Notes under the pieces: generated by a model
Databases searched by the model: none
What the model was told of the DNA's origin: nothing
What the model saw: only the letters and a program-made list of their open reading frames with translations
NCBI GenBank assembly: GCA_009780695.1
Contig: WQZN01000001.1
Coordinates: 186,001-250,000 of the forward strand
Direction: 5' to 3'
DNA: 64,000 bases
Source: Microbacteriaceae bacterium
GTDB lineage: Bacteria; Actinomycetota; Actinomycetes; Actinomycetales; Microbacteriaceae
Part shown: positions 1 through 64,000 of the stretch, in pieces
Layout of the letters: each line of letters opens with the position of its first letter
How positions within the stretch are numbered: the stretch's first letter is position 1
Made by a program: the position numbers and the translations under genes

Positions 1-201
1 GTCTACTTCCACACGCACTGGCACAACCGGCAGTCGCGCGCCGCGATCGAGCGCCTCGGCGCCAAGCAGGACGGTGTGCTGCGCGCCTACCAGGTCTACA
101 AGGGCATCGTGCGCGACACGGTCACCTTCTCGATCCTGCGCGACGAGTGGCCGGCCGTGCGCGCCGGCCTCGACGCGCGCGTCGAGCGGCACGGGGGCTG
201 A
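1..201 (+). CDS. GNAT family N-acetyltransferase, C-terminal fragment
   Basis: Frame 1 is open from the first base to a TGA at 199-201, giving the last 66 residues of a protein whose start lies outside the window. The piece contains the stretch NRQSRAAIERLGAKQDGVLR, which is the typical C-terminal part of RimJ/RimL-type GNAT acetyltransferases (N-x2-S-x3-I-x-LG-x-K-x-DG). These enzymes move an acetyl group from acetyl-CoA to an amine, often on a protein N-terminus or an antibiotic. The following RDTVTFSILRDEWPAVRAGL is also typical of the family's last strand and helix. The gene runs toward the minus-strand redox operon, with 20 bases between the two stops. The substrate cannot be told from this fragment. 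Confidence 0.8.
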   Translation, partial: VYFHTHWHNRQSRAAIERLGAKQDGVLRAYQVYKGIVRDTVTFSILRDEWPAVRAGLDARVERHGG

Positions 202-221
202 CGCCGGCCGGGGTCGGCGCG

Positions 222-479
222 TCAGCGCGTCGTCAACCTCAGCGCCGCGAGCGGGCACATCGCGACCGCCTGCTCGGCGGCGGCGCGCAGTGACGGGTGC
301 ACCGGGATGTCCGAGGGGTCGTCCCCGTCGCGCAGCACCCCGGGCCGCGCGATGGGGTAGCCCCACTCGTCGCGATCGAGGATCTCGGCGAGCAGCTCGG
401 CGCACAGTCCGCGGCCGTCGCAGCGGGTCCAGTCGATGTGCAGCAGGGCCGTGTCGCGCGTCGGCTCGGCGGGGCTCAT
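222..479 (-). CDS. Small ferredoxin of the 3-cysteine (3Fe-4S) type
   Basis: An 85-residue protein with C20-x5-C26 and a distant C75-P76 pair. This Cx5C...CP pattern is that of single-cluster [3Fe-4S] actinobacterial ferredoxins. Motifs seen are TRCDGRGLC near the N-terminus and AMCPLAAL near the C-terminus. The start at 479 overlaps the stop of the NuoF-like gene (ATGA), so it is the last gene of the redox operon and probably translationally coupled. It is a plausible one-electron carrier between the flavoprotein 476-1741 and an unknown partner. The longer track ORF (188 aa) begins inside the upstream gene in another frame and is rejected as the start. Confidence 0.85.
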   Translation of the reverse strand: MSPAEPTRDTALLHIDWTRCDGRGLCAELLAEILDRDEWGYPIARPGVLRDGDDPSDIPVHPSLRAAAEQAVAMCPLAALRLTTR

Positions 480-1741
480 GCGCGCGCCTCCGCTCGCCGC
501 GCGTGGTGGCAGCGCCCGTGCGCATGCTGCTCGAGGTCGGCGCGGAAGACGCGCAACGCGCTGCGGCTGAGGCGCACGGTGCCGTCGGGGTGGGCGCACG
601 CTCCGCGCCCGTCCACGGCCTCGGCGAGACGGGTGAGCCGTGCGCGGCGGGTCGCGTCGGCGGCGCCGTTCGCGATGTCGTCCCAGGTCGCCGCCATGGC
701 CGGCAGGCCGAACATGCACGGCCCGCACTGCCCTGCCGATTGGCCGGCGAGGTAGTCGACGATCTGCGCGGTCGCGGCGAGCCCGCACCGACGGGACGAG
801 AGGGCGACGAGGATGCCGGCGCCGGGGCTCGCTCCGAACGGTGCGAGGCCCTCGCGGGACAGCCGGGCGTCCATCTCGCCGGCCCCGACCCAGGCTCCGT
901 GGTAGCCGCCGACGAGCACGGCCTGCGTCGCACCCAGGTCGCAGCCCGCCTGCTGCAGCACATCGCCGAGGCGCGAGCCGCCCGCGACCTCGAGCACGCG
1001 GGTCGCGGGCACGTCGCCGCTGATGGTGACGAGGCGGGTGCCGGGGTCCTCGGGGGTGCCGACCGACCGGAACCAGTCGGCGCCGAAGCGCGCGATGAGC
1101 CCGACCTGGGCGAGGGTCTCGACGTTGTGCAGCAGGGTCGGGCGCCCGTTCAGCCCCGAGGTCGAGAGGCGCTTCGCGTGGTCGCGGGGCAGCGGCGTGC
1201 CGCGCTCGATCGCGCCCACGACGGCGCTCGCCTCACCGGAGACGAAGGTGTCTGCGGCTTCGACGAGGGTGATGCGCGCGGCATCCTTCGCCCCCGCCGC
1301 GCCCGCCGCGGTGCGCTCGTCGATCGCGGTCGCGACGGCCGCGAGCTCGTCGGCGCCCGCATAGAGGTAGACCCGGTGGGCTCCGATCGCGGCGGCGGCC
1401 GCGAGCACGCCGTCGAGCACGAGCTGCGGGGCGTTGCGCAGCAGCACCGAATCCTTGCTGCTGGCCGGCTCGCCCTGGGCGCCGTTCGCGATCAGGACGG
1501 GGCGGCGGGTGCGTCCTGCCGCGTCAACGGTCGCGGCCTGCTTGCGCCAGGCGGGGAAGCCCGCCCCGCCGCGGCCCGTGAGGCCCGAGCGTTCGAGCTC
1601 GCGCACGAGCGCGGGCCCGACGCGGGTGGGGTCGAACGCGCCGAAGGCCGCGAGGTGGGCGGCGAGCCCCGCGTGCGGGCCGGCCGCGAGAAGGCGGGTG
1701 ACGGTGACGGATGCCGCCACCGGGGTCTCGACGATGGTCAT
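476..1741 (-). CDS. NuoF-like NADH:quinone oxidoreductase 51 kDa-type flavoprotein
   Basis: A 421-residue soluble protein related to the NuoF/51 kDa subunit, which binds FMN and NAD(P)H. The FMN/NAD glycine motif GRGGAGFPAW is at residues 56-65 and NGAQGEPASSKDS follows, corresponding to the family's NxxExEPGxxKD region. The iron-sulfur segment near the C-terminus reads SAGQCGPC (C339, C342) with a later C382. The first of the four cysteines that ligate cluster N3 in NuoF (SCGxCxPC...C) is Ala here. It lies in a tight operon (ATGA overlaps both sides) between a di-haem membrane protein and a ferredoxin. It likely oxidises a nicotinamide or reduces a membrane electron chain, but the direction is unknown. 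The start at 1741 was chosen because the 614-aa track ORF runs back through the upstream gene. Confidence 0.82.
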   Translation of the reverse strand: MTIVETPVAASVTVTRLLAAGPHAGLAAHLAAFGAFDPTRVGPALVRELERSGLTGRGGAGFPAWRKQAATVDAAGRTRRPVLIANGAQGEPASSKDSVLLRNAPQLVLDGVLAAAAAIGAHRVYLYAGADELAAVATAIDERTAAGAAGAKDAARITLVEAADTFVSGEASAVVGAIERGTPLPRDHAKRLSTSGLNGRPTLLHNVETLAQVGLIARFGADWFRSVGTPEDPGTRLVTISGDVPATRVLEVAGGSRLGDVLQQAGCDLGATQAVLVGGYHGAWVGAGEMDARLSREGLAPFGASPGAGILVALSSRRCGLAATAQIVDYLAGQSAGQCGPCMFGLPAMAATWDDIANGAADATRRARLTRLAEAVDGRGACAHPDGTVRLSRSALRVFRADLEQHAHGRCHHARRAEARA

Positions 1742-2337
1742 GCGCGGCTCCTTCCGGTTGCGCTGCGTTCCAGGTCTTTCATCGCGCGGCGCTGCAGCCC
1801 CGTCGCCTCGGCGAACCGTGGCGAGAGCCGCCAGACGAGTGCCGCGCCCACGGCGGCCGCGCAGGCCGCGCCGAGCAGCAGGAACCAGCCGGACGTGCCG
1901 TTGGTGCCCGCGCCGATCGCGTGCGCGAGGGCGATCGGCCAGAGTGCATAGGTCGCCCAGTGCACGGCCTTGAAGGTGCGCGCGCCGACCCGCGCGCGCA
2001 GCAGCCCGGTGACGATCACGGCGATCAGCAGGTCGACCGCGACGGTGCCGAAGCCGACCCAGACGGCGTTCTTCGCCGAGGAGATGAAGGGCACGAGGAT
2101 GTCGGCGAGCGTCAGCTTCGCGTAGCTGTCGAGCAGCAGCGTGCCCACGTGCAGCGCGGTGAACACGGTCGCGAGCAGCGCCGCGTTGCGGTGCACGAGC
2201 TGCACCGAGAAGCGCGGCATCCCCGGCAGCGGCCTGCCCGATCGCGTCGTGATGCCGATCACGATCGAGACGGTCATCAGCACCAGGGCGACGACGCCGC
2301 TCGCGCGGCCGAAGGCCCACATGGCGTCATCGAGCAT
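1738..2337 (-). CDS. Ferric reductase-like transmembrane (di-haem) protein
   Basis: A 199-residue integral membrane protein with about five or six hydrophobic segments. Two histidine pairs, H49/H63 and H126/H139, are spaced 13-14 residues apart in neighbouring helices (LVHRNAALL, TALHVGTLL, KAVHWATYA, IALAHAIGA). This is the haem b ligand pattern of the ferric reductase/YedZ-MsrQ/NOX membrane domain. It has no FAD or NAD domain of its own, so it must receive or give electrons through partners, here presumably the NuoF-like protein and ferredoxin downstream. It overlaps the ApbE stop by 11 bases at its 5' end and the NuoF-like start by 4. An alternative start (MWAFG) lies five codons downstream. 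Confidence 0.8.
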   Translation of the reverse strand: MLDDAMWAFGRASGVVALVLMTVSIVIGITTRSGRPLPGMPRFSVQLVHRNAALLATVFTALHVGTLLLDSYAKLTLADILVPFISSAKNAVWVGFGTVAVDLLIAVIVTGLLRARVGARTFKAVHWATYALWPIALAHAIGAGTNGTSGWFLLLGAACAAAVGAALVWRLSPRFAEATGLQRRAMKDLERSATGRSRA

Positions 2338-3328
2338 GAGCGGGCTCCTTCGCATGATCGAGGGTGCGTTCGGCATCCGCCTCGGGCCAGCCGCCGACGC
2401 GATGGATGCCGAACCGGGCGTCGACGAGGCGCGCGGCGACGCCGGCATCCGCCAGCATCCGCGTCGCGGCGTGCCCGCGCACGATCGCGGCGGTGCTCAG
2501 CGCGTTGGCGCGCAGGCAGCTCGGGGCGGCGACCGTGACGGTGCGCCAGGTCTCGGGCGCGGGCAGGCCGCTGCGGGGGTCGAGCACGTGGTGCATCCAC
2601 TTGCCGCCGGCCCGCCAGCGGCGGTGCAGGGTGCTGGATGTCGCGACCGCCCACCCCGGCTCGAGCGAGATCTGCTGCCCGGGCTCGCCGGCACGGTCCT
2701 GCACGACGACCTGCCAGGCCTCGTCGCGCGGCCCGGCCGTGGCGAGGTCGCCGCCGAGGCCCACGAGCACGCCCGTGTCGAGCTCGGCCTGGACGCGCTC
2801 GGCGACGCGGTCGGCCGCGACCGCCTTCGCGGTGGCGCCGAGGTCGATGAGCACGCCCTCCGGCACGGTGAGCCGGTCGCCGTCGAGGCGGATGTCGCGC
2901 CAGGTCGAGCGGCGCGGGGCGAGCGGTGCGATCGAGATGCGGTCGGCGAGGTGCTCGCTGCGCGCCCGCACCTCGGCGATGTCGCGGTCGTAGCCGAGCG
3001 CGCCGAGCTGGTCGCCGAGCGAGGGGTCGACGTCGCCGTGGGTCCACTCGGCGGCGTCGAGGGCGGCGCGCACGAGGCGCGTCAGCATGGGCGAGGCCGG
3101 GGCGCCGACGGCGAACTCGGCGGAGCGCGCCGTGAGCTCGGAGTCCGCGCGGAAGCGGCTGCATGCGGCATCCACCTCGGCCAGCACCTCGCGGGCGATC
3201 CGGGCCGCCTCGTCGAGCCGTGCCGCGTCGGTGACGACGAGACGGGCCTCGAGGTTCCAGACCTGCCATTCGAGGTGGGCTGCGGATGCCCCGCCGCCCG
3301 CACCCGTGATGATCGGCATCGCGCTCAC
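2327..3328 (-). CDS. apbE: FAD:protein FMN transferase, ApbE family
   Basis: A 333-residue protein carrying the usual ApbE landmarks in order: VDPSLG, the ID-LG-x-AK helix (LIDLGATAKAVAADRV), the strand GLGGDLATAG, AVATSST and the metal/FAD motif HHVLDPRSGLPA. ApbE enzymes move FMN from FAD to a Thr/Ser of exported flavoproteins such as NqrB/C, RnfG or FMN_bind proteins. No lipobox or signal peptide is visible. The GTG start at 3328 gives a GTGA overlap with the upstream Ser/Thr-rich gene. The ORF-track start at 3616 would run through that gene and is rejected. No protein with a recognisable FMN_bind domain is present in the window, so the acceptor is either outside or atypical. Confidence 0.9.
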   Translation of the reverse strand: MSAMPIITGAGGGASAAHLEWQVWNLEARLVVTDAARLDEAARIAREVLAEVDAACSRFRADSELTARSAEFAVGAPASPMLTRLVRAALDAAEWTHGDVDPSLGDQLGALGYDRDIAEVRARSEHLADRISIAPLAPRRSTWRDIRLDGDRLTVPEGVLIDLGATAKAVAADRVAERVQAELDTGVLVGLGGDLATAGPRDEAWQVVVQDRAGEPGQQISLEPGWAVATSSTLHRRWRAGGKWMHHVLDPRSGLPAPETWRTVTVAAPSCLRANALSTAAIVRGHAATRMLADAGVAARLVDARFGIHRVGGWPEADAERTLDHAKEPAHAR

Positions 3329-3714
3329 GACCCCGACGAGGTCGCCTGCGGGGCGGTGCCGCTCGAGGAGCCGACCCCGGTGCTCGACGAGGTCGACGAG
3401 CTGGTGGAGCCGCTCGAGCTCGTGCCCGACGTGCTGCTCGTCGACGAGGAGGTCGAGCCGGACGAGCCGCTCGACGTCGCGCTCGTGGCCGAGGGGCTGG
3501 ACGACGGGGTCGACGTCGCCGTGGGGGTGCTGGTGGTCGCCCGGGTGCCCGACGACGAGCTGGTGGTGCCGGACGAGGCCGAGCGGGTCGCGGCGTTCGC
3601 GACCTCGCTGTGCCACAGCGCGCCGCCGAGCACGGCCGCCGATCCGACGGCCAGCGCGCCGATCGCCGCTCCGACGCTCGAGGCGATGCGGGTTCCGCGG
3701 TTCCTGATGCTCAT
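3325..3714 (-). CDS. Exported Ser/Thr-rich linker protein, first gene of the redox operon
   Basis: A 129-residue protein with a basic N-terminus (MSIRNRGTRIASS) and one hydrophobic segment (VGAAIGALAVGSAAVLGGAL), i.e. a signal peptide or membrane anchor. After that come about 90 residues made almost only of Ser, Thr, Gly and Ala. AGGAG sits seven bases upstream of ATG 3714, which decides the start. In comparable actinobacterial operons, an anchor plus Ser/Thr linker of this kind usually precedes an FMN_bind domain that ApbE flavinylates. Here the ORF ends after the linker and runs by a GTGA overlap straight into apbE. It may be a remnant that lost its FMN domain or a bare spacer/anchor protein. 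I cannot assign a function, and low complexity makes homology uninformative. Confidence 0.65.
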   Translation of the reverse strand: MSIRNRGTRIASSVGAAIGALAVGSAAVLGGALWHSEVANAATRSASSGTTSSSSGTRATTSTPTATSTPSSSPSATSATSSGSSGSTSSSTSSTSGTSSSGSTSSSTSSSTGVGSSSGTAPQATSSGS

Positions 3715-3846
3715 GGCTGCTCCTGTCGTCCGGTTTCTCTGTCTGCCTTCCACACTCGCGACCGTTTCTTCCGCGTTTCTTACTTCAGCCGGGAAGCCCC
3801 CGAGCGATGCCTATCCGTTCCCTAAGCGCTGCCGGCTGCAGCGAAA

Positions 3847-3881
3847 CGGCGGGGCCCCGACCGGTTGTCGAGGCCCCGCCG
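3847..3881 (-). terminator. Hairpin terminator after the PepSY-like gene
   Basis: A 10-bp perfect GC stem (CGGCGGGGCC/GGCCCCGCCG) with a 15-base loop lies 25 bases past the stop of the minus-strand gene 3906-4532 and before the next minus-strand gene. It separates that gene from the ApbE operon. There is no clear T-tract, as is common in high-GC actinobacteria. Confidence 0.6.
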
Positions 3882-3905
3882 CGGGTGGGGAGAGGGGGAT
3901 GCCGG

Positions 3906-4532
3906 CTACGAGCCCGAGGTCTGCCCCTGCGCGGGCGCACCACTCGGCTGGCCGGTGGGCGGGGTCGGAGCCTGGGTGCCCGAGGCCGAACCCGAGGTCG
4001 AACTCGAGGCCGAACCAGGCTTCGCGCCCGAGGCCGAACCCGGCTTCGAGCCCTGCTGGCCGGGGGCGCCCTGCGGCGGGGCGGACGGGCCGTCGGTGTC
4101 GATCGAGACCTTCGTGTAGTCGGCCGAGACCTCGTACTTGATCGTCTTGCCACCGGAGGTGACGACGACGTCGAAGGTGCCGTCCGCGTCCTTCCACGAG
4201 CGCTGCACGGTGGCGGAGGCATCCTTCGCCTTCACCGCTGCGGTGACCTTCGCGAGCTGCGTCGCGGAGAGCTGCGGCAGTGCGGGCGGGGTGCCCTTCT
4301 GGCCCGAGGGTGCGCCGGGTGCGGTGGTGCTCGAGCCGCTCGACGTGCTCGAGCTCGAGCTCGAACCCGTGCTCGCAGTCGTGGTGACGGCGTGGGTGGT
4401 GGACGCCGCGGCGCCGGTGGCGCCGAACGACGAGGTGGTGGCGGCGTTGGCGGCGACCGCTCCGCCGCAGCCGACCGCGGTGATCAGGGCCGTGGCGGCC
4501 AGGGTGTAGCCGATGCGCTTGCGAACCTGCAT
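3906..4532 (-). CDS. Exported protein with PepSY-like domain and disordered tails
   Basis: A 208-residue protein. Residues 1-40 form a signal peptide or anchor (basic MQVRKRIGY, then a hydrophobic run ending near AVAANAA, with a Cys inside VGCGGAV). A Ser/Thr-rich linker follows, then a small folded part near residues 85-145 (LSATQLAKVTAAVKAKD ... TFDVVVTSGGKTIKYEV) with the helix-strand-strand look of PepSY-type domains. The tail of about 55 residues is Pro/Gly/Ser/Gln-rich. ATG 4532 is preferred over ATG 4544 because GAGGT stands at a proper distance before it. It is likely secreted or surface-attached. A link to the adjacent redox operon is suggested only by location. Confidence 0.7.
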   Translation of the reverse strand: MQVRKRIGYTLAATALITAVGCGGAVAANAATTSSFGATGAAASTTHAVTTTASTGSSSSSSTSSGSSTTAPGAPSGQKGTPPALPQLSATQLAKVTAAVKAKDASATVQRSWKDADGTFDVVVTSGGKTIKYEVSADYTKVSIDTDGPSAPPQGAPGQQGSKPGSASGAKPGSASSSTSGSASGTQAPTPPTGQPSGAPAQGQTSGS

Positions 4533-4699
4533 GAGTGACCTCATTCCTGTCAGCCGGGCCGCGAGATCTTCGAAGCCCGGGTGACCCACCCTGCTGAGCG
4601 CACCTGCCCGATCCCTATCCGTTCCCGGCCCGTCACGTGCAAAACCGGGGCACAGGCACTGGGAGAGCCCGATCAGCCCGATAAACGGCGCTCGCCGGG

Positions 4700-4781
4700 C
4701 GCGCGAAGCCCAGAACGCACGATCGGGAGGACGTACCCGCGAAAAGTTCCTCCCTCTCGTGCGTTCTGGGCTTCTCGCGCG
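4700..4781. repeat. Long imperfect inverted repeat (family C) between divergent genes
   Basis: Arms 4700-4731 and 4748-4781 pair almost completely around a 16-base loop. The core CAGAACGCACGA is answered by TCGTGCGTTCTG, flanked by CGCGCGAAGCC/GGCTTCTCGCGCG and GGGAGGA/TCCTCCC. The only defects are small indels. It sits in the 296-base gap between the divergently read genes at 4532 and 4829, so it is not a simple terminator. It is unlike families A and B in sequence. Confidence 0.75.
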
Positions 4782-4828
4782 CGGCGCGGGCCGTGGACAG
4801 GCATCCGGATGTCTGCTTCGCTTCCCCC

Positions 4829-5554
4829 ATGACGAACGACGCCCTCGCGAACCAGCCCGACGAGCCGCACCGCGGCGGTCTCGCGCAACGGCTCAACTGG
4901 CTGCGCGCCGGCGTGCTCGGCGCCAACGACGGCATCATCTCGGTCGCCGCGGTCGTGGTCGGCGTCGCGGGCGCCGGAGCGGGCTCGGCGCCGATCCTCG
5001 CCTCGGGCGTCGCGGCCCTCGTCGGCGGCGCGTTCTCGATGGCGGTCGGCGAGTACGTCTCGGTCAGCAGCCAGGCCGACAGCGAGCACGCGCTCATCGA
5101 GAAGGAGCGCAACGAGCTCGCCACCATGCCTGAGGAAGAGCTCGACGAGCTCACCGCGCTGTACGAGGCGCAGGGCATCTCGCACGCGACGGCCCGGCAG
5201 GTGGCGATCGAGCTGACCGAGAAGGATGCCTTGCGCGCGCACCTCGCGGCAGAGCTCGGCATCGACCCGGACGACGTCGTCAGTCCGTGGCACGCAGCCT
5301 TCGCCTCGGCCATCGCGTTCCTGTGCGGCGGCATCCTGCCGTTCATCGTCGTGCTCGCGGTGCCCGCGCCGTGGAAGATCCCGGTGACCTTCGCCGCCGT
5401 GCTCGCCGCGCTCGTCGTGACCGGCACGCTGAGCGCCCGCATCGGCGGCAGCTCGAAGCGCAAGGGCACGCTGCGCATCGTGCTCGGCGGCGCGATCGCC
5501 CTCGCGGCGACCTTCGCGATCGGCGCACTGCTCGGCACCGCCGGCGCCATGTAG
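4829..5554 (+). CDS. VIT1/CCC1 family iron/manganese transporter
   Basis: A 241-residue membrane protein of the vacuolar iron transporter family, which exports Fe2+/Mn2+ from the cytosol. The first helix carries GVLGANDGIISVAAVVVGVAG and the second MAVGEYVSVSSQAD, both hallmark sequences whose Asp, Met and Glu contribute to the metal path. A cytoplasmic segment rich in Glu (residues 90-150, HALIEKERNELATMPEEELDEL) is the metal-binding domain seen in this family. Three more hydrophobic helices follow. The start at 4829 is chosen because the family begins shortly before the RLNWLRAGVLGANDG block. It is transcribed alone, away from the PepSY-like gene. Confidence 0.93.
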   Translation: MTNDALANQPDEPHRGGLAQRLNWLRAGVLGANDGIISVAAVVVGVAGAGAGSAPILASGVAALVGGAFSMAVGEYVSVSSQADSEHALIEKERNELATMPEEELDELTALYEAQGISHATARQVAIELTEKDALRAHLAAELGIDPDDVVSPWHAAFASAIAFLCGGILPFIVVLAVPAPWKIPVTFAAVLAALVVTGTLSARIGGSSKRKGTLRIVLGGAIALAATFAIGALLGTAGAM

Positions 5555-5636
5555 CGGCCGCCGCCGGTCGCTGACCCGGCCCGCGCTGTCGGCTTCCTTA
5601 GCCCGGGCTTAGAGCGCCGATGGAATGCTCGACGCC

Positions 5637-6287
5637 ATGCGACGCGTGTTCCAACTCGACCTGGAGACCGTGCAGGACAACCTCGTGCGGCTCGCCGACC
5701 TCGTGCTCGAGGCGGTGACCGACGCGACGACCGCGTTCAACACCGCCGACCTGGCCCGCGCCGAAGGCGTGATCAGCGGGGATGCCGCGATCGACGCCCT
5801 CGCGATCGAGCTCGACGAGCTCGCCATCGGCATTCTGCAGCGCCAGAGCCCGGTCGCCCACGATCTGCGCATCGTCGTCAGCGCGCTGCGCATGAGCACG
5901 GCGCTCGAGCGCATGGGCGACCTCGCCCACCACCTCGCGGCGCTCACGCGGCGGCGGTACCCGGCGTATGTCGCGCCGGCCGCCCTGCGCGACGCGTTCC
6001 TGCAGCTGTCCGCGCAGGCCGTCGGCACCGCCGCCCAGCTGCGCCGTCTGCTCGCCACGCAGGACATGGGGGTCGCCCAGCAGCTGATCGATGACGACGC
6101 CGCCATGGACGCCCTGCACCGCCACGTGCTCGAGACCGTCACCGACGGGTCGTGGGCCGCCAGCACGCAGAGCACGGTCGACACGACGCTCGCCGCGCGT
6201 TACTTCGAGCGCTTCGGCGACCAGGCCGTGTCGATCGCGCGCAAGGTGCAGTACCTCTCGACCGGCGACTGGGCCGCGCACCTCTAG
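5637..6287 (+). CDS. phoU: PhoU-like phosphate signalling/uptake regulator
   Basis: A 216-residue, all-helical protein with two PhoU three-helix repeats. The metal-binding ExxxD-type motifs can be seen as ALERMGDLAHHLA in the first half and ARYFERFGDQAVSIA in the second. PhoU represses phosphate-starvation signalling through the Pst transporter and PhoR, and affects phosphate uptake. The family usually begins MRxxFxxxLxxVQ, so ATG 5637 (MRRVFQLDLETVQ) is preferred to ATG 5625. No pst genes are adjacent. The stop codon TAG is shared head-on with the stop of the convergent DUF1254 gene, the two ORFs overlapping by four bases at CTAG. Confidence 0.92.
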   Translation: MRRVFQLDLETVQDNLVRLADLVLEAVTDATTAFNTADLARAEGVISGDAAIDALAIELDELAIGILQRQSPVAHDLRIVVSALRMSTALERMGDLAHHLAALTRRRYPAYVAPAALRDAFLQLSAQAVGTAAQLRRLLATQDMGVAQQLIDDDAAMDALHRHVLETVTDGSWAASTQSTVDTTLAARYFERFGDQAVSIARKVQYLSTGDWAAHL

Positions 6288-6931
6288 AGCGGCGAGAGGC
6301 TGAGCTGCTGCGCGAGCGCGTATGCCGCGGGCTGGTCGGCCTCGTCGGCGACGAACACGCGCCCGATGAGCAGCGCCCCGCGGCCCGGGGCTGTGATCAG
6401 CGGCATCCCCGGCGGCACGTCCCCGCGCCAGCCGCGCGCCGCGATCGCGAACTCGCCGGCCGCAGTGCCCGTCGTGCGTGTGCCGACATAGGCGAAGTTC
6501 GCGCTCGTCGTCGGGTCGGTGAGCTGCACGCTGTAGTACCGCCCGGCCATCTCGGGCACGTGCAGCACCTGCGGGCCGGCGCTCAGATCGAGCCAGCCGC
6601 CGACGTAGAGCACGTCGTCGGTGCCGGTCGCGAGCAGGCTGCCGGTCGAGGCCGACGACGAGGACGAGCTCGGCTCGGCATACAGCGTGTTGACCGGGAT
6701 CGGGCCGCCGCCGAGCCCGCGCGCGAGGATCGCCCGCTTGAACCCGCCGACGATCATGCGCGGCCAGAACCAGATGAACGCCGCGGTGCCGAGCACCCAC
6801 ACAATCACGGCCGTGACGGCGAGCACGAGGATGCCGCTGCCGCTCGCGATGCGGCTGTAGACGACCCACGCGAACACCGCGAGGATCACGACCGTGATCG
6901 GCGTCGCGTACTTGAGGATGAGCCGGTTCAC
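6284..6931 (-). CDS. DUF1254 membrane-anchored protein
   Basis: A 215-residue protein with two N-terminal hydrophobic helices (residues about 8-28 and 33-57) followed by a DUF1254-type domain. Motifs are NTLYAEPS, LDLSAGPQVLHVPEM, RYYSVQLTDPTTSANFAYVGTR (quoted in parts) and a C-terminal GALLIGRVFV. DUF1254 is normally fused to, or next to, DUF1214; its biochemical role is unknown. A run of serines (SSSSSSAS) interrupts the domain near residue 90. The GTG start at 6931 overlaps the stop of the DUF1214 gene (GTGA), so the pair is coupled and probably forms one complex at the membrane. Confidence 0.82.
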   Translation of the reverse strand: MNRLILKYATPITVVILAVFAWVVYSRIASGSGILVLAVTAVIVWVLGTAAFIWFWPRMIVGGFKRAILARGLGGGPIPVNTLYAEPSSSSSSASTGSLLATGTDDVLYVGGWLDLSAGPQVLHVPEMAGRYYSVQLTDPTTSANFAYVGTRTTGTAAGEFAIAARGWRGDVPPGMPLITAPGRGALLIGRVFVADEADQPAAYALAQQLSLSPL

Positions 6932-7533
6932 GCCCGCACCTCCTCGACGGCGGGCACGCGGTAGCCGCCGTCGACGACCGTCGCGCCGGGCAGGTAGGCG
7001 CGCAGCATGAGCTTGAACGGGCCGGCCGGGGTCGGCAGCCAGTTCTGCGCGGGGCCGTCGGGCGCGGTGCGCTGCAGACGGATGTCGACCGAGCCGTCCG
7101 CGTTCGCGACGAGCGGCGCACGGTCGTCGACGGTCGAGCGGCCCGCGTCGTTCCGCACCATGTAGCCCACGAGATCGGTCGCGCTGAGCGACCAGAACGC
7201 GCCGTTCGGGGGCTGCTGACCGGGCGGGAAGCGGAGCACGTAGCTGCGGTCGCCGCGGAGGGGGCGGCCTGCGGCATCCTTCGTCGCCGTCCAATAGGCG
7301 GCTTCCTCGAAGACGTTCACCGCCGGCAGCGCCTTGGCCAGCGCGGACCGGGTGAGGATGCCGAGCCCGGGCTGCCCGACGCGCGGCACCGAGCTCCAGC
7401 CGTTGACCGTCACTGTCTGCGAGCGCGCCACGAGGTTGAGCACGAGCGTCGCCGTCAGGAACGCGAACACCCCGCCGATGATGACGCCCTGCACGATGCC
7501 CGAGTGGGCGACCCAGCCCAGACCACTTCCCAT
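6928..7533 (-). CDS. DUF1214 membrane-anchored protein
   Basis: A 201-residue protein with one N-terminal transmembrane helix (GIVQGVIIGGVFAFLTATLVL) and a DUF1214 domain. Motifs are YVLRFPPGQQPPNGAFWSLS, LVANADGSVDIRLQR and the closing block NWLPTPAGPFKLMLRAYLP, the clearest signature of the family. Partner of the DUF1254 protein encoded immediately downstream. In most bacteria both domains lie in one secreted polypeptide, whereas here each has its own membrane anchor. Function unknown. The start at 7533 gives the shortest product that still contains the full helix, since the track start at 7863 would run through the palindromic repeat. Confidence 0.82.
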   Translation of the reverse strand: MGSGLGWVAHSGIVQGVIIGGVFAFLTATLVLNLVARSQTVTVNGWSSVPRVGQPGLGILTRSALAKALPAVNVFEEAAYWTATKDAAGRPLRGDRSYVLRFPPGQQPPNGAFWSLSATDLVGYMVRNDAGRSTVDDRAPLVANADGSVDIRLQRTAPDGPAQNWLPTPAGPFKLMLRAYLPGATVVDGGYRVPAVEEVRA

Positions 7534-7609
7534 AGGCCGCACGTTAGGGCCGCGGGCCGGTGCGCGCGAGCACCGACCCGCCGGGTGCGACGCGCTGCGA
7601 CCCACGCTA

Positions 7610-7681
7610 TTTCGCGCGTTACGGAGTTCGTCGCGCGCTGCGGCGGCCTGTAACGCGCGATGAACTCCGTAACGCGCGAAA
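7610..7681. repeat. Intergenic palindrome family A, copy 1
   Basis: Two 28-base arms (7610-7637 and 7654-7681) match in 27 of 28 positions, the exception being a G-T pair, around a 16-base loop. The arm begins TTTCGCGCGTTACGGAGTTC. It lies between the starts of the DUF1214 gene and the stop of the MarR gene. Two further copies are at 8991 and 11355. Confidence 0.92.
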
Positions 7682-7714
7682 AACGGACACGGCGCGGCGC
7701 AGCGCGACACGCGC

Positions 7715-8164
7715 TCAGGCCGGCTGGGCGGGGTGGCGCGCGAGCACGAGGTCGAGCAGTTCGACGAGCCGGGCCTGCTCGGCGGCGGTGAGCCCGTCGA
7801 GCAGTTCAGCCTGGACGGCGGATGACGCGCGCTGCAGTTCCGTGAGACGGGTGCGACCGGCATCCGTCACGCTCACGATGTTGCGGCGGCGATCGCCAGG
7901 GTCGGCGCGCCGCGTCACGTGCCCATTGGTGTCGAGACGCGTCACGATGCCATTCACGTTGTTGCGATCGAGCCCGAGGATGCGCCCGAGGTCGGCCTGG
8001 CTCAGATCGCCGTACTCGACGAGGCTCGCGAGCACCGCGAAGTCGGAGCGCGCCTCGAGCGGCAGCCTCTGCGCCGTCAGCCGAGCGCCGATCGTGGCGA
8101 GGCGGCCCGCCTGCCAGCTGACCAGATGCCGCAGGGCCTGCGGCGCGCGCACCTCGTTGTCCAT
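7715..8164 (-). CDS. MarR family transcriptional regulator
   Basis: A 149-residue winged-helix repressor. The recognition region reads LSQADLGRILGLDRNNVNGI, followed by the wing DPGDRRRNIVSVTDAG, both typical of MarR. Dimer helices frame it. It is read divergently from a short-chain dehydrogenase. The 93-base gap holds three near-identical 16-bp palindromes, the probable binding sites, so it likely represses both itself and the SDR until a ligand is bound. The start at 8164 is set by the family N-terminus and by the operators just upstream. The ligand is unknown. Confidence 0.9.
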   Translation of the reverse strand: MDNEVRAPQALRHLVSWQAGRLATIGARLTAQRLPLEARSDFAVLASLVEYGDLSQADLGRILGLDRNNVNGIVTRLDTNGHVTRRADPGDRRRNIVSVTDAGRTRLTELQRASSAVQAELLDGLTAAEQARLVELLDLVLARHPAQPA

Positions 8165-8179
8165 GTCGCGAGCATAACA

Positions 8180-8243
8180 GTTGGCGCAACCAACGATTCG
8201 TGTTACCGTTGGCGTCACCAACGATATGTTGGTGTCACCAACG
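8180..8243. promoter_or_regulatory. Triple operator between marR and the SDR gene
   Basis: Three copies of the 16-bp palindrome GTTGGYGNNACCAACG lie at 8180-8195, 8208-8223 and 8228-8243. Copies 2 and 3 start 20 bp apart, about two helix turns, and copies 1 and 2 start 28 bp apart. They fill the divergent region of the MarR and SDR genes, and copy 3 ends just before the SDR ribosome binding site (AAAGGAAG). They are the probable MarR binding sites. Confidence 0.88.
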
Positions 8244-8257
8244 AAAGGAAGACCCCC

Positions 8258-8976
8258 ATGACCACGAACCTCAGCGGCCGCCGCGTTCTCGTTCCCGGCG
8301 GCACGGGCGGTGTCGGCGCAGGCATCGTGCGCGCCTTCCTCGAGGCGGGGGCGGATGTCGTCGTGCCGACCCGCTCCGACGCCCGCGGTGCCGAACTGCG
8401 CGCCGTGCTCGGCGACCTCGGCCGCAGCCCTCTGCTGCACCTGCCGACGCACGACTACACGACCTTCACGGGGGCCCCGAGGTGCTGGCATCCACCATGG
8501 TCGAGATGCGCGGCGGCATCGACGACGTGATCGTCCCGGTCGGCGGCTGGTGGGCGGGCGGGCCGCTCACCGGAATCACCGCGGACGACTGGCAGCAGGC
8601 GTTCACGGGCCTCGCGACCGCGCACATGGGCCTCGCCCGGGCGGTGCTGCCGCGGATGTCGGGCGCCGGTGCCTACACGATCGTCGTCGGGCAGTCGGCC
8701 GAGTTCCCCGTGCCGGGCAGCGGCCTCGTGAGCATGGAGCAGACCGCGCTGCTCATGCTGCAGCGCGTGCTCGCCGCCGAGAACCCCGGGCGCCGCGTGC
8801 TCGCGCTTGAGCTCGGCCCGGTCGCGACGCGCTTCGCGCCCGGTGAGACCGGGTGGGTGACGAGCGAGCAGGTCGGCGCCGTGGCGATCGCGGCCTCGAC
8901 GGGTGCGGATGTCGCAAGCGGCACCGTGCTGCTGGCATCCGCCGCCGACGCCGCCGCGTTCCTCGCTGCGCGCTGA
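8258..8976 (+). pseudogene. Short-chain dehydrogenase/reductase with a frameshift
   Basis: The first part (ATG 8258) encodes MTTNLSGRRVLVPGGTGGVG, with the NAD(P)-binding TGxxxGxG-type loop, and stays in frame to about 8475. The rest of the protein (GPEVLASTMVEMRGGIDDVI ... to AAFLAAR) continues in a different frame to the stop at 8976. The break falls in a G5C4 run (ACGGGGGCCCCGAGG). One extra G would join the halves as TGGPEV. The reconstructed product would be about 239 residues. The usual YxxxK catalytic pair is not evident in the second half (LVSMEQTALLML at that place), so it is an atypical SDR. Either a sequencing error or a recent inactivation; intact codon use on both sides favours an error or a very young mutation. 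Confidence 0.78.
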
Positions 8977-8990
8977 CGCGGGCCGCGGAA

Positions 8991-9062
8991 TTTCGCGCGC
9001 TACGGAGTTCGTCGCGCGTTGTGGCGGCCGGTAACGCGCGATGAGCTCCGTAGCGCGCGAAA
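8991..9062. repeat. Intergenic palindrome family A, copy 2
   Basis: Arms 8991-9018 and 9035-9062 pair over 28 bases with only two G-T-compatible mismatches. They begin TTTCGCGCGCTACGGAGTTC and surround a 16-base loop. It lies between the convergent SDR and GNAT genes, where it could also end transcription. Confidence 0.92.
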
Positions 9063-9085
9063 AACAGGCTACTGCGGGGCGCGGC

Positions 9086-9565
9086 TCAGCGCGCGAGCCT
9101 GAGCTGCAGGATCAGGTCGCGCGGCGGCACGAAGCCGAGGCTGCGATAGAGCGGCGCGCCGTCCTCGGTGGCGGCGAGGCGGACGAGCGTCGCGTCCGTC
9201 TCGTCGCGGAACCACGCGAGCAGCGCCTCGACGCAGGCACGCGCGAGGCCGCGGCCGCGGAACGCGCGCTCGGTGCACACGTTCGCGAGCTCGCCGCGCA
9301 GTCCGCTCGGGCTGCGCGGGCTCGGCGCATGGTCCTCGACCGTGCCGATCGCGCAGCTGACCACGCCCTCGCCGGGCACCTCGGCGACGAACGCGGCGAA
9401 GCCGCGCGGGTCCGCCATGCGGCGCGCGAACCAGGCGGCGGCCGCCTCGCGCAGGCCCGGCACCGAATCGAAGTCGTCGCCCATCTCGGCCACCATGAGC
9501 GCGCGCAGCTCGATGAGGCGGGGGATGTCGGCGAGCCCCGCCCGCCTGGCGACCACGTCGTTCAT
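9086..9565 (-). CDS. GNAT family N-acetyltransferase
   Basis: A 159-residue GNAT protein. The acetyl-CoA pyrophosphate loop is visible as TERAFRGRGLARACVEAL (R-x-x-G-x-G/A), preceded by the strand GELANVC and followed by LVRLAATEDGAPLYRSLGF, the usual C-terminal strand and Y-x-x-x-GF. The substrate is unknown. The start at 9565 overlaps the stop of the upstream regulator (ATGA), so regulator and acetyltransferase are cotranscribed. The palindrome family A copy 2 lies just past the stop. Confidence 0.88.
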   Translation of the reverse strand: MNDVVARRAGLADIPRLIELRALMVAEMGDDFDSVPGLREAAAAWFARRMADPRGFAAFVAEVPGEGVVSCAIGTVEDHAPSPRSPSGLRGELANVCTERAFRGRGLARACVEALLAWFRDETDATLVRLAATEDGAPLYRSLGFVPPRDLILQLRLAR

Positions 9566-10473
9566 CGCACCATCTTCCCGTCCGCCCCGGGCACCGCGGC
9601 CCCCGCCGCGAGCGACGCGAGCAGCCGCAGCTTCTCCGCGGTCTCGCTGCCCTCGTCGGCGTAGTAGACGACGAGCAGCACATCGTCGACGGGCAGCTTG
9701 TCGCGGTGCAGGCGCAGCTCGCCGACGACGGGGTGCGCGACATCCGTCGTGCCGCCGCCGAGCGCCCGCACGTCGTGCCGCGCCCACAGCTCGCGGAAGC
9801 GCCCGCTCGCGACCGACAGCTCGCCGATGAGCTCGAGCACACGCGCGTCGGACACGTCGTCGCCGACCTGCTGGCGGAAGGCCGCGACGAAGCCCGCCGT
9901 CTGCCGGTCCCAGTCGATCTGGAACGCGTGTTCCTCGGGGTCGAGGATGAGCGAGCGCAGCCGGTTCTCACCCGGCCGCAGTCGCGGGTTGAGCGCCCGC
10001 GCGAGCTCGTTCGACGCGAGCACGTCGAAGGTCTTCCCCTCGACGAAGGCCGGCAGCCCGATCGACGCGAGCAGCGCATGCAGGCGGGCGGGGACCCGCT
10101 CGGCCGCGCCGCGGCGAGCGCGCGCCCGCGCCTGCGTGCGGTGTGGCGGCTCGGGGCGCGCGAGCAGCATCAGGTAGTCGAGCTCGACGTCGTCGAGCTG
10201 CAGCACGCGCGCGAGCGCCTCGAGCACCTGCGGCGACGGGTTGTGGTCGCGGCCGCGCTCGAGGCGCAGGTAGTAGTCCGAGCTGATGCCCGCGAGCATC
10301 GCGACCTCTTCGCGGCGCAGGCCCGGAACCCGACGGCGCGGGCCCGAGGGGATGCCGGCCTGCTCCGGCGTCACGAGGCCGCGGCGCGCGCGCAGGTAGG
10401 CGCCCAGGCGGTTCGTCTCGGGGCCGTCCGGCCCGAGGGCCCCGGCGGCATCCTCATCGTCTCGTTCGTCCAT
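9562..10473 (-). CDS. XRE-type regulator with MmyB-like ligand domain
   Basis: A 303-residue regulator. The helix-turn-helix lies around residues 45-85 (RVPGLRREEVAMLAGISSDY, then YLRLERGRD), the block typical of MmyB-type actinobacterial regulators. The C-terminal two thirds (LPAFVEGKTFDVLASNELA, ... NRLRSLILDPE) match the PAS-like MmyB ligand-binding domain thought to bind lipids or fatty acids. It is read divergently from the SDR at 10577, and this regulator-SDR pairing is very common in actinobacteria, so the SDR is its probable target. ATG 10473 is chosen, with a GTG two codons upstream as the alternative. Confidence 0.9.
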   Translation of the reverse strand: MDERDDEDAAGALGPDGPETNRLGAYLRARRGLVTPEQAGIPSGPRRRVPGLRREEVAMLAGISSDYYLRLERGRDHNPSPQVLEALARVLQLDDVELDYLMLLARPEPPHRTQARARARRGAAERVPARLHALLASIGLPAFVEGKTFDVLASNELARALNPRLRPGENRLRSLILDPEEHAFQIDWDRQTAGFVAAFRQQVGDDVSDARVLELIGELSVASGRFRELWARHDVRALGGGTTDVAHPVVGELRLHRDKLPVDDVLLVVYYADEGSETAEKLRLLASLAAGAAVPGADGKMVR

Positions 10474-10576
10474 CACGCCCACGGTAGCCCCGGCGGGCCG
10501 CGCGAGCCGGGGCCCTGCCACTACCCGGATCCGCAGGGTTCTGCCTCGCCCGCCGCGACCCGCGCACGCTGAGGCC

Positions 10577-11323
10577 ATGGACATCACCGACCGCACCGTA
10601 TTCATCGTCGGCGGCACCTCGGGCATCGGCCTGGGGCTCGCCCGCCGCTTCGCCGCCGCCGGCAGCACCGTCGTCATCGGCGGGCGCCGCACCGACCCCA
10701 TCGACGGCTTCGAGCTCGTCGAGATCGACGTCACCGACTCCGGCTCGGTCGAGCGCGCCCGCGACGCGGTGCTCGCGCGGCATCCCGGGCTCGACACGGT
10801 CGTCACCATGGCGGGCGTGCTGCTGTTCGAGGACCTGCGCGACCCCGCGCACTTCGCGACCGCGCAGACGACGATCGAGGTCAACGTGCTCGGCACGATC
10901 CGCGTGACGGATGCCTTCACGCCCCACTTCCTGGGCCGCGGCGACGGCGCCTTCGTGACCGTCTCGTCGGGCATCGGCTTCCTGCCGTTCCCGCTCATGG
11001 CGACCTACGGCGCGTCGAAGGCGGCCGTGCACTCGTACTCCGAGTCGCTGCGCAAGCACCTCGAGGGCACCGGCGTCACGGTGCACGAGCTCGTGCCGCC
11101 GGCCGTCGCGACGACCCCCGAGCACGAGGCGCAGAACCCGGCCGCGCTGAAGCTCGCGGACTACCTCGACGAGGTCGTGGGGCTGCTCTCGGCCGACCCG
11201 ACGCCCGACGAGATCCTGGTGCGGGGCGTGCAGATGCACCGCTGGGCCGAGCGGGACGGCACGTACGCCGAGCTGCTCGAGCGCCGCTCGGCCCCGCTCG
11301 CGCAACTGCCGGGGCGGGCGTAG
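10577..11323 (+). CDS. Short-chain dehydrogenase/reductase (classical SDR)
   Basis: A 248-residue cytosolic oxidoreductase with a full set of classical SDR motifs. It has the coenzyme loop VGGTSGIGLGLA at residues 11-22, the NAG-equivalent TMAG, the catalytic Ser in VTVSSGIG and the catalytic pair YGASKAA. The shape and the C-terminal region (VHELVPPAVATTPE) resemble the DltE-like group. The substrate is unknown. It is divergent from the MmyB-type regulator, which probably controls it. Palindrome family A copy 3 follows within 35 bases of the stop. Confidence 0.92.
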   Translation: MDITDRTVFIVGGTSGIGLGLARRFAAAGSTVVIGGRRTDPIDGFELVEIDVTDSGSVERARDAVLARHPGLDTVVTMAGVLLFEDLRDPAHFATAQTTIEVNVLGTIRVTDAFTPHFLGRGDGAFVTVSSGIGFLPFPLMATYGASKAAVHSYSESLRKHLEGTGVTVHELVPPAVATTPEHEAQNPAALKLADYLDEVVGLLSADPTPDEILVRGVQMHRWAERDGTYAELLERRSAPLAQLPGRA

Positions 11324-11354
11324 CGGCGGCGGCGCGCCGCACCGCCCGGCCGCC

Positions 11355-11426
11355 TTTCGCGCGGTACGGAGTTCGTCGCGCGTTGCGGAGCCGCCTACCG
11401 CACGGCGAACTCCGCACCGCGCGAAA
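11355..11426. repeat. Intergenic palindrome family A, copy 3
   Basis: Arms 11355-11382 and 11399-11426 pair in 25 of 28 positions around a 16-base loop. The tenth arm position is G paired with C here, whereas copies 1 and 2 have T-A and C-G. It lies between the convergent SDR (ends 11323) and DUF2000 gene (ends 11482). Confidence 0.9.
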
Positions 11427-11481
11427 CTTCGACCCCGCGCGGGGCCCCAGCTAGAGCACCCCGCCGTTCGCATCGCGCTGC

Positions 11482-11949
11482 TCAGTAGAGCGGCAGCCGC
11501 CCCACGATGCGGTCGACGCGGTTGCGAGGGCCGACGATGCCGACGGCGCCGTAGGCGATCCGATCGGCGGCCTTCCCCGACATCACACTGAGGTACTCGT
11601 CGTAGACGCGGGTGAGCTGGGCGTCCTCGGGCATGTCGACGGTGTGCAGCTCGGGGGATGCCGCGGCCTTCGCCCGGATCGTGCGCAGCGTCTCGGCCGG
11701 GGCGCGCAGCACGGTGCACCCCGCCCACGGCAGCCCGGGGTGGGCCGAGCCCTCGGCGTCGACCGCGTCGGGGCCGAGCAGCCCTGCGACCGCGCGGCCC
11801 GTGGCCGCGGCCGTGCACACGGCGGCGTTCAGCGCGCGGCCCGGCGGCAGCGCCTCGTCGACCACGACGACCCACTTGAGGCGGGCCGAGCGGGTCGGGG
11901 CGGAGGTGTCGATCTCATCGGGCGCGAAGCCGATTGCGGGGGCATCCAT
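11482..11949 (-). CDS. DUF2000 family protein
   Basis: A 155-residue protein with the DUF2000 layout. It has KWVVVVDEALPPGRALNAAV near the start, then VAGLLGPDAVDAEGSAHPGL, the Trp-containing turn LPWAGCTVLRA and the C-terminal YDEYLSVMSGK. The fold is related to peptidyl-tRNA hydrolase 2, but the function is not established. It is divergent from an Lrp/AsnC regulator 68 bases away, a conserved pairing that makes it the likely target. The start at 11949 (MDAPAIG) is chosen since the longer track ORF crosses the divergent promoter. Confidence 0.82.
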   Translation of the reverse strand: MDAPAIGFAPDEIDTSAPTRSARLKWVVVVDEALPPGRALNAAVCTAAATGRAVAGLLGPDAVDAEGSAHPGLPWAGCTVLRAPAETLRTIRAKAAASPELHTVDMPEDAQLTRVYDEYLSVMSGKAADRIAYGAVGIVGPRNRVDRIVGRLPLY

Positions 11950-12005
11950 GCGCTCAGCAATCCATATCGTCGGGCGCGATTCAAGTGTGCCGGACTTAAT
12001 GCGCC

Positions 12006-12011
12006 TAGCCT
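12006..12011 (+). promoter_or_regulatory. -10 box of a leaderless Lrp/AsnC transcript
   Basis: TAGCCT ends six bases before the ATG at 12018 and no Shine-Dalgarno sequence is present, so transcription probably begins at the start codon itself. Confidence 0.6.
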
Positions 12012-12017
12012 GGCGAT

Positions 12018-12551
12018 ATGGCGAATCTCGATGATGTGGATGCCGCGATCCTGGCCGTCCTGCAGAACAACGCACGGACGAGCAATCGCGACGTCGCGGC
12101 CGCCGCGGGCGTCTCGCCGACCACCGCGCTCGAGCGCACCCGTGGCCTCTACGAGCGCGGCGTCGTCACGGGCGCGCGCCTCGACGTGAGCCTGCCGGCG
12201 ATCGGGCGCGGGGTGCAGGCGCTCATCTCGGTGCGCATCCGGCCGCCGAAGCGCACGGTGCTCGAGGCCTTCCGCGACTGGGTCGCGACGCTGCCCGAGA
12301 CCCTCGGCGTGTTCGTCACGGCAGGCGATCAGGACTTCATCCTGCACGTCGCCGTCGCCGACAACGACGCCCTGTACGCGTTCGTCATCGACACGCTCAC
12401 CACGCGGCCCGAGATCGTGGACGTCCGCACCTCGGTCGTCTACGAGCACCTCAAGCGCGCGGTCGTCGCCCCGACCGCGGTCGCGCCGACCGCGCGACGC
12501 GCGGGTGATCGGGGGGCGCGGCCGCCGACATCCGCCCCGACTCCGCTCTAG
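12018..12551 (+). CDS. Lrp/AsnC family transcriptional regulator
   Basis: A 177-residue regulator. The N-terminal helix-turn-helix reads LDDVDAAILAVLQNNARTSN and DVAAAAGVSPTTALERTRGL. The C-terminal RAM/AsnC ligand-binding domain follows (VQALISVRIRPPKRT, GVFVTAGDQDFILHVAVAD). Lrp/AsnC proteins act as dimers to octamers and sense amino acids. The last 25 residues (Pro/Thr/Ala-rich, APTAVAPTARRAGDRG) go beyond the usual length and look disordered. It is divergent from the DUF2000 gene, its likely target. Its stop TAG is part of the -10 box of the next gene. Confidence 0.9.
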   Translation: MANLDDVDAAILAVLQNNARTSNRDVAAAAGVSPTTALERTRGLYERGVVTGARLDVSLPAIGRGVQALISVRIRPPKRTVLEAFRDWVATLPETLGVFVTAGDQDFILHVAVADNDALYAFVIDTLTTRPEIVDVRTSVVYEHLKRAVVAPTAVAPTARRAGDRGARPPTSAPTPL

Positions 12552-12554
12552 CCT
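12549..12554 (+). promoter_or_regulatory. -10 box overlapping the lrp stop codon, for the DUF1304 gene
   Basis: TAGCCT begins with the stop codon TAG of the upstream gene and ends six bases before ATG 12561. The same hexamer and distance are found before the upstream gene's own start, so the DUF1304 gene may have its own leaderless transcript. Confidence 0.55.
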
Positions 12555-12560
12555 GGCCGC

Positions 12561-12947
12561 ATGCAGACCGTCGCACTGATCTTCGCGCTCGCCGCCGCGG
12601 CGCTCCACGTCCTGATCTTCGCCATGGAGTCGGTGCTCTGGCGCCGGCCCGCGATCTGGCAGCGCTTCAACGTCGCCGACCAGGCGCAGGCGGATGCCAC
12701 CGCCCAGCTCGCCTACAACCAGGGCTTCTACAACCTGTTCCTCGCGATCGCCGCGGTCGTCGGGCCGATCCTGGTGTGGGCGGGGGCCGACGTCGCGGGC
12801 TGGACCCTCACGATCACCGCGGTCGCCTCGATGGTCGCGGCGGCATGCGTACTCACGACCCTCGGGAAGGAGTTCGTGCGCCCCGCCCTCACCCAGGGTG
12901 TGATCCCGCTCGCGGCGCTCGTGCTCGGCATCCTCGCCATCGCCTGA
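12561..12947 (+). CDS. DUF1304 family membrane protein
   Basis: A 128-residue protein with four hydrophobic helices. Family motifs are HVLIFAMESVLW in helix 1 and LAYNQGFYNLFLAIAA in helix 2 (the NQGxYN element is characteristic). The role is unknown. It follows the Lrp gene by nine bases. It is a plausible transporter or membrane enzyme accessory, but nothing in the sequence says more. Confidence 0.9.
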   Translation: MQTVALIFALAAAALHVLIFAMESVLWRRPAIWQRFNVADQAQADATAQLAYNQGFYNLFLAIAAVVGPILVWAGADVAGWTLTITAVASMVAAACVLTTLGKEFVRPALTQGVIPLAALVLGILAIA

Positions 12948-12964
12948 TCGCGCCCCGCGAACCC

Positions 12965-13042
12965 CGTCGGGCACTTTTTCCACTGGCGGGCATACAGAAC
13001 CGCGCCGCCGGCTATGCCCGCCGCTGGAAAAAGTGCCCGACG
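12965..13042. repeat. Intergenic palindrome family B, copy 1
   Basis: Arms 12965-12994 and 13013-13042 pair in 28 of 30 positions around an 18-base loop. The arm reads CGTCGGGCACTTTTTCCACT and continues GGCGGGCATA. Because the right arm also contains a GGAAAAAG run, either strand ends in a T-rich side. It is 17 bases past the DUF1304 stop. Confidence 0.92.
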
Positions 13043-13132
13043 GCCGCGCGCGTCCAGAAATGCCGAGTTCACCCGCGCGCAACCCGATGCCCAGCTAATC
13101 CGGAGGAATGGCTTCCATTTTGCGCATACTGT

Positions 13133-13157
13133 AATTCGGAGTTCTCCTCTCCGAATT
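13133..13157. promoter_or_regulatory. Operator-like inverted repeat in the promoter of the MFS gene
   Basis: AATTCGGAG (13133-13141) is mirrored by CTCCGAATT (13149-13157) with a 7-base spacer. A -10-like CATACT lies at 13125-13130, so the repeat would cover the transcription start. It is a candidate site for the TetR regulator encoded at 14757. A smaller palindrome, AATGGCTTCCATT, lies at 13107-13119. Confidence 0.6.
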
Positions 13158-13184
13158 CAGCACCGCCACACCTCGGGAGCCTTC

Positions 13185-14717
13185 ATGTCAGCCACCGCAA
13201 CCGCGCCCGTGCCGCTCGCCGTCACGGACCCGCACGCCGAGCACCACCACAACCGGCGCTGGGTCATCCTCGTCGTCCTGGCGCTCAGCCAGCTCATGGT
13301 CATCCTCGACTCGACCGTCGTGAACATCGCCCTGCCGACCGCGCAGAAGGCCCTCGCGTTCAGCGACAACGACCGCCAGTGGATCATCACCGGCTACACC
13401 CTCGCGTTCGGCAGCCTACTGCTGTTCGCCGGCCGCCTGGCCGACCTCTTCGGCCGCAAGTGGGCGCTCATCATCGGCCTCGCGGGCTTCGCGGCGGCCT
13501 CCGCGCTCGGCGGCGCGGCCCACTCCTTCGAGATGCTCGTCACGGCGCGCGTCATCCAGGGCGCGTTCGGCGCGATCCTGGCGCCCGCCGTCCTCGCGAT
13601 CCTCACCACGACCTTCGTCGACGGCAAGGAACGCGGCCGCGCCTTCGGCGTCTTCGGCGCGATCGGCGGCGGCGGCGCGGCCCTCGGCCTGCTGCTCGGC
13701 GGCGTGCTCACCGAGTACTTCTCGTGGCGCGCCACCATGTTCGTGAACATCTTCTTCGCGATCCCCGCCCTGATCGGGGCGTTCGTCCTGCTCCGCCACT
13801 CGGCGAGCGCGCACCGCCCGAAGCTCGACCTGCCCGGGGCCGTCACGATCACCGCGGGCCTGTTCGCGCTGGTCTACGGCTTCTCGCTCGCCGACACCGA
13901 CGGCTGGCGGGATGCCAAGACCCTCGGCTTCCTGATCGCCTCCGGCATCCTGCTCATCGCGTTCGTCGTCATCGAGGCCCGCTCGAAGCACGCGCTGCTG
14001 CCCCTGCGCATCCTGCTCGACCGCACCCGCGGCGGCGGCCTCATCGCGATGTTCCTCGCGACCACCGGCATGTTCGGCGTCTTCCTGTTCATGACCTACT
14101 ACCTGCAGGCGAACCTCGGCTACAGCGCGGTCAAGACGGGCGTCGCCTTCCTGCCGCTGCCCGCCGCGATCATCGTGATGGCCGCGATCGTGATGCCGCG
14201 CCTGCAGCGCCGCGTCAGCCCGAAGGTGCTCGTGCCGGCGGGCATGCTGCTCGGCGCGGTCGCGCTCGCGCTGCTGACCCGCATCCAGGTCGTCGGGCAC
14301 TACGCGGCGGACGTGCTGCCCAGCCTGATCCTGCTCGGCTTCGGCATGGGCACCCTGTTCGCGATCGCCATGAGCATCTCGACGCTGCGCCTCACCCAGC
14401 AGGACGCGGGCGTCGGCTCGGCGACCGTCAACACGGTGCAGCAGGTCGGCGGATCGATCGGCACCGCGCTGCTCAACACGATCGCGTCGACCGCGATCAC
14501 GGCCTACATCGCCGACCACATCGCGAGCGCCCACGACAAGGCGAGCCAGCTGGCGATCCAGGCGCAGGGCGCGATCGACGGCTACCACCACGCGTTCTGG
14601 CTGGCCTCGGCGATCTTCGCGGCCGGCGCGATCATCACCGCGATCGTGCTGCGCCCGGGCGTGCCTGAGGAATTCGTCCACGACTCGGGCGAGCAGCCTG
14701 CGATGATTCACGCATAG
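13185..14717 (+). CDS. DHA2/EmrB-QacA family drug:H+ antiporter (MFS)
   Basis: A 510-residue membrane protein with about 14 hydrophobic helices, the size and layout of the DHA2 group. Motif D1 (LDSTVVNIALPTA) is in helix 1, motif A (GRLADLFGRK) between helices 2 and 3, and motif C-like GGGGAALGLLLGGVLTEYFSWR in helix 5 (quoted in part). The C-terminal part has QQVGGSIGTALLNT, typical of EmrB. It probably exports hydrophobic drugs or natural products by proton antiport. A His-rich N-terminus (HAEHHHNRRW) is present. The TetR gene follows 39 bases downstream in the same direction and is the probable local regulator. Confidence 0.93.
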   Translation: MSATATAPVPLAVTDPHAEHHHNRRWVILVVLALSQLMVILDSTVVNIALPTAQKALAFSDNDRQWIITGYTLAFGSLLLFAGRLADLFGRKWALIIGLAGFAAASALGGAAHSFEMLVTARVIQGAFGAILAPAVLAILTTTFVDGKERGRAFGVFGAIGGGGAALGLLLGGVLTEYFSWRATMFVNIFFAIPALIGAFVLLRHSASAHRPKLDLPGAVTITAGLFALVYGFSLADTDGWRDAKTLGFLIASGILLIAFVVIEARSKHALLPLRILLDRTRGGGLIAMFLATTGMFGVFLFMTYYLQANLGYSAVKTGVAFLPLPAAIIVMAAIVMPRLQRRVSPKVLVPAGMLLGAVALALLTRIQVVGHYAADVLPSLILLGFGMGTLFAIAMSISTLRLTQQDAGVGSATVNTVQQVGGSIGTALLNTIASTAITAYIADHIASAHDKASQLAIQAQGAIDGYHHAFWLASAIFAAGAIITAIVLRPGVPEEFVHDSGEQPAMIHA

Positions 14718-14732
14718 GCATCGCATCAGAGG

Positions 14733-14794
14733 CGAAGCGGCCGGGAAGGACCATCTGTGAGCACCACTGCGGATGCCGATTCCCGGCCGCTTCG
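14733..14794. promoter_or_regulatory. Perfect 15-bp inverted repeat around the tetR start codon
   Basis: CGAAGCGGCCGGGAA (14733-14747) is mirrored exactly at 14780-14794 with a 32-base spacer. The left arm includes part of the GGGAAGGA ribosome binding site, the spacer holds the GTG start and the right arm codes for residues 8-13. In RNA this would form a hairpin that covers the binding site; in DNA it could be an operator pair. Confidence 0.75.
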
Positions 14795-15434
14795 TCGTGA
14801 CGCGGCACGCAACCGCGCGCTGCTGCTCGACGCGGCGCGCGAGGTCTTCGCCGCGCGCGGGCTCGAGGCCACCCTCGACGAGATCGCGCACAAGGCCGGG
14901 GTGGGGGTCGGCACCGCCTACCGCCACTTCGCGAACAAGCAGGATCTCGCGGCCGCGATCTTCAGCGACGACTTCGCCCAGCTCGTCGCGAACGCGCAGT
15001 CCGCGCTCGAGATCGACGACCCGTGGCGGGCGCTCGTCACCTTCGTCGAGGGCACGATCGCGAAGCACGCGCAGGACCGCGGCCTCTACGAGGTCATGAC
15101 CGCGACCGGCTCGCTCGGCGAGCGGCCGGTGCAGGTCGACGGCAAGCTCGAGACGATGCGCGAGGCGCTCGTGGGGCCCGTGAGCGAGCTGGTCGAGCGG
15201 GCGAAGGCCGCGGGCTGCGTGCGAGCGGATGCCGCGCCGTCCGACTTCGCGGCGATCCTGTTCATGATGGGGCCGTGCTACCTGGCATCCGACGCGGTCT
15301 CACGGCCCGTCTGGGAGCGCTACCTGTGGCTGCTCCTCGACGGCCTGCGCGCGACCGATCGCGGGCCGCTGCCGGAGCCGGCGCTCGACATCCCCGAGCT
15401 CGACACCGCCCTGGCCGCGGCGAAGAAGCACTAG
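14757..15434 (+). CDS. TetR family transcriptional regulator
   Basis: A 225-residue repressor. The helix-turn-helix is clear (LEATLDEIAHKAGVGVGTAY, then RHFANKQDLAAAIF). The C-terminal ligand domain is variable and gives no ligand hint. The start is GTG 14757, preceded by GGGAAGGA. It directly follows the DHA2 exporter and probably represses it, the common TetR-pump arrangement, although here the regulator is downstream rather than divergent. The inverted repeat at its own start suggests control of its translation or autorepression. A half copy of palindrome family B begins right after its stop. Confidence 0.92.
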   Translation: MSTTADADSRPLRRDAARNRALLLDAAREVFAARGLEATLDEIAHKAGVGVGTAYRHFANKQDLAAAIFSDDFAQLVANAQSALEIDDPWRALVTFVEGTIAKHAQDRGLYEVMTATGSLGERPVQVDGKLETMREALVGPVSELVERAKAAGCVRADAAPSDFAAILFMMGPCYLASDAVSRPVWERYLWLLLDGLRATDRGPLPEPALDIPELDTALAAAKKH

Positions 15435-15456
15435 CCGGGCACTTTTCCACCCGCGG
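15435..15456. repeat. Half copy of palindrome family B
   Basis: CCGGGCACTTTTCCACCCGCGG directly follows the tetR stop and matches the left arm of family B, but no right arm follows. It appears to be a degenerate or truncated copy. Confidence 0.6.
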
Positions 15457-15535
15457 CGCGTCCCGCGTTTCCCGGATGCCTGGCGATAGTCTCGGAACGC
15501 GCCGGACGGCGCATCACGGGTCGGATGGGACGACG

Positions 15536-16759
15536 ATGCGACCGGGAAGCAATATTCCTGCCGTCGGGGGTTACAACCAGGCGGTGACCCTCGACGCGGT
15601 GCGACGCGCCCCCGAGGGCGTCAGTCGCGTCGAGATCGCGCAGGCCACGGGGCTTTCCGCGCAGACCGTCACGAACATCGTGCGGCGGCTGCTCCGTGAA
15701 GGGCTCGTTGCGGAAGCCGGCACGCGGACGGTCGGAGGTGTGGGCAAGCCGCGCACCATCTTGCGCCTCGAGCCGCGCAGCCGGCTCGCGGTCGGCGTGC
15801 ACCTGGACCCCTCCGTGATCACGATCGTGCTGCTGGACCTCGCCGGCGAGGTCGTCTCACACCGCGTGCTGCAGACCTCGGTCCGGGCGAAGGCGCCGCG
15901 GACGCTGGAGCGCATCGCCAGCGGCGTGCAGGCGCTCATCGCGGAAAGCGGCGCCGATCGCAATCAGGTGCTGGGTGTCGGCGTCGCGTCCCCCGGGCCG
16001 ATCGACCTGGGCTCCGGCGTGGTCCTGAACCCGCCGTTGCTGACCGGGTGGCACGACGTCCCCATTCGCGACGAGCTCGCGCGCCTGCTCGACCTGCCGG
16101 TGATCCTCGAGAAGGACGTCACGGCCGCGGCCGTCGCCGAGCTCTGGATGGACACCACGGGCGAGCGCAACGACATGCTCTTCTTCTACTGCGGCACCGG
16201 CATCGGCGGCGGCATCGTCGCGCGGGGCGAGGTGATCCGCGGGTTTTCGAACAACGCCGGGGACATCGGGGCGATCATCGTGGGCGGCAACCCGGACAGG
16301 CCTCGTGGCCGTCGGTGGAGGCTCGGCAACTCGCTGATGCCGAGCCTGATGGTCGCCGAAGCGGCCGCGGCGGGCATCATCCCGGGGGGTCCCGACGGAA
16401 TGACCGCCGCCGAGGTCAGTGCGGCCTACTCGGCCCTGGTCGCCACGGCCGACGACCCGCGCGCCCAGAAGCTCGTCGGGGATGCCGTCACCGACCTCGC
16501 GGAAGGCCTGGTCATCCTCGTGAATCTGCTCGACCTGGACCACGTCGTCTTCGGCGGGCCGTTCTTCGCGCCGCTGCGCGAGATCGTGCTCGAGCGGGTG
16601 CCCGGCCTCGTGATGGGGTCGTCGGTCTACACGCTGCCCCACCCGGTGACCTTCACCGAGTCGGCGATCGGCGAGGATGTCGCGGCGATCGGTGCCGCGT
16701 GCCTTGTGCTCGACGGGCTGCTCTCACCGCGCCCGCAGACGCTGCTGATCGGTTCCTAG
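15536..16759 (+). CDS. ROK family transcriptional regulator
   Basis: A 407-residue regulator: N-terminal winged helix (SRVEIAQATGLSAQTVTNIV, then RRLLREGLVAEAG) and a C-terminal ROK sugar-kinase-like domain (GVGVASPGPIDLGSG, then CGTGIGGGIVARG for the phosphate/sugar site). The zinc motif CxCGxxGCxE, found after the sugar-binding His in most ROK proteins, is not present; the corresponding stretch reads NPDRPRGRRWRLGN. ROK regulators bind sugars or sugar phosphates. It is located at the edge of the glycan island and is the only regulator near module 1 (16.8-32.4 kb), so it is the likely local controller. The operator is not identified. Confidence 0.9.
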   Translation: MRPGSNIPAVGGYNQAVTLDAVRRAPEGVSRVEIAQATGLSAQTVTNIVRRLLREGLVAEAGTRTVGGVGKPRTILRLEPRSRLAVGVHLDPSVITIVLLDLAGEVVSHRVLQTSVRAKAPRTLERIASGVQALIAESGADRNQVLGVGVASPGPIDLGSGVVLNPPLLTGWHDVPIRDELARLLDLPVILEKDVTAAAVAELWMDTTGERNDMLFFYCGTGIGGGIVARGEVIRGFSNNAGDIGAIIVGGNPDRPRGRRWRLGNSLMPSLMVAEAAAAGIIPGGPDGMTAAEVSAAYSALVATADDPRAQKLVGDAVTDLAEGLVILVNLLDLDHVVFGGPFFAPLREIVLERVPGLVMGSSVYTLPHPVTFTESAIGEDVAAIGAACLVLDGLLSPRPQTLLIGS

Positions 16760-16779
16760 GCGGGTCGCCGCACCGCGGC

Positions 16780-16851
16780 CGGGCACAGAACCGACTGTGG
16801 GGCATACGCGATCCGCGGATCGCGTATGCCCCACAGTAGAAAACCTGCCCG
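16780..16851. repeat. Intergenic palindrome family B, copy 2 (contains a perfect 44-nt palindrome)
   Basis: The core 16794-16837 is an exact 44-base palindrome with no loop (half: ACTGTGGGGCATACGCGATC plus CG). Outer CGGGCA (16780-16785) pairs with TGCCCG (16846-16851), with an unpaired A/C-rich bulge between. The outer and GGGGCATA parts match copies 1 and 3, while the centre differs. It lies between the convergent ROK and Gfo/Idh genes. Confidence 0.93.
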
Positions 16852-16864
16852 AGGGGAGGCCGGC

Positions 16865-17863
16865 TCAGTTCAGCACGTCGAGCACCGGCGCGATGGTCTT
16901 CTCGCGCGCGCCCTCGTAGGCCGCGAGCAGCAGACCGAGCACCTGGATGCCCTCGTCCTCGGTGTGCAACGGCCGGGTTCCGTTCGCGAGGCACTCGGCG
17001 AAGTGCCCGATCTCGGCGGCGAAGGTGTCGACGGGCTCGAAGTCGAAGGACTCCTCGCGGCCGTCGCGCAGTCGGTAGCTCAGGCTCGTGCCGTCGCTCG
17101 TGAGCGAGCCGAGCTCGCCGACCACCGAGAAGCGCTCGGTCGAGCTCGCCGGCTGATACGCCCAGCTCGTCACCATCTGACCGACCACACCGTTGTCGAA
17201 CCGGACGAGCACCTGCGCGCTGTCCTCGCCCTCCATGAACTTCAACCGGTGCGTGGACAGCATCGCCGTGGCCTCGACGGGGCGCGCCCCGGCCAGATGC
17301 AGCAGCAGATAGCTGGGGTGGTAACCGGTGTCGATGAGCTCGCCGCCGCCCGAGGTGGCGGTGTGGGCGCGCCAGCCCATGTTCGCCGGGTCGAAGTCGT
17401 TGTAGAACGAGTCGGTCGTGCGCACCTCGTAGACGGGGCCGATCGTGCCGGCATCCAGCAGCTCCTTGGCCTTCGCGACGGCCGGCATGAAGAGCTGGTT
17501 GTGCGCGCACATGAGCGTGACGCCGGCTTCCGCGACGGCCGCGTTCACGCGCCGCGCCTCGCCCGGCGTCAGGCACAGGGGCTTCTCGCACAGGATGTGC
17601 AGCCCGGCCCGCGCCGCCGCGACGATCGCGTCCGCGTGCAGGTGGTGCGGCAGGCAGATGTCGACGGCATCGAGCTGCTCGGCCGCGATCATCGCGGTGT
17701 AGTCGGTGTACGCCGTCGCGCCGAGCTCGGTCGCGCGCCGCTGCGCGGTCTCCTCGAAGGCGTCCGCTACGGCGACGACGGCGATCTCGCCGGCGTGCGC
17801 CTCATAACCGCGGATGTGGGCGCCGGCGATGCCTCCGCCACCGATCAGTCCGACTTTGATCAT
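16865..17863 (-). CDS. Gfo/Idh/MocA family oxidoreductase
   Basis: A 332-residue NAD(P)-dependent dehydrogenase. The Rossmann motif is GLIGGGGIAGAHIRGY at residues 5-20. The family EKP motif is in HILCEKPLCLTPGEA, and the C-terminal alpha/beta domain contains GGGELIDTGYHPSYLLLHLAG, with the catalytic D-x-x-x-H. These enzymes oxidise or isomerise sugars, inositols or sugar acids. It overlaps the upstream paralogue (ATGA), so the two form an operon. GGAGGA stands seven bases before ATG 17863. The substrate is probably a sugar released by the neighbouring glycosidases (inference). Confidence 0.9.
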   Translation of the reverse strand: MIKVGLIGGGGIAGAHIRGYEAHAGEIAVVAVADAFEETAQRRATELGATAYTDYTAMIAAEQLDAVDICLPHHLHADAIVAAARAGLHILCEKPLCLTPGEARRVNAAVAEAGVTLMCAHNQLFMPAVAKAKELLDAGTIGPVYEVRTTDSFYNDFDPANMGWRAHTATSGGGELIDTGYHPSYLLLHLAGARPVEATAMLSTHRLKFMEGEDSAQVLVRFDNGVVGQMVTSWAYQPASSTERFSVVGELGSLTSDGTSLSYRLRDGREESFDFEPVDTFAAEIGHFAECLANGTRPLHTEDEGIQVLGLLLAAYEGAREKTIAPVLDVLN

Positions 17864-18846
17864 CGATAGTCCTCCTTGACTCCGGTCTCTGCTGCATGGT
17901 TCGCGGCGACGACGAGCCTGGTCAGCTCGACGGCGCGCGCAAGGTTGTCGTCGGCGCGGGTGCCGCGCCGGATGTGCTCGACCCACTGGTCGAAGGCGCT
18001 CGGCAGGTCGTCCGGCACGGGGATGCGCTCGATCTCGTTCCCCTTCACGGCGACGGCGACGTGCCCGTCGCGCTCCGAGTAGCTGAGCCAGCCCGTCGTC
18101 CCGCCGATCTCGATGAGGAACGGGTCCGGCGAGACGACGCCCGCCTCGATCACACCGATCGCGCCGCCGTCGTAGGTGACGGTGACGACCGCGTTGTCCT
18201 CGACGGGGCGGCCCGTGACGTGCGTGTAGGTCGCGGCGATGGTCTTCGGCTGCGCCCCCAGGAAGAGCTGGGTCAGGTAGACGGGGTGGCAGCCGAGATC
18301 GGCGAGGGCGAGGCCGAAGGCGAGCTCGGGCACGTAGAAGTGATCAGGCAGCCAGTTCGCGACCGCGCCGTCGTGGGACAGGCGCACGCGCGAGTAGTTG
18401 ACGGCGCCGAGGCGACCGGAGGCCAGGACATCCCGCACGACCTGGGTGTAGCCGTGGTACAGCCGCGGCAGCGAGACGATGAGCTTCACGCCGTTCTCGT
18501 CGCAGACGCGGACGATCTCCTCCGCCTCGGCGACGGTGGGCGCGAGCAGCTTCTCGGTGAAGATGTGCTTCCCGGCGCGGGCCGCCTTGACCATCACGTC
18601 GCGGTGGTCGCTGGTGGCGGTCGTGATCGTGACCGCGTCGATGTCGTCGCGCGCCAGCAGCGCGTCGAGGTCGGGCTCGAAGGCCGCGCCGAAGCGCTCG
18701 GCGGCCGCCTGACCGCGGGCGGCATCGTCGTCCCAGACCGCGACGAGTTCGGTGCCGGGATGCCGCGCGGCGGTGCCCGCGTAGTCGCCGGCATGCACAT
18801 GCCAGAAGCTCAGGACCGCCACTCTCAGCGGGGTCTCGTCGGACAT
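17860..18846 (-). CDS. Gfo/Idh/MocA family oxidoreductase (second of pair)
   Basis: A 328-residue paralogue of the downstream dehydrogenase. The N-terminal Rossmann strand reads RVAVLSFWHVHAGDYAGTAA, departing from the usual GxGxxG (a group of Gfo/Idh proteins has this HVHAGDYA variant). The EKP motif is IFTEKLLAPTVAEAE (EKL instead of EKP). The second domain contains ALADLGCHPVYLTQLFLGAQ. The weak dinucleotide motif may mean altered cofactor binding. AGGAGACG precedes ATG 18846. It is read divergently from the GyrI-like gene. Together the pair may carry out a two-step oxidation-reduction on a sugar, as in other paired Gfo/Idh loci (inference). Confidence 0.87.
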   Translation of the reverse strand: MSDETPLRVAVLSFWHVHAGDYAGTAARHPGTELVAVWDDDAARGQAAAERFGAAFEPDLDALLARDDIDAVTITTATSDHRDVMVKAARAGKHIFTEKLLAPTVAEAEEIVRVCDENGVKLIVSLPRLYHGYTQVVRDVLASGRLGAVNYSRVRLSHDGAVANWLPDHFYVPELAFGLALADLGCHPVYLTQLFLGAQPKTIAATYTHVTGRPVEDNAVVTVTYDGGAIGVIEAGVVSPDPFLIEIGGTTGWLSYSERDGHVAVAVKGNEIERIPVPDDLPSAFDQWVEHIRRGTRADDNLARAVELTRLVVAANHAAETGVKEDYR

Positions 18847-19006
18847 CGTCGTCTCCTGTTCACGAGGGGGATGGGTCGCCCGATGTTGCGGATCCGCGCC
18901 GGCGCGGCGGTGCGGTTCGGGACGTTCCCCGTCATCCTCTCGGGGGTCGAGATAATCAGTCAAGTATTTTGATGAATTGCATCCGCGCGCCGGTATCGTC
19001 ACAGGC
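18847..19006. promoter_or_regulatory. Divergent promoter region of module 1
   Basis: A 160-base gap between the Gfo/Idh operon and the GyrI-like gene, with a local AT-rich tract (GATAATCAGTCAAGTATTTT, then GATGAATTGC) at 18951-18980 that stands out against the GC-rich surroundings. TATCGT at 18994-18999 lies seven bases before ATG 19007, as in leaderless genes. No clear palindrome was found. It is the likely site for the ROK regulator. Confidence 0.45.
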
Positions 19007-19477
19007 ATGACAACGGAGTCAGTGCGCATCACGACGATCGCGGCGAGGCCGACGGCGGTGATCCGCCGAGTGACGAACTGGGCCGAATTCCCGAAACTGT
19101 GGATGCCGCTGCTGGACGAGGTCTACCTCTTCGCCCGCGCGCACCCCGAGCTCGCGACGGGCGGAGGCGGTGAGAGGTGGCAGAACGTCATGCTCTACAC
19201 AGACCAGACCCCGACCGTCGAGGTGGGGGTGCTGGCGGCGGCCGCGTTCGAGTCGGACGGCGAAGTGGTCTGCTCCGCGCTGCCCGGCGGCGAGGTCGTC
19301 ACCGCGCTGCATCGGGGTGACTACTCGACGCTGGGGGAGACGCACCAGGCCGCCCGCGATCACGCCGCAGCCCGGGGGCGCGAGCTCGCGGGGCCGTGCT
19401 GGGAGATCTATGGCCACGCGACGCCGAACCCCGACGACGCCGAGACCGAAGTCTTCTGGCTTCTCATCCAGGACTGA
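19007..19477 (+). CDS. GyrI-like small-molecule-binding domain protein
   Basis: A 156-residue stand-alone effector-binding (GyrI/SOUL-type) domain. Features are an N-terminal strand VRITTIAARPTAVIRR, an internal hydrophobic strand VEVGVLAAAAF, the strand-turn EVVTALHRGDYSTLGETH typical of GyrI-like domains (H-x-G-x-Y) and the closing PCWEIYG ... TEVFWLLI. Such domains bind cationic or hydrophobic small molecules or have hydrolase activity. No DNA-binding part is present. It precedes the GH36/27-like gene by 41 bases and is probably cotranscribed with it. Its link with sugar use is unexplained. Confidence 0.75.
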   Translation: MTTESVRITTIAARPTAVIRRVTNWAEFPKLWMPLLDEVYLFARAHPELATGGGGERWQNVMLYTDQTPTVEVGVLAAAAFESDGEVVCSALPGGEVVTALHRGDYSTLGETHQAARDHAAARGRELAGPCWEIYGHATPNPDDAETEVFWLLIQD

Positions 19478-19517
19478 GACGTCGCCCGAGCCTGCGGGCC
19501 GAGCAGCGGAGGTGGAA

Positions 19518-21113
19518 ATGATCCGGAACATGCCCATGCCCGATGCGGTCTTCACCTGGAGCGCCGAGGGCGAGGTGCCGCGAGCCGCGAGACCCGACGA
19601 CGACGACGAGTGGGCCGCCGAGGGGGCTGTCATCCGCGCCTCGCCCGCCCCTGACGGCCTGCGCCTCTCCGTGACCTCGCACTCGCCGCTGAGCGGTGTC
19701 GCAGTGCGCTGGAATCGCGGGCTGCCCGAGGGATGCCTGGTGCTCGGCGACGCGTGGGAGCGCTCGTACGGCGACTTGCGCTGGGAACCGCCCCGCGCCG
19801 AGCGGGCTCTGCCCTGGTACTGGATCGCAACCGAACCCGGCGGCGGCATCCGCGGAGCCGGCGTCCGCGTGCGCCCGACGGCGCTGTGCTCATGGACAGC
19901 GGACACCGCGGGCGTCACCCTGTGGCTCGACGTGAGATCCGGCGATCGGCCGCTCGAACTGGGCGAGCGCGAGCTCGCCCTCGCCACCCTGGTCGAGCTC
20001 GAATCTCATGAAGGCACGGCCTTCGACGCGCTCGGCGAGCTGTGCGCGGCGCTGTGTTCCGACCCGATCGTGCCGGACCGCCCGGTGTTCGGCAGCAACA
20101 ACTGGTACTACGCCTACGGGGTCGGCTTCGACGCCGACGCGGTCCTCCGCGATGCGGAGACCGTGGTGCGCGCGGCCGAGGGCACCGACCAAGCACCGTT
20201 CTGCGTCATCGACGCCGGGTGGAGCGAGGGCGGCACCGCCCCCGGCGGACCGTGGGACCGCGGCATGGGCACATTCAGCGAGATGGCGGATGTCGCAGCA
20301 CGCATCCGCGCGGCGGGGGCGCTGCCCGGGCTGTGGTTCCGCCCCCTGCTGTCACGGCGGCAGGTTCCGGGCAGCCGCCACGAGCGGCTCGACGGGGACT
20401 GGCCCCTCGACCCGAGCAGACCCGAGACGCTCGCCCTCGTCGCCGAGAGCGTCGCGCGCTTCCGCGACTGGGGCTATGAGCTGATCAAGCACGACTTCTC
20501 GACCTACGACGTCTTCGGGCGGTTCCTGCAGCGATCCGATCATCAGGTCGGCGCACCGAGATGGAGCTTCGCGGATGCCCGGCGCACGACCGCGGAGATC
20601 CTCATCGAGCTGTACCGCACGATCCACGACGCCGCCGATGGCGCGATCGTGCTCGGCTGCAACACGATCGGACACCTCGCCGCCGGCCTGGAGCACATCC
20701 ACCGCATCGGCGACGACACCTCCGGGCGCGAGTGGGAGCGGACGCGGCGGATGGGCGTGAACACCCTGGCCTTCCGCCTCGCCCAGAACCGCCGGTTCTT
20801 CCTCGTCGACGCCGACTGCGTGCCGTCGACACCGCAGACCCCATGGGCTCGGAACCGCGAGTTCCTCGAGCTGGTGGCGGCCGGCGGCACGGCGACGTTC
20901 GTGTCGATCGATCCGAAGACGTTGACCGATGACGTGGCGGCCGACATCGCCCGCGCTGCGCAGCGCGTGCTGGCGGGCGATGACGCCGGCGGCATCGAGC
21001 CACTGGACTGGCAGAGCGCATCGACCCCACGGCGCTGGCGGGTCGGAGACGAGCACCACGTCTGTTGCTGGGAACAACCGTGGGGCGCCGACATCCGGGC
21101 CGCCGCCCTGTAG
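19518..21113 (+). CDS. Alpha-galactosidase-like glycoside hydrolase (GH-D clan, GH36/GH27-like)
   Basis: A 531-residue cytosolic enzyme with no signal peptide. An N-terminal beta domain (residues 1-190) precedes a TIM barrel. The barrel has FGSNNWYYAYG at the first strand, FCVIDAGWSEGG, GLWFRPLL, then YELIKHDFSTYD with D326, matching the (K)xD nucleophile strand of clan GH-D. RIGDDTSGREWE (D399/D400) is the likely acid/base loop. Clan GH-D acts on alpha-linked galactose or N-acetylgalactosamine, and also on isomaltose derivatives. GGAGG five bases ahead of ATG 19518 sets the start. The substrate is uncertain; in a mannan locus terminal alpha-galactose is a reasonable guess. Confidence 0.72.
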   Translation: MIRNMPMPDAVFTWSAEGEVPRAARPDDDDEWAAEGAVIRASPAPDGLRLSVTSHSPLSGVAVRWNRGLPEGCLVLGDAWERSYGDLRWEPPRAERALPWYWIATEPGGGIRGAGVRVRPTALCSWTADTAGVTLWLDVRSGDRPLELGERELALATLVELESHEGTAFDALGELCAALCSDPIVPDRPVFGSNNWYYAYGVGFDADAVLRDAETVVRAAEGTDQAPFCVIDAGWSEGGTAPGGPWDRGMGTFSEMADVAARIRAAGALPGLWFRPLLSRRQVPGSRHERLDGDWPLDPSRPETLALVAESVARFRDWGYELIKHDFSTYDVFGRFLQRSDHQVGAPRWSFADARRTTAEILIELYRTIHDAADGAIVLGCNTIGHLAAGLEHIHRIGDDTSGREWERTRRMGVNTLAFRLAQNRRFFLVDADCVPSTPQTPWARNREFLELVAAGGTATFVSIDPKTLTDDVAADIARAAQRVLAGDDAGGIEPLDWQSASTPRRWRVGDEHHVCCWEQPWGADIRAAAL

Positions 21114-21128
21114 CGCGAATCGAAGCCA

Positions 21129-21180
21129 AAAATAATCTATTCATCGAGACGATTTACTAATACAGTGACCCTACCCGAAC
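21129..21180 (+). promoter_or_regulatory. Promoter region of ABC importer operon 1
   Basis: An AT-rich tract (AAAATAATCTATTCATCGAG, then ACGATTTACTAATACAG) 60-110 bases before the solute-binding-protein gene contains a -10-like TACTAAT. ATAATC and ATTCATC/GATGAAT words also occur in the divergent region at 18951-18980, hinting at a shared regulator, but the match is weak. Confidence 0.4.
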
Positions 21181-21240
21181 GGGTCACGCCAGCGTCGAGT
21201 GGCCGGTCCCGGGGAGCTTGTCTTGGATCAAGGAGGATCA

Positions 21241-23163
21241 ATGACGCAGCAGAACTCTTCGTGGGCCCAACGACTCGGGGGAATGTTCCGGTCGAGCGGC
21301 TCGACAGCCCGCGGCGAAGCCGCCGGGCGCATCCGTAAGCACCCGCGCGCCGCAGTCGCGACGGCCGTGGCGGCAGCCGCCGCCATGGCACTCGCGGGCT
21401 GCACCGCCGGGGCCGCCAGCACGGGCAACAGCGCGAGCAACGCAGCCCCGCTCGTCTATTCGCCGTGCTGTTCCTGGCCGAACGCAACCGCCTCGGCCAA
21501 CCCGTGGAACGCCAATCAGTACGCGGGCGCATTCAGCGACTTCGTCTACCTGCGGCTGGCCATCCAGAAGTACCCGTCGATCACCGACTACGCCCCGCAG
21601 CTCGCTGCCTCGTGGGAGGCGTCGGGCCAGAACCTCACGGTGCATCTGCAGCCCAAGGCCAAGTGGGAGAACGGTTCGCCCGTCACGTCGAAGGACGTCT
21701 ACGACACCGTGATGCTGGACGGCCTCAACGGCTCCGCGCTGTGGAACGACATCACCGGCGTGCAGACGACCGACGACAAGACCCTGGTGTTCACGCTGCG
21801 CCAGAACGAGCCCGTGGCCCTGGCCGAGAACGACATCCTCGCCAACACGGTGATCTACCCGGCCAGCGTGTACGGATCGTTCGTCACGCCTCAGTTGGAG
21901 AAGGATGTCCCGGCCTACTACGCCGAGTACAACACCAACCCCACCAAGGCCACGGCCATGCCGGAGTACACGCGGAACAACGCGGTGTTCAAGCAGCTCG
22001 CGGCGCTCACCCCGAGCAGCACCATGGGCGACGGACCGTTCAAGCTCTCGGGCGTGACGGGCTCGCAGGCCAAGCTGGTCAAGTCGAACACCTTCTGGGC
22101 GGCCGACAAGATCAAGGTGCCGTCCATCACGTTCGACAACGGCTCCAACCAGGAGATCTACCCGCAGCTGTTCTCGAACAACGCGGACTACTCGAACGTC
22201 TACCTCGCGCCGCCGCTGCTCAAGCGCTGGCAGGCGACCAAGGGGTCGAATCTGGCGCTGCCGCAGGCCTTCGGCTTCGTCCTCGCGTTCAACAACGCGC
22301 AGTACCCGCTCAACCTGACCCCGGTCCGGCAGGCGCTCGCCTACCTGATTCCGCGACAGGCGATGTCGGACGCGGCATACGGCTCGGGCAAGGGCGCCGG
22401 CGGCGTCGCCCAGGATTACCTGACGGGTCTGTCGCCGCAGCAGAACAAGACCTATCTCACCTCGAGCCAGCTGGCGCAGCTGAACAAGTACGACCCTGAC
22501 ACGGCGAAGGCCACGCAGCTGCTCACGGGCGCGGGCTTCACCCAGAAGGGCGGTCAGTGGTATACGCCGCAGGGCAAGCAGTTCACCCTGACCTTCGAGG
22601 CCAACTCCGACACGTCCGACATCGTCACCTCGTTCACCTCGGCGACCAAGGCGCTGACCGCGTTCGGCATCAAGTCCGACGTCAACGCGACCTCGGGCGC
22701 CCAGCTGAGCGCGGATGAGATGAACGGCAACTTCCAGGTGGCCAGCTACTTCGTCAACGGCGCAACGCCGCTGCTCACGCTGTCGAGCATGCTGCACGAC
22801 CAGAACTTCCAGACCTCCGGCAACTACGCCGGAAAGAAGGGCATGGGGTTCGGGCCGACGCAGAACGTGCCCGGACTCGGGAACGTGCCGGTCGCGACGA
22901 CGATCTTCAGCCAGTCGCGCACGGTCGGGCCGGGCGCCGAGATGAACAGCCTGACCTGGGACTGGGCCCAGACGGTGAACCAGCAGGTTCCCTACATCTG
23001 GTACGCGACCAAGGTCTACCAGCTGTCCTTCTCGGAGTCGCACTACACCAACTGGCCGAGCATCGGTTCCAACGGCTCGTCGCCGTACTGGGACATGATC
23101 GGCAACAACCAGAACGCCGGAATCGCCTACGCGATGGAGAGCGGTTACATCCAGCCGAAGTGA
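21241..23163 (+). CDS. Opp-type (family 5) ABC solute-binding lipoprotein, importer 1
   Basis: A 640-residue lipoprotein of solute-binding family 5 (DppA/OppA fold). A long basic N-terminus is followed by a hydrophobic stretch and the lipobox LAGC (C54). The mature part shows YAPQLAASWEAS, LTVHLQPKAKWENGSPVTS and DVYDTVMLDGL, the standard start of this family. Members bind peptides, but many in actinobacteria and Thermotoga bind oligosaccharides, mannosides among them. AAGGAGG stands six bases before ATG 21241, a strong site for a highly made protein. It is first in an operon with permeases, ATPases, GH38 and GH2, so an imported oligosaccharide is the likely ligand. Confidence 0.88.
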   Translation: MTQQNSSWAQRLGGMFRSSGSTARGEAAGRIRKHPRAAVATAVAAAAAMALAGCTAGAASTGNSASNAAPLVYSPCCSWPNATASANPWNANQYAGAFSDFVYLRLAIQKYPSITDYAPQLAASWEASGQNLTVHLQPKAKWENGSPVTSKDVYDTVMLDGLNGSALWNDITGVQTTDDKTLVFTLRQNEPVALAENDILANTVIYPASVYGSFVTPQLEKDVPAYYAEYNTNPTKATAMPEYTRNNAVFKQLAALTPSSTMGDGPFKLSGVTGSQAKLVKSNTFWAADKIKVPSITFDNGSNQEIYPQLFSNNADYSNVYLAPPLLKRWQATKGSNLALPQAFGFVLAFNNAQYPLNLTPVRQALAYLIPRQAMSDAAYGSGKGAGGVAQDYLTGLSPQQNKTYLTSSQLAQLNKYDPDTAKATQLLTGAGFTQKGGQWYTPQGKQFTLTFEANSDTSDIVTSFTSATKALTAFGIKSDVNATSGAQLSADEMNGNFQVASYFVNGATPLLTLSSMLHDQNFQTSGNYAGKKGMGFGPTQNVPGLGNVPVATTIFSQSRTVGPGAEMNSLTWDWAQTVNQQVPYIWYATKVYQLSFSESHYTNWPSIGSNGSSPYWDMIGNNQNAGIAYAMESGYIQPK

Positions 23164-23285
23164 GCGCACGCAGCTCTGCGCACGCCATCTGAGTGAGGCG
23201 AGCCGCGGTCGGCTTTCACTGCCGGCCGCGGCTCGCCCCCGCTGAATCGAACCGAACTCCACCCCACCCGACGGGAGGTCATGCA

Positions 23286-24353
23286 ATGGTGCAATACATA
23301 CTGAAACGCCTCGGCATCTCACTGGCGATCATCTACATCGTGCTCACGGTGTCGTTCTTCATGGTGAGGCTGATGCCCGGAAACCCCATGGCCGCTCTGG
23401 AAGCGCAGTTGCGCGTTCAAGGCGGCATGACCGAGCAGGAGATCGAACAACGGGTGCAGACCGTCTACGGTCTGATGCCGAAGGCCCCGTTGGGGACGCA
23501 GTACCTCGACTACCTCGGCAACATCCTGCACGGCAACCTCGGCCGCCCCATCACCAACCCGAGCACCACGGTCGTGGCCGTCATCGGCTCGGCACTGCCG
23601 TGGACCATCCTCGTCGTGGCGGTCTCACTGCTGATCAGCTTCGTGATCGGCGTCTACATCGGGAACCGCATGGCGGTGCACCCCGGAAGCACATTCGCGA
23701 AGGTCTGGACGTTCATCGTCTCGGTCATGGGCGCCGTTCCGAGCTACCTCGTCGCGATCGTCCTGCTCTACTTCCTGACCGGCATCTGGCGGGTCTTCCC
23801 GAGCAACGGCGCCTATGACGTCGGCGTCACCCCGGGGTTCAACTGGCCGTTCATCTCGTCGGTCGCCTATCACGCGGTGCTGCCGATCGCGGCATCCGTC
23901 ATCACCTCGTTCGGCGGCTGGGCGCTCGCCATGAAGGGCTCGGCGGTGTCGGTCCTCGGGTCCGAGTACGTCCGGGCCGCGGAGGCCCGCGGGCTCTCGG
24001 ACCGGGTCATCAGCCGCTCCTACATCGGCCGGAACTCGATGCTGCCGATGATCACGCAGCTCGCGCTGGCGGTCGGGTTCATGTTCGGAGGCTCGGTGTT
24101 CGTCGAGACCTATTTCCAATACCCCGGAATCGGGTACTACATGGTCCAGTCGGTGAACAGCCGCGACTACTCGCTCATGATGGGCTGTTTCGTCCTCATC
24201 ACGACCGCCGTCGTGGTGGCCAACTTCCTCGTCGACCTGCTCTACCCGGCGGTCGACCCGCGGATCGCCTGGCCGTCCAGCCGCAAGGTCGCTGCGACCG
24301 GCGGCGAGCCCACGACCGAGACGGTCGCCCTCGTCGCCCAGGGCGGTGTGTGA
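23286..24353 (+). CDS. ABC permease (DppB/OppB type), importer 1
   Basis: A 355-residue inner-membrane permease with six helices. The first is ILKRLGISLAIIYIVLTVSF, followed by RLMPGNPM, the DppB/OppB hallmark after helix 1. The EAA loop that contacts the ATPase is YVRAAEARGLSDRVISRS, and the last periplasmic-to-membrane segment ETYFQYPGIGYYMVQSV is also typical. The C-terminal 25 residues are hydrophilic and extend past the usual end. The start at 23286 is chosen over an out-of-frame ATG five bases before. The stop TGA overlaps the start of the next permease (TGATG). Confidence 0.92.
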   Translation: MVQYILKRLGISLAIIYIVLTVSFFMVRLMPGNPMAALEAQLRVQGGMTEQEIEQRVQTVYGLMPKAPLGTQYLDYLGNILHGNLGRPITNPSTTVVAVIGSALPWTILVVAVSLLISFVIGVYIGNRMAVHPGSTFAKVWTFIVSVMGAVPSYLVAIVLLYFLTGIWRVFPSNGAYDVGVTPGFNWPFISSVAYHAVLPIAASVITSFGGWALAMKGSAVSVLGSEYVRAAEARGLSDRVISRSYIGRNSMLPMITQLALAVGFMFGGSVFVETYFQYPGIGYYMVQSVNSRDYSLMMGCFVLITTAVVVANFLVDLLYPAVDPRIAWPSSRKVAATGGEPTTETVALVAQGGV

Positions 24354-25204
24354 TGCGGTTCTGGAGCGACCTCAGGCGCATCCTGTGGAACGACAAGCCC
24401 GCCCTCGTCGGCGGCATCATCGTGCTGATCTACGTGCTGATGGCCATCTTCGGCCCGATGCTGGTGCACATCAGCTCGGTTCAGAACGCATCCGACGCCT
24501 ATGCCGGCCCCTCGCCGCAGCACCTGCTCGGCACCGACGCGCTCGGCCAGGATGTGCTCGCCCAGATCATCGTCGGCTGCCGGCCGATCATGATCGTCGG
24601 CGTCGTCTCGGCCGTGATCACGGTCGTCGTGGGCGTGGTGATCGGACTCGTCTCGGGCTATGTCGGCGGCTTCACCGACTCCGCGCTCATGCGCGTCACG
24701 GATGTCTTCCTCACCGTTCCCGGCCTGCCGCTGATCATCATGATCGCGGCCATCGTGCACACGACCAATCCGCTCGTCCTTGCGCTGATCCTCTCGGTCA
24801 CGGCATGGCCGGGGCTCGCCCGGGCGATCCGCTCGCAGGCGCTGTCGCTGCGGTCGAGCGACTTCATCGAAGCCGCGCGACTGCAAGGCCTCGGGCTCGG
24901 CAACATCGTCGGGCGACAGCTGCTTCCGAACGTGGGGCCGTATGTCGCGATCCACTTCCTGCTCGGAATCACCGGCGCCATCTACGCCCAGGTCGGTCTC
25001 TTCCTGCTCGGAATCGCGCCGATCTCGGGCACCAACTGGGGAATCATGATCAACCTCGCGATGTCGCAGGGCGCGCTCTACACACCGGGCAGCGCCCTGT
25101 ACCTGTTCTCGCCGATGGCGGCGATCGTGATCCTCCAGGTCGCGTTCGTGTTCTTCTCCCGCGCGCTCGACAGCGTGTTCAACCCGAGACTGCGAGTCCA
25201 GTGA
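24353..25204 (+). CDS. ABC permease (DppC/OppC type), importer 1
   Basis: A 283-residue permease. The periplasmic loop after helix 1 holds HLLGTDALGQDVLAQII, the DppC/OppC signature LGTDxxGrD. The EAA loop reads FIEAARLQGLGLGNIVGRQ. Six helices are visible. ATG 24353 is chosen; a GTG one codon earlier is equally possible. It pairs with the previous permease to form the membrane channel. The gene overlaps the next one at TGATG. Confidence 0.92.
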   Translation: MRFWSDLRRILWNDKPALVGGIIVLIYVLMAIFGPMLVHISSVQNASDAYAGPSPQHLLGTDALGQDVLAQIIVGCRPIMIVGVVSAVITVVVGVVIGLVSGYVGGFTDSALMRVTDVFLTVPGLPLIIMIAAIVHTTNPLVLALILSVTAWPGLARAIRSQALSLRSSDFIEAARLQGLGLGNIVGRQLLPNVGPYVAIHFLLGITGAIYAQVGLFLLGIAPISGTNWGIMINLAMSQGALYTPGSALYLFSPMAAIVILQVAFVFFSRALDSVFNPRLRVQ

Positions 25205-26241
25205 TGACCATGCCATTGACCGTCAACGCCCCCGTGGACTCGAACGCCGCGCCGTTCCTCGCGGTCGAGCACCTCACCGTCGCGTTCGGCGACACCGCGA
25301 CCGCGGTCAAAGCGGTCGACGATGTGAGCCTCACCATCTCGCGCGGTGAGATCCTCGCCCTGGTCGGCGAGTCCGGCTGCGGCAAGTCCACCCTCGGCTA
25401 CTCGCTGCTGGGGATCGTGCCGCCCCCGGGCAAGGCGACCGAAGGATCGATCCGGTTCAAGGGGCGCGACGTCGTCCGGCTGTCGAAGCACGAGTTCGAC
25501 ACCATGCGGGGCCGGGACATCTCGATGGTGTTCCAGGGCGCGATGAACGCCTTCAACCCGGTGCTGACGATCGGCGCCCAGGTCGAGCACATCCTCGACG
25601 CGCACCCGGAGGTCTATCCGCAGCGCGCAGAAGGACGCGCCTACTTCAACCACCTGTTGCACCTCGTCCAGTTGCAGCCCGATCGGATCTGGCGCTCCTT
25701 CGAGAGCCAGTTGTCCGGCGGCATGAAGCAGCGCGTGGCGATCGCGGTGGCGCTGCTGCTCAAACCCGAGCTGGTCATCCTCGACGAGCCCACGACCGCG
25801 CTCGACGTGCTGAACCAGCGGCTCGTCATCGACGTGCTCAAAGACCTGCACGCCGAGCTCGGCACGACGGTGCTGTTCGTCACGCACGACCTGGCCGTCG
25901 TCGCCGAACTCGCCACGCGGGTCGCCGTGATGTACGCAGGCAAGCTCGTCGAGACCGGGACCGTCGACGAGATCTTCACGCGCGGCGGCAGGCGGCATCC
26001 CTATGTCGCCGCCCTGATCGATGCGATCCCGAGCGTGCTGAAGTCGGGCCTGACCGTCCGCCCCATCGGGGGATCGGTGCCGTCGCTCGCCGACCCGCCG
26101 CCCGGCTGCCGGTTCGCCCCGCGCTGCCGGCTGGCCGAACCGGAATGCCACGTCACCGAGCCGCCGCTGCTCGGCGACCGACACGGCCACCGCGTGGCGT
26201 GTCACGTCATCAATCGGAGTTTGGAGGGCCTCTCACAATGA
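25204..26241 (+). CDS. ABC ATPase (DppD/OppD type), importer 1
   Basis: A 345-residue nucleotide-binding protein. It has Walker A GESGCGKST, the Q-loop in MVFQGAMNAFNPV, signature LSGGMKQR, Walker B LVILDEPTTALD and the H-loop FVTHDLAVVAE. The C-terminal oligopeptide-transporter domain carries a cysteine group (PGCRFAPRCRLAEPEC and a later C), the site of an iron-sulfur cluster in some DppD/OppD proteins. It pairs with the second ATPase, whose gene overlaps its stop by ATGA. Confidence 0.93.
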   Translation: MTMPLTVNAPVDSNAAPFLAVEHLTVAFGDTATAVKAVDDVSLTISRGEILALVGESGCGKSTLGYSLLGIVPPPGKATEGSIRFKGRDVVRLSKHEFDTMRGRDISMVFQGAMNAFNPVLTIGAQVEHILDAHPEVYPQRAEGRAYFNHLLHLVQLQPDRIWRSFESQLSGGMKQRVAIAVALLLKPELVILDEPTTALDVLNQRLVIDVLKDLHAELGTTVLFVTHDLAVVAELATRVAVMYAGKLVETGTVDEIFTRGGRRHPYVAALIDAIPSVLKSGLTVRPIGGSVPSLADPPPGCRFAPRCRLAEPECHVTEPPLLGDRHGHRVACHVINRSLEGLSQ

Positions 26242-27239
26242 GCATGCTCGAGATCCAGAACGTCACCCACACCTATTCGTCCGGCACGGGGCGCCCGGTG
26301 CTGAAGGATGTCAGCCTCGAAGCCGGCCGCGGCGACGTCGTCGCGATCGTCGGCGAGTCGGGCTGCGGGAAGACGACGCTCGGCAGGATGATCGCCGGCC
26401 TGTACTCGCCCACGGGCGGCTCCATCTCGTTCGACGGCCAGGACATCTCCGCTCTGCGCGGCCGCGCCCGGGCGGCGTGGCGCCGCAAGGTGCAGATGAT
26501 CCATCAGGACCCGTACGGCTCGCTCAACCCGGGGCTCACCATCGGGGCGACGCTGTCCCCGGGCATGCTCAAGTACGGGCTCGCCACCCGAGCCAACGTG
26601 CAGGAGCGGATGCTCGCCCTCTTGAAGGCCGTCGGGCTGGATGCCACGACGGACTTCCTGCAGCGCTACCCGCACCAGCTCTCGGGCGGCCAGCGCCAGC
26701 GCGCCGCCATCGCCCGGTCCATCGCGCTCGAGCCCGAGCTGATCGTCGCCGACGAGGTCACCTCGATGCTCGACGTGTCGATGCGCGTCGCCATCCTCGA
26801 CCTGCTGCTGACCTTCAAGAAGGACCGCGGGATCACCTTCGTGTTCATCAGCCACGACTTCGGCGTGGTGCGCTACTTCGCGCAGGGCGGCCGCATCGCC
26901 GTGATGTTCTTCGGCTACATCGTCGAAGAGGGGCCGACCGAAGAGGTCATCACCGCGCCGAAGCACCCGTACACGCACATGCTGCTGGAGGCCATCCCGA
27001 TCCCCGACCCGGCGATGGCGCGGGAGCGCGCGCAGGCCGAGGGCGACGGCAGACTGACCGGAGACCCGGCCGACAGCGGCTGCGTCTTCGCGAACCGCTG
27101 CCCCCTGGCCCGGGCCCGCTGCCGCGCCGAGCGGCCGGCGCTCGTCGACCAGGGCGGCGGCCATTCCACCGCGTGCCACTTCTCCGACGAAGTGCCCCCG
27201 CTGCTGCACGTCGAGCTGGCGAACGGGGAGGCCGCATGA
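26238..27239 (+). CDS. ABC ATPase (DppF/OppF type), importer 1
   Basis: A 333-residue nucleotide-binding protein. It has Walker A GESGCGKTT, Q-loop MIHQDPYGSLNP, signature LSGGQRQR, Walker B LIVADEVTSMLD (Val in place of the usual Pro after Glu), H-loop FISHDFGVV and the C-terminal Cys-containing tail (CVFANRCPLARARC). It completes the importer. The start is coupled to the upstream stop, and its own stop overlaps the 72-aa membrane gene (ATGA). Confidence 0.93.
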   Translation: MSMLEIQNVTHTYSSGTGRPVLKDVSLEAGRGDVVAIVGESGCGKTTLGRMIAGLYSPTGGSISFDGQDISALRGRARAAWRRKVQMIHQDPYGSLNPGLTIGATLSPGMLKYGLATRANVQERMLALLKAVGLDATTDFLQRYPHQLSGGQRQRAAIARSIALEPELIVADEVTSMLDVSMRVAILDLLLTFKKDRGITFVFISHDFGVVRYFAQGGRIAVMFFGYIVEEGPTEEVITAPKHPYTHMLLEAIPIPDPAMARERAQAEGDGRLTGDPADSGCVFANRCPLARARCRAERPALVDQGGGHSTACHFSDEVPPLLHVELANGEAA

Positions 27240-27454
27240 CCCGGCTCGCGGCCAAGGGCCTGCTCAAGGCCGGCATCGCGATGGTGATCCTCACCATCCT
27301 CTGCCGGTTCATCGCGTCGACCCCCTCCGGGCTGATGGGCGACAACCTGGCGCTCATCGCCAGCGCCCTCCTCGCGCTGGTCGCCGCCCTCTATCTGCGG
27401 CTCGCGCCCGCAGAGCACCAGAAATCACCCGAAACACCCCGTACAAAGAAGTAA
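27236..27454 (+). CDS. Small two-helix membrane protein coupled to the ABC importer
   Basis: A 72-residue protein with two hydrophobic segments (AAKGLLKAGIAMVILTILCR and LALIASALLALVAALYLRLA) joined by a short loop and ending in a charged tail (HQKSPETPRTKK). It overlaps the ATPase stop by ATGA and is followed 12 bases later by the GH38 gene, so it is firmly within the operon. I do not recognise the family. It could be an accessory subunit of the importer or a small stress or regulatory membrane protein. Confidence 0.72.
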   Translation: MTRLAAKGLLKAGIAMVILTILCRFIASTPSGLMGDNLALIASALLALVAALYLRLAPAEHQKSPETPRTKK

Positions 27455-27466
27455 GGAACGTCTTCC

Positions 27467-30400
27467 ATGCACGATGACTCGCGTCTCGTTCTTGACCGCA
27501 TCACCCGCTTCCTCGGCGAGCGCATCTCGCCCGCCGTCTACCCCGAGCGCGTGGCGCTCGCGCTGACGGCGTGGGAGGTGCCCGACGAGCCGGTGCCGTT
27601 CACCGAGGCGGTCACGCAGCGGTACGAGCCGTTCGCTGCGGGGACGGAATGGGGCAAGCCGTGGGGCACGACGTGGTTCCACGTCACGGGTGAGGTGCCG
27701 GATGCCTGGCGCGAGGCATCCGACCGCTGCCGCGTCGAGATGCTCGTCGACCTCGGCTACCAGGGCGACTCGCCAGGGTTCCAGGCCGAAGGCCTGGTCT
27801 TCGCGCCCGACGGCACGACGGTGAAGGCCGTCGAGCCGCTCAACACGGCGGTCCCGATCGCGGGCGACCGCGTCGACCTCTATGTCGAGGCGGCGTCGAA
27901 CCCGAACATCGGCGGCGGCTGGGGCTGGGCCGGAACGCCCATGGGCGACAAGGCGACGGCGGGCACCGACCCGATCTACCGGCTGCGCGGCATCGATCTC
28001 GCTCGTCGCGACACCCTCGTGTGGGAGCTGGAGCGGGATGTCTGGACCCTGCTCGGCCTGCACGCCGAGCTGCCCGCGGCCACGAGCCGTTCGGCCCAGA
28101 TCCTGCGCGCGCTCGAGCGGATGTGCGACGTCATGGACCCGCACGATGTGGCCGGCACGGCCGAAGCCGGGCGAGCGGCTCTCGCCGGGGTGCTCGGCGT
28201 CGAGGCATCCGCCGCCGCTCACCGCATCAGCGCCGTCGGCCACGCCCACATCGACTCCGCGTGGCTCTGGCCCACGCGCGAGACGGTGCGCAAGTGCGCG
28301 CGCACCTTCTCGAACGTGCTCGCCCAGATGGACGACGACCCCGACTTCATGTTCGCCTGCTCGTCGGCGCAGCAGTACGCGTGGATCAAGCGCTTCTACC
28401 CCGAGCTGTTCGAGCGCATCCGCGCCCGGGTCGCCGAGGGGCGATTCGTGCCGGTGGGCGGCATGTGGGTCGAGTCCGACACCAACATGGTCGGCGGCGA
28501 GGCGATGGTGCGCCAGTTCGTCGCGGGCCAGGGCTTCTTCGAGCGCGAGTTCGGCGTCCGCGCGGTCACCGGCTGGCTGCCCGACTCGTTCGGCTACACC
28601 GGCGCCCTGCCGCAGCTGCTCAGCGGGGCCGGCATCGAGCAGTTCGTCACGCAGAAGATCTCGTGGAACGACACCGACCGCTTCCCGCACCACACCTTCC
28701 TGTGGGAGGGCATCGACGGCACCCGCATGTTCACCCACTTCCCGCCGATGGACACCTACAACTCGGTGCTCTCGGGCGCCGAGCTCGCCCGGCAGGAACG
28801 GCAGTACGCCGAGAAGGGCGCGGCGAACTCCTCGCTCGCCCTCTTCGGCTACGGCGACGGCGGCGGCGGCCCGACCCGCGAGATGATGGCGGCCGCACGG
28901 CGCACCGCGTCGCTCGATGGCTCGCCGCGCGTCGCGGTCGAGGCCCCCGAGGCGTTCTTCGACCACGCCAAGGCCGAGTACCCGCACCCCCCGGTGTGGT
29001 CGGGCGAGCTCTACCTCGAGCTGCACCGCGGCACCTACACGTCGCAGGCCCGCACGAAGCACGGCAATCGGCGCAGCGAGCACCTGTTGCGCGAGGCCGA
29101 GCTGTGGGCGACGACGGCGGCCGTGCGCGCCGGCGCGGACTACCCCTATGACGAGCTCGAGGCGGCCTGGCAGACGGTCCTCCTGCAGCAGTTCCACGAC
29201 ATCCTGCCCGGCTCCTCGATCGCGTGGGTGCATCGCGAGGCCGAGCGCAACTACCGAGCCGTGGCAGAGGACGTGACGGCGCTCACGCAGAGCGCGCTCG
29301 ACGCCCTCGGCGTCGGTGCACCGGCCGACGGAGCGGGCGTGCTGCTGAACGCGGCGCCCGTCAGCGTGCGCGGGGTTCCCGCGCTCGGCGGCGGGGCGGC
29401 GGCGGATGCCTCGGCCACCGTCCTGCGGCGCGACGGCGACACCGTCGTGCTCGAGAACGCGCATGCGCGCTTCGTGCTCGACGCGGAGGGGCGCGTGGTC
29501 TCGGCCGTCGACCTCGCGAGCGGCCGCGAGGCCATCGCGCCCGGTGAGTCGGCCGGTCTGCAGATCTTCCGCGACACCCCGAACCGATGGGACGCGTGGG
29601 ATGTCGACGAGCACTACCGCCGGCACGAGGAGGAACTCGGCGGCACGATCGCCCTCGAGGTCGACGCGGAAACGGCCACCGTGCGCGTGACGCGCCGGTT
29701 CGGCGGCTCGACGATCGAGCAGGAGTTCGCGCTCGGTGCGGGTGCCGCGACGCTCGAGATCACCACCCGCGTGGACTGGCACGAGCGCCAGCGCATGCTC
29801 AAGTTCGCCTTCCCGCTCGACGTGCGCGCCGATCGCGCGGCGAGCGAGGTGCAGTTCGGTCACGTCTACCGGCCGACGCATGAGAACACCTCGTGGGATG
29901 CCGCGCGCTTCGAGACCTCCGCGCACCGCTGGGTGCACGTCGCCGAGCCGGGCTTCGGCGCCGCGGTCGCGAACGACGCGAGCTACGGGCACGACGTGAC
30001 CCGTCGCCCGCGTCAGGGCGGCGGCACCATGACGCTCGTGCGTCAGTCGCTGCTGCGCGCCCCGCTGTTCCCCGACCCCGAGGCCGACCAGGGCGAGCAC
30101 GTGCTGCGCTCGTCGCTGACGCTGGGCGCCGACATCGCGGATGCCGTCGCCGCCGGCTACGCGCTCAACCTGCCGCTGCGCGCGGCCTCGGCCGAGGTTG
30201 CGCCGCTCGTCGCCGTGGACGGCGACGGCGTGCTCGTCGAGTCCGTGAAGCTCGCCGAGGACCGCTCGGGCGACGTGATCGTGCGCCTCTACGAGGCGCT
30301 CGGACGACGCGCGACGGCGACGCTGCGGTGCGCCTTCCCCGTGGGGGATGTCACCCAGACCGACCTGCTGGAACGCGAGCTCGCCGCGCCGGACGGCGTG

Positions 30401-30496
30401 GACGCGGCCGACCCCCATGGGGTGAGCCTCTCCGTCCGCCCCTTCCAGGTGGTCACCTTGCGCATCCGCCGCGCCGAGGCTGTCGTGCAGGCGTAG
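27467..30496 (+). CDS. GH38 alpha-mannosidase, copy 1
   Basis: A 1009-residue cytosolic enzyme of glycoside hydrolase family 38, which removes alpha-linked mannose with a Zn2+ ion and a retaining mechanism. The zinc motif HAHID is at 259-263 in GHAHIDSAWLWPTRETV. The nucleophile Asp is D338 in GGMWVESDTNM, followed by WLPDSFGYTGALPQLL and HTFLWEGIDGTRMF, all in family order. The N-terminal beta domain (WGTTWFHVTGEVP) and the C-terminal beta-sandwich (about 640-1009) are complete. No signal peptide is present. It is downstream of the ABC importer and probably acts on imported alpha-mannosides. A paralogue is at 38221-41241. Confidence 0.95.
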   Translation: MHDDSRLVLDRITRFLGERISPAVYPERVALALTAWEVPDEPVPFTEAVTQRYEPFAAGTEWGKPWGTTWFHVTGEVPDAWREASDRCRVEMLVDLGYQGDSPGFQAEGLVFAPDGTTVKAVEPLNTAVPIAGDRVDLYVEAASNPNIGGGWGWAGTPMGDKATAGTDPIYRLRGIDLARRDTLVWELERDVWTLLGLHAELPAATSRSAQILRALERMCDVMDPHDVAGTAEAGRAALAGVLGVEASAAAHRISAVGHAHIDSAWLWPTRETVRKCARTFSNVLAQMDDDPDFMFACSSAQQYAWIKRFYPELFERIRARVAEGRFVPVGGMWVESDTNMVGGEAMVRQFVAGQGFFEREFGVRAVTGWLPDSFGYTGALPQLLSGAGIEQFVTQKISWNDTDRFPHHTFLWEGIDGTRMFTHFPPMDTYNSVLSGAELARQERQYAEKGAANSSLALFGYGDGGGGPTREMMAAARRTASLDGSPRVAVEAPEAFFDHAKAEYPHPPVWSGELYLELHRGTYTSQARTKHGNRRSEHLLREAELWATTAAVRAGADYPYDELEAAWQTVLLQQFHDILPGSSIAWVHREAERNYRAVAEDVTALTQSALDALGVGAPADGAGVLLNAAPVSVRGVPALGGGAAADASATVLRRDGDTVVLENAHARFVLDAEGRVVSAVDLASGREAIAPGESAGLQIFRDTPNRWDAWDVDEHYRRHEEELGGTIALEVDAETATVRVTRRFGGSTIEQEFALGAGAATLEITTRVDWHERQRMLKFAFPLDVRADRAASEVQFGHVYRPTHENTSWDAARFETSAHRWVHVAEPGFGAAVANDASYGHDVTRRPRQGGGTMTLVRQSLLRAPLFPDPEADQGEHVLRSSLTLGADIADAVAAGYALNLPLRAASAEVAPLVAVDGDGVLVESVKLAEDRSGDVIVRLYEALGRRATATLRCAFPVGDVTQTDLLERELAAPDGVDAADPHGVSLSVRPFQVVTLRIRRAEAVVQA

Positions 30497-30541
30497 CTCG
30501 CACGCCGCTGTTCCGATCACGACCATCAAGGGGTAACAACA

Positions 30542-32416
<1,875 letters not shown>

Positions 32417-32452
32417 GCGGCACCGAGGCAAGGCCCGCGCGCACCAGCCGAC

Positions 32453-32890
32453 CTACTCGGACTGCGTGCGACGGTTCCACGCTTGAAGGAGTTCAAAGGT
32501 CCCGGACGGGTAGAGCGGTCGGTCAAGGCCGTCGATCGGCCTCCAGCTGACCGGGCTGCCCTCGTCAAGGATGATGAGGTGGGCATCCAGCGGCAGAGCC
32601 GCCAGATCCACGGACTCGACGCCGAAAACATGGACGATCTCGTGCCCCGGCTGTCCTTCGTATTCAAAGAGGTTCTCAGTCACCCCAAGCAGTTCGACCT
32701 GGTCCAGAGCCACGTCGAGCTCTTCGCGGAATTCTCGGCGAAGTGCGGCTTCTGCGGTCTCTCCGAATTCGATTCCGCCGCCGACCGCCCGGTGGAAGGC
32801 CTCACCTGCGACGCGGTCAACACCGTCGAGCACGAGGACACAGCCGGAGCGCACATGGAACCCCACCGCGATGTTTCGAATCGATGGCAC
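32453..32890 (-). CDS. NUDIX hydrolase
   Basis: A 145-residue protein with a full NUDIX box: GGGIEFGETAEAALRREFRE followed by EL, matching Gx5Ex7REUxEExGU. The Mg2+-binding glutamates are present. The strand VAVGFHVRSGCVLVLDGV precedes the box. Substrates of the family are nucleoside diphosphates linked to other groups. It is isolated between the GH2 gene and the GH76 gene, with somewhat lower GC than its neighbours. No functional link to the glycan genes is evident. Confidence 0.88.
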   Translation of the reverse strand: MPSIRNIAVGFHVRSGCVLVLDGVDRVAGEAFHRAVGGGIEFGETAEAALRREFREELDVALDQVELLGVTENLFEYEGQPGHEIVHVFGVESVDLAALPLDAHLIILDEGSPVSWRPIDGLDRPLYPSGTFELLQAWNRRTQSE

Positions 32891-32972
32891 GACCCAAGAC
32901 TATGAACCGGATCGCCGCTGCGGGCAGTGAATGCCACGCGCACCGGCGTGTGGCATCCACCGCCCCCACTCC

Positions 32973-34889
32973 CTACTCGGTGAACGGCGCCGACACGTGC
33001 GAGACCAGGCCGCCCCAGCCATCGCTCGGGAACGAGTCGCCCACCCGCACGTAGACCGTCTTGGACTGGCCCAGATACGGCGTGACGTCGATGGTCTGGG
33101 GCGCCAGGTTCGAGGTGTCGTGGATCTGCTGGTCTTCGGTCAGAACCGTGGTCCAGTTCGTACCGTCGGAACTGACCTGTACCAGGTACTCCTGCCCGAT
33201 CGTGAGCACGACCTGAGCCGAGGTCGTGTCCGCCGGGAACGGGAAGCGGTACACGAAGTAATTCGTCCCATCGGCGAAGCGGTCCTGAGAGCCGTTGATC
33301 TGCGAGCCGTCGGCGTCCCACAGCCACGGCGTCTCAGCAGCGGTGCCCGTGCCGAAGTCGATGCTGTGCGCGACGAGGACGTCGGCCGTGGCGGTGAAGC
33401 TCAGGTGCGGCGCCGCGGTGACCTGCGCGGTGACCGCATAGTTCCCGTCCGGGGCGCTCGCGGGCACGCTGACCGTGATCGGCACGGTGGCCGATGCCGG
33501 CACCTCGGTGCCGTGCGTGGCGAGCACCAGGCTCTGGCTCGCCGGCGTCGCGCCCCACCCGGCCGGGGCCGACACGTTCAGTGCGACGCGGGTCGGCGCG
33601 GAGCTCTGCGGCATCGACGTCGCCTCGACATCGAGCGAGAGCTTGACGGTGCTCGACCCCGTCTTGGCCGGCATCACGACCGGCTGCGCGGGCGAGGCCA
33701 GGGCGGACAGCGACGAGGTGCGGGTGTTCGCGGGGATGTCGGCGATCAGCGCACTGAGCGCACTGGCCTGCGTGCGCCAGTCGAACACGTTCGGGTCGGT
33801 GGCGTTCGCCGCGCCGGCCCACTTGGTTCCCAGCCGGTCGCCGGGGTCGCGATCCTCAGCCCACACCGTCTGCGCCTGGGCGGAGACGAAGGCCGTGTAG
33901 CGCGGGTCGCCGGTCGTGTCGGCGAGGTCCATCATGTAGCGCATGAAGACGCCCTTGAACTGCTTGGCGTTGTCGTCGCAGGACTGGCCGACGGCGTCGC
34001 AGCTCTCGGTGAGGATGCCGTCGCTCACCAGCTGCGGGGAACTCAGCGCCGCATCGGCGAGGTGACGCACGGTCGTCAGGATGCTTGGGTCGTGCGTGCC
34101 CCGCCACAGCTCGAGGCCCGCACCGATCGCCAAGCCCTGGTTGTAGCTCCACACCGTCTGCCCGTTGTTCTGGCAGTCGGAGGTCAGCCCGTCGTTGACC
34201 AGCCCGGCCGAATTGATCAGTCCGCTGCCGGTGAACCAGGTCCACGCCTGCTCGGCTCGACCGAGCCACAGCTTGTCGCCGGGCAGCCGGTTGTGCAGCT
34301 CGGCGGTCAGCCGGATGTACAGCCCGTTGGTCACGGCGTTCTTATAGGTCTTCTCGGCGTCCCACCACACGCCGCCGCCGCACGTGCTGGAATCCCAGTA
34401 GCCGTTGACGTAGGTCGCGATCGTCTCGGCCATGTCGAGGTATTTGTGGTCGCCCGTGACGTCATAGGCCTCGACCCAGGTCAGACCCCACCATTCCGAG
34501 TCGTCGATGGCGCGGCTGGTGAAGTTCCCGAGCAGGGGGTCGCCGGACAACACCCCTGCGGGGAACGTCCCCTTGTCCTTCTCGAAGGTGTTGTCGAGTT
34601 CGGCGACGTAGCGACGGTCTCCCGTGCGCTGCATGTAGTCGCCGATCGTCTGGAGCGCGACGGCCGAGTTCCACCAGCTCGAGGGGAACCACGCGTTCGC
34701 CGGGTCGTACGACTGCATCAGCACGTCGGCGGCGACCCTGGCCCGTGCGACGGCGGTCGGGGCGTCGACCCCGGCGGACGTCGAACCGGTGGATGCCTGG
34801 GCGGCGGTGACCGGAAGCGCGGCGGCCACGGCGACGGCCGCGGCCATCGCGAGGGCGCGGACCGCGCGGGAGGCACGAGATGTCGGCAT
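32973..34889 (-). CDS. Secreted GH76 endo-alpha-1,6-mannanase-like enzyme with C-terminal beta domains
   Basis: A 638-residue exported protein. A Sec signal peptide (residues 1-33, ending near AAQAS) is followed by an (alpha/alpha)6-barrel of family GH76. The paired catalytic aspartates are D129-D130 in RAIDDSEWWGLTWVEAYD, with WNSAVALQTIGDYM and TVWSYNQGLAIG also typical. From about residue 400, two beta-sandwich regions follow: a NEW3/CARDB-like one (LNVSAPAGWGATPASQSLVL) and a discoidin-like one (YLVQVSSDGTNWTTVL). GH76 cuts the alpha-1,6-mannan backbone of yeast walls, and in some actinobacteria lipomannan. An operator matching that before the second GH76 gene is 99 bases upstream. Confidence 0.88.
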   Translation of the reverse strand: MPTSRASRAVRALAMAAAVAVAAALPVTAAQASTGSTSAGVDAPTAVARARVAADVLMQSYDPANAWFPSSWWNSAVALQTIGDYMQRTGDRRYVAELDNTFEKDKGTFPAGVLSGDPLLGNFTSRAIDDSEWWGLTWVEAYDVTGDHKYLDMAETIATYVNGYWDSSTCGGGVWWDAEKTYKNAVTNGLYIRLTAELHNRLPGDKLWLGRAEQAWTWFTGSGLINSAGLVNDGLTSDCQNNGQTVWSYNQGLAIGAGLELWRGTHDPSILTTVRHLADAALSSPQLVSDGILTESCDAVGQSCDDNAKQFKGVFMRYMMDLADTTGDPRYTAFVSAQAQTVWAEDRDPGDRLGTKWAGAANATDPNVFDWRTQASALSALIADIPANTRTSSLSALASPAQPVVMPAKTGSSTVKLSLDVEATSMPQSSAPTRVALNVSAPAGWGATPASQSLVLATHGTEVPASATVPITVSVPASAPDGNYAVTAQVTAAPHLSFTATADVLVAHSIDFGTGTAAETPWLWDADGSQINGSQDRFADGTNYFVYRFPFPADTTSAQVVLTIGQEYLVQVSSDGTNWTTVLTEDQQIHDTSNLAPQTIDVTPYLGQSKTVYVRVGDSFPSDGWGGLVSHVSAPFTE

Positions 34890-34987
34890 GGTGCTCTTTC
34901 CCTTTCCTGCTGTTCACGACGGCGCCGTCGTCAGGACCGGCACCCCAGGAACCGCATTGGGAGACGCAGAAGGTTCCTGGATCAGTA

Positions 34988-35005
34988 TTTGGAAACGTTT
35001 CCAAA
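34988..35005. promoter_or_regulatory. LacI-type operator 1 of the GH76 module
   Basis: The perfect palindrome TTTGGAAACGTTTCCAAA lies between the GH76 gene at 34889 and the lacI stop. It has the central CG and the A-rich/T-rich arms of LacI/GalR operators, and the same 16-bp core recurs at 37464. Confidence 0.85.
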
Positions 35006-35098
35006 CGAGTATCGAAGACGCCGTCGCAGGGTGTCAAGAGTCATCCGGAACCCGCGATCGCGCGTCGCCGACGCCAACCGGCCTCGCCCGCGCGAGGC

Positions 35099-36109
35099 TC
35101 AGTCGTCGCGGTGGAAGCGCCGCCCGCGCCGCTCGATGTGCGTCGCCACCCGGTATTTCGTGCGCGCCGACCGGTCTCCGGCGATCCGATCGAACAGGCG
35201 GACGGCGGCGCGTCGCCCCATCTCGGCCGGCGCATAGACGACGAGGTCGACCTCGAACGGCAGCAGGTCGGCGAGCTCGAGGTCGTCGAAGCCGGCGAGG
35301 GCGACCGTGGTGCCGAGCGCCGTGAACGCCTGGATCGCGCCGAGCGTCATCCGGTTGTTGTCGCAGAAGATCGCCGTAGGCGGCCGGTCCGACTGCAGCA
35401 GCCGGACGGTCGAGGCACAGGCCGCCTCCGCGGTGGAATTGTGCGTCGACACGAGCTCGTGCTCGAGCGGAACGTCGGCCTCCTGCAGCACCATGCGGTA
35501 CGCGCGCATGCGCGCGCCCCCGGTGGCCGCCGCCGGGTCGCCCCCGACATACGCGATGCGACGATGGCCCGCCGCGATCAGACCCCCGAGAGCTTGCCGA
35601 ACACCCGAGGTGTTGTCGAGTTCCACACTGTCGAAGGCGGTCTTCGCCGGCGTCCGGTCGACGTAGACGACCGGCGTGCCGCTGTCGAGCGCGGCGGCCT
35701 CGCCCGGCCCGGTCGCCATGCCGCTCGTCACGATCAGCAGCCCGTCGACGCGGCGCCGGATGAACTCTTCGACCAGTTCGCGCTCGGTGCCGGAGTCGAG
35801 CTGGGTCGTGCCGATGAGCAGCACGTGGTTGTGCTCGCTCACGACCGCCGCGGCGCCGTTCGCGAGCTCGGAGCTGAACGGGTTGCGCAGATCGTCGATG
35901 ATCAGACCGATCGTCGAGGATGCCTGGCCGGGGCGCAGCATCCTCGCCACCTCGTTGCGGCTGAAGCCGATCTCGGCGATCGCGGCCTCGACGCGCTGCC
36001 GCATCGCCGGGCTGACGTGGGTGCCGCCGTTGACCACGCGCGACACGGTTCCCACCCCGACCCCGGCCCGGGCGGCCACATCGCGCATCGTCGGTCTGGG
36101 ATCGCCCAT
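35099..36109 (-). CDS. LacI family regulator of the GH76 module
   Basis: A 336-residue repressor. The N-terminal headpiece reads MRDVAARAGVGVGTVSRVVN with the hinge helix region SRNEVARMLRPG. A periplasmic-binding-type ligand domain follows (IGLIIDDLRNPFSSELANGA, GHRRIAYVGGD, VALAGFDDLELADLL). It lies between two GH76 genes of the same direction, each with the palindrome TTGGAAACGTTTCCAA upstream, which is very likely its operator. The ligand would be a small mannan product (inference). The start at 36109 (MGDPRPTMRD) is preferred over one ten codons earlier because it keeps a normal N-terminus. Confidence 0.93.
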   Translation of the reverse strand: MGDPRPTMRDVAARAGVGVGTVSRVVNGGTHVSPAMRQRVEAAIAEIGFSRNEVARMLRPGQASSTIGLIIDDLRNPFSSELANGAAAVVSEHNHVLLIGTTQLDSGTERELVEEFIRRRVDGLLIVTSGMATGPGEAAALDSGTPVVYVDRTPAKTAFDSVELDNTSGVRQALGGLIAAGHRRIAYVGGDPAAATGGARMRAYRMVLQEADVPLEHELVSTHNSTAEAACASTVRLLQSDRPPTAIFCDNNRMTLGAIQAFTALGTTVALAGFDDLELADLLPFEVDLVVYAPAEMGRRAAVRLFDRIAGDRSARTKYRVATHIERRGRRFHRDD

Positions 36110-36178
36110 CGCCTGCTCCCACACGCATCTCGGCCGCAAATACCGCTTCAGGCTAGCCGCTCAGGGCCGCGCGACCCG

Positions 36179-36217
36179 GGCTCCCGGCGGAAAGCCGTGG
36201 CCTCTCCGCCGGGAGCC
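36179..36217 (-). terminator. Terminator hairpin after the second GH76 gene
   Basis: A perfect 13-bp stem (GGCTCCCGGCGGA/TCCGCCGGGAGCC) with a 13-base loop begins five bases past the stop of the minus-strand GH76 gene and separates it from lacI. Confidence 0.75.
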
Positions 36218-36222
36218 GAGAA

Positions 36223-37413
36223 TCAGTACAGCCGGGACCAGCTGGGGGCGTTCGCTGCGAGGCTCGCGTAGACCTGCACCGCGGCGCCCTGCTCGAGGGC
36301 CTTGGTCGCGCCGCTGATGTCCTGCGAGAACAGGCCGGTCGTGGCATCCCTGCGCCCCGACCACAGCAGATCGCCGTAGCTGTTCATGGCGTCGTAGTAC
36401 GTGCCGTTCCTCGTCGCCGTGGAAAGGAGCAGCAGCGACTTGAAGTAGATCGAGTTGAAGTAGATCGGCTGCTGCCCGATCGTGCCGGACTCGATGTAAT
36501 AGGCGTAACTCGCCTCGGCGACATCGACGGCGTGGTCGAGGTAGGTGCGGTCCCGGGTGGCGAGGTAGAGCGCATACGCCGCAGCGAGCGGGATGCCCTG
36601 GTTGTAGGACCACTTGGTCTGCTCGACCGCGCCGCTCATGCTGACGTGGTCGAAGTAGAGACCGTCGGTGTCGAGCAGGTACTGGTTCGTCCAGTCATAG
36701 GAACGCACCGCGCCGTCGAGGTAGTCACGGTTGCCGGTGATCGCGAAGAGGCGGGCGCCGATGAGCGCTGCGGGCATGTTCGAGACGGTGTTGCGGTCCT
36801 GGCTCCACGATGCCTGGGTCCAGAAGATCCCGCCTGGGTCGGGGTGGGTCGGGTCGCTGTCCCAACCCGACTGCAGCAGCGTGAAGATCTGCTCGGCGCG
36901 CTGCAGAGCGGCCGCGTCGCCGGTCATCAGGTGGAGCTGGATCTTCTCGAGCGCGACCCACGCATTGTCGTCGTAGAAGAGATCGCCGCTGTTGCCGTAG
37001 GGGGCCTGGGCGCCCGAGGCATAGCCGGGCTGCCCGGTCGTGCTCGTGTCTTCCCAGTAGTGTTCCTGACCTGCGGCGAGTGAGGCCAACGCCGCCCTGG
37101 TGGCGGCATCGGGTCGCATCGCGACGAGATCGAGCGCCGCGACGTGCACCTGCGAGTGGGACCATTCATAGCCGTATGCCGGGTCGCCGGCCTGCGCCGG
37201 ATAGGTCTCGTGAACGAGATCCGACCCGTCGTTCGCCAGCACGAATCGCTGCAGCGCCGACCAGGATTCGAGCGCACGTGCGGCGTTGTTGGTGCCGCCC
37301 TGGGCCGGAGGCCACGTCGGCGAGGCCAGCGCCGCATCGGTCGCGGCCCCCCAGAGGGCGGCGCCGCCTGCTGCGCCGAGGCCGGCTTTCAAGAGGGTTC
37401 TTCTGCTCAACAT
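36223..37413 (-). CDS. Tat-exported GH76 alpha-1,6-mannanase-like enzyme
   Basis: A 396-residue, single-domain GH76 protein. The N-terminus MLSRRTLLKAGLGAAGGAAL is a twin-arginine (Tat) signal, so it is exported folded. The catalytic Asp pair D148-D149 is in LFYDDNAWVALEKIQL, and the family element QTKWSYNQGIPLAAAYALY is in the C-terminal half. It lacks the added beta domains of the other GH76. A good GAAGGAGAA site precedes ATG 37413. The LacI operator at 37464 is 51 bases upstream. The pair of GH76 enzymes, one Sec and one Tat, probably attack the mannan backbone together. Confidence 0.87.
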   Translation of the reverse strand: MLSRRTLLKAGLGAAGGAALWGAATDAALASPTWPPAQGGTNNAARALESWSALQRFVLANDGSDLVHETYPAQAGDPAYGYEWSHSQVHVAALDLVAMRPDAATRAALASLAAGQEHYWEDTSTTGQPGYASGAQAPYGNSGDLFYDDNAWVALEKIQLHLMTGDAAALQRAEQIFTLLQSGWDSDPTHPDPGGIFWTQASWSQDRNTVSNMPAALIGARLFAITGNRDYLDGAVRSYDWTNQYLLDTDGLYFDHVSMSGAVEQTKWSYNQGIPLAAAYALYLATRDRTYLDHAVDVAEASYAYYIESGTIGQQPIYFNSIYFKSLLLLSTATRNGTYYDAMNSYGDLLWSGRRDATTGLFSQDISGATKALEQGAAVQVYASLAANAPSWSRLY

Positions 37414-37463
37414 CGATGGTTCTCCTTCGAAGCGGGATGGAGCCGTGGGGTGGAGACGCACAT

Positions 37464-37479
37464 TTGGAAACGTTTCCAA
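37464..37479. promoter_or_regulatory. LacI-type operator 2 of the GH76 module
   Basis: TTGGAAACGTTTCCAA, identical in 16 of 16 positions to the core of the operator at 34988, lies 51 bases before the Tat-exported GH76 gene. It is also 78 bases before the plus-strand NUDIX gene. Confidence 0.87.
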
Positions 37480-37556
37480 TTCCCGATGCTAAGCCTCGCC
37501 CCCACGCGGGGGTCAAGCACGCGATGTCACGGGGTGGGCACCGATATCGTCCTTGC

Positions 37557-38111
37557 ATGACGGACCGGCCGATCCCGCAACCCCCGGCAGGCTTCGACGA
37601 CCTGTTCCGGCGTCGTTATGTGCCCTATGCCGATGCCGACATCGTCGGCACCCTTGCTGCGCCCGATCCGTCCCTGATCCATCGAGTTCATCTGATCGCT
37701 CAGCCAGAACCGGGACTCGTCACGGTGTGCGAGTCCGAGGAATGGTGGCGTTTCCTTCCCGGCGGCCGCCTCGAGGCATACGAAGACGCAGAGACGGCGG
37801 CGCGCAGGGAGCTTCTGGAGGAAGCGGGGGTGGCGCCGACGAGCGAACCGAGCTTCTTCTTCAGCCACATCGCCACCAGTCGGCTGGACCGGCCTTACCT
37901 GCCGCACGTCCCACACCCCGTCTACTGGTGGACATACGCGCTCTGCTCGGTGCGCGTCGTCGGGGCGCCGACGTCCCCCGTGGGTGGCGAACGGATCACC
38001 GCAGTGCACCACATGTGGGTTCCGGACGCGATCACCTGGCTCGCCGCGGACGACACTGACTCCGCCCACGGCGAGGTACTTCGACTCGCGGCCACCCTGG
38101 GGCTTGCATAG
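37557..38111 (+). CDS. NUDIX hydrolase
   Basis: A 184-residue protein with the NUDIX box GGRLEAYEDAETAARRELLE plus EAG, including the RELLEEAG core. An N-terminal part of about 60 residues (FDDLFRRRYVPYADADIVGT) precedes it. TATCGT lies six bases before ATG 37557 with no ribosome binding site, as expected for a leaderless mRNA. The substrate is unknown. It is divergent from the GH76 gene and may feel the LacI operator in the shared gap, but has no obvious role there. Confidence 0.85.
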   Translation: MTDRPIPQPPAGFDDLFRRRYVPYADADIVGTLAAPDPSLIHRVHLIAQPEPGLVTVCESEEWWRFLPGGRLEAYEDAETAARRELLEEAGVAPTSEPSFFFSHIATSRLDRPYLPHVPHPVYWWTYALCSVRVVGAPTSPVGGERITAVHHMWVPDAITWLAADDTDSAHGEVLRLAATLGLA

Positions 38112-38141
38112 CAGCGGCTCGCAGCGGCTCGGCCGCGCGCC

Positions 38142-38219
38142 CGTCGGGCGCTTTTCCTACTGTGGGGCATATGGCACGGCCGTGCCGGCTATGCCCGCCA
38201 GTAGAAAAAGTGCCCGACG
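38142..38219. repeat. Intergenic palindrome family B, copy 3
   Basis: The left arm (CGTCGGGCGCTTTTCCTACT, then GTGGGGCATA) from 38142 pairs with the right arm ending CAGTAGAAAAAGTGCCCGAC at 38219. GGCACGGCCGTGCC forms an inner palindrome at the tip. It lies between the convergent NUDIX and GH38 genes and touches the GH38 stop, so it can also act as a terminator. Confidence 0.9.
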
Positions 38220-38220
38220 G

Positions 38221-41200
38221 TCAGACGCGGCTGAAGCGCAGGGTGCGCACCTCGAACGGCGTGAGGGCCACCTCGACCGCGGCGCCGCCGCGCGCGGCAT
38301 CCTCACCCGCTTCGTCCTCGATCAGCGAGACCGCGCGACCCGCACCGAACGGCGCCCCGACGCTGACGACGCCGCTCGCGCGGCGCCCCTGCGCCTCGTA
38401 GACGCGCACGATCAGGTCGCCCGAGCGGTCGTGCGCGAGCTTGACGGAGGAGATGAGGATGCCGTCGCCGGCGACCGCCGCGAGCGGCTCCACCGACCCC
38501 GCCCCGAGGCGGGCACGCGACGCCGTGTTCAGCGCGATGCCCGCCTCGGTCGCACCGAGCGCGTCGGTGCCGATGACCATGCCGTAGGCGTGGGTCTGCA
38601 CACCCTGGTCGGTCTCGGGGTCGGGGAAGCGGGGGGCCCGCAGCAGCGAGAGGCGCAGCGTCGTGGTCACGTCGCCCTCGTCCGCGTCGCGCGTCATGTC
38701 GTAGCCGTAGGTCGAGTCGGTCACGAGCGCGACGCCGAAGCCCGGTTCCTGCGCGAGCACGAAGCGGTGCATCGAGGTCTCGAACTTCGCCGCCTCCCAG
38801 CTGGTGTTCGTGTGGGTGACCCGCTTGTAGTAGCCGAACTGGGTCTCGGCGGCGGTGTGCTCGGCGCGCACGTCGAGCGGGAAGGCGACCTTCAAGAACT
38901 TCTCGGTCTCGTGCCAGTCGGTGCTCTGCTCGATGCGCAGCACGCGCGAGCCGGGCTCGAGGGTGAGCACCTGGCTCACGCGCGAGCTCGAGAACGAGCG
39001 CTCGATGCGGACGTGCACGCCTTCCGCGTCCTCGCTGACCGTGAGCGCGTCGAGCGCGCGCAGGTCGTCGACGCGGTTGCGGTAATAGCGGTCGACGTCC
39101 CACGCGTCCCACATGTTCGGGAAGTCCTGGTGCAGCTGCAGCAGGTTCGCCTCGCCGCCCGGCGCGATGGCGTCGCGGCCCGTGGCGAGATCGATCGCGC
39201 TCGTGATCAGGCCCTCCGCCGAGATCACGACCTCGACGAGCTCGTTGCGCAGCGTGACTCCACGCTCGTCGCGCGTGACCATGACGGGTGTCGCGGCCCC
39301 GACGGCCTCACCCGCACCGAGCCCGGGCACGCCGGCGCGCGCGAACGGCGCCGCGTTGAACACGAGCGGCGAGCTGCCGGTGCCCGCGAGCGCGTCGAGC
39401 GCGCGGGCGATGATCGCCTCGGCGCCGTCGGTGACCCGCGCGAAGTTGGCGACGGCCTCGCGGTGCACCCACGCGATCGAGGTGCCGGGCAGGATGTCGT
39501 GGAACTGGTGCAGCAGCAGCAGCTCCCACAGCTCGTCGAGCTCGTCGTAGGGGTACTCGAAGCCGGCATCCCCGGCCCGCACCGCCGCGGTCGCCGCCCA
39601 CAGCTCGGCCTCGATCAGCAGATGCTCGCCGCGGCGGTTGCCCTGCTTGGTCTTGTGCTGGCTCGTGAGGGTCGCCCGGTGCAGCTCGAGGTAGAGCTCA
39701 CCGACCCACACGGGCGGGTGCGGCAGCTCGGCCTGGGCCTTCTCGAAGAACGCGTCGGGGTGCTCCCAGCGCACGCGGGCGCTGCCCTCGAGGTCTGCCG
39801 TGCGCCGCGCCTTGCCCGTCATCTCGCGGGTCGTGCCGCCACCGCCGTCACCCCAGCCGACGGGCGCGATCGAGTGCGAGGCCTTGCGCGATTCCTTGAA
39901 CTGGCGGGTCGCACGGGCGAGCTCGGAGCCCGAGAGCTGCGAGTTGTAGGTGTCCATCGGCGGGAAGTGGCTGAAGATGCGCGAGCCGTCGATGCCCTCC
40001 CACGAGAAGGTGTGGTGCGGGAAGCGGTTGACCTGGTTCCACGAGATCTTCTGCGTGAAGAACCACTCGAAGCCCGCGCGCTTCATGAGCTGCGGCAGCT
40101 GCGGGGAGTACCCGAAGCTGTCGGGCAGCCAGACGCCCTTGCACGTCACGCCGAACTCGGAGCGGAAGAACGACTGGCCGTAGAGGAACTGGCGCGCGAT
40201 CGCCTCGCCGGTCGGCATGACGGTGTCGGACTCGACCCACATGCCGCCGAGCGGCACGAAGCGGCCGGCGGCGACGGCGTCCTTGATCCGCGCGTACACC
40301 TCGGGGCGGTGCTGCTTGACCCACTTGTACTGCTGAGCGCTCGACATGCCGTAGCTGAACTCCGGCTGCTCGTCGATGAGCGTCGTCATCGACGAGGTCG
40401 TGCGCGCGACCTTGCGGATCGTCTCGCGCAGCGGCCACAGCCACGCCGAGTCGATGTGCGCGTGGCCGATGGCCGAGACCTCGTGGGCCGACGCCTCGGC
40501 GGGGGACTCGAGCACCGCGGCGAGCGCGGCTCGGGCATCCGCCGCCGTCTCCGAGATGCGCTGCAGGTCGAGCAGGTCGAGCGCGTCGTCGAGCGCCTGC
40601 AGCACCCTCATGCGGCGCGGCCCGGACTCGGGCAGCTCGGCCTGCAGCTCGAGCAGCACCTCGACGTCGAGGGCGAGCTCGAAGACCTGCTCGTCGAAGA
40701 CCGCGAGGTCGAAGGCGCGCGTCGTGTAGAGCCTGCGCGGGGACGAGGTGAGGATGTCGCCCTCCTGCGTCGGCAGGAAGGGGTGGTAGTCGAGCAGCAC
40801 GGGGTTCGAGGCGGCCTCGACGAACAGCTCGACGGGGTCGCCGGCTGTCGCGGCATCCGCCACTCGCACCCACTGGTTGCGCGGGTTGAGCGACTTCAGC
40901 GGGCTGCCGCCGGGGAGGTAGACCAGGCCCTCGCACTGGAAACCCGTCATGTTCTGGTCGAAGCCGAGGTCGACGACGGCCTCGACGCGGCGGCCCGCCC
41001 ACTCGGCCGGGATCTCGCCGGTCAGCCGGAACCAGGTCGTGCCCCACGCGGCGCCCCACGGGCTGCCGACCTCGTAGGGCGCGAAGTCGAGCGCGAGGCC
41101 CTCGGTCGGCGCGATCGGCTCACCGGGCAGCTCGTGCGCCTCGACGGTCAGCGGCACGCGCAGCGCGTAGATCGCGGGCTTGATGCGCTCGGTCAGCACG

Positions 41201-41241
41201 CGGGTCGCGCGGCCTACGGTCAGGGGGATGTCGTCGTGCAT
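38221..41241 (-). CDS. GH38 alpha-mannosidase, copy 2
   Basis: A 1006-residue cytosolic GH38 enzyme, paralogous over its full length to copy 1 (both start MHDD and share WGTTWF, GHAHIDSAWLWP and WLPDSFGY). The zinc motif HAHID is near residues 260-264, and the nucleophile Asp near 339 lies in GGMWVESDTVMPTG. HTFSWEGIDGSRIFSHFPPM is also present. It removes alpha-1,3/1,6 (or 1,2) mannose from oligosaccharides. It is downstream of the GH5 gene by 41 bases in the same direction and is probably in one mRNA under the operator at 42641. Thus the two GH38 copies answer to different regulators. Confidence 0.95.
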   Translation of the reverse strand: MHDDIPLTVGRATRVLTERIKPAIYALRVPLTVEAHELPGEPIAPTEGLALDFAPYEVGSPWGAAWGTTWFRLTGEIPAEWAGRRVEAVVDLGFDQNMTGFQCEGLVYLPGGSPLKSLNPRNQWVRVADAATAGDPVELFVEAASNPVLLDYHPFLPTQEGDILTSSPRRLYTTRAFDLAVFDEQVFELALDVEVLLELQAELPESGPRRMRVLQALDDALDLLDLQRISETAADARAALAAVLESPAEASAHEVSAIGHAHIDSAWLWPLRETIRKVARTTSSMTTLIDEQPEFSYGMSSAQQYKWVKQHRPEVYARIKDAVAAGRFVPLGGMWVESDTVMPTGEAIARQFLYGQSFFRSEFGVTCKGVWLPDSFGYSPQLPQLMKRAGFEWFFTQKISWNQVNRFPHHTFSWEGIDGSRIFSHFPPMDTYNSQLSGSELARATRQFKESRKASHSIAPVGWGDGGGGTTREMTGKARRTADLEGSARVRWEHPDAFFEKAQAELPHPPVWVGELYLELHRATLTSQHKTKQGNRRGEHLLIEAELWAATAAVRAGDAGFEYPYDELDELWELLLLHQFHDILPGTSIAWVHREAVANFARVTDGAEAIIARALDALAGTGSSPLVFNAAPFARAGVPGLGAGEAVGAATPVMVTRDERGVTLRNELVEVVISAEGLITSAIDLATGRDAIAPGGEANLLQLHQDFPNMWDAWDVDRYYRNRVDDLRALDALTVSEDAEGVHVRIERSFSSSRVSQVLTLEPGSRVLRIEQSTDWHETEKFLKVAFPLDVRAEHTAAETQFGYYKRVTHTNTSWEAAKFETSMHRFVLAQEPGFGVALVTDSTYGYDMTRDADEGDVTTTLRLSLLRAPRFPDPETDQGVQTHAYGMVIGTDALGATEAGIALNTASRARLGAGSVEPLAAVAGDGILISSVKLAHDRSGDLIVRVYEAQGRRASGVVSVGAPFGAGRAVSLIEDEAGEDAARGGAAVEVALTPFEVRTLRFSRV

Positions 41242-41282
41242 GACTGTCTTCTCTGCGTGCAGCTGGTGGTAGGCGGTTCAGG

Positions 41283-42557
41283 TCAGGCGGCGGGCGCGAC
41301 GTCGGGGTCGCGGGCCGCGAGCAGGCGCGTGATGCCGCGGGCCGCGAGGGATGCCTCGTCGCCGGCACGCGAGGCGAGCACGACCTGCGGACCGGAGCCG
41401 TCGGCTCCGGTGCCGGCGGCGCGCAGCCACGCCTCATAGAAGTCTCCGCCGGGAGCGCAGCTCACGCGGTAGCCGTCGGCCGTGTCGTCGAGAACGAGGG
41501 CGGCGGATTCCGGCGCCGCGGCATTCCCGGCACCGCCCGAGCTCGCCGCCGCCGCGGCGCGCAGCTCGGCGACCACGCGAGCGAAACGTCGCCCGGTCGG
41601 CTTGAGGGTGCCGTCATTGGCGATGAGCCCGAGGTCGTACTCGAGCTCGGGGAAGTCGGCGAGGCCACGGGAGACGTCGTGCGAGCACCACCAGGTGATG
41701 CCCCAGAGGTGCTGGACACGAGCCGCGTGGCGCATGGTCGCCTCGAGGAAGTCGGGGGCGTCGGCCACGGGCACGACGTTGGTCGGCGCGCCGACCTCCT
41801 GCAGCCACACCGGCCGCGTCGCGTGAAGATTCCACGCGGCGGCGAGCTGCAGGAGGTACTCGGCGTGGCGCACCGAGCCCGGTGCGAGAGCGCCGTAGCG
41901 CTGCGCCGCGCCGTTGAACACCCACGAGTGCACGATCGTCGCGTCGCCGTGCTCGGCGGCATGCGCCGGGCCGAACGGCTGCGTGTCGTCGTACCAGGCG
42001 GCGTCGTACATCGAGTGCGTGATGAGCCCGCTCGCGGTCTCGCGCGCCGCCGCCGTCATCCGCTCGAGCCAGGCGTGGGCCTGCGGCGCGGTGACGGGGT
42101 GCGGGTCGGGGTGCGGCGCTGCCGCGAACTGGTTCAGCTCGTTGCCGAGCGTGAGGCCGACGACGTTCGGGCGGGATGCCAGCAGCGCGCCGAGGGCGCG
42201 CACGTACTGCTCCTCGCCCTCGAGGACATCCGGGTCGGTGAACATGTTGCGCCGGTGCCACGTCGCGAGCCAGGCCGGCAGGAAGTCGAAGCTCGACAGG
42301 TGGCCCTGGATGGCATCCACATTCACATCGAGTCCGAACTCGCCGGCCACGTCGATCAGCGCGCCGACGTCGTCGAGGGCCGCCCGCCGGATGATTCCAC
42401 GATTCGGCTGCACCACACCCCACAGCGGGAACACGCGGACGTGATCGACCCCGAGGGAAGCGACGCCCTCGAGGTCACGGCGCGCGGCCTCCGCACTGAA
42501 GTCGAGCCACGAGTGGAACCAGCCGGCGGACGGGGTGTAGTTGACGCCGAATCTCAT
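41283..42557 (-). CDS. GH5-type beta-mannosidase candidate (GH5_18-like)
   Basis: A 424-residue cytosolic TIM-barrel glycosidase (clan GH-A). The N-terminus MRFGVNYTPSAGWFHSWLDF, the strand DHVRVFPLWGVVQPN and LSSFDFLPAWLATWH resemble GH5 subfamily 18. The acid/base Glu is E140 in LTLGNELNQF and the nucleophile Glu is E254 in VWLQEVGAP. Bifidobacterial GH5_18 enzymes split the Man-beta-1,4-GlcNAc disaccharide left from N-glycan cores, which fits the presence of Endo-H-like, GH92 and GH38 genes. The C-terminal 80 residues form a small beta domain. The start at 42557 gives the family N-terminus. The subfamily call is from memory of the motifs and needs a search. Confidence 0.75.
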   Translation of the reverse strand: MRFGVNYTPSAGWFHSWLDFSAEAARRDLEGVASLGVDHVRVFPLWGVVQPNRGIIRRAALDDVGALIDVAGEFGLDVNVDAIQGHLSSFDFLPAWLATWHRRNMFTDPDVLEGEEQYVRALGALLASRPNVVGLTLGNELNQFAAAPHPDPHPVTAPQAHAWLERMTAAARETASGLITHSMYDAAWYDDTQPFGPAHAAEHGDATIVHSWVFNGAAQRYGALAPGSVRHAEYLLQLAAAWNLHATRPVWLQEVGAPTNVVPVADAPDFLEATMRHAARVQHLWGITWWCSHDVSRGLADFPELEYDLGLIANDGTLKPTGRRFARVVAELRAAAAASSGGAGNAAAPESAALVLDDTADGYRVSCAPGGDFYEAWLRAAGTGADGSGPQVVLASRAGDEASLAARGITRLLAARDPDVAPAA

Positions 42558-42640
42558 GCGCGGAAGCATCCGCCCAGGCGATCGGGTCGAGCATCTTCGA
42601 GCAATCCAGCCATCGCTGCCGTCAATTCCTTAGTTCCCCG

Positions 42641-42660
42641 TCACTAAACCGATATAGTGA
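42641..42660. promoter_or_regulatory. LacI-B operator upstream of the GH5-GH38 operon
   Basis: TCACTAAACCGATATAGTGA, with the outer TCACTA/TAGTGA arms palindromic, lies 84 bases before the GH5 start. It is the most symmetric copy of the CTAAACCGATATAG family found across module 3. Confidence 0.88.
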
Positions 42661-42799
42661 TTTATCCATACTCATGGGTGACCGCGCATTGCGCAAGTGC
42701 GAATTGACCGGTTCAGCGAATGAGCGCGGGTGCATCTGAGAGGTCACGGAGTCTCGCCACCAGATCACGGCACCCGTTGTCGTGCTCCCCGCGAGGCGA

Positions 42800-42827
42800 T
42801 AGCCTGGTGAGCTAAATCGATATAGTC
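42800..42827 (+). promoter_or_regulatory. lacI-B promoter with overlapping operator
   Basis: A -10-like TAGCCT (42800-42805) is followed seven bases later by CTAAATCGATATAGTC (42812-42827), so the operator covers the expected transcription start and lies 17 bases before the GTG at 42844. This indicates autorepression. Confidence 0.8.
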
Positions 42828-42843
42828 AACTTGAGAGGCACCC

Positions 42844-43884
42844 GTGGCCCCGCAACCCAAGCGCCCCACCATCGGCGACATCGCCCGCAAGGCCGGCGTG
42901 TCGAAGGGCGCGGTCTCGTTTGCCCTCAATGGCCGTCCGGGCGTGAGCGCTGAGACACGGCAGCGCATCCTTGCAATCGCCGGCGAGCTCAACTGGCGCC
43001 CGAACAGCGCGGCTCAGGCACTGGGCCAGTCGCGGGCGGGTGTGATCGGCTTCGTGCTGAACCGTCCGGCGCGCATTCTCGGAACCGAAACCTTCTTCCC
43101 TGAGTTGCTCTCGGGCATCGAACTCGGCCTCTCGCCATCACGCACGGCGCTGCACATGCTCGTGGTCTCGGACCTCGACGAGGAGCTCGACACCTATCGG
43201 GAGTGGTGGCACGCACACCGGGTCGACGGCGTGATCGTGATCGACCCCCGCATGAACGACCCGCGCAGCAAGCTGCTCGTCGAGCTCGGCATGCCCGCGG
43301 TCCAAATCGGCAGCCACCCCTCGCGCGAGACGGAGATCCCGACGATCTGGGTCGATGACATCGAGGCCGCCAACACGCTCTTCGGCTACATCGCGGCGCT
43401 CGGCCACCGACGCATCGCTCACGTCGCGGGCACGGCCGAATTCGAGCACACGGCACTGCGCATGGCGACCCTCAAGGACTGCGCAGAGCAATTCGACCTC
43501 GAGTGGGTGCGCAGCGCCGCGACCGACTACAGCGCGGACGCCGCCGCCTCCGAGACCCGCACCCTGCTCGCCGGGAAATCGCGCCCCACCGCCATCGTCT
43601 ACGACAGCGATGTGATGGCGCTCGCAGGTCTCCGCGTCGCCGATGAGATGGGCGTCGCGGTGCCTGGTGAGCTGTCGATCGCTTCGTTCGACGACTCGCT
43701 GATGGTACGGCTCGTGCGACCCTCGATCACAACGCTGACGCGTGACACGGTGGAACTCGGCGAGCTCGCAGCGCGTGCTCTGCTCGACCAGCTCGACAGC
43801 GACGAGCCAGTGCCGAGTATGGCGGGGCCCGTGCCCAAGCTGTCCGTGCGCGAGAGCACGGCGCCGCCGCACGGCCGCTCGTGA
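42844..43884 (+). CDS. LacI family regulator of the N-glycan module (LacI-B)
   Basis: A 346-residue repressor. The headpiece TIGDIARKAGVSKGAVSFAL is followed by hinge NWRPNSAAQALGQ and a ligand domain (GVIGFVLNRPARILGTETFF, GHRRIAHVAGT, LSIASFDDSLMVRLVRPSIT). The start is GTG 42844. An operator lies at its own promoter, and similar sites precede the GH5-GH38 operon, the ABC importer, the cytosolic GH18, GH92 and the Endo-H-like gene, making this the regulator of module 3 (inference from position and shared sites). The inducer is probably a mannose-containing product. Confidence 0.93.
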   Translation: MAPQPKRPTIGDIARKAGVSKGAVSFALNGRPGVSAETRQRILAIAGELNWRPNSAAQALGQSRAGVIGFVLNRPARILGTETFFPELLSGIELGLSPSRTALHMLVVSDLDEELDTYREWWHAHRVDGVIVIDPRMNDPRSKLLVELGMPAVQIGSHPSRETEIPTIWVDDIEAANTLFGYIAALGHRRIAHVAGTAEFEHTALRMATLKDCAEQFDLEWVRSAATDYSADAAASETRTLLAGKSRPTAIVYDSDVMALAGLRVADEMGVAVPGELSIASFDDSLMVRLVRPSITTLTRDTVELGELAARALLDQLDSDEPVPSMAGPVPKLSVRESTAPPHGRS

Positions 43885-43953
43885 GAATGTCGCCGCGGCA
43901 CCGCTGACCCTTTCGGCTCGCGGCCTCTGGGGTACAACGGCCTCATCATGGCA

Positions 43954-43994
43954 ACGGGGTCCCCATCGCACACGAAGTGCGATGGGGACCCCGT
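43954..43994. terminator. Bidirectional terminator between lacI-B and the binding-protein gene
   Basis: A perfect 17-bp stem (ACGGGGTCCCCATCGCA and its complement) with a 7-base loop CACGAAG lies between two convergent stops at 43884 and 44009. It is the strongest hairpin terminator in the window. Confidence 0.9.
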
Positions 43995-44008
43995 CAGATG
44001 CGCCGGGC

Positions 44009-45712
44009 TCAGGCCGGCGTCAGTGCGAGCAGCGTCTGGTTGATGTTGTTGTACCCGCTGGTGCGCGGGGCGAAGCCAGACGAGCCGGGCTTCGGCCAGC
44101 CCTTCCAGTTCGTCGTGGTGTACATTTCGCCACCGCCGCCGGGCCACAGCGCAACGAACGGCGCCTGGTCGACAACGGCCTGCTGGATGACAGCGAGCGG
44201 TGCCATGATGGCCGACTGGTTCGCCGGCGGGGTCGACTGCAGTGTGCTGATCGCGGCGTCGACATCGTTCGGGCATTTCCAGCGGCCTTGGTTGCCGTAG
44301 CCGTTCTTCTGCTCGGTCGCGCCGAGGTTGACCTGGCTGTATGCCTCATAGGCGTTGTACGGCGAACCGTTCAGGTTCGTGTTCCACAACGCCATCGTGT
44401 ACTTCTGGTTGGCCAGCTGGTCCTGTTGGAACACCGCGTCTGCCATCGACTGCTGCGTGACGGTGATGCCGAGCGCGCTCTTCCAGGCGGCGATCAGGAG
44501 CGGCGCGACGGTGACGTCGTCCGGCTGGCCGAGGTCGACGGCGAGAGCCAGCGGATAGGACTTGCCGTCTTTTGTCAGGTTGCCGCCCGTGACCGTCCAC
44601 CCGCCGTCCGTCAGGGCCTGCTTTGCGGCGGAAGCGTCCTGCGCAGCCGGCTTGTCGTAGCCACTGATGATGAGCTTGCTGTACAGCGTGGTGTCAAGGC
44701 CCGTGGTGGACGGCACCGTGAAACCGGTGCCGAGGGCCTGCACGACCGCGTTGTAGTCGATCGCGGCACGGAGCGCCTTGCGCACATTGACGTCGTCCAT
44801 CGGCGCCACGTTCACGTAGAACTGGACACCGCGCTGCGAGCCGTCCGGCCAGAAGCTGTAGCCGTTGTCCTTCGACTGCTTCAGGAAGGTGGTGAGCACG
44901 CCCTGACCACCGCCATCGGACCAGTCGACCTTGGCTTTCGAGATCTGCGACTGGATGTTCCCGACCGTGCCCTGGGGAACGATGACGACGCTCTTGACGC
45001 CGTGCGACTTTCCACCCCAGTAGTCGTCACGGATCTCGATCTCGATGCGCTCGTTGGTGAAGCTCTTCACCTTGCCGGGGCCGGTGCCGACGGGCTTCGG
45101 GTCAACGTACTTGCTGACATCGCCCTGCTTGCCGTAGATGTGCTCTGGGACGATCACCCAGTACAGCGACAGGTTGGTGTCCTCTTGGAAGTTCGGGTTG
45201 TTGTAGGGGACGACCACCGTGTAGTCATCCGTCTTGTACACGGCTTTGTTGAGGAACGGCGTCTTCGACGGGTCCGCCGCGTCCGGCGGGCCGGGGGTTC
45301 CGAAGATGAAGTTGTAGCTAAACACGACGTCGTCAGCGTTGAAGTCCTCGCCGTCGCTCCATTTCACGCCCTTGCGCAGCGTGTAGGTCGCGGTGCGGCC
45401 GTCGGAGCTGAAGGCGACGGACTCCGCCAGGTTCGGGACGAGCTTGCCGCCGTCGTCCTGGCTGACGCGGAACAGCGTCTCCCAGAACAAGCCGGAGCCG
45501 GGGGCCGAGTTGCCGCCGCCGTAGACGTTGTAGTTCTGTGGAAAGGTGTTGCCGTTGTTGATGGCGGCGCCGATGGTCAGGATGCCGTTCTTCGCGGCCC
45601 CCGTCGTGTTGCCGGTCACGGCGCCAAGGCTTGTGCAGCCGCTGAGCGTGGCAGCGGTCAATCCGGCGACACCGGTGAGCGCGAGGAAGGTCCTCCTACT
45701 CAGTTGAGTCAT
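44009..45712 (-). CDS. Opp-type (family 5) ABC solute-binding lipoprotein, importer 2
   Basis: A 567-residue binding protein of family 5. The N-terminus carries a twin-arginine motif (LSRRTFLALTG) and lipobox LSGC (C26), so it is a Tat-exported lipoprotein. Family elements are GTLFW-like SGLFWETLFRVSQDD, LVPNLAESVAFSSDGRTATY and LRKGVKWSDGEDFNADDVVF. It is last in the importer operon, its start overlapping the ATPase gene by 17 bases, with AAGGAG ten bases upstream. The ligand is probably the released high-mannose oligosaccharide, given the regulon, although peptides cannot be ruled out by sequence. Confidence 0.88.
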   Translation of the reverse strand: MTQLSRRTFLALTGVAGLTAATLSGCTSLGAVTGNTTGAAKNGILTIGAAINNGNTFPQNYNVYGGGNSAPGSGLFWETLFRVSQDDGGKLVPNLAESVAFSSDGRTATYTLRKGVKWSDGEDFNADDVVFSYNFIFGTPGPPDAADPSKTPFLNKAVYKTDDYTVVVPYNNPNFQEDTNLSLYWVIVPEHIYGKQGDVSKYVDPKPVGTGPGKVKSFTNERIEIEIRDDYWGGKSHGVKSVVIVPQGTVGNIQSQISKAKVDWSDGGGQGVLTTFLKQSKDNGYSFWPDGSQRGVQFYVNVAPMDDVNVRKALRAAIDYNAVVQALGTGFTVPSTTGLDTTLYSKLIISGYDKPAAQDASAAKQALTDGGWTVTGGNLTKDGKSYPLALAVDLGQPDDVTVAPLLIAAWKSALGITVTQQSMADAVFQQDQLANQKYTMALWNTNLNGSPYNAYEAYSQVNLGATEQKNGYGNQGRWKCPNDVDAAISTLQSTPPANQSAIMAPLAVIQQAVVDQAPFVALWPGGGGEMYTTTNWKGWPKPGSSGFAPRTSGYNNINQTLLALTPA

Positions 45713-46826
45713 GTGAGACGTGCTCCTTCTGCGAGGGGGGCGTGGCTTCATCGCCGGCCCCAGAATGTGTTGCGGTGGACTGGGGTGTGGTTTCCGAGAA
45801 CGACGGATCGTCCTCGGCGCGCCAGCACGCTGTCGCCCGCGTGCCGGATACGAAATAGGGCGGCTGCTGCGTGGTGCACTTCGGCAGGGCCACGGGGCAG
45901 CGCGCGGCGAATCGACAGCCCATGTACTCGACGGTGTTGTCGATAGGGCTGGCATCGCTGATGTCGGTGATGATCTCGTGGCCGGAGCCCTTGTATCGGG
46001 CCGGGTCAGGCGCAGCGCTGATCAGCTGACGGGTGTACGGGTGCTTGGGGTTGGCGATCACGTCCTCCGCATCGCCGTACTCGACGATCTTCCCGCCGAA
46101 CATCACGTTGACACGGTCCGCCAGGTATCGTGCGCTCGCGATGTCGTGGGTGATGTAGAGAACAGCGAGCTGATGCTCTCGGCGCAGGCGATCGAGCAGG
46201 TTGAGCACGCCGATACGGATCGAGGCATCGAGCATCGAAGTGGGCTCGTCGGCTAGAAGCACCCGGGGATTCATCGCCAGCGAACGGGCAATGGCGATGC
46301 GCTGTCGCTGGCCGCCCGACATGTCGGTCGGGTAGCGGTCGACGAACGACTCGCCCGGTGTGAGGTTGACGAGCCCCAGCAGTTCGAGCACCTTGGCGCG
46401 GACGGCACGGGGACCGCTCGCGATGCGGTGGATACGCAGGGCTCGGCCAAGGATGTAGCTGACCTTCTTCAGCGCGTTGAGCGACGCGAAGGGGTCCTGG
46501 AAGATGAGCTGCACGTTGCTGTAGTAGGCGCGCTCGGCGCGGTGCCCGTATTTCACGGGCTTGCCGTCGTACAGCAGGCTGCCTCCGGTCGGCTTGTACA
46601 CGAGGGACAGCACGCGGGCGATGGTGGTCTTCCCCGAGCCGCTCTCGCCGACCAGGGCGGTGATCTCACCGGCGTGCAGCGCGAGCGAGGCGCCGTCGAC
46701 GGCTCGCACTGTGCGGCGCCCGCCTGGAGCACGCAGGTGCACCTCGAGATCTCGCACCTCGAGGATCGGCGTCCGGTCGACGTGGTCGGCGATGGGCTTC
46801 TGCCCGGCATCCGTCCTCGTGGTCAT
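45696..46826 (-). CDS. ABC ATPase (DppF/OppF type), importer 2
   Basis: A 376-residue nucleotide-binding protein. It has Walker A GESGSGKTT, Q-loop LIFQDPFASLNAL, signature MSGGQRQR, Walker B VLLADEPTSMLD and H-loop YITHDIASARYLADR. The C-terminal oligopeptide-transport domain has a Cys pair in MGCRFAARCPVALPKC. A hydrophilic tail of about 40 residues (DDPSFSETTPQSTATHSGAG) exceeds the usual length and overlaps the next gene's start. ATGA overlap with the upstream ATPase. Confidence 0.93.
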   Translation of the reverse strand: MTTRTDAGQKPIADHVDRTPILEVRDLEVHLRAPGGRRTVRAVDGASLALHAGEITALVGESGSGKTTIARVLSLVYKPTGGSLLYDGKPVKYGHRAERAYYSNVQLIFQDPFASLNALKKVSYILGRALRIHRIASGPRAVRAKVLELLGLVNLTPGESFVDRYPTDMSGGQRQRIAIARSLAMNPRVLLADEPTSMLDASIRIGVLNLLDRLRREHQLAVLYITHDIASARYLADRVNVMFGGKIVEYGDAEDVIANPKHPYTRQLISAAPDPARYKGSGHEIITDISDASPIDNTVEYMGCRFAARCPVALPKCTTQQPPYFVSGTRATACWRAEDDPSFSETTPQSTATHSGAGDEATPPSQKEHVSHDSTE

Positions 46827-47989
46827 GCCGCGTCACCTTCCTTCACATCGTGTGCCAGCTCTTCCGCGGCCATGACTTCGTAGCCGTCACTGCCCTCCTG
46901 CTCCTGCGGGGTATGCGCCGTTGCGCCGATCGCGCCATTCGGGTTCTCGGGCGTGGACAGGTGGCAAGCCACCTTCCCGCCCGGCACCTCGAGAAGCGGC
47001 GGGAGCTCCGTATCGCATCGCGCGATGCGCTTGGGGCACCGGGGCGCGAAGGCGCAGCCCCGCGGCAGGTTGAGCAGGTCGGGGGGCGAGCCGGGGATGC
47101 CGGACAATCGCCGTACCGGCTCGCTGAGGGGCGGGAACGCCTGGCGCAACCCTTGCGTGTACGGGTGGCGCGGCGCGCGGTAGAGCTGCTCGGCGGTGCC
47201 GATCTCAACAATCTTCCCGCCGTACATGATCGCGATCTGGTCGGAGATCTCCAGCAGCAGCGACAGGTCATGCGTCACGAATGCGATGGCGAAGCCGAGG
47301 CGCTCTTGAAGGCGCAGGATCTGGGTGAGGATCTGCCGTTGCATCACGACGTCGACCGCGGTGGTCGGCTCGTCCATGAGGACGAGCTGCGGCTCGCACG
47401 CGAGCGACAGTGCGATGAGCGCGCGCTGCTGCATGCCACCGGAGAGCTCATGCGGGTACGCGTCCAAGCGGTGACTGGGGATGCCGACCATCTGAAGCAG
47501 TTCGGCAGCGCGCTCGCGTGCTTCACCCTTGCCGACAGCAGGCATGTGCTCGCGGATCACGTCGGTGAACTGGGAGCCGAGGCGCATGACGGGGTTGAGG
47601 CAGGCCATCGCGCTCTGCATGACGATCGAGATGTCGACCCATCGATAGGCGGCGAGCTCGTTCTCACTGAGTTGGGCCAGGTCGACCGCTGCCGAGCCGA
47701 TCTCGTGGTGCAGTAGCACGGAGCCCGCGCTCGTCACGGCCGGCGGACGTTGCAGACGACCGAGCGCCGCGAGCAGTGTGGACTTGCCGGACGCGGACTC
47801 ACCGGCGATCCCAAGGATCTCACCGCGGTGCAACGTGAGCGTGATGTCATCGCAGGCGCGGACGTTGCCGCGCTCGGTGATGTAGTCGACGCACAGGCCG
47901 CGCACCTCGAGGAGGGGCCTACGGGTCGGGGCCTCGTGGGGTGTCTCGGAGCGAGACTCGGTGGATTCGGCTTCCGTCATCGTGGTCAT
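46823..47989 (-). CDS. ABC ATPase (DppD/OppD type), importer 2
   Basis: A 388-residue nucleotide-binding protein. It has Walker A GESASGKST, Q-loop IVMQSAMACLNPVM, signature LSGGMQQR, Walker B LVLMDEPTTAVD, H-loop FVTHDLSLLLEISD and the Cys-bearing tail GCAFAPRCPKRIARCD. The last 50 residues are hydrophilic and acidic (HTPQEQEGSDGYEVMAAEEL) and unusual for the family. The start at 47989 is set by the ATGA overlap with the permease stop; the 607-aa track ORF is a read-back through that gene. Confidence 0.93.
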   Translation of the reverse strand: MTTMTEAESTESRSETPHEAPTRRPLLEVRGLCVDYITERGNVRACDDITLTLHRGEILGIAGESASGKSTLLAALGRLQRPPAVTSAGSVLLHHEIGSAAVDLAQLSENELAAYRWVDISIVMQSAMACLNPVMRLGSQFTDVIREHMPAVGKGEARERAAELLQMVGIPSHRLDAYPHELSGGMQQRALIALSLACEPQLVLMDEPTTAVDVVMQRQILTQILRLQERLGFAIAFVTHDLSLLLEISDQIAIMYGGKIVEIGTAEQLYRAPRHPYTQGLRQAFPPLSEPVRRLSGIPGSPPDLLNLPRGCAFAPRCPKRIARCDTELPPLLEVPGGKVACHLSTPENPNGAIGATAHTPQEQEGSDGYEVMAAEELAHDVKEGDAA

Positions 47990-48918
47990 GCCGCAACCTC
48001 CCCGCGTGCTGAGGTCTTCTGACTGGCGCGCACTCTCGCCTGACTTTTGAGGAATGCGTTCATCAGACGCATCCGCTTCGTCGAAAGGGTCGGGTTCGAC
48101 ACCTCGTCGAGCCCGAAGTTGAGCATGGTGGTCGAGAGGCCGATGAGAGCCAGGCAGAGCCCCGGCGGCACGAACCACCACCACAACCCGTTGAAGAGGG
48201 CGTTCTGGTTCGTGGCGTAGCTGATCATCAGACCCCAGCTGGGGTCGGTCGCACTGCCGATACCGAGGAACGCGATCGCCGCCTGCTGCCCGATGCCTGC
48301 GGCGATGAGGCGCAGGAACATGGGGGAGACGACACCGGAAAGGTGGGGCAGCACTTCCGACAGGACGATGCGCCAACGGGATTCCCCGACCGTCCGCAGC
48401 GCCGTGGCGAAGTCGCGGCCGCGCAGAGACATCGCCTGAGCCCGCACGGCACGCGCGCCGCCCGGCCACTCGAAAAATCCGATGATCAGGGAGACCATGA
48501 TCCAGTTCGCGTTGCCGAGGAAGCCGGCGACGATGAACAGAACAGCGAACGACGGGACGTTCTGGAAGATCAAGGTCACGGCGTTGAGGACCCGATCCGT
48601 CCAGCCGCCGATGAAGCCGCCTGTGAGGCCGACGAGCACGGTGCAAGCGATGCCGACGACGGCGCTCCCGAGGCCGACCAAGATCGAGTTGCGGGTGCCG
48701 TAGAGGAGCCAGACCAGCACGTCCTGGCCGGTGCTCGTGGTTCCAAGCAAATGCCGGGCGCTCGGCGGCTGACCGAGAGCGCTGTGGTCGTAGTCGTAGG
48801 GGCCCAGGTGCAGCACCAGGGTCGAGAACGGCTCACCGATGATAGCCACCAGGACAAACACCCCGAGGATGACGAGCCCGACCTGAACCTTGCCGAGGCT
48901 GAGGAAACGCTTCAGCAT
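47986..48918 (-). CDS. ABC permease (DppC/OppC type), importer 2
   Basis: A 310-residue permease. It has the DppC loop HLLGTTSTGQDVLVWLLYGT, the EAA loop FATALRTVGESRWRIVLSE and the closing SWGLMISYATNQNALFNG. AAGGAG stands five bases before ATG 48918, which is preferred over the GTG one codon earlier. The stop of the first permease overlaps at TGATG, the same junction as in importer 1. A basic C-terminal tail of about 30 residues (KSQARVRASQKTSARG) is present. Confidence 0.92.
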   Translation of the reverse strand: MLKRFLSLGKVQVGLVILGVFVLVAIIGEPFSTLVLHLGPYDYDHSALGQPPSARHLLGTTSTGQDVLVWLLYGTRNSILVGLGSAVVGIACTVLVGLTGGFIGGWTDRVLNAVTLIFQNVPSFAVLFIVAGFLGNANWIMVSLIIGFFEWPGGARAVRAQAMSLRGRDFATALRTVGESRWRIVLSEVLPHLSGVVSPMFLRLIAAGIGQQAAIAFLGIGSATDPSWGLMISYATNQNALFNGLWWWFVPPGLCLALIGLSTTMLNFGLDEVSNPTLSTKRMRLMNAFLKSQARVRASQKTSARGEVAA

Positions 48919-50018
48919 CACAGCTCCTTCGTGCGGGGGTCGAGCAGGACATACACCGAGTCGGCCAGGAAGTTGAACACGAGCGTGAAGGCAATGATCA
49001 TCAGCATCACGGCCTGCATCACCGGGTAGTCGCGGGTGCCCTGGGCCTGCGAGAGCAAGGTGCCGATGCCTGGGTAGATGAACACCGACTCGGCCAGGAT
49101 GACCGCGGTCAATGACCCGCCGATCGACTGGGCGAGCCCGGTGAAGTTCGGCAGCAGGGCGTTGCGGGCCGCATAGTGATTACGCACCGCGGCCGGGCGC
49201 AAGCCCTTCGCGCGGGCGAGCTGGACATAGTCCTCGTTGACGGTCGTGATCATCATGTTGCGCATGGTGAACATCCAGTTGGAGAACCCGACGATCACGA
49301 GCGTCACCATCGGAAGCACCGAGTACCACACGACGCTCAACAGGAAGATCGGGTTGAAGATGTCGGGCTTGCCGAGCGCCTCGTTATATGCGCCTTCGTT
49401 GGGCATCCATCCGTTCTTGTAGCTCACGTACCAGACGAGCAGCAGGCCAAGCCAGAACGCGGGTATCGAGGAGAAGAACATCGAGAACGGCGTGAGGATG
49501 CTGTCGAGACGGCGGCCCGGCTTCCAACCGAGACGCGCGCCGAGGTAGGTGCCGATCAGCCAGCCGATGATGGTGGAGACGAGCGCGAGGTACAGCGTCC
49601 AGGGCAACGCCTGCGAGATGATCGAGGACACCGGCAGCGGGTAGTACTGGATCGAGCGGCCGAAGTCACCGTGCAGCGTCTGGACCAGATAGTTGAAGAA
49701 GGCGACGAACAGGTTCTGGTGCGGGTCGCCGTAGCGGTCGTAGATCTGTTGGCGGACGTAGGGACTCGGCTGAGCGTGGGTCTGCGCGATGATCTGCTGG
49801 ATCATCTGCTCAGCAGGGTTTCCCGGAACGAGGCGCGGCAAGATGAAGCTCGCGAAGAGGCTGACAAAGGCGATGACTGCGTAAGTCGCGAGGCGCTTGC
49901 CCAAGTAGGCGAGGTTGCCACCGTTGCGTCGGGTGCGCCGACCTCGGGGAACGCTCGCTCGCGCGGCGCCCGGTTCCGGGGCTCCGGCATAGAGCACGGC
50001 GGTGTTTGGTGCCGACAT
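48918..50018 (-). CDS. ABC permease (DppB/OppB type), importer 2
   Basis: A 366-residue permease, first gene of the importer 2 operon. After a hydrophilic, basic N-terminal extension of about 40 residues come helix 1 (LATYAVIAFVSLFASFILPR) and LVPGNPAEQM, the DppB hallmark. The EAA loop is YVQLARAKGLRPAAVRNHY and the end segment SVFIYPGIGTLLSQAQ. AAGGAGG precedes ATG 50018. The operator at 50051 lies 33 bases upstream. The gene order permease-permease-ATPase-ATPase-binding protein is the reverse of importer 1. Confidence 0.92.
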   Translation of the reverse strand: MSAPNTAVLYAGAPEPGAARASVPRGRRTRRNGGNLAYLGKRLATYAVIAFVSLFASFILPRLVPGNPAEQMIQQIIAQTHAQPSPYVRQQIYDRYGDPHQNLFVAFFNYLVQTLHGDFGRSIQYYPLPVSSIISQALPWTLYLALVSTIIGWLIGTYLGARLGWKPGRRLDSILTPFSMFFSSIPAFWLGLLLVWYVSYKNGWMPNEGAYNEALGKPDIFNPIFLLSVVWYSVLPMVTLVIVGFSNWMFTMRNMMITTVNEDYVQLARAKGLRPAAVRNHYAARNALLPNFTGLAQSIGGSLTAVILAESVFIYPGIGTLLSQAQGTRDYPVMQAVMLMIIAFTLVFNFLADSVYVLLDPRTKEL

Positions 50019-50050
50019 CAGATCGCCTCCTTGCGCTCCGAGAAGTCTAA

Positions 50051-50062
50051 TAAACCGATTTA
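50051..50062. promoter_or_regulatory. LacI-B operator upstream of importer 2
   Basis: TAAACCGATTTA, in the context CTAATAAACCGATTTAGTTG, lies 33-44 bases before the first permease start and matches the module 3 operator at 10 or more of 12 core positions. Confidence 0.83.
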
Positions 50063-50157
50063 GTTGATAGCAGTATTAACACGACATTCGGCGCTCGTGT
50101 CAAGCGCGGCGGGCAAGCTCGGCATCGCGCGGCATCGGCCGGGCGGGCGGGGTGCGC

Positions 50158-51006
50158 TCAGCGGGACGCGAGCGCGAGCGCGCCGCTCATCTCGTCGACC
50201 CACCGCCACGGCGCATCGCGACCACCCGGCAGGGCCCGAAAGTATTCCCAGACGTCTACGCCGCCGAAGTTGGGGTAGCGGGACCCGAGTTCTTTCACAG
50301 TGCGCGCGACCTCATACGGGTCGACCCAGCCCGCGCCGTCCTCGGGATGACCGATGACACCTGCGACCAACTTGTCAGGCGGATACACGCCGCGCGCGAC
50401 GATCTCGTCGTAGCCGGCGGCCGTCGCGAGGGAGCCGTAGCCGCTGTAAAACTGCACGTTGACGAAGTCGATCTCATCACCGCGGCGGCGATACAGCTCG
50501 TCGTAGTCGAAGCCCGAGAGGTTTTCGCCACCGCTGAGGGCAGTGCCGACGGGTGCCAGCACGACGAGGAAATCCGGGCCGAAATCGGCTCGGACGGCGT
50601 CGATCAGGCCGGTCACGCCGTCGAGCGACATCGGCTGCTCAACGTCGATGTCGATGCCGTCGAAGCGATGCTCGCGCAGGAAGTCGCGAAGCAGCGGATA
50701 GAACTCGCGGAACATCGCCCCGTCGAGCTTGTCGATCGTTCCAGGGGCCCAGCCGCCCACCATCGCGAGGACGGGCAGACCGGAATCCTGAACGCCAGCG
50801 ACCTCTCGCCAGAGACCGTCGTGATACGGGTGGGTGTGCTCGTGATCGTTCACCACGACCCGGCGGTCGTCGCCAATGTGCACTGCGGCAACGATCAGAT
50901 GCGTCGCCCCGTGACGGGCGAGTGACGCAACCGGAACCTGATGCCCGCCGATCCGATGCGTTTGGTGGTAGACGACGACCCGGTGCGACTTCGGGGCGAG
51001 AGACAT
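50158..51006 (-). CDS. Cytosolic GH18 family glycosidase (ENGase/chitobiase-like)
   Basis: A 282-residue protein with a GH18 TIM barrel. The N-terminal strand is RVVVYHQTH and the catalytic DxxDxDxE motif is complete in FDGIDIDVEQPM, with E123 as acid/base. IDFVNVQFYSGYG supplies the conserved Gln-Tyr that holds the N-acetyl group, and GGVDVWEYFRALPG the end strand Trp. There is no signal peptide, so it acts in the cytosol. GH18 cleaves beta-1,4 bonds after GlcNAc. In an N-glycan regulon it may trim a chitobiose-type core or GlcNAc-bearing fragments. AGGAG stands before ATG 51006, and the LacI-B operator at 51057 is 51 bases upstream. Confidence 0.82.
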   Translation of the reverse strand: MSLAPKSHRVVVYHQTHRIGGHQVPVASLARHGATHLIVAAVHIGDDRRVVVNDHEHTHPYHDGLWREVAGVQDSGLPVLAMVGGWAPGTIDKLDGAMFREFYPLLRDFLREHRFDGIDIDVEQPMSLDGVTGLIDAVRADFGPDFLVVLAPVGTALSGGENLSGFDYDELYRRRGDEIDFVNVQFYSGYGSLATAAGYDEIVARGVYPPDKLVAGVIGHPEDGAGWVDPYEVARTVKELGSRYPNFGGVDVWEYFRALPGGRDAPWRWVDEMSGALALASR

Positions 51007-51056
51007 CCGTTTCTCCTGTCCTCACGGGCAGCACTGTCCGCGTGATGTCGCCATAA

Positions 51057-51070
51057 TAAACCGATATAGC
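51057..51070. promoter_or_regulatory. LacI-B operator upstream of the cytosolic GH18 gene
   Basis: TAAACCGATATAGC lies 51 bases before the GH18 start and 35 bases past the stop of the ABC exporter gene. It matches the operator at 42641 in 12 of the 13 core bases. Confidence 0.87.
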
Positions 51071-51104
51071 TGACGGGCCACCGCTCCCTGTTCCGCGACC
51101 GCAG

Positions 51105-52964
51105 CTAGCCGTTCTTGTGAACGCGATAGCCGGCCGCCTGCAGGTCGAAGGCTTCCCGGTACCACTCGCTCGAGCGGTACACCTCCGCGGGCGAGCCGGC
51201 CGAGGTGATGCGGCCGTGCTCGACGACGATCACCCGGTCAGCGCGGGCCGCATGCGAGAGGCGATGTGTCACGAGCACCAGCGTGCCGCCCCGCAGAGAG
51301 CCTTCGATGTGATCGAGTAGGTCCGATTCGGCGTACGGGTCGAGGGCCGAGGTCGGCTCGTCGAACAAGGCGATCTCGCTGCGGCGGGCGTGCAGGATCG
51401 TGCGGGCGATTGCGAGCCGCTGCCACTGGCCGCCCGAGAGGTCCGTGCCGTTCCCATCCGCGTCGATGTAGAGATAGGAGTCGAGGCCGCTCAGCACACC
51501 GCGCTCGTCTCTCGTGGTCTTCCCGCCGAACACGACGCCCGAGAAGGTGACCCTGCTGGTCTTGGGTCGCAGGACGTTCGTCGATCTCGCCGTGCGCAGT
51601 TCGGAGAGGCCGACGCGGTCGAGCTCGGCGAGCATCGCCTCCTCCTCGTTCTCGAGCTCCGGGTCGCCGCAGGCGAGGTTCTCGCGGATGCTCAGCGGGA
51701 ACTTGGCGAAGTCTTGGTTCATCACAGCCATCGACAGCCGCGGCCCGGTGCTCTGCCGTACCGCTCCGCCGGTCGGTTCGTAGAGCCCCGTCAGGATCTT
51801 CACAAGGGTCGACTTCCCCGCGCCGTTCGGACCGACGATGCAGGTCATGCCACCACGTCGGATGACGCCCTCGACGCCGTGCAGCACGTCGGCCTCTGCT
51901 GCCGGGTAGCGGTAGCAGACACCCAACAGTTCGACGGCATTACCCGGGTCGACGACGTCTGCGCGTGGCTCGGGCGCCTTCGGGCGAGCGAGGACGAAAG
52001 ACATGAGCGATGTGCAGGGCGCTTGGAAGGCGGCCAGCTGATTCACCCCGTTGACGACGCCCCAGAACATGTTCCCCACGTTCATGAGCACGCCCAGCAC
52101 GAGCACGATCGAGTACGGTCGCGCGGGATCCATGTACACGGCGCACGCAACGACCGAGGCGGCCGCGGGGACCAGTTGCGTTCCTGTGAGGTACCAGCCC
52201 GCGCGATAACGCAGGCTATTGACCCGCCCGAGGACACGGAACTGATCGAGGAACCACTGGCGGGGGGCCCACTGCTGCATCCGGAAGATGCGCAGGTCCT
52301 TCGCAAACTCGGCCTCCATAGCCACATTTGAGATGGCGTCGATGCGCTGCCGCATTCCCGAGAAGTTCTCCTCGAGCCGCCACATGAGCCGGTCGAACTT
52401 CAGCTGCACATACATCGAGGGCACCATGCCGACGACCAGGATGACCGGGAACCAACGTCCGACTGTCAGTGCAAGACCGAGCATCGGGACGAGCCCTACC
52501 GCCGACTGCAGAAGTGTCATGAAAGACCAGACGAGCTGCGCAGACTGGTCCATCGCCTGCTTTGCCTGGGTCTTGCGCGAGATGAGCTCCGGCGACTCGT
52601 GCATCCCCATGCCGGGCCAACGGGCGATCGCGTCCTGGTACATCTGATGTAGGCGCCCCCGCATGAGGTCGAAGGCGCTCAACTGCATCGGCACCGTCAG
52701 CTGCCCGAGCACGCCCTCGACGAGGAACATCGAGCCGAGCAGTGCGAGCAGGATCCCCAGCCCATACTGCTGTGCCACAGTCGGACCGTGTGTCTGCAGG
52801 TAGACGAGCCCCGTAGGCACGAGCGCGGTAAGGAAGCGCAGCGCCATCAGGCCCCAGAACTGAACTCCGGTGAAGCGGATGAGCGTTGAGATGCACCTCG
52901 TCATCGCGAATCGGACTCGCGGGAACGTGTCTACACCGTCAGCAGCCTGTGCGGGTGCGGTCAT
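51105..52964 (-). CDS. ABC exporter, fused permease-ATPase, substrate unknown
   Basis: A 619-residue half-transporter of the type I exporter group. The N-terminal membrane domain (residues 40-345) has about five or six helices (FWGLMALRFLTALVPTGLVY, YGLGILLALLGSMFLVEGV, VILVVGMVPSMYV). The ATPase domain has Walker A GPNGAGKST, signature LSGGQWQR, Walker B IALFDEPTSALD and H-loop LVTHRLS. An insertion of about 40 residues (RPKTSRVTFSGVVFGGKTTR and onward) separates the helical subdomain from the signature. It works as a dimer. It follows GH92 by 71 bases in the same direction and is probably cotranscribed. An exporter in a glycan-uptake regulon is unexpected; the substrate may be an oligosaccharide, peptide or lipid-linked sugar. 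Confidence 0.83.
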   Translation of the reverse strand: MTAPAQAADGVDTFPRVRFAMTRCISTLIRFTGVQFWGLMALRFLTALVPTGLVYLQTHGPTVAQQYGLGILLALLGSMFLVEGVLGQLTVPMQLSAFDLMRGRLHQMYQDAIARWPGMGMHESPELISRKTQAKQAMDQSAQLVWSFMTLLQSAVGLVPMLGLALTVGRWFPVILVVGMVPSMYVQLKFDRLMWRLEENFSGMRQRIDAISNVAMEAEFAKDLRIFRMQQWAPRQWFLDQFRVLGRVNSLRYRAGWYLTGTQLVPAAASVVACAVYMDPARPYSIVLVLGVLMNVGNMFWGVVNGVNQLAAFQAPCTSLMSFVLARPKAPEPRADVVDPGNAVELLGVCYRYPAAEADVLHGVEGVIRRGGMTCIVGPNGAGKSTLVKILTGLYEPTGGAVRQSTGPRLSMAVMNQDFAKFPLSIRENLACGDPELENEEEAMLAELDRVGLSELRTARSTNVLRPKTSRVTFSGVVFGGKTTRDERGVLSGLDSYLYIDADGNGTDLSGGQWQRLAIARTILHARRSEIALFDEPTSALDPYAESDLLDHIEGSLRGGTLVLVTHRLSHAARADRVIVVEHGRITSAGSPAEVYRSSEWYREAFDLQAAGYRVHKNG

Positions 52965-53035
52965 CAGTGTCCGCTCCTTCGTGAATCGGTGCCGGAGTGC
53001 GACGGTTCGCACTCGGGTCGCGGGCCGCCATACCG

Positions 53036-56000
53036 TCAGGCGAAGACTTCGAGCTGGGCCAGCGTGAGCGAGCTGTCGGCAGTGAAGCGAATGGTGACGA
53101 GATCGGATGCTCCAACGACGGGCTCTCCCGAACAGCGGAACGGTCGCAGCTGCCCCGGCCGCTCGAAACCCTCCTCGGCTCGGCTGTCGAGCGGGACCAC
53201 GCGACCGTCAGCCGTCAGGCCTTCGAGACGCCACGCCGCAAGCACTGGCGATGCGAGGCTTACCGTGTAGAGGAGGCCCGGGCGAGACGGAGGCTCGAGC
53301 GACAGCTCGACGGACTCTCCGGCGGCGAGCACCATCGGGTGGGCGCCGAGGTCGTCGGCGGGGCCGCCGGGCACGCGGGCGAGCAGGTCGCGCGGCGGGG
53401 CCGTGAAGCCGTGCAGGCGGGATGCCGAGGCCGGCCGGCTCGCAGCCGCCCAGCCCTGGGGCGCGTGCGCGAGCTCGAACTCGAGCAGGCCGCCCGCGCG
53501 CAGCGCGCTGCGCGGGATCGACACGTCGTGCCATGGCTCGCCGTTCCAGCGCACGCCCGCGACGTACGGAGCCCCGGCGTTCGTGGCCGTGATGACGAGC
53601 TCGCCACCGCCCTCGGGTCGCACGACGACGCGCGGCAGCAGCGGGGGCGTGAGCACGAAGGTGTCGCTCGCGGGCGTGAGCGGGTAGAGGCCCAGGCTCG
53701 CGAACAGGTGCCAGCCCGACATCTCGCCGTTGTCCTCGTCGCCCGGGAAGCCCTGGCCGAAGTCCGAGCCGACGAACAGCCGGTCGCGGGCCTCGGTCAC
53801 GATGCGATGCGCGTCGTCGTGGCGGCCGGCGTGCAGATAGAAGAACGGGATGTGGTGCGCGGGCTGGTTCGACAGGCCGAGCATGCCCATGCGGACATCC
53901 CGCGCCTCGGTCTGCTCGTGGATGACGAAGCCGTACGAGCCGCACGTGGCGGGGTCGGCCGTCTCGGGCGTGGCGAAGAAGCGGTCGAGGGATGCCCCGA
54001 GCGCCGCCTCCCCGCCGTGCAGCTCCGCGAGCCCCGCCCCGTCGTGCGGTGCGGTGTACGCCGTGCCCCAGCCGTTGGTCTCGGTGTAGTCGAAGCCCCA
54101 CACCGTGGGGTCGTATTCCGCAGCCGGCATACGCCATGCGCCGTCTCTGGTGCGGCCGAGGAAGGTGCCAAGCTCGGGAGCGAAGACGTTGCGGAAGTTC
54201 GCGCTGCGGCGCTCGAAGTACTCGGCTTCCGTCTCGAGCCGGGCGCGGCGCACGGCGTCCGTCTCACGCTCGGCCACGCGGCGCGCGAGCACGGCGACAC
54301 CCCAGTCGTTGATGGCGTTGTCGAGGGTCCACGACATGCCCTCGTGCGTCCCGGTGTCGATGAAGCCGCGCCAGATGCCCGGGTGCAGGCCCTTGCGCCC
54401 GACCTCGGGGCGCGGGGCGGGAACGGTCGCGTTCACGATGGCCGAGCGGTAGGCCGTCTCGAGGTCGAAGCCGTCGACCCTGCTCGCGGCGAGGTCGGCG
54501 AAGACCGTGTCACTCGTCGTGCCGGTCATCGAGTCGACCGGGCCGGGCGCGCTCCACCGGCTCGTCCAGCCGCCGTCGGCGAAGTGCTGCACGAAGCCCT
54601 GCGCCAGTTCGCCCGCCGAGCCCGGAGTGAGCAGTGCGAGCGCGGGCCAGCAGGTGCGGTAGGTGTCCCAGAAGCCGTTGTTCGCGCTGTACCCGCCCGT
54701 GCGGAGCTCGCCATCGACGGGGGAGCGATAGCTCAGACCGCCCGTCGCGGCATCCGGCTCGGCGTGCGCATTGGGATAGAGGAACAGGCGGTACAGATCG
54801 GAGTAGAGCGAGCGCGCCTGGTCGTCGCTCGCCCCCTCGAGCTCGAGCACACCGAGCTTGTCGCGCCAGCGCGCCTCGGCCGCCTCGGCCATGGCATCGA
54901 AGCCGCCCGCCGTCGAGAGGTTCGTCCGCGCATGCGCCGCGTCGATCGTCGAGATGCCGATGAGGGCGTCAACCGGATGTATGGCGCTCGCGGCATATGT
55001 CACGTGACCCGTCACGCGACCACCGTCGGCGTCGCCCTCCAGACGCACCGCGGTGCGCCCGCCCGCGGGCAGTCGCAGGTGCACGAAGTGCCGCGGCCGG
55101 CCCGGGCCGTCGCCCAGCTCGACGTCGAGCTCGATGCCGTCAGCGCCGTCCGTGACGTCGAGCGACGCCGCGTCTCCGAGGTGGTCGACGACGACCGAGA
55201 GCCACGGGCTCGAGCCGTCGCCGGTGAAGCGCATGCCGAGTGCGAAGTCGCCCGCTGTCAGCTGCGCCGTGAGGCCGCCGTCGAGCTCCACCACATAGCG
55301 GTGCGGCCGGGCGCGCTCACGCTCGCGGTCGAAGCCGAGCGCTCGGGCTTTCCGCCCCTGATCAGGACTTTCCAAAGGGCTCGGCATGAGCTGGAACACA
55401 CCGCGGTCGCCGATCCACGGGCTCGGAATGTGCGAGGTCGCGAACGCCTCGATCGCGGGGCGCCCGTCGTCGCGGTTGTGCGCATGGAACGCGTACGGCC
55501 AGTTGCCGGCCGAAGCGTTCGTCATCGGCAGCCCGAACACGCCGCCGTGCGGCACGGCGACGAGCGGCGCGGTGTTCCCGCGCGAGAAGGTGTCGCTCGA
55601 CTGCGTGCCGCGGGTCGTGTCGACGCGGTCGAGCGACTCTACGGGTGCGGGCGCGGCCGCGGCGATGCGCACCCCGTCAAGCCAGCCGGCGAGGTCGTGG
55701 CCGGGCGCGCGGCGCACGCGGGCGATGACGCGGCGGATGCCCCCGGCAGCGGCATCCGGCAGCACCGCACTCCTGCGGTTCCACTGGTCGACGTACACCG
55801 TCTTCACGTCCGCCTGCCCGCTCGGGGTCACGACGTTGCCGTGCTGGTCGCGCGGTTCGCCGTCGCTGAGCCACGAGCCGTCGGCGAACTCGACGTCGAG
55901 CGCGAAGGCCGTCGCATCCCAGCGCGTCTCGAGCGTCTCGCCGGCGACGGGGAACCAGTCGTACTGCAGCACGAGAGCGGATGCCCCGCCGTCGGGCACC

Positions 56001-56140
56001 ACGACATCCGGCACCTCGAACACCGCCTCGCCCTCGCCCGCGGGGGCGTGCACCGCAAAGGCCGCCGGCGACACCGACCCGATGCCGGGCCGTGCGTTGT
56101 AGGTGAATTCGGGCCCGCCTTCGCGCCGTAACTGCTGCAT
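53036..56140 (-). CDS. GH92 exo-alpha-mannosidase
   Basis: A 1034-residue enzyme of family GH92, a Ca2+-dependent inverting exo-alpha-mannosidase family, mostly alpha-1,2 on high-mannose N-glycans and yeast mannan. Family elements are YSANNGFWDTYRTCWPALAL (the N-WDTYR block) and, further on, FDYTETNGWGTAYTAPHDGA near residue 680, which holds the catalytic acid Glu. GDEDNGEMSGWHLFASLGLY near 805 holds the base Asp residues. There is an added beta-sandwich at both ends. Unlike most Bacteroides GH92 proteins it has no signal peptide (starts MQQLRREGGPEF), so it trims imported glycans in the cytosol. The operator at 56159 is 19 bases before the start. Confidence 0.93.
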   Translation of the reverse strand: MQQLRREGGPEFTYNARPGIGSVSPAAFAVHAPAGEGEAVFEVPDVVVPDGGASALVLQYDWFPVAGETLETRWDATAFALDVEFADGSWLSDGEPRDQHGNVVTPSGQADVKTVYVDQWNRRSAVLPDAAAGGIRRVIARVRRAPGHDLAGWLDGVRIAAAAPAPVESLDRVDTTRGTQSSDTFSRGNTAPLVAVPHGGVFGLPMTNASAGNWPYAFHAHNRDDGRPAIEAFATSHIPSPWIGDRGVFQLMPSPLESPDQGRKARALGFDRERERARPHRYVVELDGGLTAQLTAGDFALGMRFTGDGSSPWLSVVVDHLGDAASLDVTDGADGIELDVELGDGPGRPRHFVHLRLPAGGRTAVRLEGDADGGRVTGHVTYAASAIHPVDALIGISTIDAAHARTNLSTAGGFDAMAEAAEARWRDKLGVLELEGASDDQARSLYSDLYRLFLYPNAHAEPDAATGGLSYRSPVDGELRTGGYSANNGFWDTYRTCWPALALLTPGSAGELAQGFVQHFADGGWTSRWSAPGPVDSMTGTTSDTVFADLAASRVDGFDLETAYRSAIVNATVPAPRPEVGRKGLHPGIWRGFIDTGTHEGMSWTLDNAINDWGVAVLARRVAERETDAVRRARLETEAEYFERRSANFRNVFAPELGTFLGRTRDGAWRMPAAEYDPTVWGFDYTETNGWGTAYTAPHDGAGLAELHGGEAALGASLDRFFATPETADPATCGSYGFVIHEQTEARDVRMGMLGLSNQPAHHIPFFYLHAGRHDDAHRIVTEARDRLFVGSDFGQGFPGDEDNGEMSGWHLFASLGLYPLTPASDTFVLTPPLLPRVVVRPEGGGELVITATNAGAPYVAGVRWNGEPWHDVSIPRSALRAGGLLEFELAHAPQGWAAASRPASASRLHGFTAPPRDLLARVPGGPADDLGAHPMVLAAGESVELSLEPPSRPGLLYTVSLASPVLAAWRLEGLTADGRVVPLDSRAEEGFERPGQLRPFRCSGEPVVGASDLVTIRFTADSSLTLAQLEVFA

Positions 56141-56158
56141 GCGCCCGACGATAGAGAA

Positions 56159-56172
56159 CTAAACCGGTTTTG
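56159..56172. promoter_or_regulatory. LacI-B operator between GH92 and the MFS gene
   Basis: CTAAACCGGTTTTG lies 19 bases before the GH92 start and 45 bases before the divergent MFS start. It keeps CTAAACCG but differs in the right half (AACCGGTT is its symmetric centre). Confidence 0.78.
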
Positions 56173-56216
56173 TCATGCGAACGGGCGCTGCGGCGTCAGC
56201 CCCGCCGCCATACTGA

Positions 56217-57446
56217 GTGACGATGACAGCGACTCAGGCGACGGGGCCGCGTGCAGCGCTCGCACACCGCCCCTTCCGCAACTGGTTCATCGTCCAGATC
56301 TTCTCAGGATCCGGCTCCTCGACGCAGATGATCGGTATGGCGTGGCTCGTCGTGCGCGCGACGGGCAGCGGCGTCGCGCTCGGCCTGCTGACGGCGCTCT
56401 CGCTCGTGCCGGTGCTGCTGCTGGGGCCGCTCGTGGGCACGCTGATCGACAGGATGTCCCGCCGCGTCCTCCTCGTGGCGACCCAGTCCGCGTACCTCGT
56501 GCTCGCCACCGTCCTCGCGGCCACGACCGCGGCGGACCACACGAACCTGCCGGTGCTCTATGGCGTCGCGCTGCTGACGGGCATCGTCAACGCCGTCGAC
56601 GGCCCGGCGCGCCAGGTCTATCTCGTCGACCTCGTCGGGCCCCAGATGATCCCGGCCACAGTCGGCCTCTACGAGGTCGTGCTGAACGCCTCGCGCGTGC
56701 TCGGCCCCGCCGCGGGCGGCGCGCTGCTCGCGACGTGGGGCGTCGTGCCGTGCTTCGTGTTCAATGCGATCACGTTCGTCCCCGTGCTGCTGGTCTTGAT
56801 CTTCACGCACTCGGGCCACGAGGAGCGTGCGAAGTCGGGCGAGCGCGCGAGCTTCACCGCGGGCATCCGTTGGGTCGCCGCTAACCCGCACGTGGCCTGG
56901 ATGCTGCTGTTCGCCGCCGTCTCGGGCATGCTCTTCAACCTCTCCGTCACGGTGCCACTCGTGACGCAGCGCGTGTTCGGGCTGGGCGGCGGCGCCTACG
57001 GCGCGCTCGTCGCGGTCTTCGGCGTCGGCGCGCTCGTCGGCGCGCTCGCGGCGTCGAACAGCTCGGGCACGCCCCGCTTCCGCACAGTCGCGTTGCTCGC
57101 CGGCGCGACGGGTGCGGCGATCGTGCTGAGCGCCCTCGCGCCGTCCGAATGGCTGTTCGGCCTCGGCCTCGCGGCCATCGGCGGCGTCAGCATCCTGTTC
57201 ATCGCACGCGCGAACGCGCTCGTGCAGCTCGAGTCGCCGGCCCACATGCGCGGCCGAGTGATGAGCCTGTGGAACATGGCGATCCCCGGCATGAACCCCT
57301 TCACCGGCCTGGCGGCCGGCGCGGTGGCCGACGCCTTCGGGGCCCGCGCGGGCTTCGGCCTCGCCGGCGCCCTCTTCCTCGTGGTGTTCACCGCGACGCT
57401 CGTCTTCGGCCGCGCGCACGGCCGTGATTCTGCGCCGACGGGGTGA
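56217..57446 (+). CDS. Major facilitator superfamily transporter (12 helices)
   Basis: A 409-residue MFS protein of the enterobactin-exporter/DHA3-like type. It has motif A-like GTLIDRMSRRVLLVATQ after helix 2, ARQVYLVDLVGP, VLNASRVLGPAAGGAL in helix 5 and AHMRGRVMSLWNMAIPGMNP in the second half, a signature of this group (R-x-MSLW). It likely exports a small molecule by proton antiport. The start is GTG 56217 or ATG 56223. There is no ribosome binding site, and CATACT lies just before, so the mRNA may be leaderless. It is divergent from GH92 and shares the operator region, so it may belong to the regulon. Confidence 0.88.
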   Translation: MTMTATQATGPRAALAHRPFRNWFIVQIFSGSGSSTQMIGMAWLVVRATGSGVALGLLTALSLVPVLLLGPLVGTLIDRMSRRVLLVATQSAYLVLATVLAATTAADHTNLPVLYGVALLTGIVNAVDGPARQVYLVDLVGPQMIPATVGLYEVVLNASRVLGPAAGGALLATWGVVPCFVFNAITFVPVLLVLIFTHSGHEERAKSGERASFTAGIRWVAANPHVAWMLLFAAVSGMLFNLSVTVPLVTQRVFGLGGGAYGALVAVFGVGALVGALAASNSSGTPRFRTVALLAGATGAAIVLSALAPSEWLFGLGLAAIGGVSILFIARANALVQLESPAHMRGRVMSLWNMAIPGMNPFTGLAAGAVADAFGARAGFGLAGALFLVVFTATLVFGRAHGRDSAPTG

Positions 57447-57486
57447 GGGTCCCGAGGTTCGGCGCGATGTGAAGGCATCCCACAGC

Positions 57487-57515
57487 GGCCGACCGGGTTC
57501 TCGACCCGGCCGGCC
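57487..57515. terminator. Terminator hairpin between convergent MFS and Endo-H-like genes
   Basis: GGCCGACCGGGT pairs in 11 of 12 positions with ACCCGGCCGGCC across a 5-base loop. It lies between the stops at 57446 and 57532, and can serve both directions. Confidence 0.7.
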
Positions 57516-57531
57516 GCCGCGGATCGATGCG

Positions 57532-58863
57532 CTACGGGTGGCTCCACTGCTGACTGGTGCTGCCGCTGCAGGTCGCGAGGACCGTGACGGGCGTGCCCAG
57601 TCCGAGCAGGCCGGACGAGGTCGTGTCCAGGCAGAGGCCGAAGTTCGAGTAGGTCTTCGTGCTCGCGTTGTAGGTCCACTGCTGCGCGGGAGTCCCGTTG
57701 CAGGTGTAGAGCTGGACGACGGTTCCCGAGGTCGTCCCGGAGTTGCGGACATCCATGCACTTGCCCTGGTTTCGGACGGTGCCGTCGCTCGGGAATGTCC
57801 AGGTCTGTCCGGCGCTGCCGCTGCACGACGTCGCCTGCAGCTGCGTGCTGTCGGCCGTGCCGGGTGCCGTCAGACAGTTGCCGTTCGAGGCGCGGGTGAC
57901 GGTCGCCGAAGGACCTGAGGTCACGCCTGTGGTCGGGTCGGTGTAGACCGCAGCGCTGCCGTAGAGCTGCTGCGTGAACGAGGAGACGTAGGCGCTGTCG
58001 TCGCCGTTGGGCAGGTTGTAGGTCATGTACATCCCATAGCCGCTGGAGACGGTCTGGCTCGCGAGACTGGCCGCCGTGGAACTTGAGGTGTTCTGGATGT
58101 CGACAGCAGCCGGTGACAGATCCGAGTTCGGCAGGCCGGGAACGTTCGGAACGCTCCACGTGCCGTAGATCGCGTTGTAGCTGTAGTTGATCAGGCTGCC
58201 GACGTTGATGCCGTTGTACGAGAGCGAGTTGGTGTCCGGGCCGTAGTAGTACAGCGAGATGCCCTTGCTCGGCGCGTCGTTGCGCAGCGCCTGGACGAGG
58301 TCGGGGAACGACCACGCATTGGGCTGGCCGGTGCCGTTGGTGCCGTAGTCGGCGTATTCGTCGTCGAAGTCGATGCCGTCGAGCCCGTACTGGTTCTCGA
58401 CATCGGCCAGCTGCTGTGCAAATGCGGCCGCGGAGGCCTGGTCGGGGAAGTTGGAGACGCCGGCGCCCTGGTGGTTGCCGAGGATGGACAGGTACACCTT
58501 GATGCCCTTGGCCTGCAGCGGCGCGATCTCCGTCGCCGCGTTGTCGAGCACGGCCTGCACCTGCGGGTTGAAGTACAGCTGCGCGGCTCCGCCGCTGTAG
58601 TTGATGTTGGCGGCGAAGATGACGGCGATGTCGAACACGTTGGCGCCGTTGGAAGCCAGCGTGTAGTCGCCGACGTTGGCGATGTCATCGTTGTTCACCT
58701 CGACGTAGGCCACCGACAGCGGCCCGTTCTTGGTCGGCGTCGCGGCGTGTGCGGGTGCCGACACCCCGGTCAGCGCCGCGACCGCGGCGACGGCGGCGAG
58801 TCCCGCGAACGCCGTGCGAGACGCCCAGCGACGCGGGCCCCTTGCAGCAAGGAATCCGGACAT
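57532..58863 (-). CDS. Secreted Endo-H-like GH18 endo-beta-N-acetylglucosaminidase with ricin-type lectin domain
   Basis: A 443-residue secreted protein. A Sec signal peptide (residues 1-40, ending APAHA) is followed by a GH18 barrel (about 48-305). Its active site GLDGIDFDDEYADYG is nearly that of Endo H, with acid/base E169. FDIAVIFAANINY and VYLSILGNHQGAG are further Endo-H-like strands. A ricin B-type beta-trefoil (about 315-443) follows, with three Q-x-W repeats (GQTWTF, AQQWTY, SQQWSH). Endo H cuts between the two core GlcNAc residues of high-mannose N-glycans, releasing them from glycoproteins. The lectin domain would hold the enzyme to glycans. A LacI-B operator lies 13 bases upstream. 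Confidence 0.92.
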   Translation of the reverse strand: MSGFLAARGPRRWASRTAFAGLAAVAAVAALTGVSAPAHAATPTKNGPLSVAYVEVNNDDIANVGDYTLASNGANVFDIAVIFAANINYSGGAAQLYFNPQVQAVLDNAATEIAPLQAKGIKVYLSILGNHQGAGVSNFPDQASAAAFAQQLADVENQYGLDGIDFDDEYADYGTNGTGQPNAWSFPDLVQALRNDAPSKGISLYYYGPDTNSLSYNGINVGSLINYSYNAIYGTWSVPNVPGLPNSDLSPAAVDIQNTSSSTAASLASQTVSSGYGMYMTYNLPNGDDSAYVSSFTQQLYGSAAVYTDPTTGVTSGPSATVTRASNGNCLTAPGTADSTQLQATSCSGSAGQTWTFPSDGTVRNQGKCMDVRNSGTTSGTVVQLYTCNGTPAQQWTYNASTKTYSNFGLCLDTTSSGLLGLGTPVTVLATCSGSTSQQWSHP

Positions 58864-58876
58864 ACATCCTCCTTAA

Positions 58877-58890
58877 TAATCCGGTTTAGT
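58877..58890. promoter_or_regulatory. LacI-B operator at the Endo-H-like gene start
   Basis: On the minus strand this reads ACTAAACCGGATTA, ending 13 bases before ATG 58863 and next to the ribosome binding site AGGAGG. Binding here would block transcription just before the gene. Confidence 0.8.
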
Positions 58891-58987
58891 GCGCCACAAG
58901 CTACATGCAAGATGCCCTAATTCCAATGGTTTTGGCTTATTTTGCGTACAGGCTTACCCGCTTGCGCCGGCCTCGGCGCATCAATTA

Positions 58988-59011
58988 CTAAACCGGACTA
59001 GTTTGGTTTAG
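58988..59011. promoter_or_regulatory. Double LacI-B operator upstream of the Endo-H-like and MprF-like genes
   Basis: CTAAACCGGACTAG (58988-59001) and, on the other strand, CTAAACCAAACTAG (59011-58998) overlap by four bases. They lie about 110 bases from the operator at 58877, a distance that would allow looping, and 74 bases before the MprF-like gene. Confidence 0.78.
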
Positions 59012-59084
59012 CACACAACTCCAGACCCCACGAATGCCCGTGATTCTGTGTCGATTACGTGAGAGACCCTGCGATCATCTCGAT

Positions 59085-61337
59085 GTGACGACGTCGAAGG
59101 ATGCCCCGCGCACGCGCCCCACGCTGCGCGCGCACCTGCGGCGGCATCCCTTCAGCAGCGCCCTGACCGCGCTCTACATCGCAGTCGCCCTCGCCACGGG
59201 GCCGCGCGGCCCCGACGCGCTGCTGCGCCAGCGGCTGTGGGTCGTGCTCGGCACCGACGAGCCCGTGCGGCACTGGTGGGCGCCCGTGACGAGCATGTTC
59301 TTCGCCGGGGGGCTCGTGAAGCTGGGCCTCGCGGTCGCCGGCGCGATCGTGCTCATCGGCGCCGCCGAGACGCTCATGGGGTGGCGGCGCACCGCGCTCG
59401 CCTTCGTCGTGACCTCGGTCGTGGGCGTCACGGTCGGAGCGGGCCTCATCGTGCTCGGCGAGTTCGGCCACGTGCCGTGGGCGCAGAGCATCGACCGCAT
59501 CGCGACCGTCGACCCGCAGGCGGGCGTCTTCGGCACGATCACCACGGCGAGCGCCTTCGCGGGGCAGCTGTGGCGGCGCCGCATCCGCACGTTCACCGCC
59601 CTCACCGCGATCGTCTTCGTGCTCTACTCGGGCGAGCCCGCCGACGTCTACCGGCTCGTCGCGACGGCCGCAGGCTTCGGGCTGGGGCTGCTGCTGCACC
59701 GCGCCCCGCGCCGCGCCGGCTGGACGCGCAGCAGCAGCCATGAGAAGCGGATGCTGCTCGCCACGGCCACGGCGATCACGGCCGTCGGCCCCGTCATCGC
59801 CCTGGTCTCGCGCACCCGCGTCGGCCTGCTCGGCCCCATCGGCGTGCTCTTCGCCACCCCCGGCGTGGTGCACACGCAGGCCGGCGCCACGCGCTGCGAG
59901 CTGTTCGCACTGACCCGGGCGTGCGTGCAGCAGCTGAGCACCGCGCACAGCGACCGCCCCGGCCAGCTCATCGTCTCGCTCGCCCCGCTCGCGCTGCTGC
60001 TGCTCGCCGCGCTGGGCCTCGCACAGGGGCGACGCGCCGCCGTCTGGCTCGGCGCCGCGGTGAGCGCGGCCCTCGGCATCCTCGCCGCGTTCTTCTTCGG
60101 CATCGTGCCGGCCGACGTCTTCGGGCCGCAGGTCGGCGGCACGTACCGCGACGTGCAGTTCTCGGTCGGCGCCGTGCTCGCGATCGCGTTGCCGCTCGCG
60201 CTGGCCGTCGCGCTCGTGCTCTCGCGCCGTGACTTCCCGCTGCGGTGGGGCGACGCGGTCGAGCGCGGGCTGCAGCAGGATGCCGCGCACGCCCGCGCCC
60301 TCGTCCTGCTCGGCGGCGACGGGCTGTCGTTCATGGCCACCTGGCCGGGCAACACGTACTGGTTCGACCCGGACGACCCGGAAGCCGGCGTCGCCTACCG
60401 CGTCGTCGGCCGCGTGGCCGTGACGTCGGGCGGCCCGATCGGCCGCCCCGCCGACGCCGCCGCGACGATCGCGCGCTTCGCACGGTTCTGCGACGACGCG
60501 GGGCGCACGCCGGTGTTCTACAGCGTCGACGCGGCACTGCGGCCCGTCTTCGCCCGACTCGGCTGGCAGGCCCGCACCGTCGCCGAGGAGGCCGTCATCG
60601 ACGCCCACACCTTCGACCTCGCGGGCCGCAGCAAGCAGAAGGTGCGCTCGGCGGTCAACCGCGCACAGCGCGAGGGGCTGCGCGCCATCTGGTGCGCACA
60701 CCACGAGCTGCCGTGGCACCTGGCGCGCCAGCTCGTCGCGATCTCCGAGGAATGGGTCGCCGCGAAAGAGCTGCCCGAGATGGGCTTCACCCTCGGCGGT
60801 CTCGCCGAGGCGCGCGACCCCGCCGTGCGCCTGATGGTCACGGTCGACGCGGACGACCGCGTCCTCGCCTTCACGAGCTGGCTGCCGGTGCACCGCGACG
60901 GCGTGCTCGTCGGCTACACCAACGACCTGCTGCGCCGCCGCCCCGACGCTCCGCACGGCGCGATGGAGTTCACGATCGCCGAGGTCGCGGCGCGCCTGCG
61001 CAACGACGGGCTCGAGCGCCTGAGCCTGTCGGCCGCGCCGCTCGCACGGTCGGCGCAGACATCCGCCGATGCCATCGACGCGATGCTCGACGGGCTCTCG
61101 ACCCGCCTCGAGCCCGTGTACGGCTTCCGCAGCCTGCTCGACTTCAAGCGCAAGTTCCAGCCCGAGCTGAGGCCTCTGCTGATCGCCTACCCCGACGCGG
61201 TCGCGCTGCCGGCGATCGGCCTCGCGCTCGTGCGCGCCTATCTGCCGACGCTCTCGCTGCGCCAGGCCTCGGGCCTCGTGCGCGGGCTGTCGACACACGA
61301 CCGCGCACCGGTGCCGAGCCCGGCCCCCGCGCCCTGA
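59085..61337 (+). CDS. MprF-like membrane protein with DUF2156 (phosphatidylglycerol lysyltransferase-type) domain
   Basis: A 750-residue protein. Residues 1-390 form a membrane part of about nine or ten helices, its first half reminiscent of rhomboid-like folds (LVKLGLAVAGAIVLIGAAET, ATVDPQAGVFGTITTASAFAG). The C-terminal cytosolic DUF2156 domain from about 400 shows GGDGLSFMATWPGNTYWFDP and GRSKQKVRSAVNRAQREGLR, typical of enzymes that move an aminoacyl group from tRNA to phosphatidylglycerol. Such lipids reduce sensitivity to cationic peptides. GTG 59085 is preferred (VTTSKDAP) to the ATG at 59034, since the latter would add an unlikely 17 residues. The nearby double operator could influence it. 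Confidence 0.8.
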   Translation: MTTSKDAPRTRPTLRAHLRRHPFSSALTALYIAVALATGPRGPDALLRQRLWVVLGTDEPVRHWWAPVTSMFFAGGLVKLGLAVAGAIVLIGAAETLMGWRRTALAFVVTSVVGVTVGAGLIVLGEFGHVPWAQSIDRIATVDPQAGVFGTITTASAFAGQLWRRRIRTFTALTAIVFVLYSGEPADVYRLVATAAGFGLGLLLHRAPRRAGWTRSSSHEKRMLLATATAITAVGPVIALVSRTRVGLLGPIGVLFATPGVVHTQAGATRCELFALTRACVQQLSTAHSDRPGQLIVSLAPLALLLLAALGLAQGRRAAVWLGAAVSAALGILAAFFFGIVPADVFGPQVGGTYRDVQFSVGAVLAIALPLALAVALVLSRRDFPLRWGDAVERGLQQDAAHARALVLLGGDGLSFMATWPGNTYWFDPDDPEAGVAYRVVGRVAVTSGGPIGRPADAAATIARFARFCDDAGRTPVFYSVDAALRPVFARLGWQARTVAEEAVIDAHTFDLAGRSKQKVRSAVNRAQREGLRAIWCAHHELPWHLARQLVAISEEWVAAKELPEMGFTLGGLAEARDPAVRLMVTVDADDRVLAFTSWLPVHRDGVLVGYTNDLLRRRPDAPHGAMEFTIAEVAARLRNDGLERLSLSAAPLARSAQTSADAIDAMLDGLSTRLEPVYGFRSLLDFKRKFQPELRPLLIAYPDAVALPAIGLALVRAYLPTLSLRQASGLVRGLSTHDRAPVPSPAPAP

Positions 61338-61446
61338 CCGGAGCATCCGGCGACGGCGTTGTGCGCGCCGCGACGTACAGTCGAAGCTGAGGATGTCACG
61401 CCGCCGCCGAGCTGAACGACGGCCCCCGCATCCGAAGGAGGCGTTG

Positions 61447-62025
61447 ATGTCAGAAGCAGAGCACGCGCACGTGCACCGGCTGGAGAGCGACCAGGAGGCC
61501 GCGGCCCTCGGCGGCCTGAGCCCCGACGAGTTCAAGTTCGCGTTCCGCCACCACGCCGCGGGCGCCGCTCTCATCACCGCCGACGCCGGCGACGGCCCGG
61601 TCGCGATGACGGTCACCTCGGTGTTCTCGGTCAGTGCCGAGCCGCCGCTGTTCGTGTTCTCGATCTCCGACCAGTCGTCGGCGACGGCCACGATCACCAA
61701 GGCCGAGACGCTCATCGTGCACCTGCTCTCGGCCGACCAGCTCGACCTCGCCCGGCTCGGTGCGACGAGCGGCATCGACCGCTTCGCCGACACCTCCATC
61801 TGGGACCGCCTGATCACGGGCGAGCCGTACTTCCCGGCCGTGCGCACGTGGATCCGCGGCCGTGTCATCGACCGCATGCGCGCCGGCTCGTCGACGGTCG
61901 TCGCGGTGCACGCCCTGCAGGCCCGGCTGCCCGAGACCACGGCGGCCGAGACCGCGCCGCCGCTCGTCTACTACAGCCGCACCTGGCACGAGCTCACCGA
62001 GCGCTCGGAGATCGGCCGGCAGTAG
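61447..62025 (+). CDS. Flavin reductase-like domain protein
   Basis: A 192-residue protein of the flavin reductase (HpaC/SnoaW-type) split-barrel family. Motifs are FKFAFRHHAAGAALITAD, VAMTVTSVFSVSAEPPLFVF (the FMN-binding strand, TxxSxxSxxPPL) and VHLLSADQLDLARL. It reduces FMN or FAD with NAD(P)H for a partner monooxygenase. GAAGGAGG stands before ATG 61447. The luciferase-like gene 32 bases downstream is the obvious partner of a two-component system. A C-terminal part PPLVYYSRTWHEL completes the fold. Confidence 0.9.
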   Translation: MSEAEHAHVHRLESDQEAAALGGLSPDEFKFAFRHHAAGAALITADAGDGPVAMTVTSVFSVSAEPPLFVFSISDQSSATATITKAETLIVHLLSADQLDLARLGATSGIDRFADTSIWDRLITGEPYFPAVRTWIRGRVIDRMRAGSSTVVAVHALQARLPETTAAETAPPLVYYSRTWHELTERSEIGRQ

Positions 62026-62057
62026 CCCGGCGCCCGCCCGCGCGACAGACTGGGGCC

Positions 62058-63071
62058 ATGGCGACGCTGCACAGGCTCGGGTTCCTCACCATCGGCACGT
62101 TCGACCCGGCCGCGCCGCGGCGGGGCCACGAGGACACGCTCGAGCTCATCGAGCTCGGCGAGCGCCTCGGTTTCGACTCGGCCTGGCTGCGTCAGCGGCA
62201 CCTGCAGTTCGGCATCTCGTCGCCCGTGGCCGTGCTCGCGGCGGCGACGCAGCGCACCTCGCGCATCGAGCTGGGCACCGCGGTGGTGCCGATCGGCGCC
62301 GAGAACCCGTTGCGGCTCGCCGAGGACCTGGCCACCGTCGACATCCTCTCGGGCGGCCGTCTCAATCCCGGCTTCTCGACGGGCACGCCGATCCACTTCG
62401 ACGACTACAAGGAAGCGCTCTACCCCGGCACCTGGCGCGACGAGGACCTGAGCTATGCCCGCCTGCTGCGCTTCCGCGGCTTCGTGCGCGGCGACGAGGC
62501 GAGCGCGTTCGCCGGCGCCGAGGGCATCGAGCAGTACAGCCACCGCGTCGAGCCGCATGCCGACGGCCTCGACGAGCGCCTCTGGTACGGCGCGGCGAGC
62601 ATGCGCTCGGCCGAGTGGGCGGGTGCCAACGGGTTCCACCTGCTCACCTCGTCGGTGGTCTTCGCCGAGGGCGGCGGCGACTTCTCGTCCGTGCAGCGCG
62701 GCCAGATCGACCGCTACCGCGAGGCCCGCGGCGAGGGCGCGCGCGTCTCACAGGGGCTCGTCGTGATCCCCACCGACTCGGCGACGCCCGCGCAGGTCGC
62801 GAAATACCGCGAATACGCCGCGTCGCGCGAGGCGCGCGTGGGCGCACCGCAGGGGCCGCGGGGGATGCTGTTCGCACCCGACCTGGTCGGGACATCCGCC
62901 GAGATCGCCGAGCGCCTCGCCGCCGACATCGCCTTCCAGGCCGTCGACGAGGTCGCCTTCGCACTGCCCTTCTCGTTCGAGCGCGACGACTACGTGCAGC
63001 TGCTCACCGACATCGCGGGGGCACTCGCCCCGGCGCTCGGCTGGTCGCCCGCGCCCGCGCCCACGGCCTGA
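62058..63071 (+). CDS. Luciferase-like (LLM class) flavin-dependent monooxygenase
   Basis: A 337-residue TIM-barrel enzyme of the bacterial luciferase superfamily. It has LELIELGERLGFDSAWLRQR near the N-terminus, SSPVAVLAAATQRTSRIELG and AEDLATVDILSGGRLNPGFS, the standard order in this family. It uses reduced FMN and O2 to oxidise an organic substrate. The flavin reductase just upstream probably supplies FMNH2. CAGACT seven bases before ATG 62058, with no ribosome binding site, suggests it may also have a leaderless transcript. The substrate is not known. Confidence 0.9.
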   Translation: MATLHRLGFLTIGTFDPAAPRRGHEDTLELIELGERLGFDSAWLRQRHLQFGISSPVAVLAAATQRTSRIELGTAVVPIGAENPLRLAEDLATVDILSGGRLNPGFSTGTPIHFDDYKEALYPGTWRDEDLSYARLLRFRGFVRGDEASAFAGAEGIEQYSHRVEPHADGLDERLWYGAASMRSAEWAGANGFHLLTSSVVFAEGGGDFSSVQRGQIDRYREARGEGARVSQGLVVIPTDSATPAQVAKYREYAASREARVGAPQGPRGMLFAPDLVGTSAEIAERLAADIAFQAVDEVAFALPFSFERDDYVQLLTDIAGALAPALGWSPAPAPTA

Positions 63072-63080
63072 GCCGTCGGC

Positions 63081-63983
63081 CTACGCGGCCGCGACCGCCG
63101 CGAAGAACAGGCGCGCGAGCTCGACGTGGTCGACGTCGCTGTGCCCCGAGATCACGGCCGAGCAGTCGATTGAGTACTGACGGCCCGCGCCGAGCGCGAA
63201 GTGCTCCGCGCCGACGGCGAGCGGCGGCAGGGCACCCGCCGTCGACACAGGCGGGTCGAAGCCGAAGCCCTCGGCGCCGAGTGCGGCGCTGCGGGCCGGC
63301 GTTCCCTGCAGCGCGGCGGGCACGGCGGCATAGTTGCGCTGCAGCACGAACTCCATGCCGAGGCGGTAGAGCACACCGAGCGCCGCATCGTGGCTCGAGG
63401 TGGTCGCGACGAGCGCGCCGTCGACGAGGCCGTCGTCGATGACCGCGCGGAACGCCCCGGAGCCGCCCGTGAGGAACGGCGCCCGATCGGAGAACGCCCA
63501 CGACGACTCGGCCGCCTGCACGAGCAGCAGGGTCGCCGCATGCAGGCCGCCGCGACCCGCCCCCGCCAGAGCCCCGGACAGGGCGACGCAGCCGAGACTG
63601 TGGCCGACGAGGTGCAGGCGGATGTCGGGCGCCGCGGCACCGAGCCGGGTGAGCAGCCGGGCGAGCCCGGCATCCGCCGCCCCGAGCGCGACGGCGCGCT
63701 GCCGCATGCTCCAGAAGCTGAGGAAGTCGCGCACCTCGGCACCGGCCCCGGCGAGCGCCGTGGGCAGGCTGCCGTCGGCGAGATGCGGCTGCAGGGCGGC
63801 AGGCACGTCGGGCGGCTCGTCGGCCGGGTCGGGCGAGCTCGGCCAGTGCACGCCGACGACGAGCGGCGCGGACGCCCCCGGCCACGCGAGCGGATGCGCC
63901 GTCTCGAGCCAGCCGCGATAGACGGTCTCGGCCCCGGCGAGATCGTCGAGCCAGCCATGGCACATCAGCACGACATCCGCCAC
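63081..63983 (-). CDS. Alpha/beta hydrolase-like protein, possibly cut at its start by the window edge
   Basis: A protein of at least 300 residues with the alpha/beta-hydrolase nucleophile elbow GHSLG in IRLHLVGHSLGCVALSGALA and an N-terminal strand VVLMCHGWLDDLAG that gives the HG oxyanion motif. IDCSAVISGHSDVDH near the C-terminus supplies a catalytic His candidate (D-V-D-H). The track starts at GTG 63983, but the frame stays open to the end of the window (IAAGG before it), so the true start may lie outside. It is convergent with the monooxygenase gene. A lipase, esterase or a signalling hydrolase cannot be told apart. Confidence 0.75.
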   Translation of the reverse strand: MADVVLMCHGWLDDLAGAETVYRGWLETAHPLAWPGASAPLVVGVHWPSSPDPADEPPDVPAALQPHLADGSLPTALAGAGAEVRDFLSFWSMRQRAVALGAADAGLARLLTRLGAAAPDIRLHLVGHSLGCVALSGALAGAGRGGLHAATLLLVQAAESSWAFSDRAPFLTGGSGAFRAVIDDGLVDGALVATTSSHDAALGVLYRLGMEFVLQRNYAAVPAALQGTPARSAALGAEGFGFDPPVSTAGALPPLAVGAEHFALGAGRQYSIDCSAVISGHSDVDHVELARLFFAAVAAA

Positions 63984-64000
63984 GCCGCCCGCCGCGATGC

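Follow-up and report, generated by a model that had tools for sequence, protein, structure and literature searches.

Hairpins dispersed between genes in Microbacteriaceae and other Actinomycetota are associated with a gene for a predicted AbiEi-like, Vsr-type protein, and we read the two together as a REPtron-like system run by a nuclease-like protein unrelated to RAYT (probability about 0.6). Each gene has one private hairpin family, whose arms follow a 19-nt grammar and whose copies are dispersed with conserved pairing. Flanking copies are near-identical in some genomes, and copies are present or absent between relatives. The recurrence of a gene with its private hairpin across Actinomycetota suggests a repeat-spreading system of a kind not yet described, and we found no report of the association in open-access papers.

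Family-A hairpins in the window and the genus

Three family-A hairpins lie on the forward strand of the window, the whole 64-kb stretch of DNA analysed here, at 7610–7681, 8991–9062 and 11355–11426, and rank among its longest palindromes. Recomputation reproduced exactly the coordinates, 28-base arms and 16-base loops of the first-pass annotation, with Watson–Crick pairs at 27, 26 and 25 of the 28 positions in copies 1, 2 and 3, respectively. In copy 1 a motif, X, appears as CGCGCGTTACGG at 7613–7624 and as CGCGCGCTGCGG at 7632–7643, 19 nt from start to start, with its mirror image in the 3′ arm. Copy 2 is located past the stop of an SDR-type gene (end near 8976) and is faced by a GNAT-type gene, while copy 3 begins 32 nt past the stop of an SDR-type gene at 10577–11323. 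An Rfam search of the window matched no known RNA family.

The source genome (G000) is a 2.95-Mb, 86% complete assembly in 41 contigs, and the hairpin copy numbers given throughout are lower bounds. A search for further copies by covariance model in this genome and its relatives, the check first proposed for the family, was productive. The source genome holds at least eight family-A copies, at least five beyond the window's three, and each of the eight spans 72 nt and has a loop of 16 nt. The model built from these copies found about ten diverged copies of the same 28-16-28 geometry in the congener G003, where the consensus starts ATCCGCGCGNTACGGTCACC... rather than TTTCGCGCGNTACGGAGTTC..., and none in two other congeners. 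At the site of window copy 1 in G001 the flank was not alignable. Placement between genes and near gene ends, as originally described, is true of most copies when genes are taken from a crude caller, the dispersed copies lying mostly at the 3′ ends of tandem or convergent genes.

The window copies carry T-A, C-G and G-C at arm position 10, as the first-pass annotation had claimed, and a fourth copy in the source genome carries A-T. The compensatory change stands for these copies but does not extend to all: pairing at this position is broken in two of the eight source-genome copies (C/A and A/A) and in about three of ten in G003; 12 of 18 copies are Watson–Crick there. When 30 pairs were counted over 17 copies against shuffles and against a slid partner, 85.3% of cells were paired compared with 77.2% after shuffling. 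Double-changed cells numbered 57, against 26.8 in shuffles and at most 14 with the partner slid, and 15 of the 30 pairs bear double-sided changes. Selection on the hairpin itself, the cause originally named, is possible, but template switching or arm-to-arm conversion also produces compensatory changes (PMC8794818). GT and AC mismatches stand at 12/6 in G000 and 19/23 in G003; with no consistent excess of G·T over A·C, nothing points to a folded RNA. The suggested role as an attenuator is accordingly unlikely, as the stem runs TTT-GC...GC-AAA rather than GC then T, and has neither a consistent G·U strand bias nor an Rfam match.

A partner gene flanked by its own hairpin family

No partner gene was found within the window. 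In the source genome it occupies C30:11247–12254, encodes a 335-residue protein and sits between two family-A hairpins (C30:11154–11235 and C30:12402–12483). Its G003 orthologue (2372043–2373044, 61% identical) is likewise enclosed by the G003 version of the hairpin, at 2371954–2372035 and 2373164–2373245, and the two loci are syntenic on both sides.

Pfam returned weak matches of the protein to AbiEi and DUF559 profiles, the latter marginal (E 0.037). PADLOC AbiEi profiles match all 14 of 14 homologues. Their Vsr-like C-terminal part contains D, E, D and K residues that never vary among them and are characteristic of this kind of nuclease. In the structure predicted for a Cryobacterium homologue (pLDDT 87.5), the N-terminal part matches the AbiEi-type DNA-binding protein Rv2827c of M. 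tuberculosis (1zel, E=2e-4), and the C-terminal fold resembles that of the Vsr endonuclease 1cw0 (Foldseek probability 0.98). The partner protein is predicted to be an AbiEi-like DNA-binding part fused to a Vsr/DUF559-like nuclease domain of the PD-(D/E)XK type. Such genes are publicly annotated as 'hypothetical protein' or 'AbiEi family antitoxin domain-containing'. Reading of the neighbouring ORFs at the source locus and of annotated plasmid neighbourhoods revealed no AbiEii nucleotidyltransferase toxin, and phages gave no match to the nuclease-like protein.

Homologues in named records come from Cryobacterium, Subtercola, Agreia and Arthrobacter, several having copies of one hairpin on both sides. 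Of 300 Microbacteriaceae genomes, 218 encode a homologue. We scored loci by a flank test, which requires the 550 bp on either side of the gene, measured from true match ends, to have a repeat in common at E<1e-5. Both flanks bear the same hairpin family at 24 of the 30 best Microbacteriaceae loci, which pass the test, and 20 of 25 pass when loci that contributed a protein to the profile are set aside. Phylum-wide, a homologue match occurs in 78 of 297 genomes and 19 of 29 loci pass; roughly one-fifth of the Microbacteriaceae loci and one-third of the phylum-wide loci have no detectable flanking pair. On plasmids, two genes from Tsukamurella and one from Arthrobacter are flanked as well; their records call them AbiEi-domain or hypothetical proteins. 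Among controls, 0 of 445 random segments pass, as do 5 of 243 genes from 575 kb of G289 and G204. Three of these five belong to the partner-protein family, including one found blind that was not known beforehand, so that the remaining genes contribute 2 of 240. Paralogues in one genome carry different hairpin families.

The arms share a simple grammar. Of 30 hairpin families, 24 have a motif directly repeated in the arm with a spacing of exactly 19 nt, a count that may be biased by the three families that came via the family-A model; other offsets occur in 0–4 families, and shuffles give a mean of 1.2. The repeated motif is CGCGCGNTACGG in family A, GGGCA in family B, TTGAGCCA in the family of genome G102 and TGAGAC in Subtercola. 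The 19-nt spacing is not a general feature beyond Microbacteriaceae.

Dispersal and turnover were followed in two further settings. In G102, a 3.83-Mb contig contains at least about 13 full copies of the hairpin that belongs to its partner gene; some copies also occur in G009, of the same genus, and a search of five other genera gave none. Three more G102 copies are split at the centre by near-identical IS30-type elements, which therefore appear to target them; REPs are likewise split by other insertion sequences (PMC1525189). The elements lie at L109:4671–6007, L123:3459–4794 and L124:2847–4180, and were assigned to IS30 by reading their ORF. Between G289 and G204, which are 86% identical, one copy lies directly past a stop codon in G204 and is absent at the aligned junction in G289. 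This clean empty site corresponds to an insertion of ~96 bp, with no evident target duplication or sharp ends, and at two other junctions unrelated sequence takes the place of the hairpin. As a separate observation, G289 has a GGTCGAGTAGCGAG...CTCGCGCGGCTACTCAATC repeat on C8 at ~371304–371433 (inferred coordinate), between convergent genes, where G204 has a hairpin.

At the orthologous nuclease locus of G289 and G204, identity between the two flanking hairpins is 98.4% in one genome and 90.6% in the other, against 69–73% between genomes, the last value lying below those of the nuclease gene (75.6%) and the right flank (91%). Judged by these identities, copies are partly homogenised within a genome, but not universally, the flanking pair in the source genome being only 77–79% alike. 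Movement of the gene with its flanking repeats as a unit was not encountered, and orthologues are syntenic in both G000/G003 and G289/G204. Since the gene-hairpin unit remains at syntenic places, its behaviour is not transposon-like.

Known systems, rival explanations and a possible mechanism

The closest parallel is the REPtron (REP/REPIN plus RAYT), which similarly combines dispersed intergenic palindromes, one family per partner gene, a gene flanked by repeats, a unit immobile as a whole and compensatory stem changes (PMC3116915, PMC6006769). Here, however, the partner is AbiEi-like plus Vsr/DUF559-like rather than a Y1 HUH transposase, the arm motif is repeated at 19 nt, the copy number is lower, and the repeat foot has no GTAG or CGTC, copies starting TTTCGCGCG or ATCCGCGCG. 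The idea that the hairpins are classical REPINs mobilised by a Y1 HUH transposase of the RAYT type has next to no chance of being correct. The hairpins are palindromic, dispersed and intergenic with REPIN-like geometry (PMC3116915), yet a search for a RAYT-type TnpA-REP gene gave no PF01797 match in any of the four genus genomes (G000–G003), the source genome being 86% and the hairpin-bearing congener 99% complete, while six control genomes were positive. For Actinobacteridae, only the IS200-type Y1 subclass has been reported (PMC6006769); because RAYTs are reported missing there, the palindromic repeats of these bacteria had no proposed enzyme. The first-pass annotation had offered a REP-like mobile element, a suggestion that agrees with the dispersed intergenic copies, the genome-specific consensus, the presence/absence site and the dedicated gene, but the RAYT partner it predicted was wrong.

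The hairpins could instead be operators, with the AbiEi-like protein bound to the flanking inverted repeats as an autorepressor and the dispersed copies forming a regulon. AbiEi and Rv2827c do regulate themselves by binding paired 23-bp inverted repeats in their promoters (PMC7319586), and the match of all homologues to PADLOC AbiEi profiles fits this idea. We nevertheless consider it unlikely, given that the gene has copies on either side, including downstream, that dispersed copies are mostly at gene 3′ ends, that the DNA-binding part carries a predicted fused nuclease fold, that an operator has no need for pairing kept at the variable position 10, and that copies are gained or lost between relatives. 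Little credence is due to the view that many genes have taken up the hairpins to terminate transcription or stabilise mRNA ends, the partner gene being flanked by chance or for insulation: the stems are stable and lie near stop codons at tandem or convergent ends, but no U-tract follows the stem, the G·U excess on one strand is not consistent between the two congeners, and one protein family is strongly preferred. Independent selfish palindromes or template-switching products, spread by another host enzyme and tolerating or targeting nuclease genes, are a similarly long shot. Template switching can create and mend stems (PMC8794818), and no partner was found around the family-B copies examined (below), but a separate hairpin family for each gene, even among paralogues in one genome, argues against this origin.

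Each part of the partner protein also has known relatives. AbiEi antitoxins and Rv2827c, which bind inverted-repeat pairs (PMC7319586), have an N-terminal part similar to the modelled one, but here a nuclease fold is fused to it and the repeats lie on both sides of the gene and across the genome. Vsr/DUF559 endonucleases share the predicted C-terminal fold and the D, E, D and K residues; the partner protein differs in its fused DNA-binding domain and marginal DUF559 match, and a role in mismatch repair is not indicated. In TIRtrons a tyrosine transposase gene lies between long terminal inverted repeats that, as at the present loci, belong to a dispersed family of moderate abundance (PMC3733652), but no tyrosine transposase is involved here.

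Under the preferred reading, a REPtron-like system run by the nuclease-like protein, the protein would bind, cut and mobilise its hairpins. The AbiEi-like part may recognise the two arms as paired inverted sites, with two monomers, one per arm; the paired 23-bp inverted repeats bound by AbiEi proteins (PMC7319586) resemble the two arms around the loop. The nuclease domains would then cut at or near the palindrome centre, repair of the break from a sister copy would homogenise the family, and repair might occasionally plant a new copy beside a gene end. More tentatively, at somewhat short of even odds, we propose a categorically new class of prokaryotic repeat system, in which a dedicated AbiEi-Vsr-type nuclease, acting via break repair, would cut, homogenise and spread palindromes with a 19-nt grammar in most Microbacteriaceae and many other Actinomycetota. 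A widespread gene is thereby offered as the enzyme for actinobacterial palindromic repeats, with the private hairpin as its likely DNA substrate. Dozens of protein-hairpin pairs thus become open to a test of binding and cutting, and, if true, the reading means that the combination of REP repeats with an enzyme has evolved repeatedly, each time around an unrelated protein.

Family B and other palindromes

A second family, B, is represented on the forward strand of the window by hairpins at 12964–13043 (31-18-31, 80 nt, GGGCA repeated at 19 nt) and 38141–38220 (31-18-31), and has more than 12 dispersed copies in the source genome, including C4:21361 and C4:22066. No partner gene was found in the stretches examined around family-B copies in this 86% complete assembly. 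A forward-strand palindrome with perfect 22-bp arms at 16794–16837 has, by eye, ACTGTGGGGCATA in common with inner family B and is probably a truncated or related copy.

The longest palindrome of the window, at 4685–4794, has 47-nt arms that are 87% complementary around a 16-nt loop; by eye, the spacing of its internal repeat is 16 nt instead of 19. A third hairpin family, starting CAACTGCGCCAGACGG, is common to both congeners (L011:2046–2119 in G000 and L045:5994–6069 in G003), and its G000 copy shows CTGCG twice at 19 nt by eye. In other Microbacteriaceae (G030, G252, G195 and G093), the family-A model matched the long hairpins L030, L031, L032, L033 and L034, several of which have X-Y-X arms as in family A.
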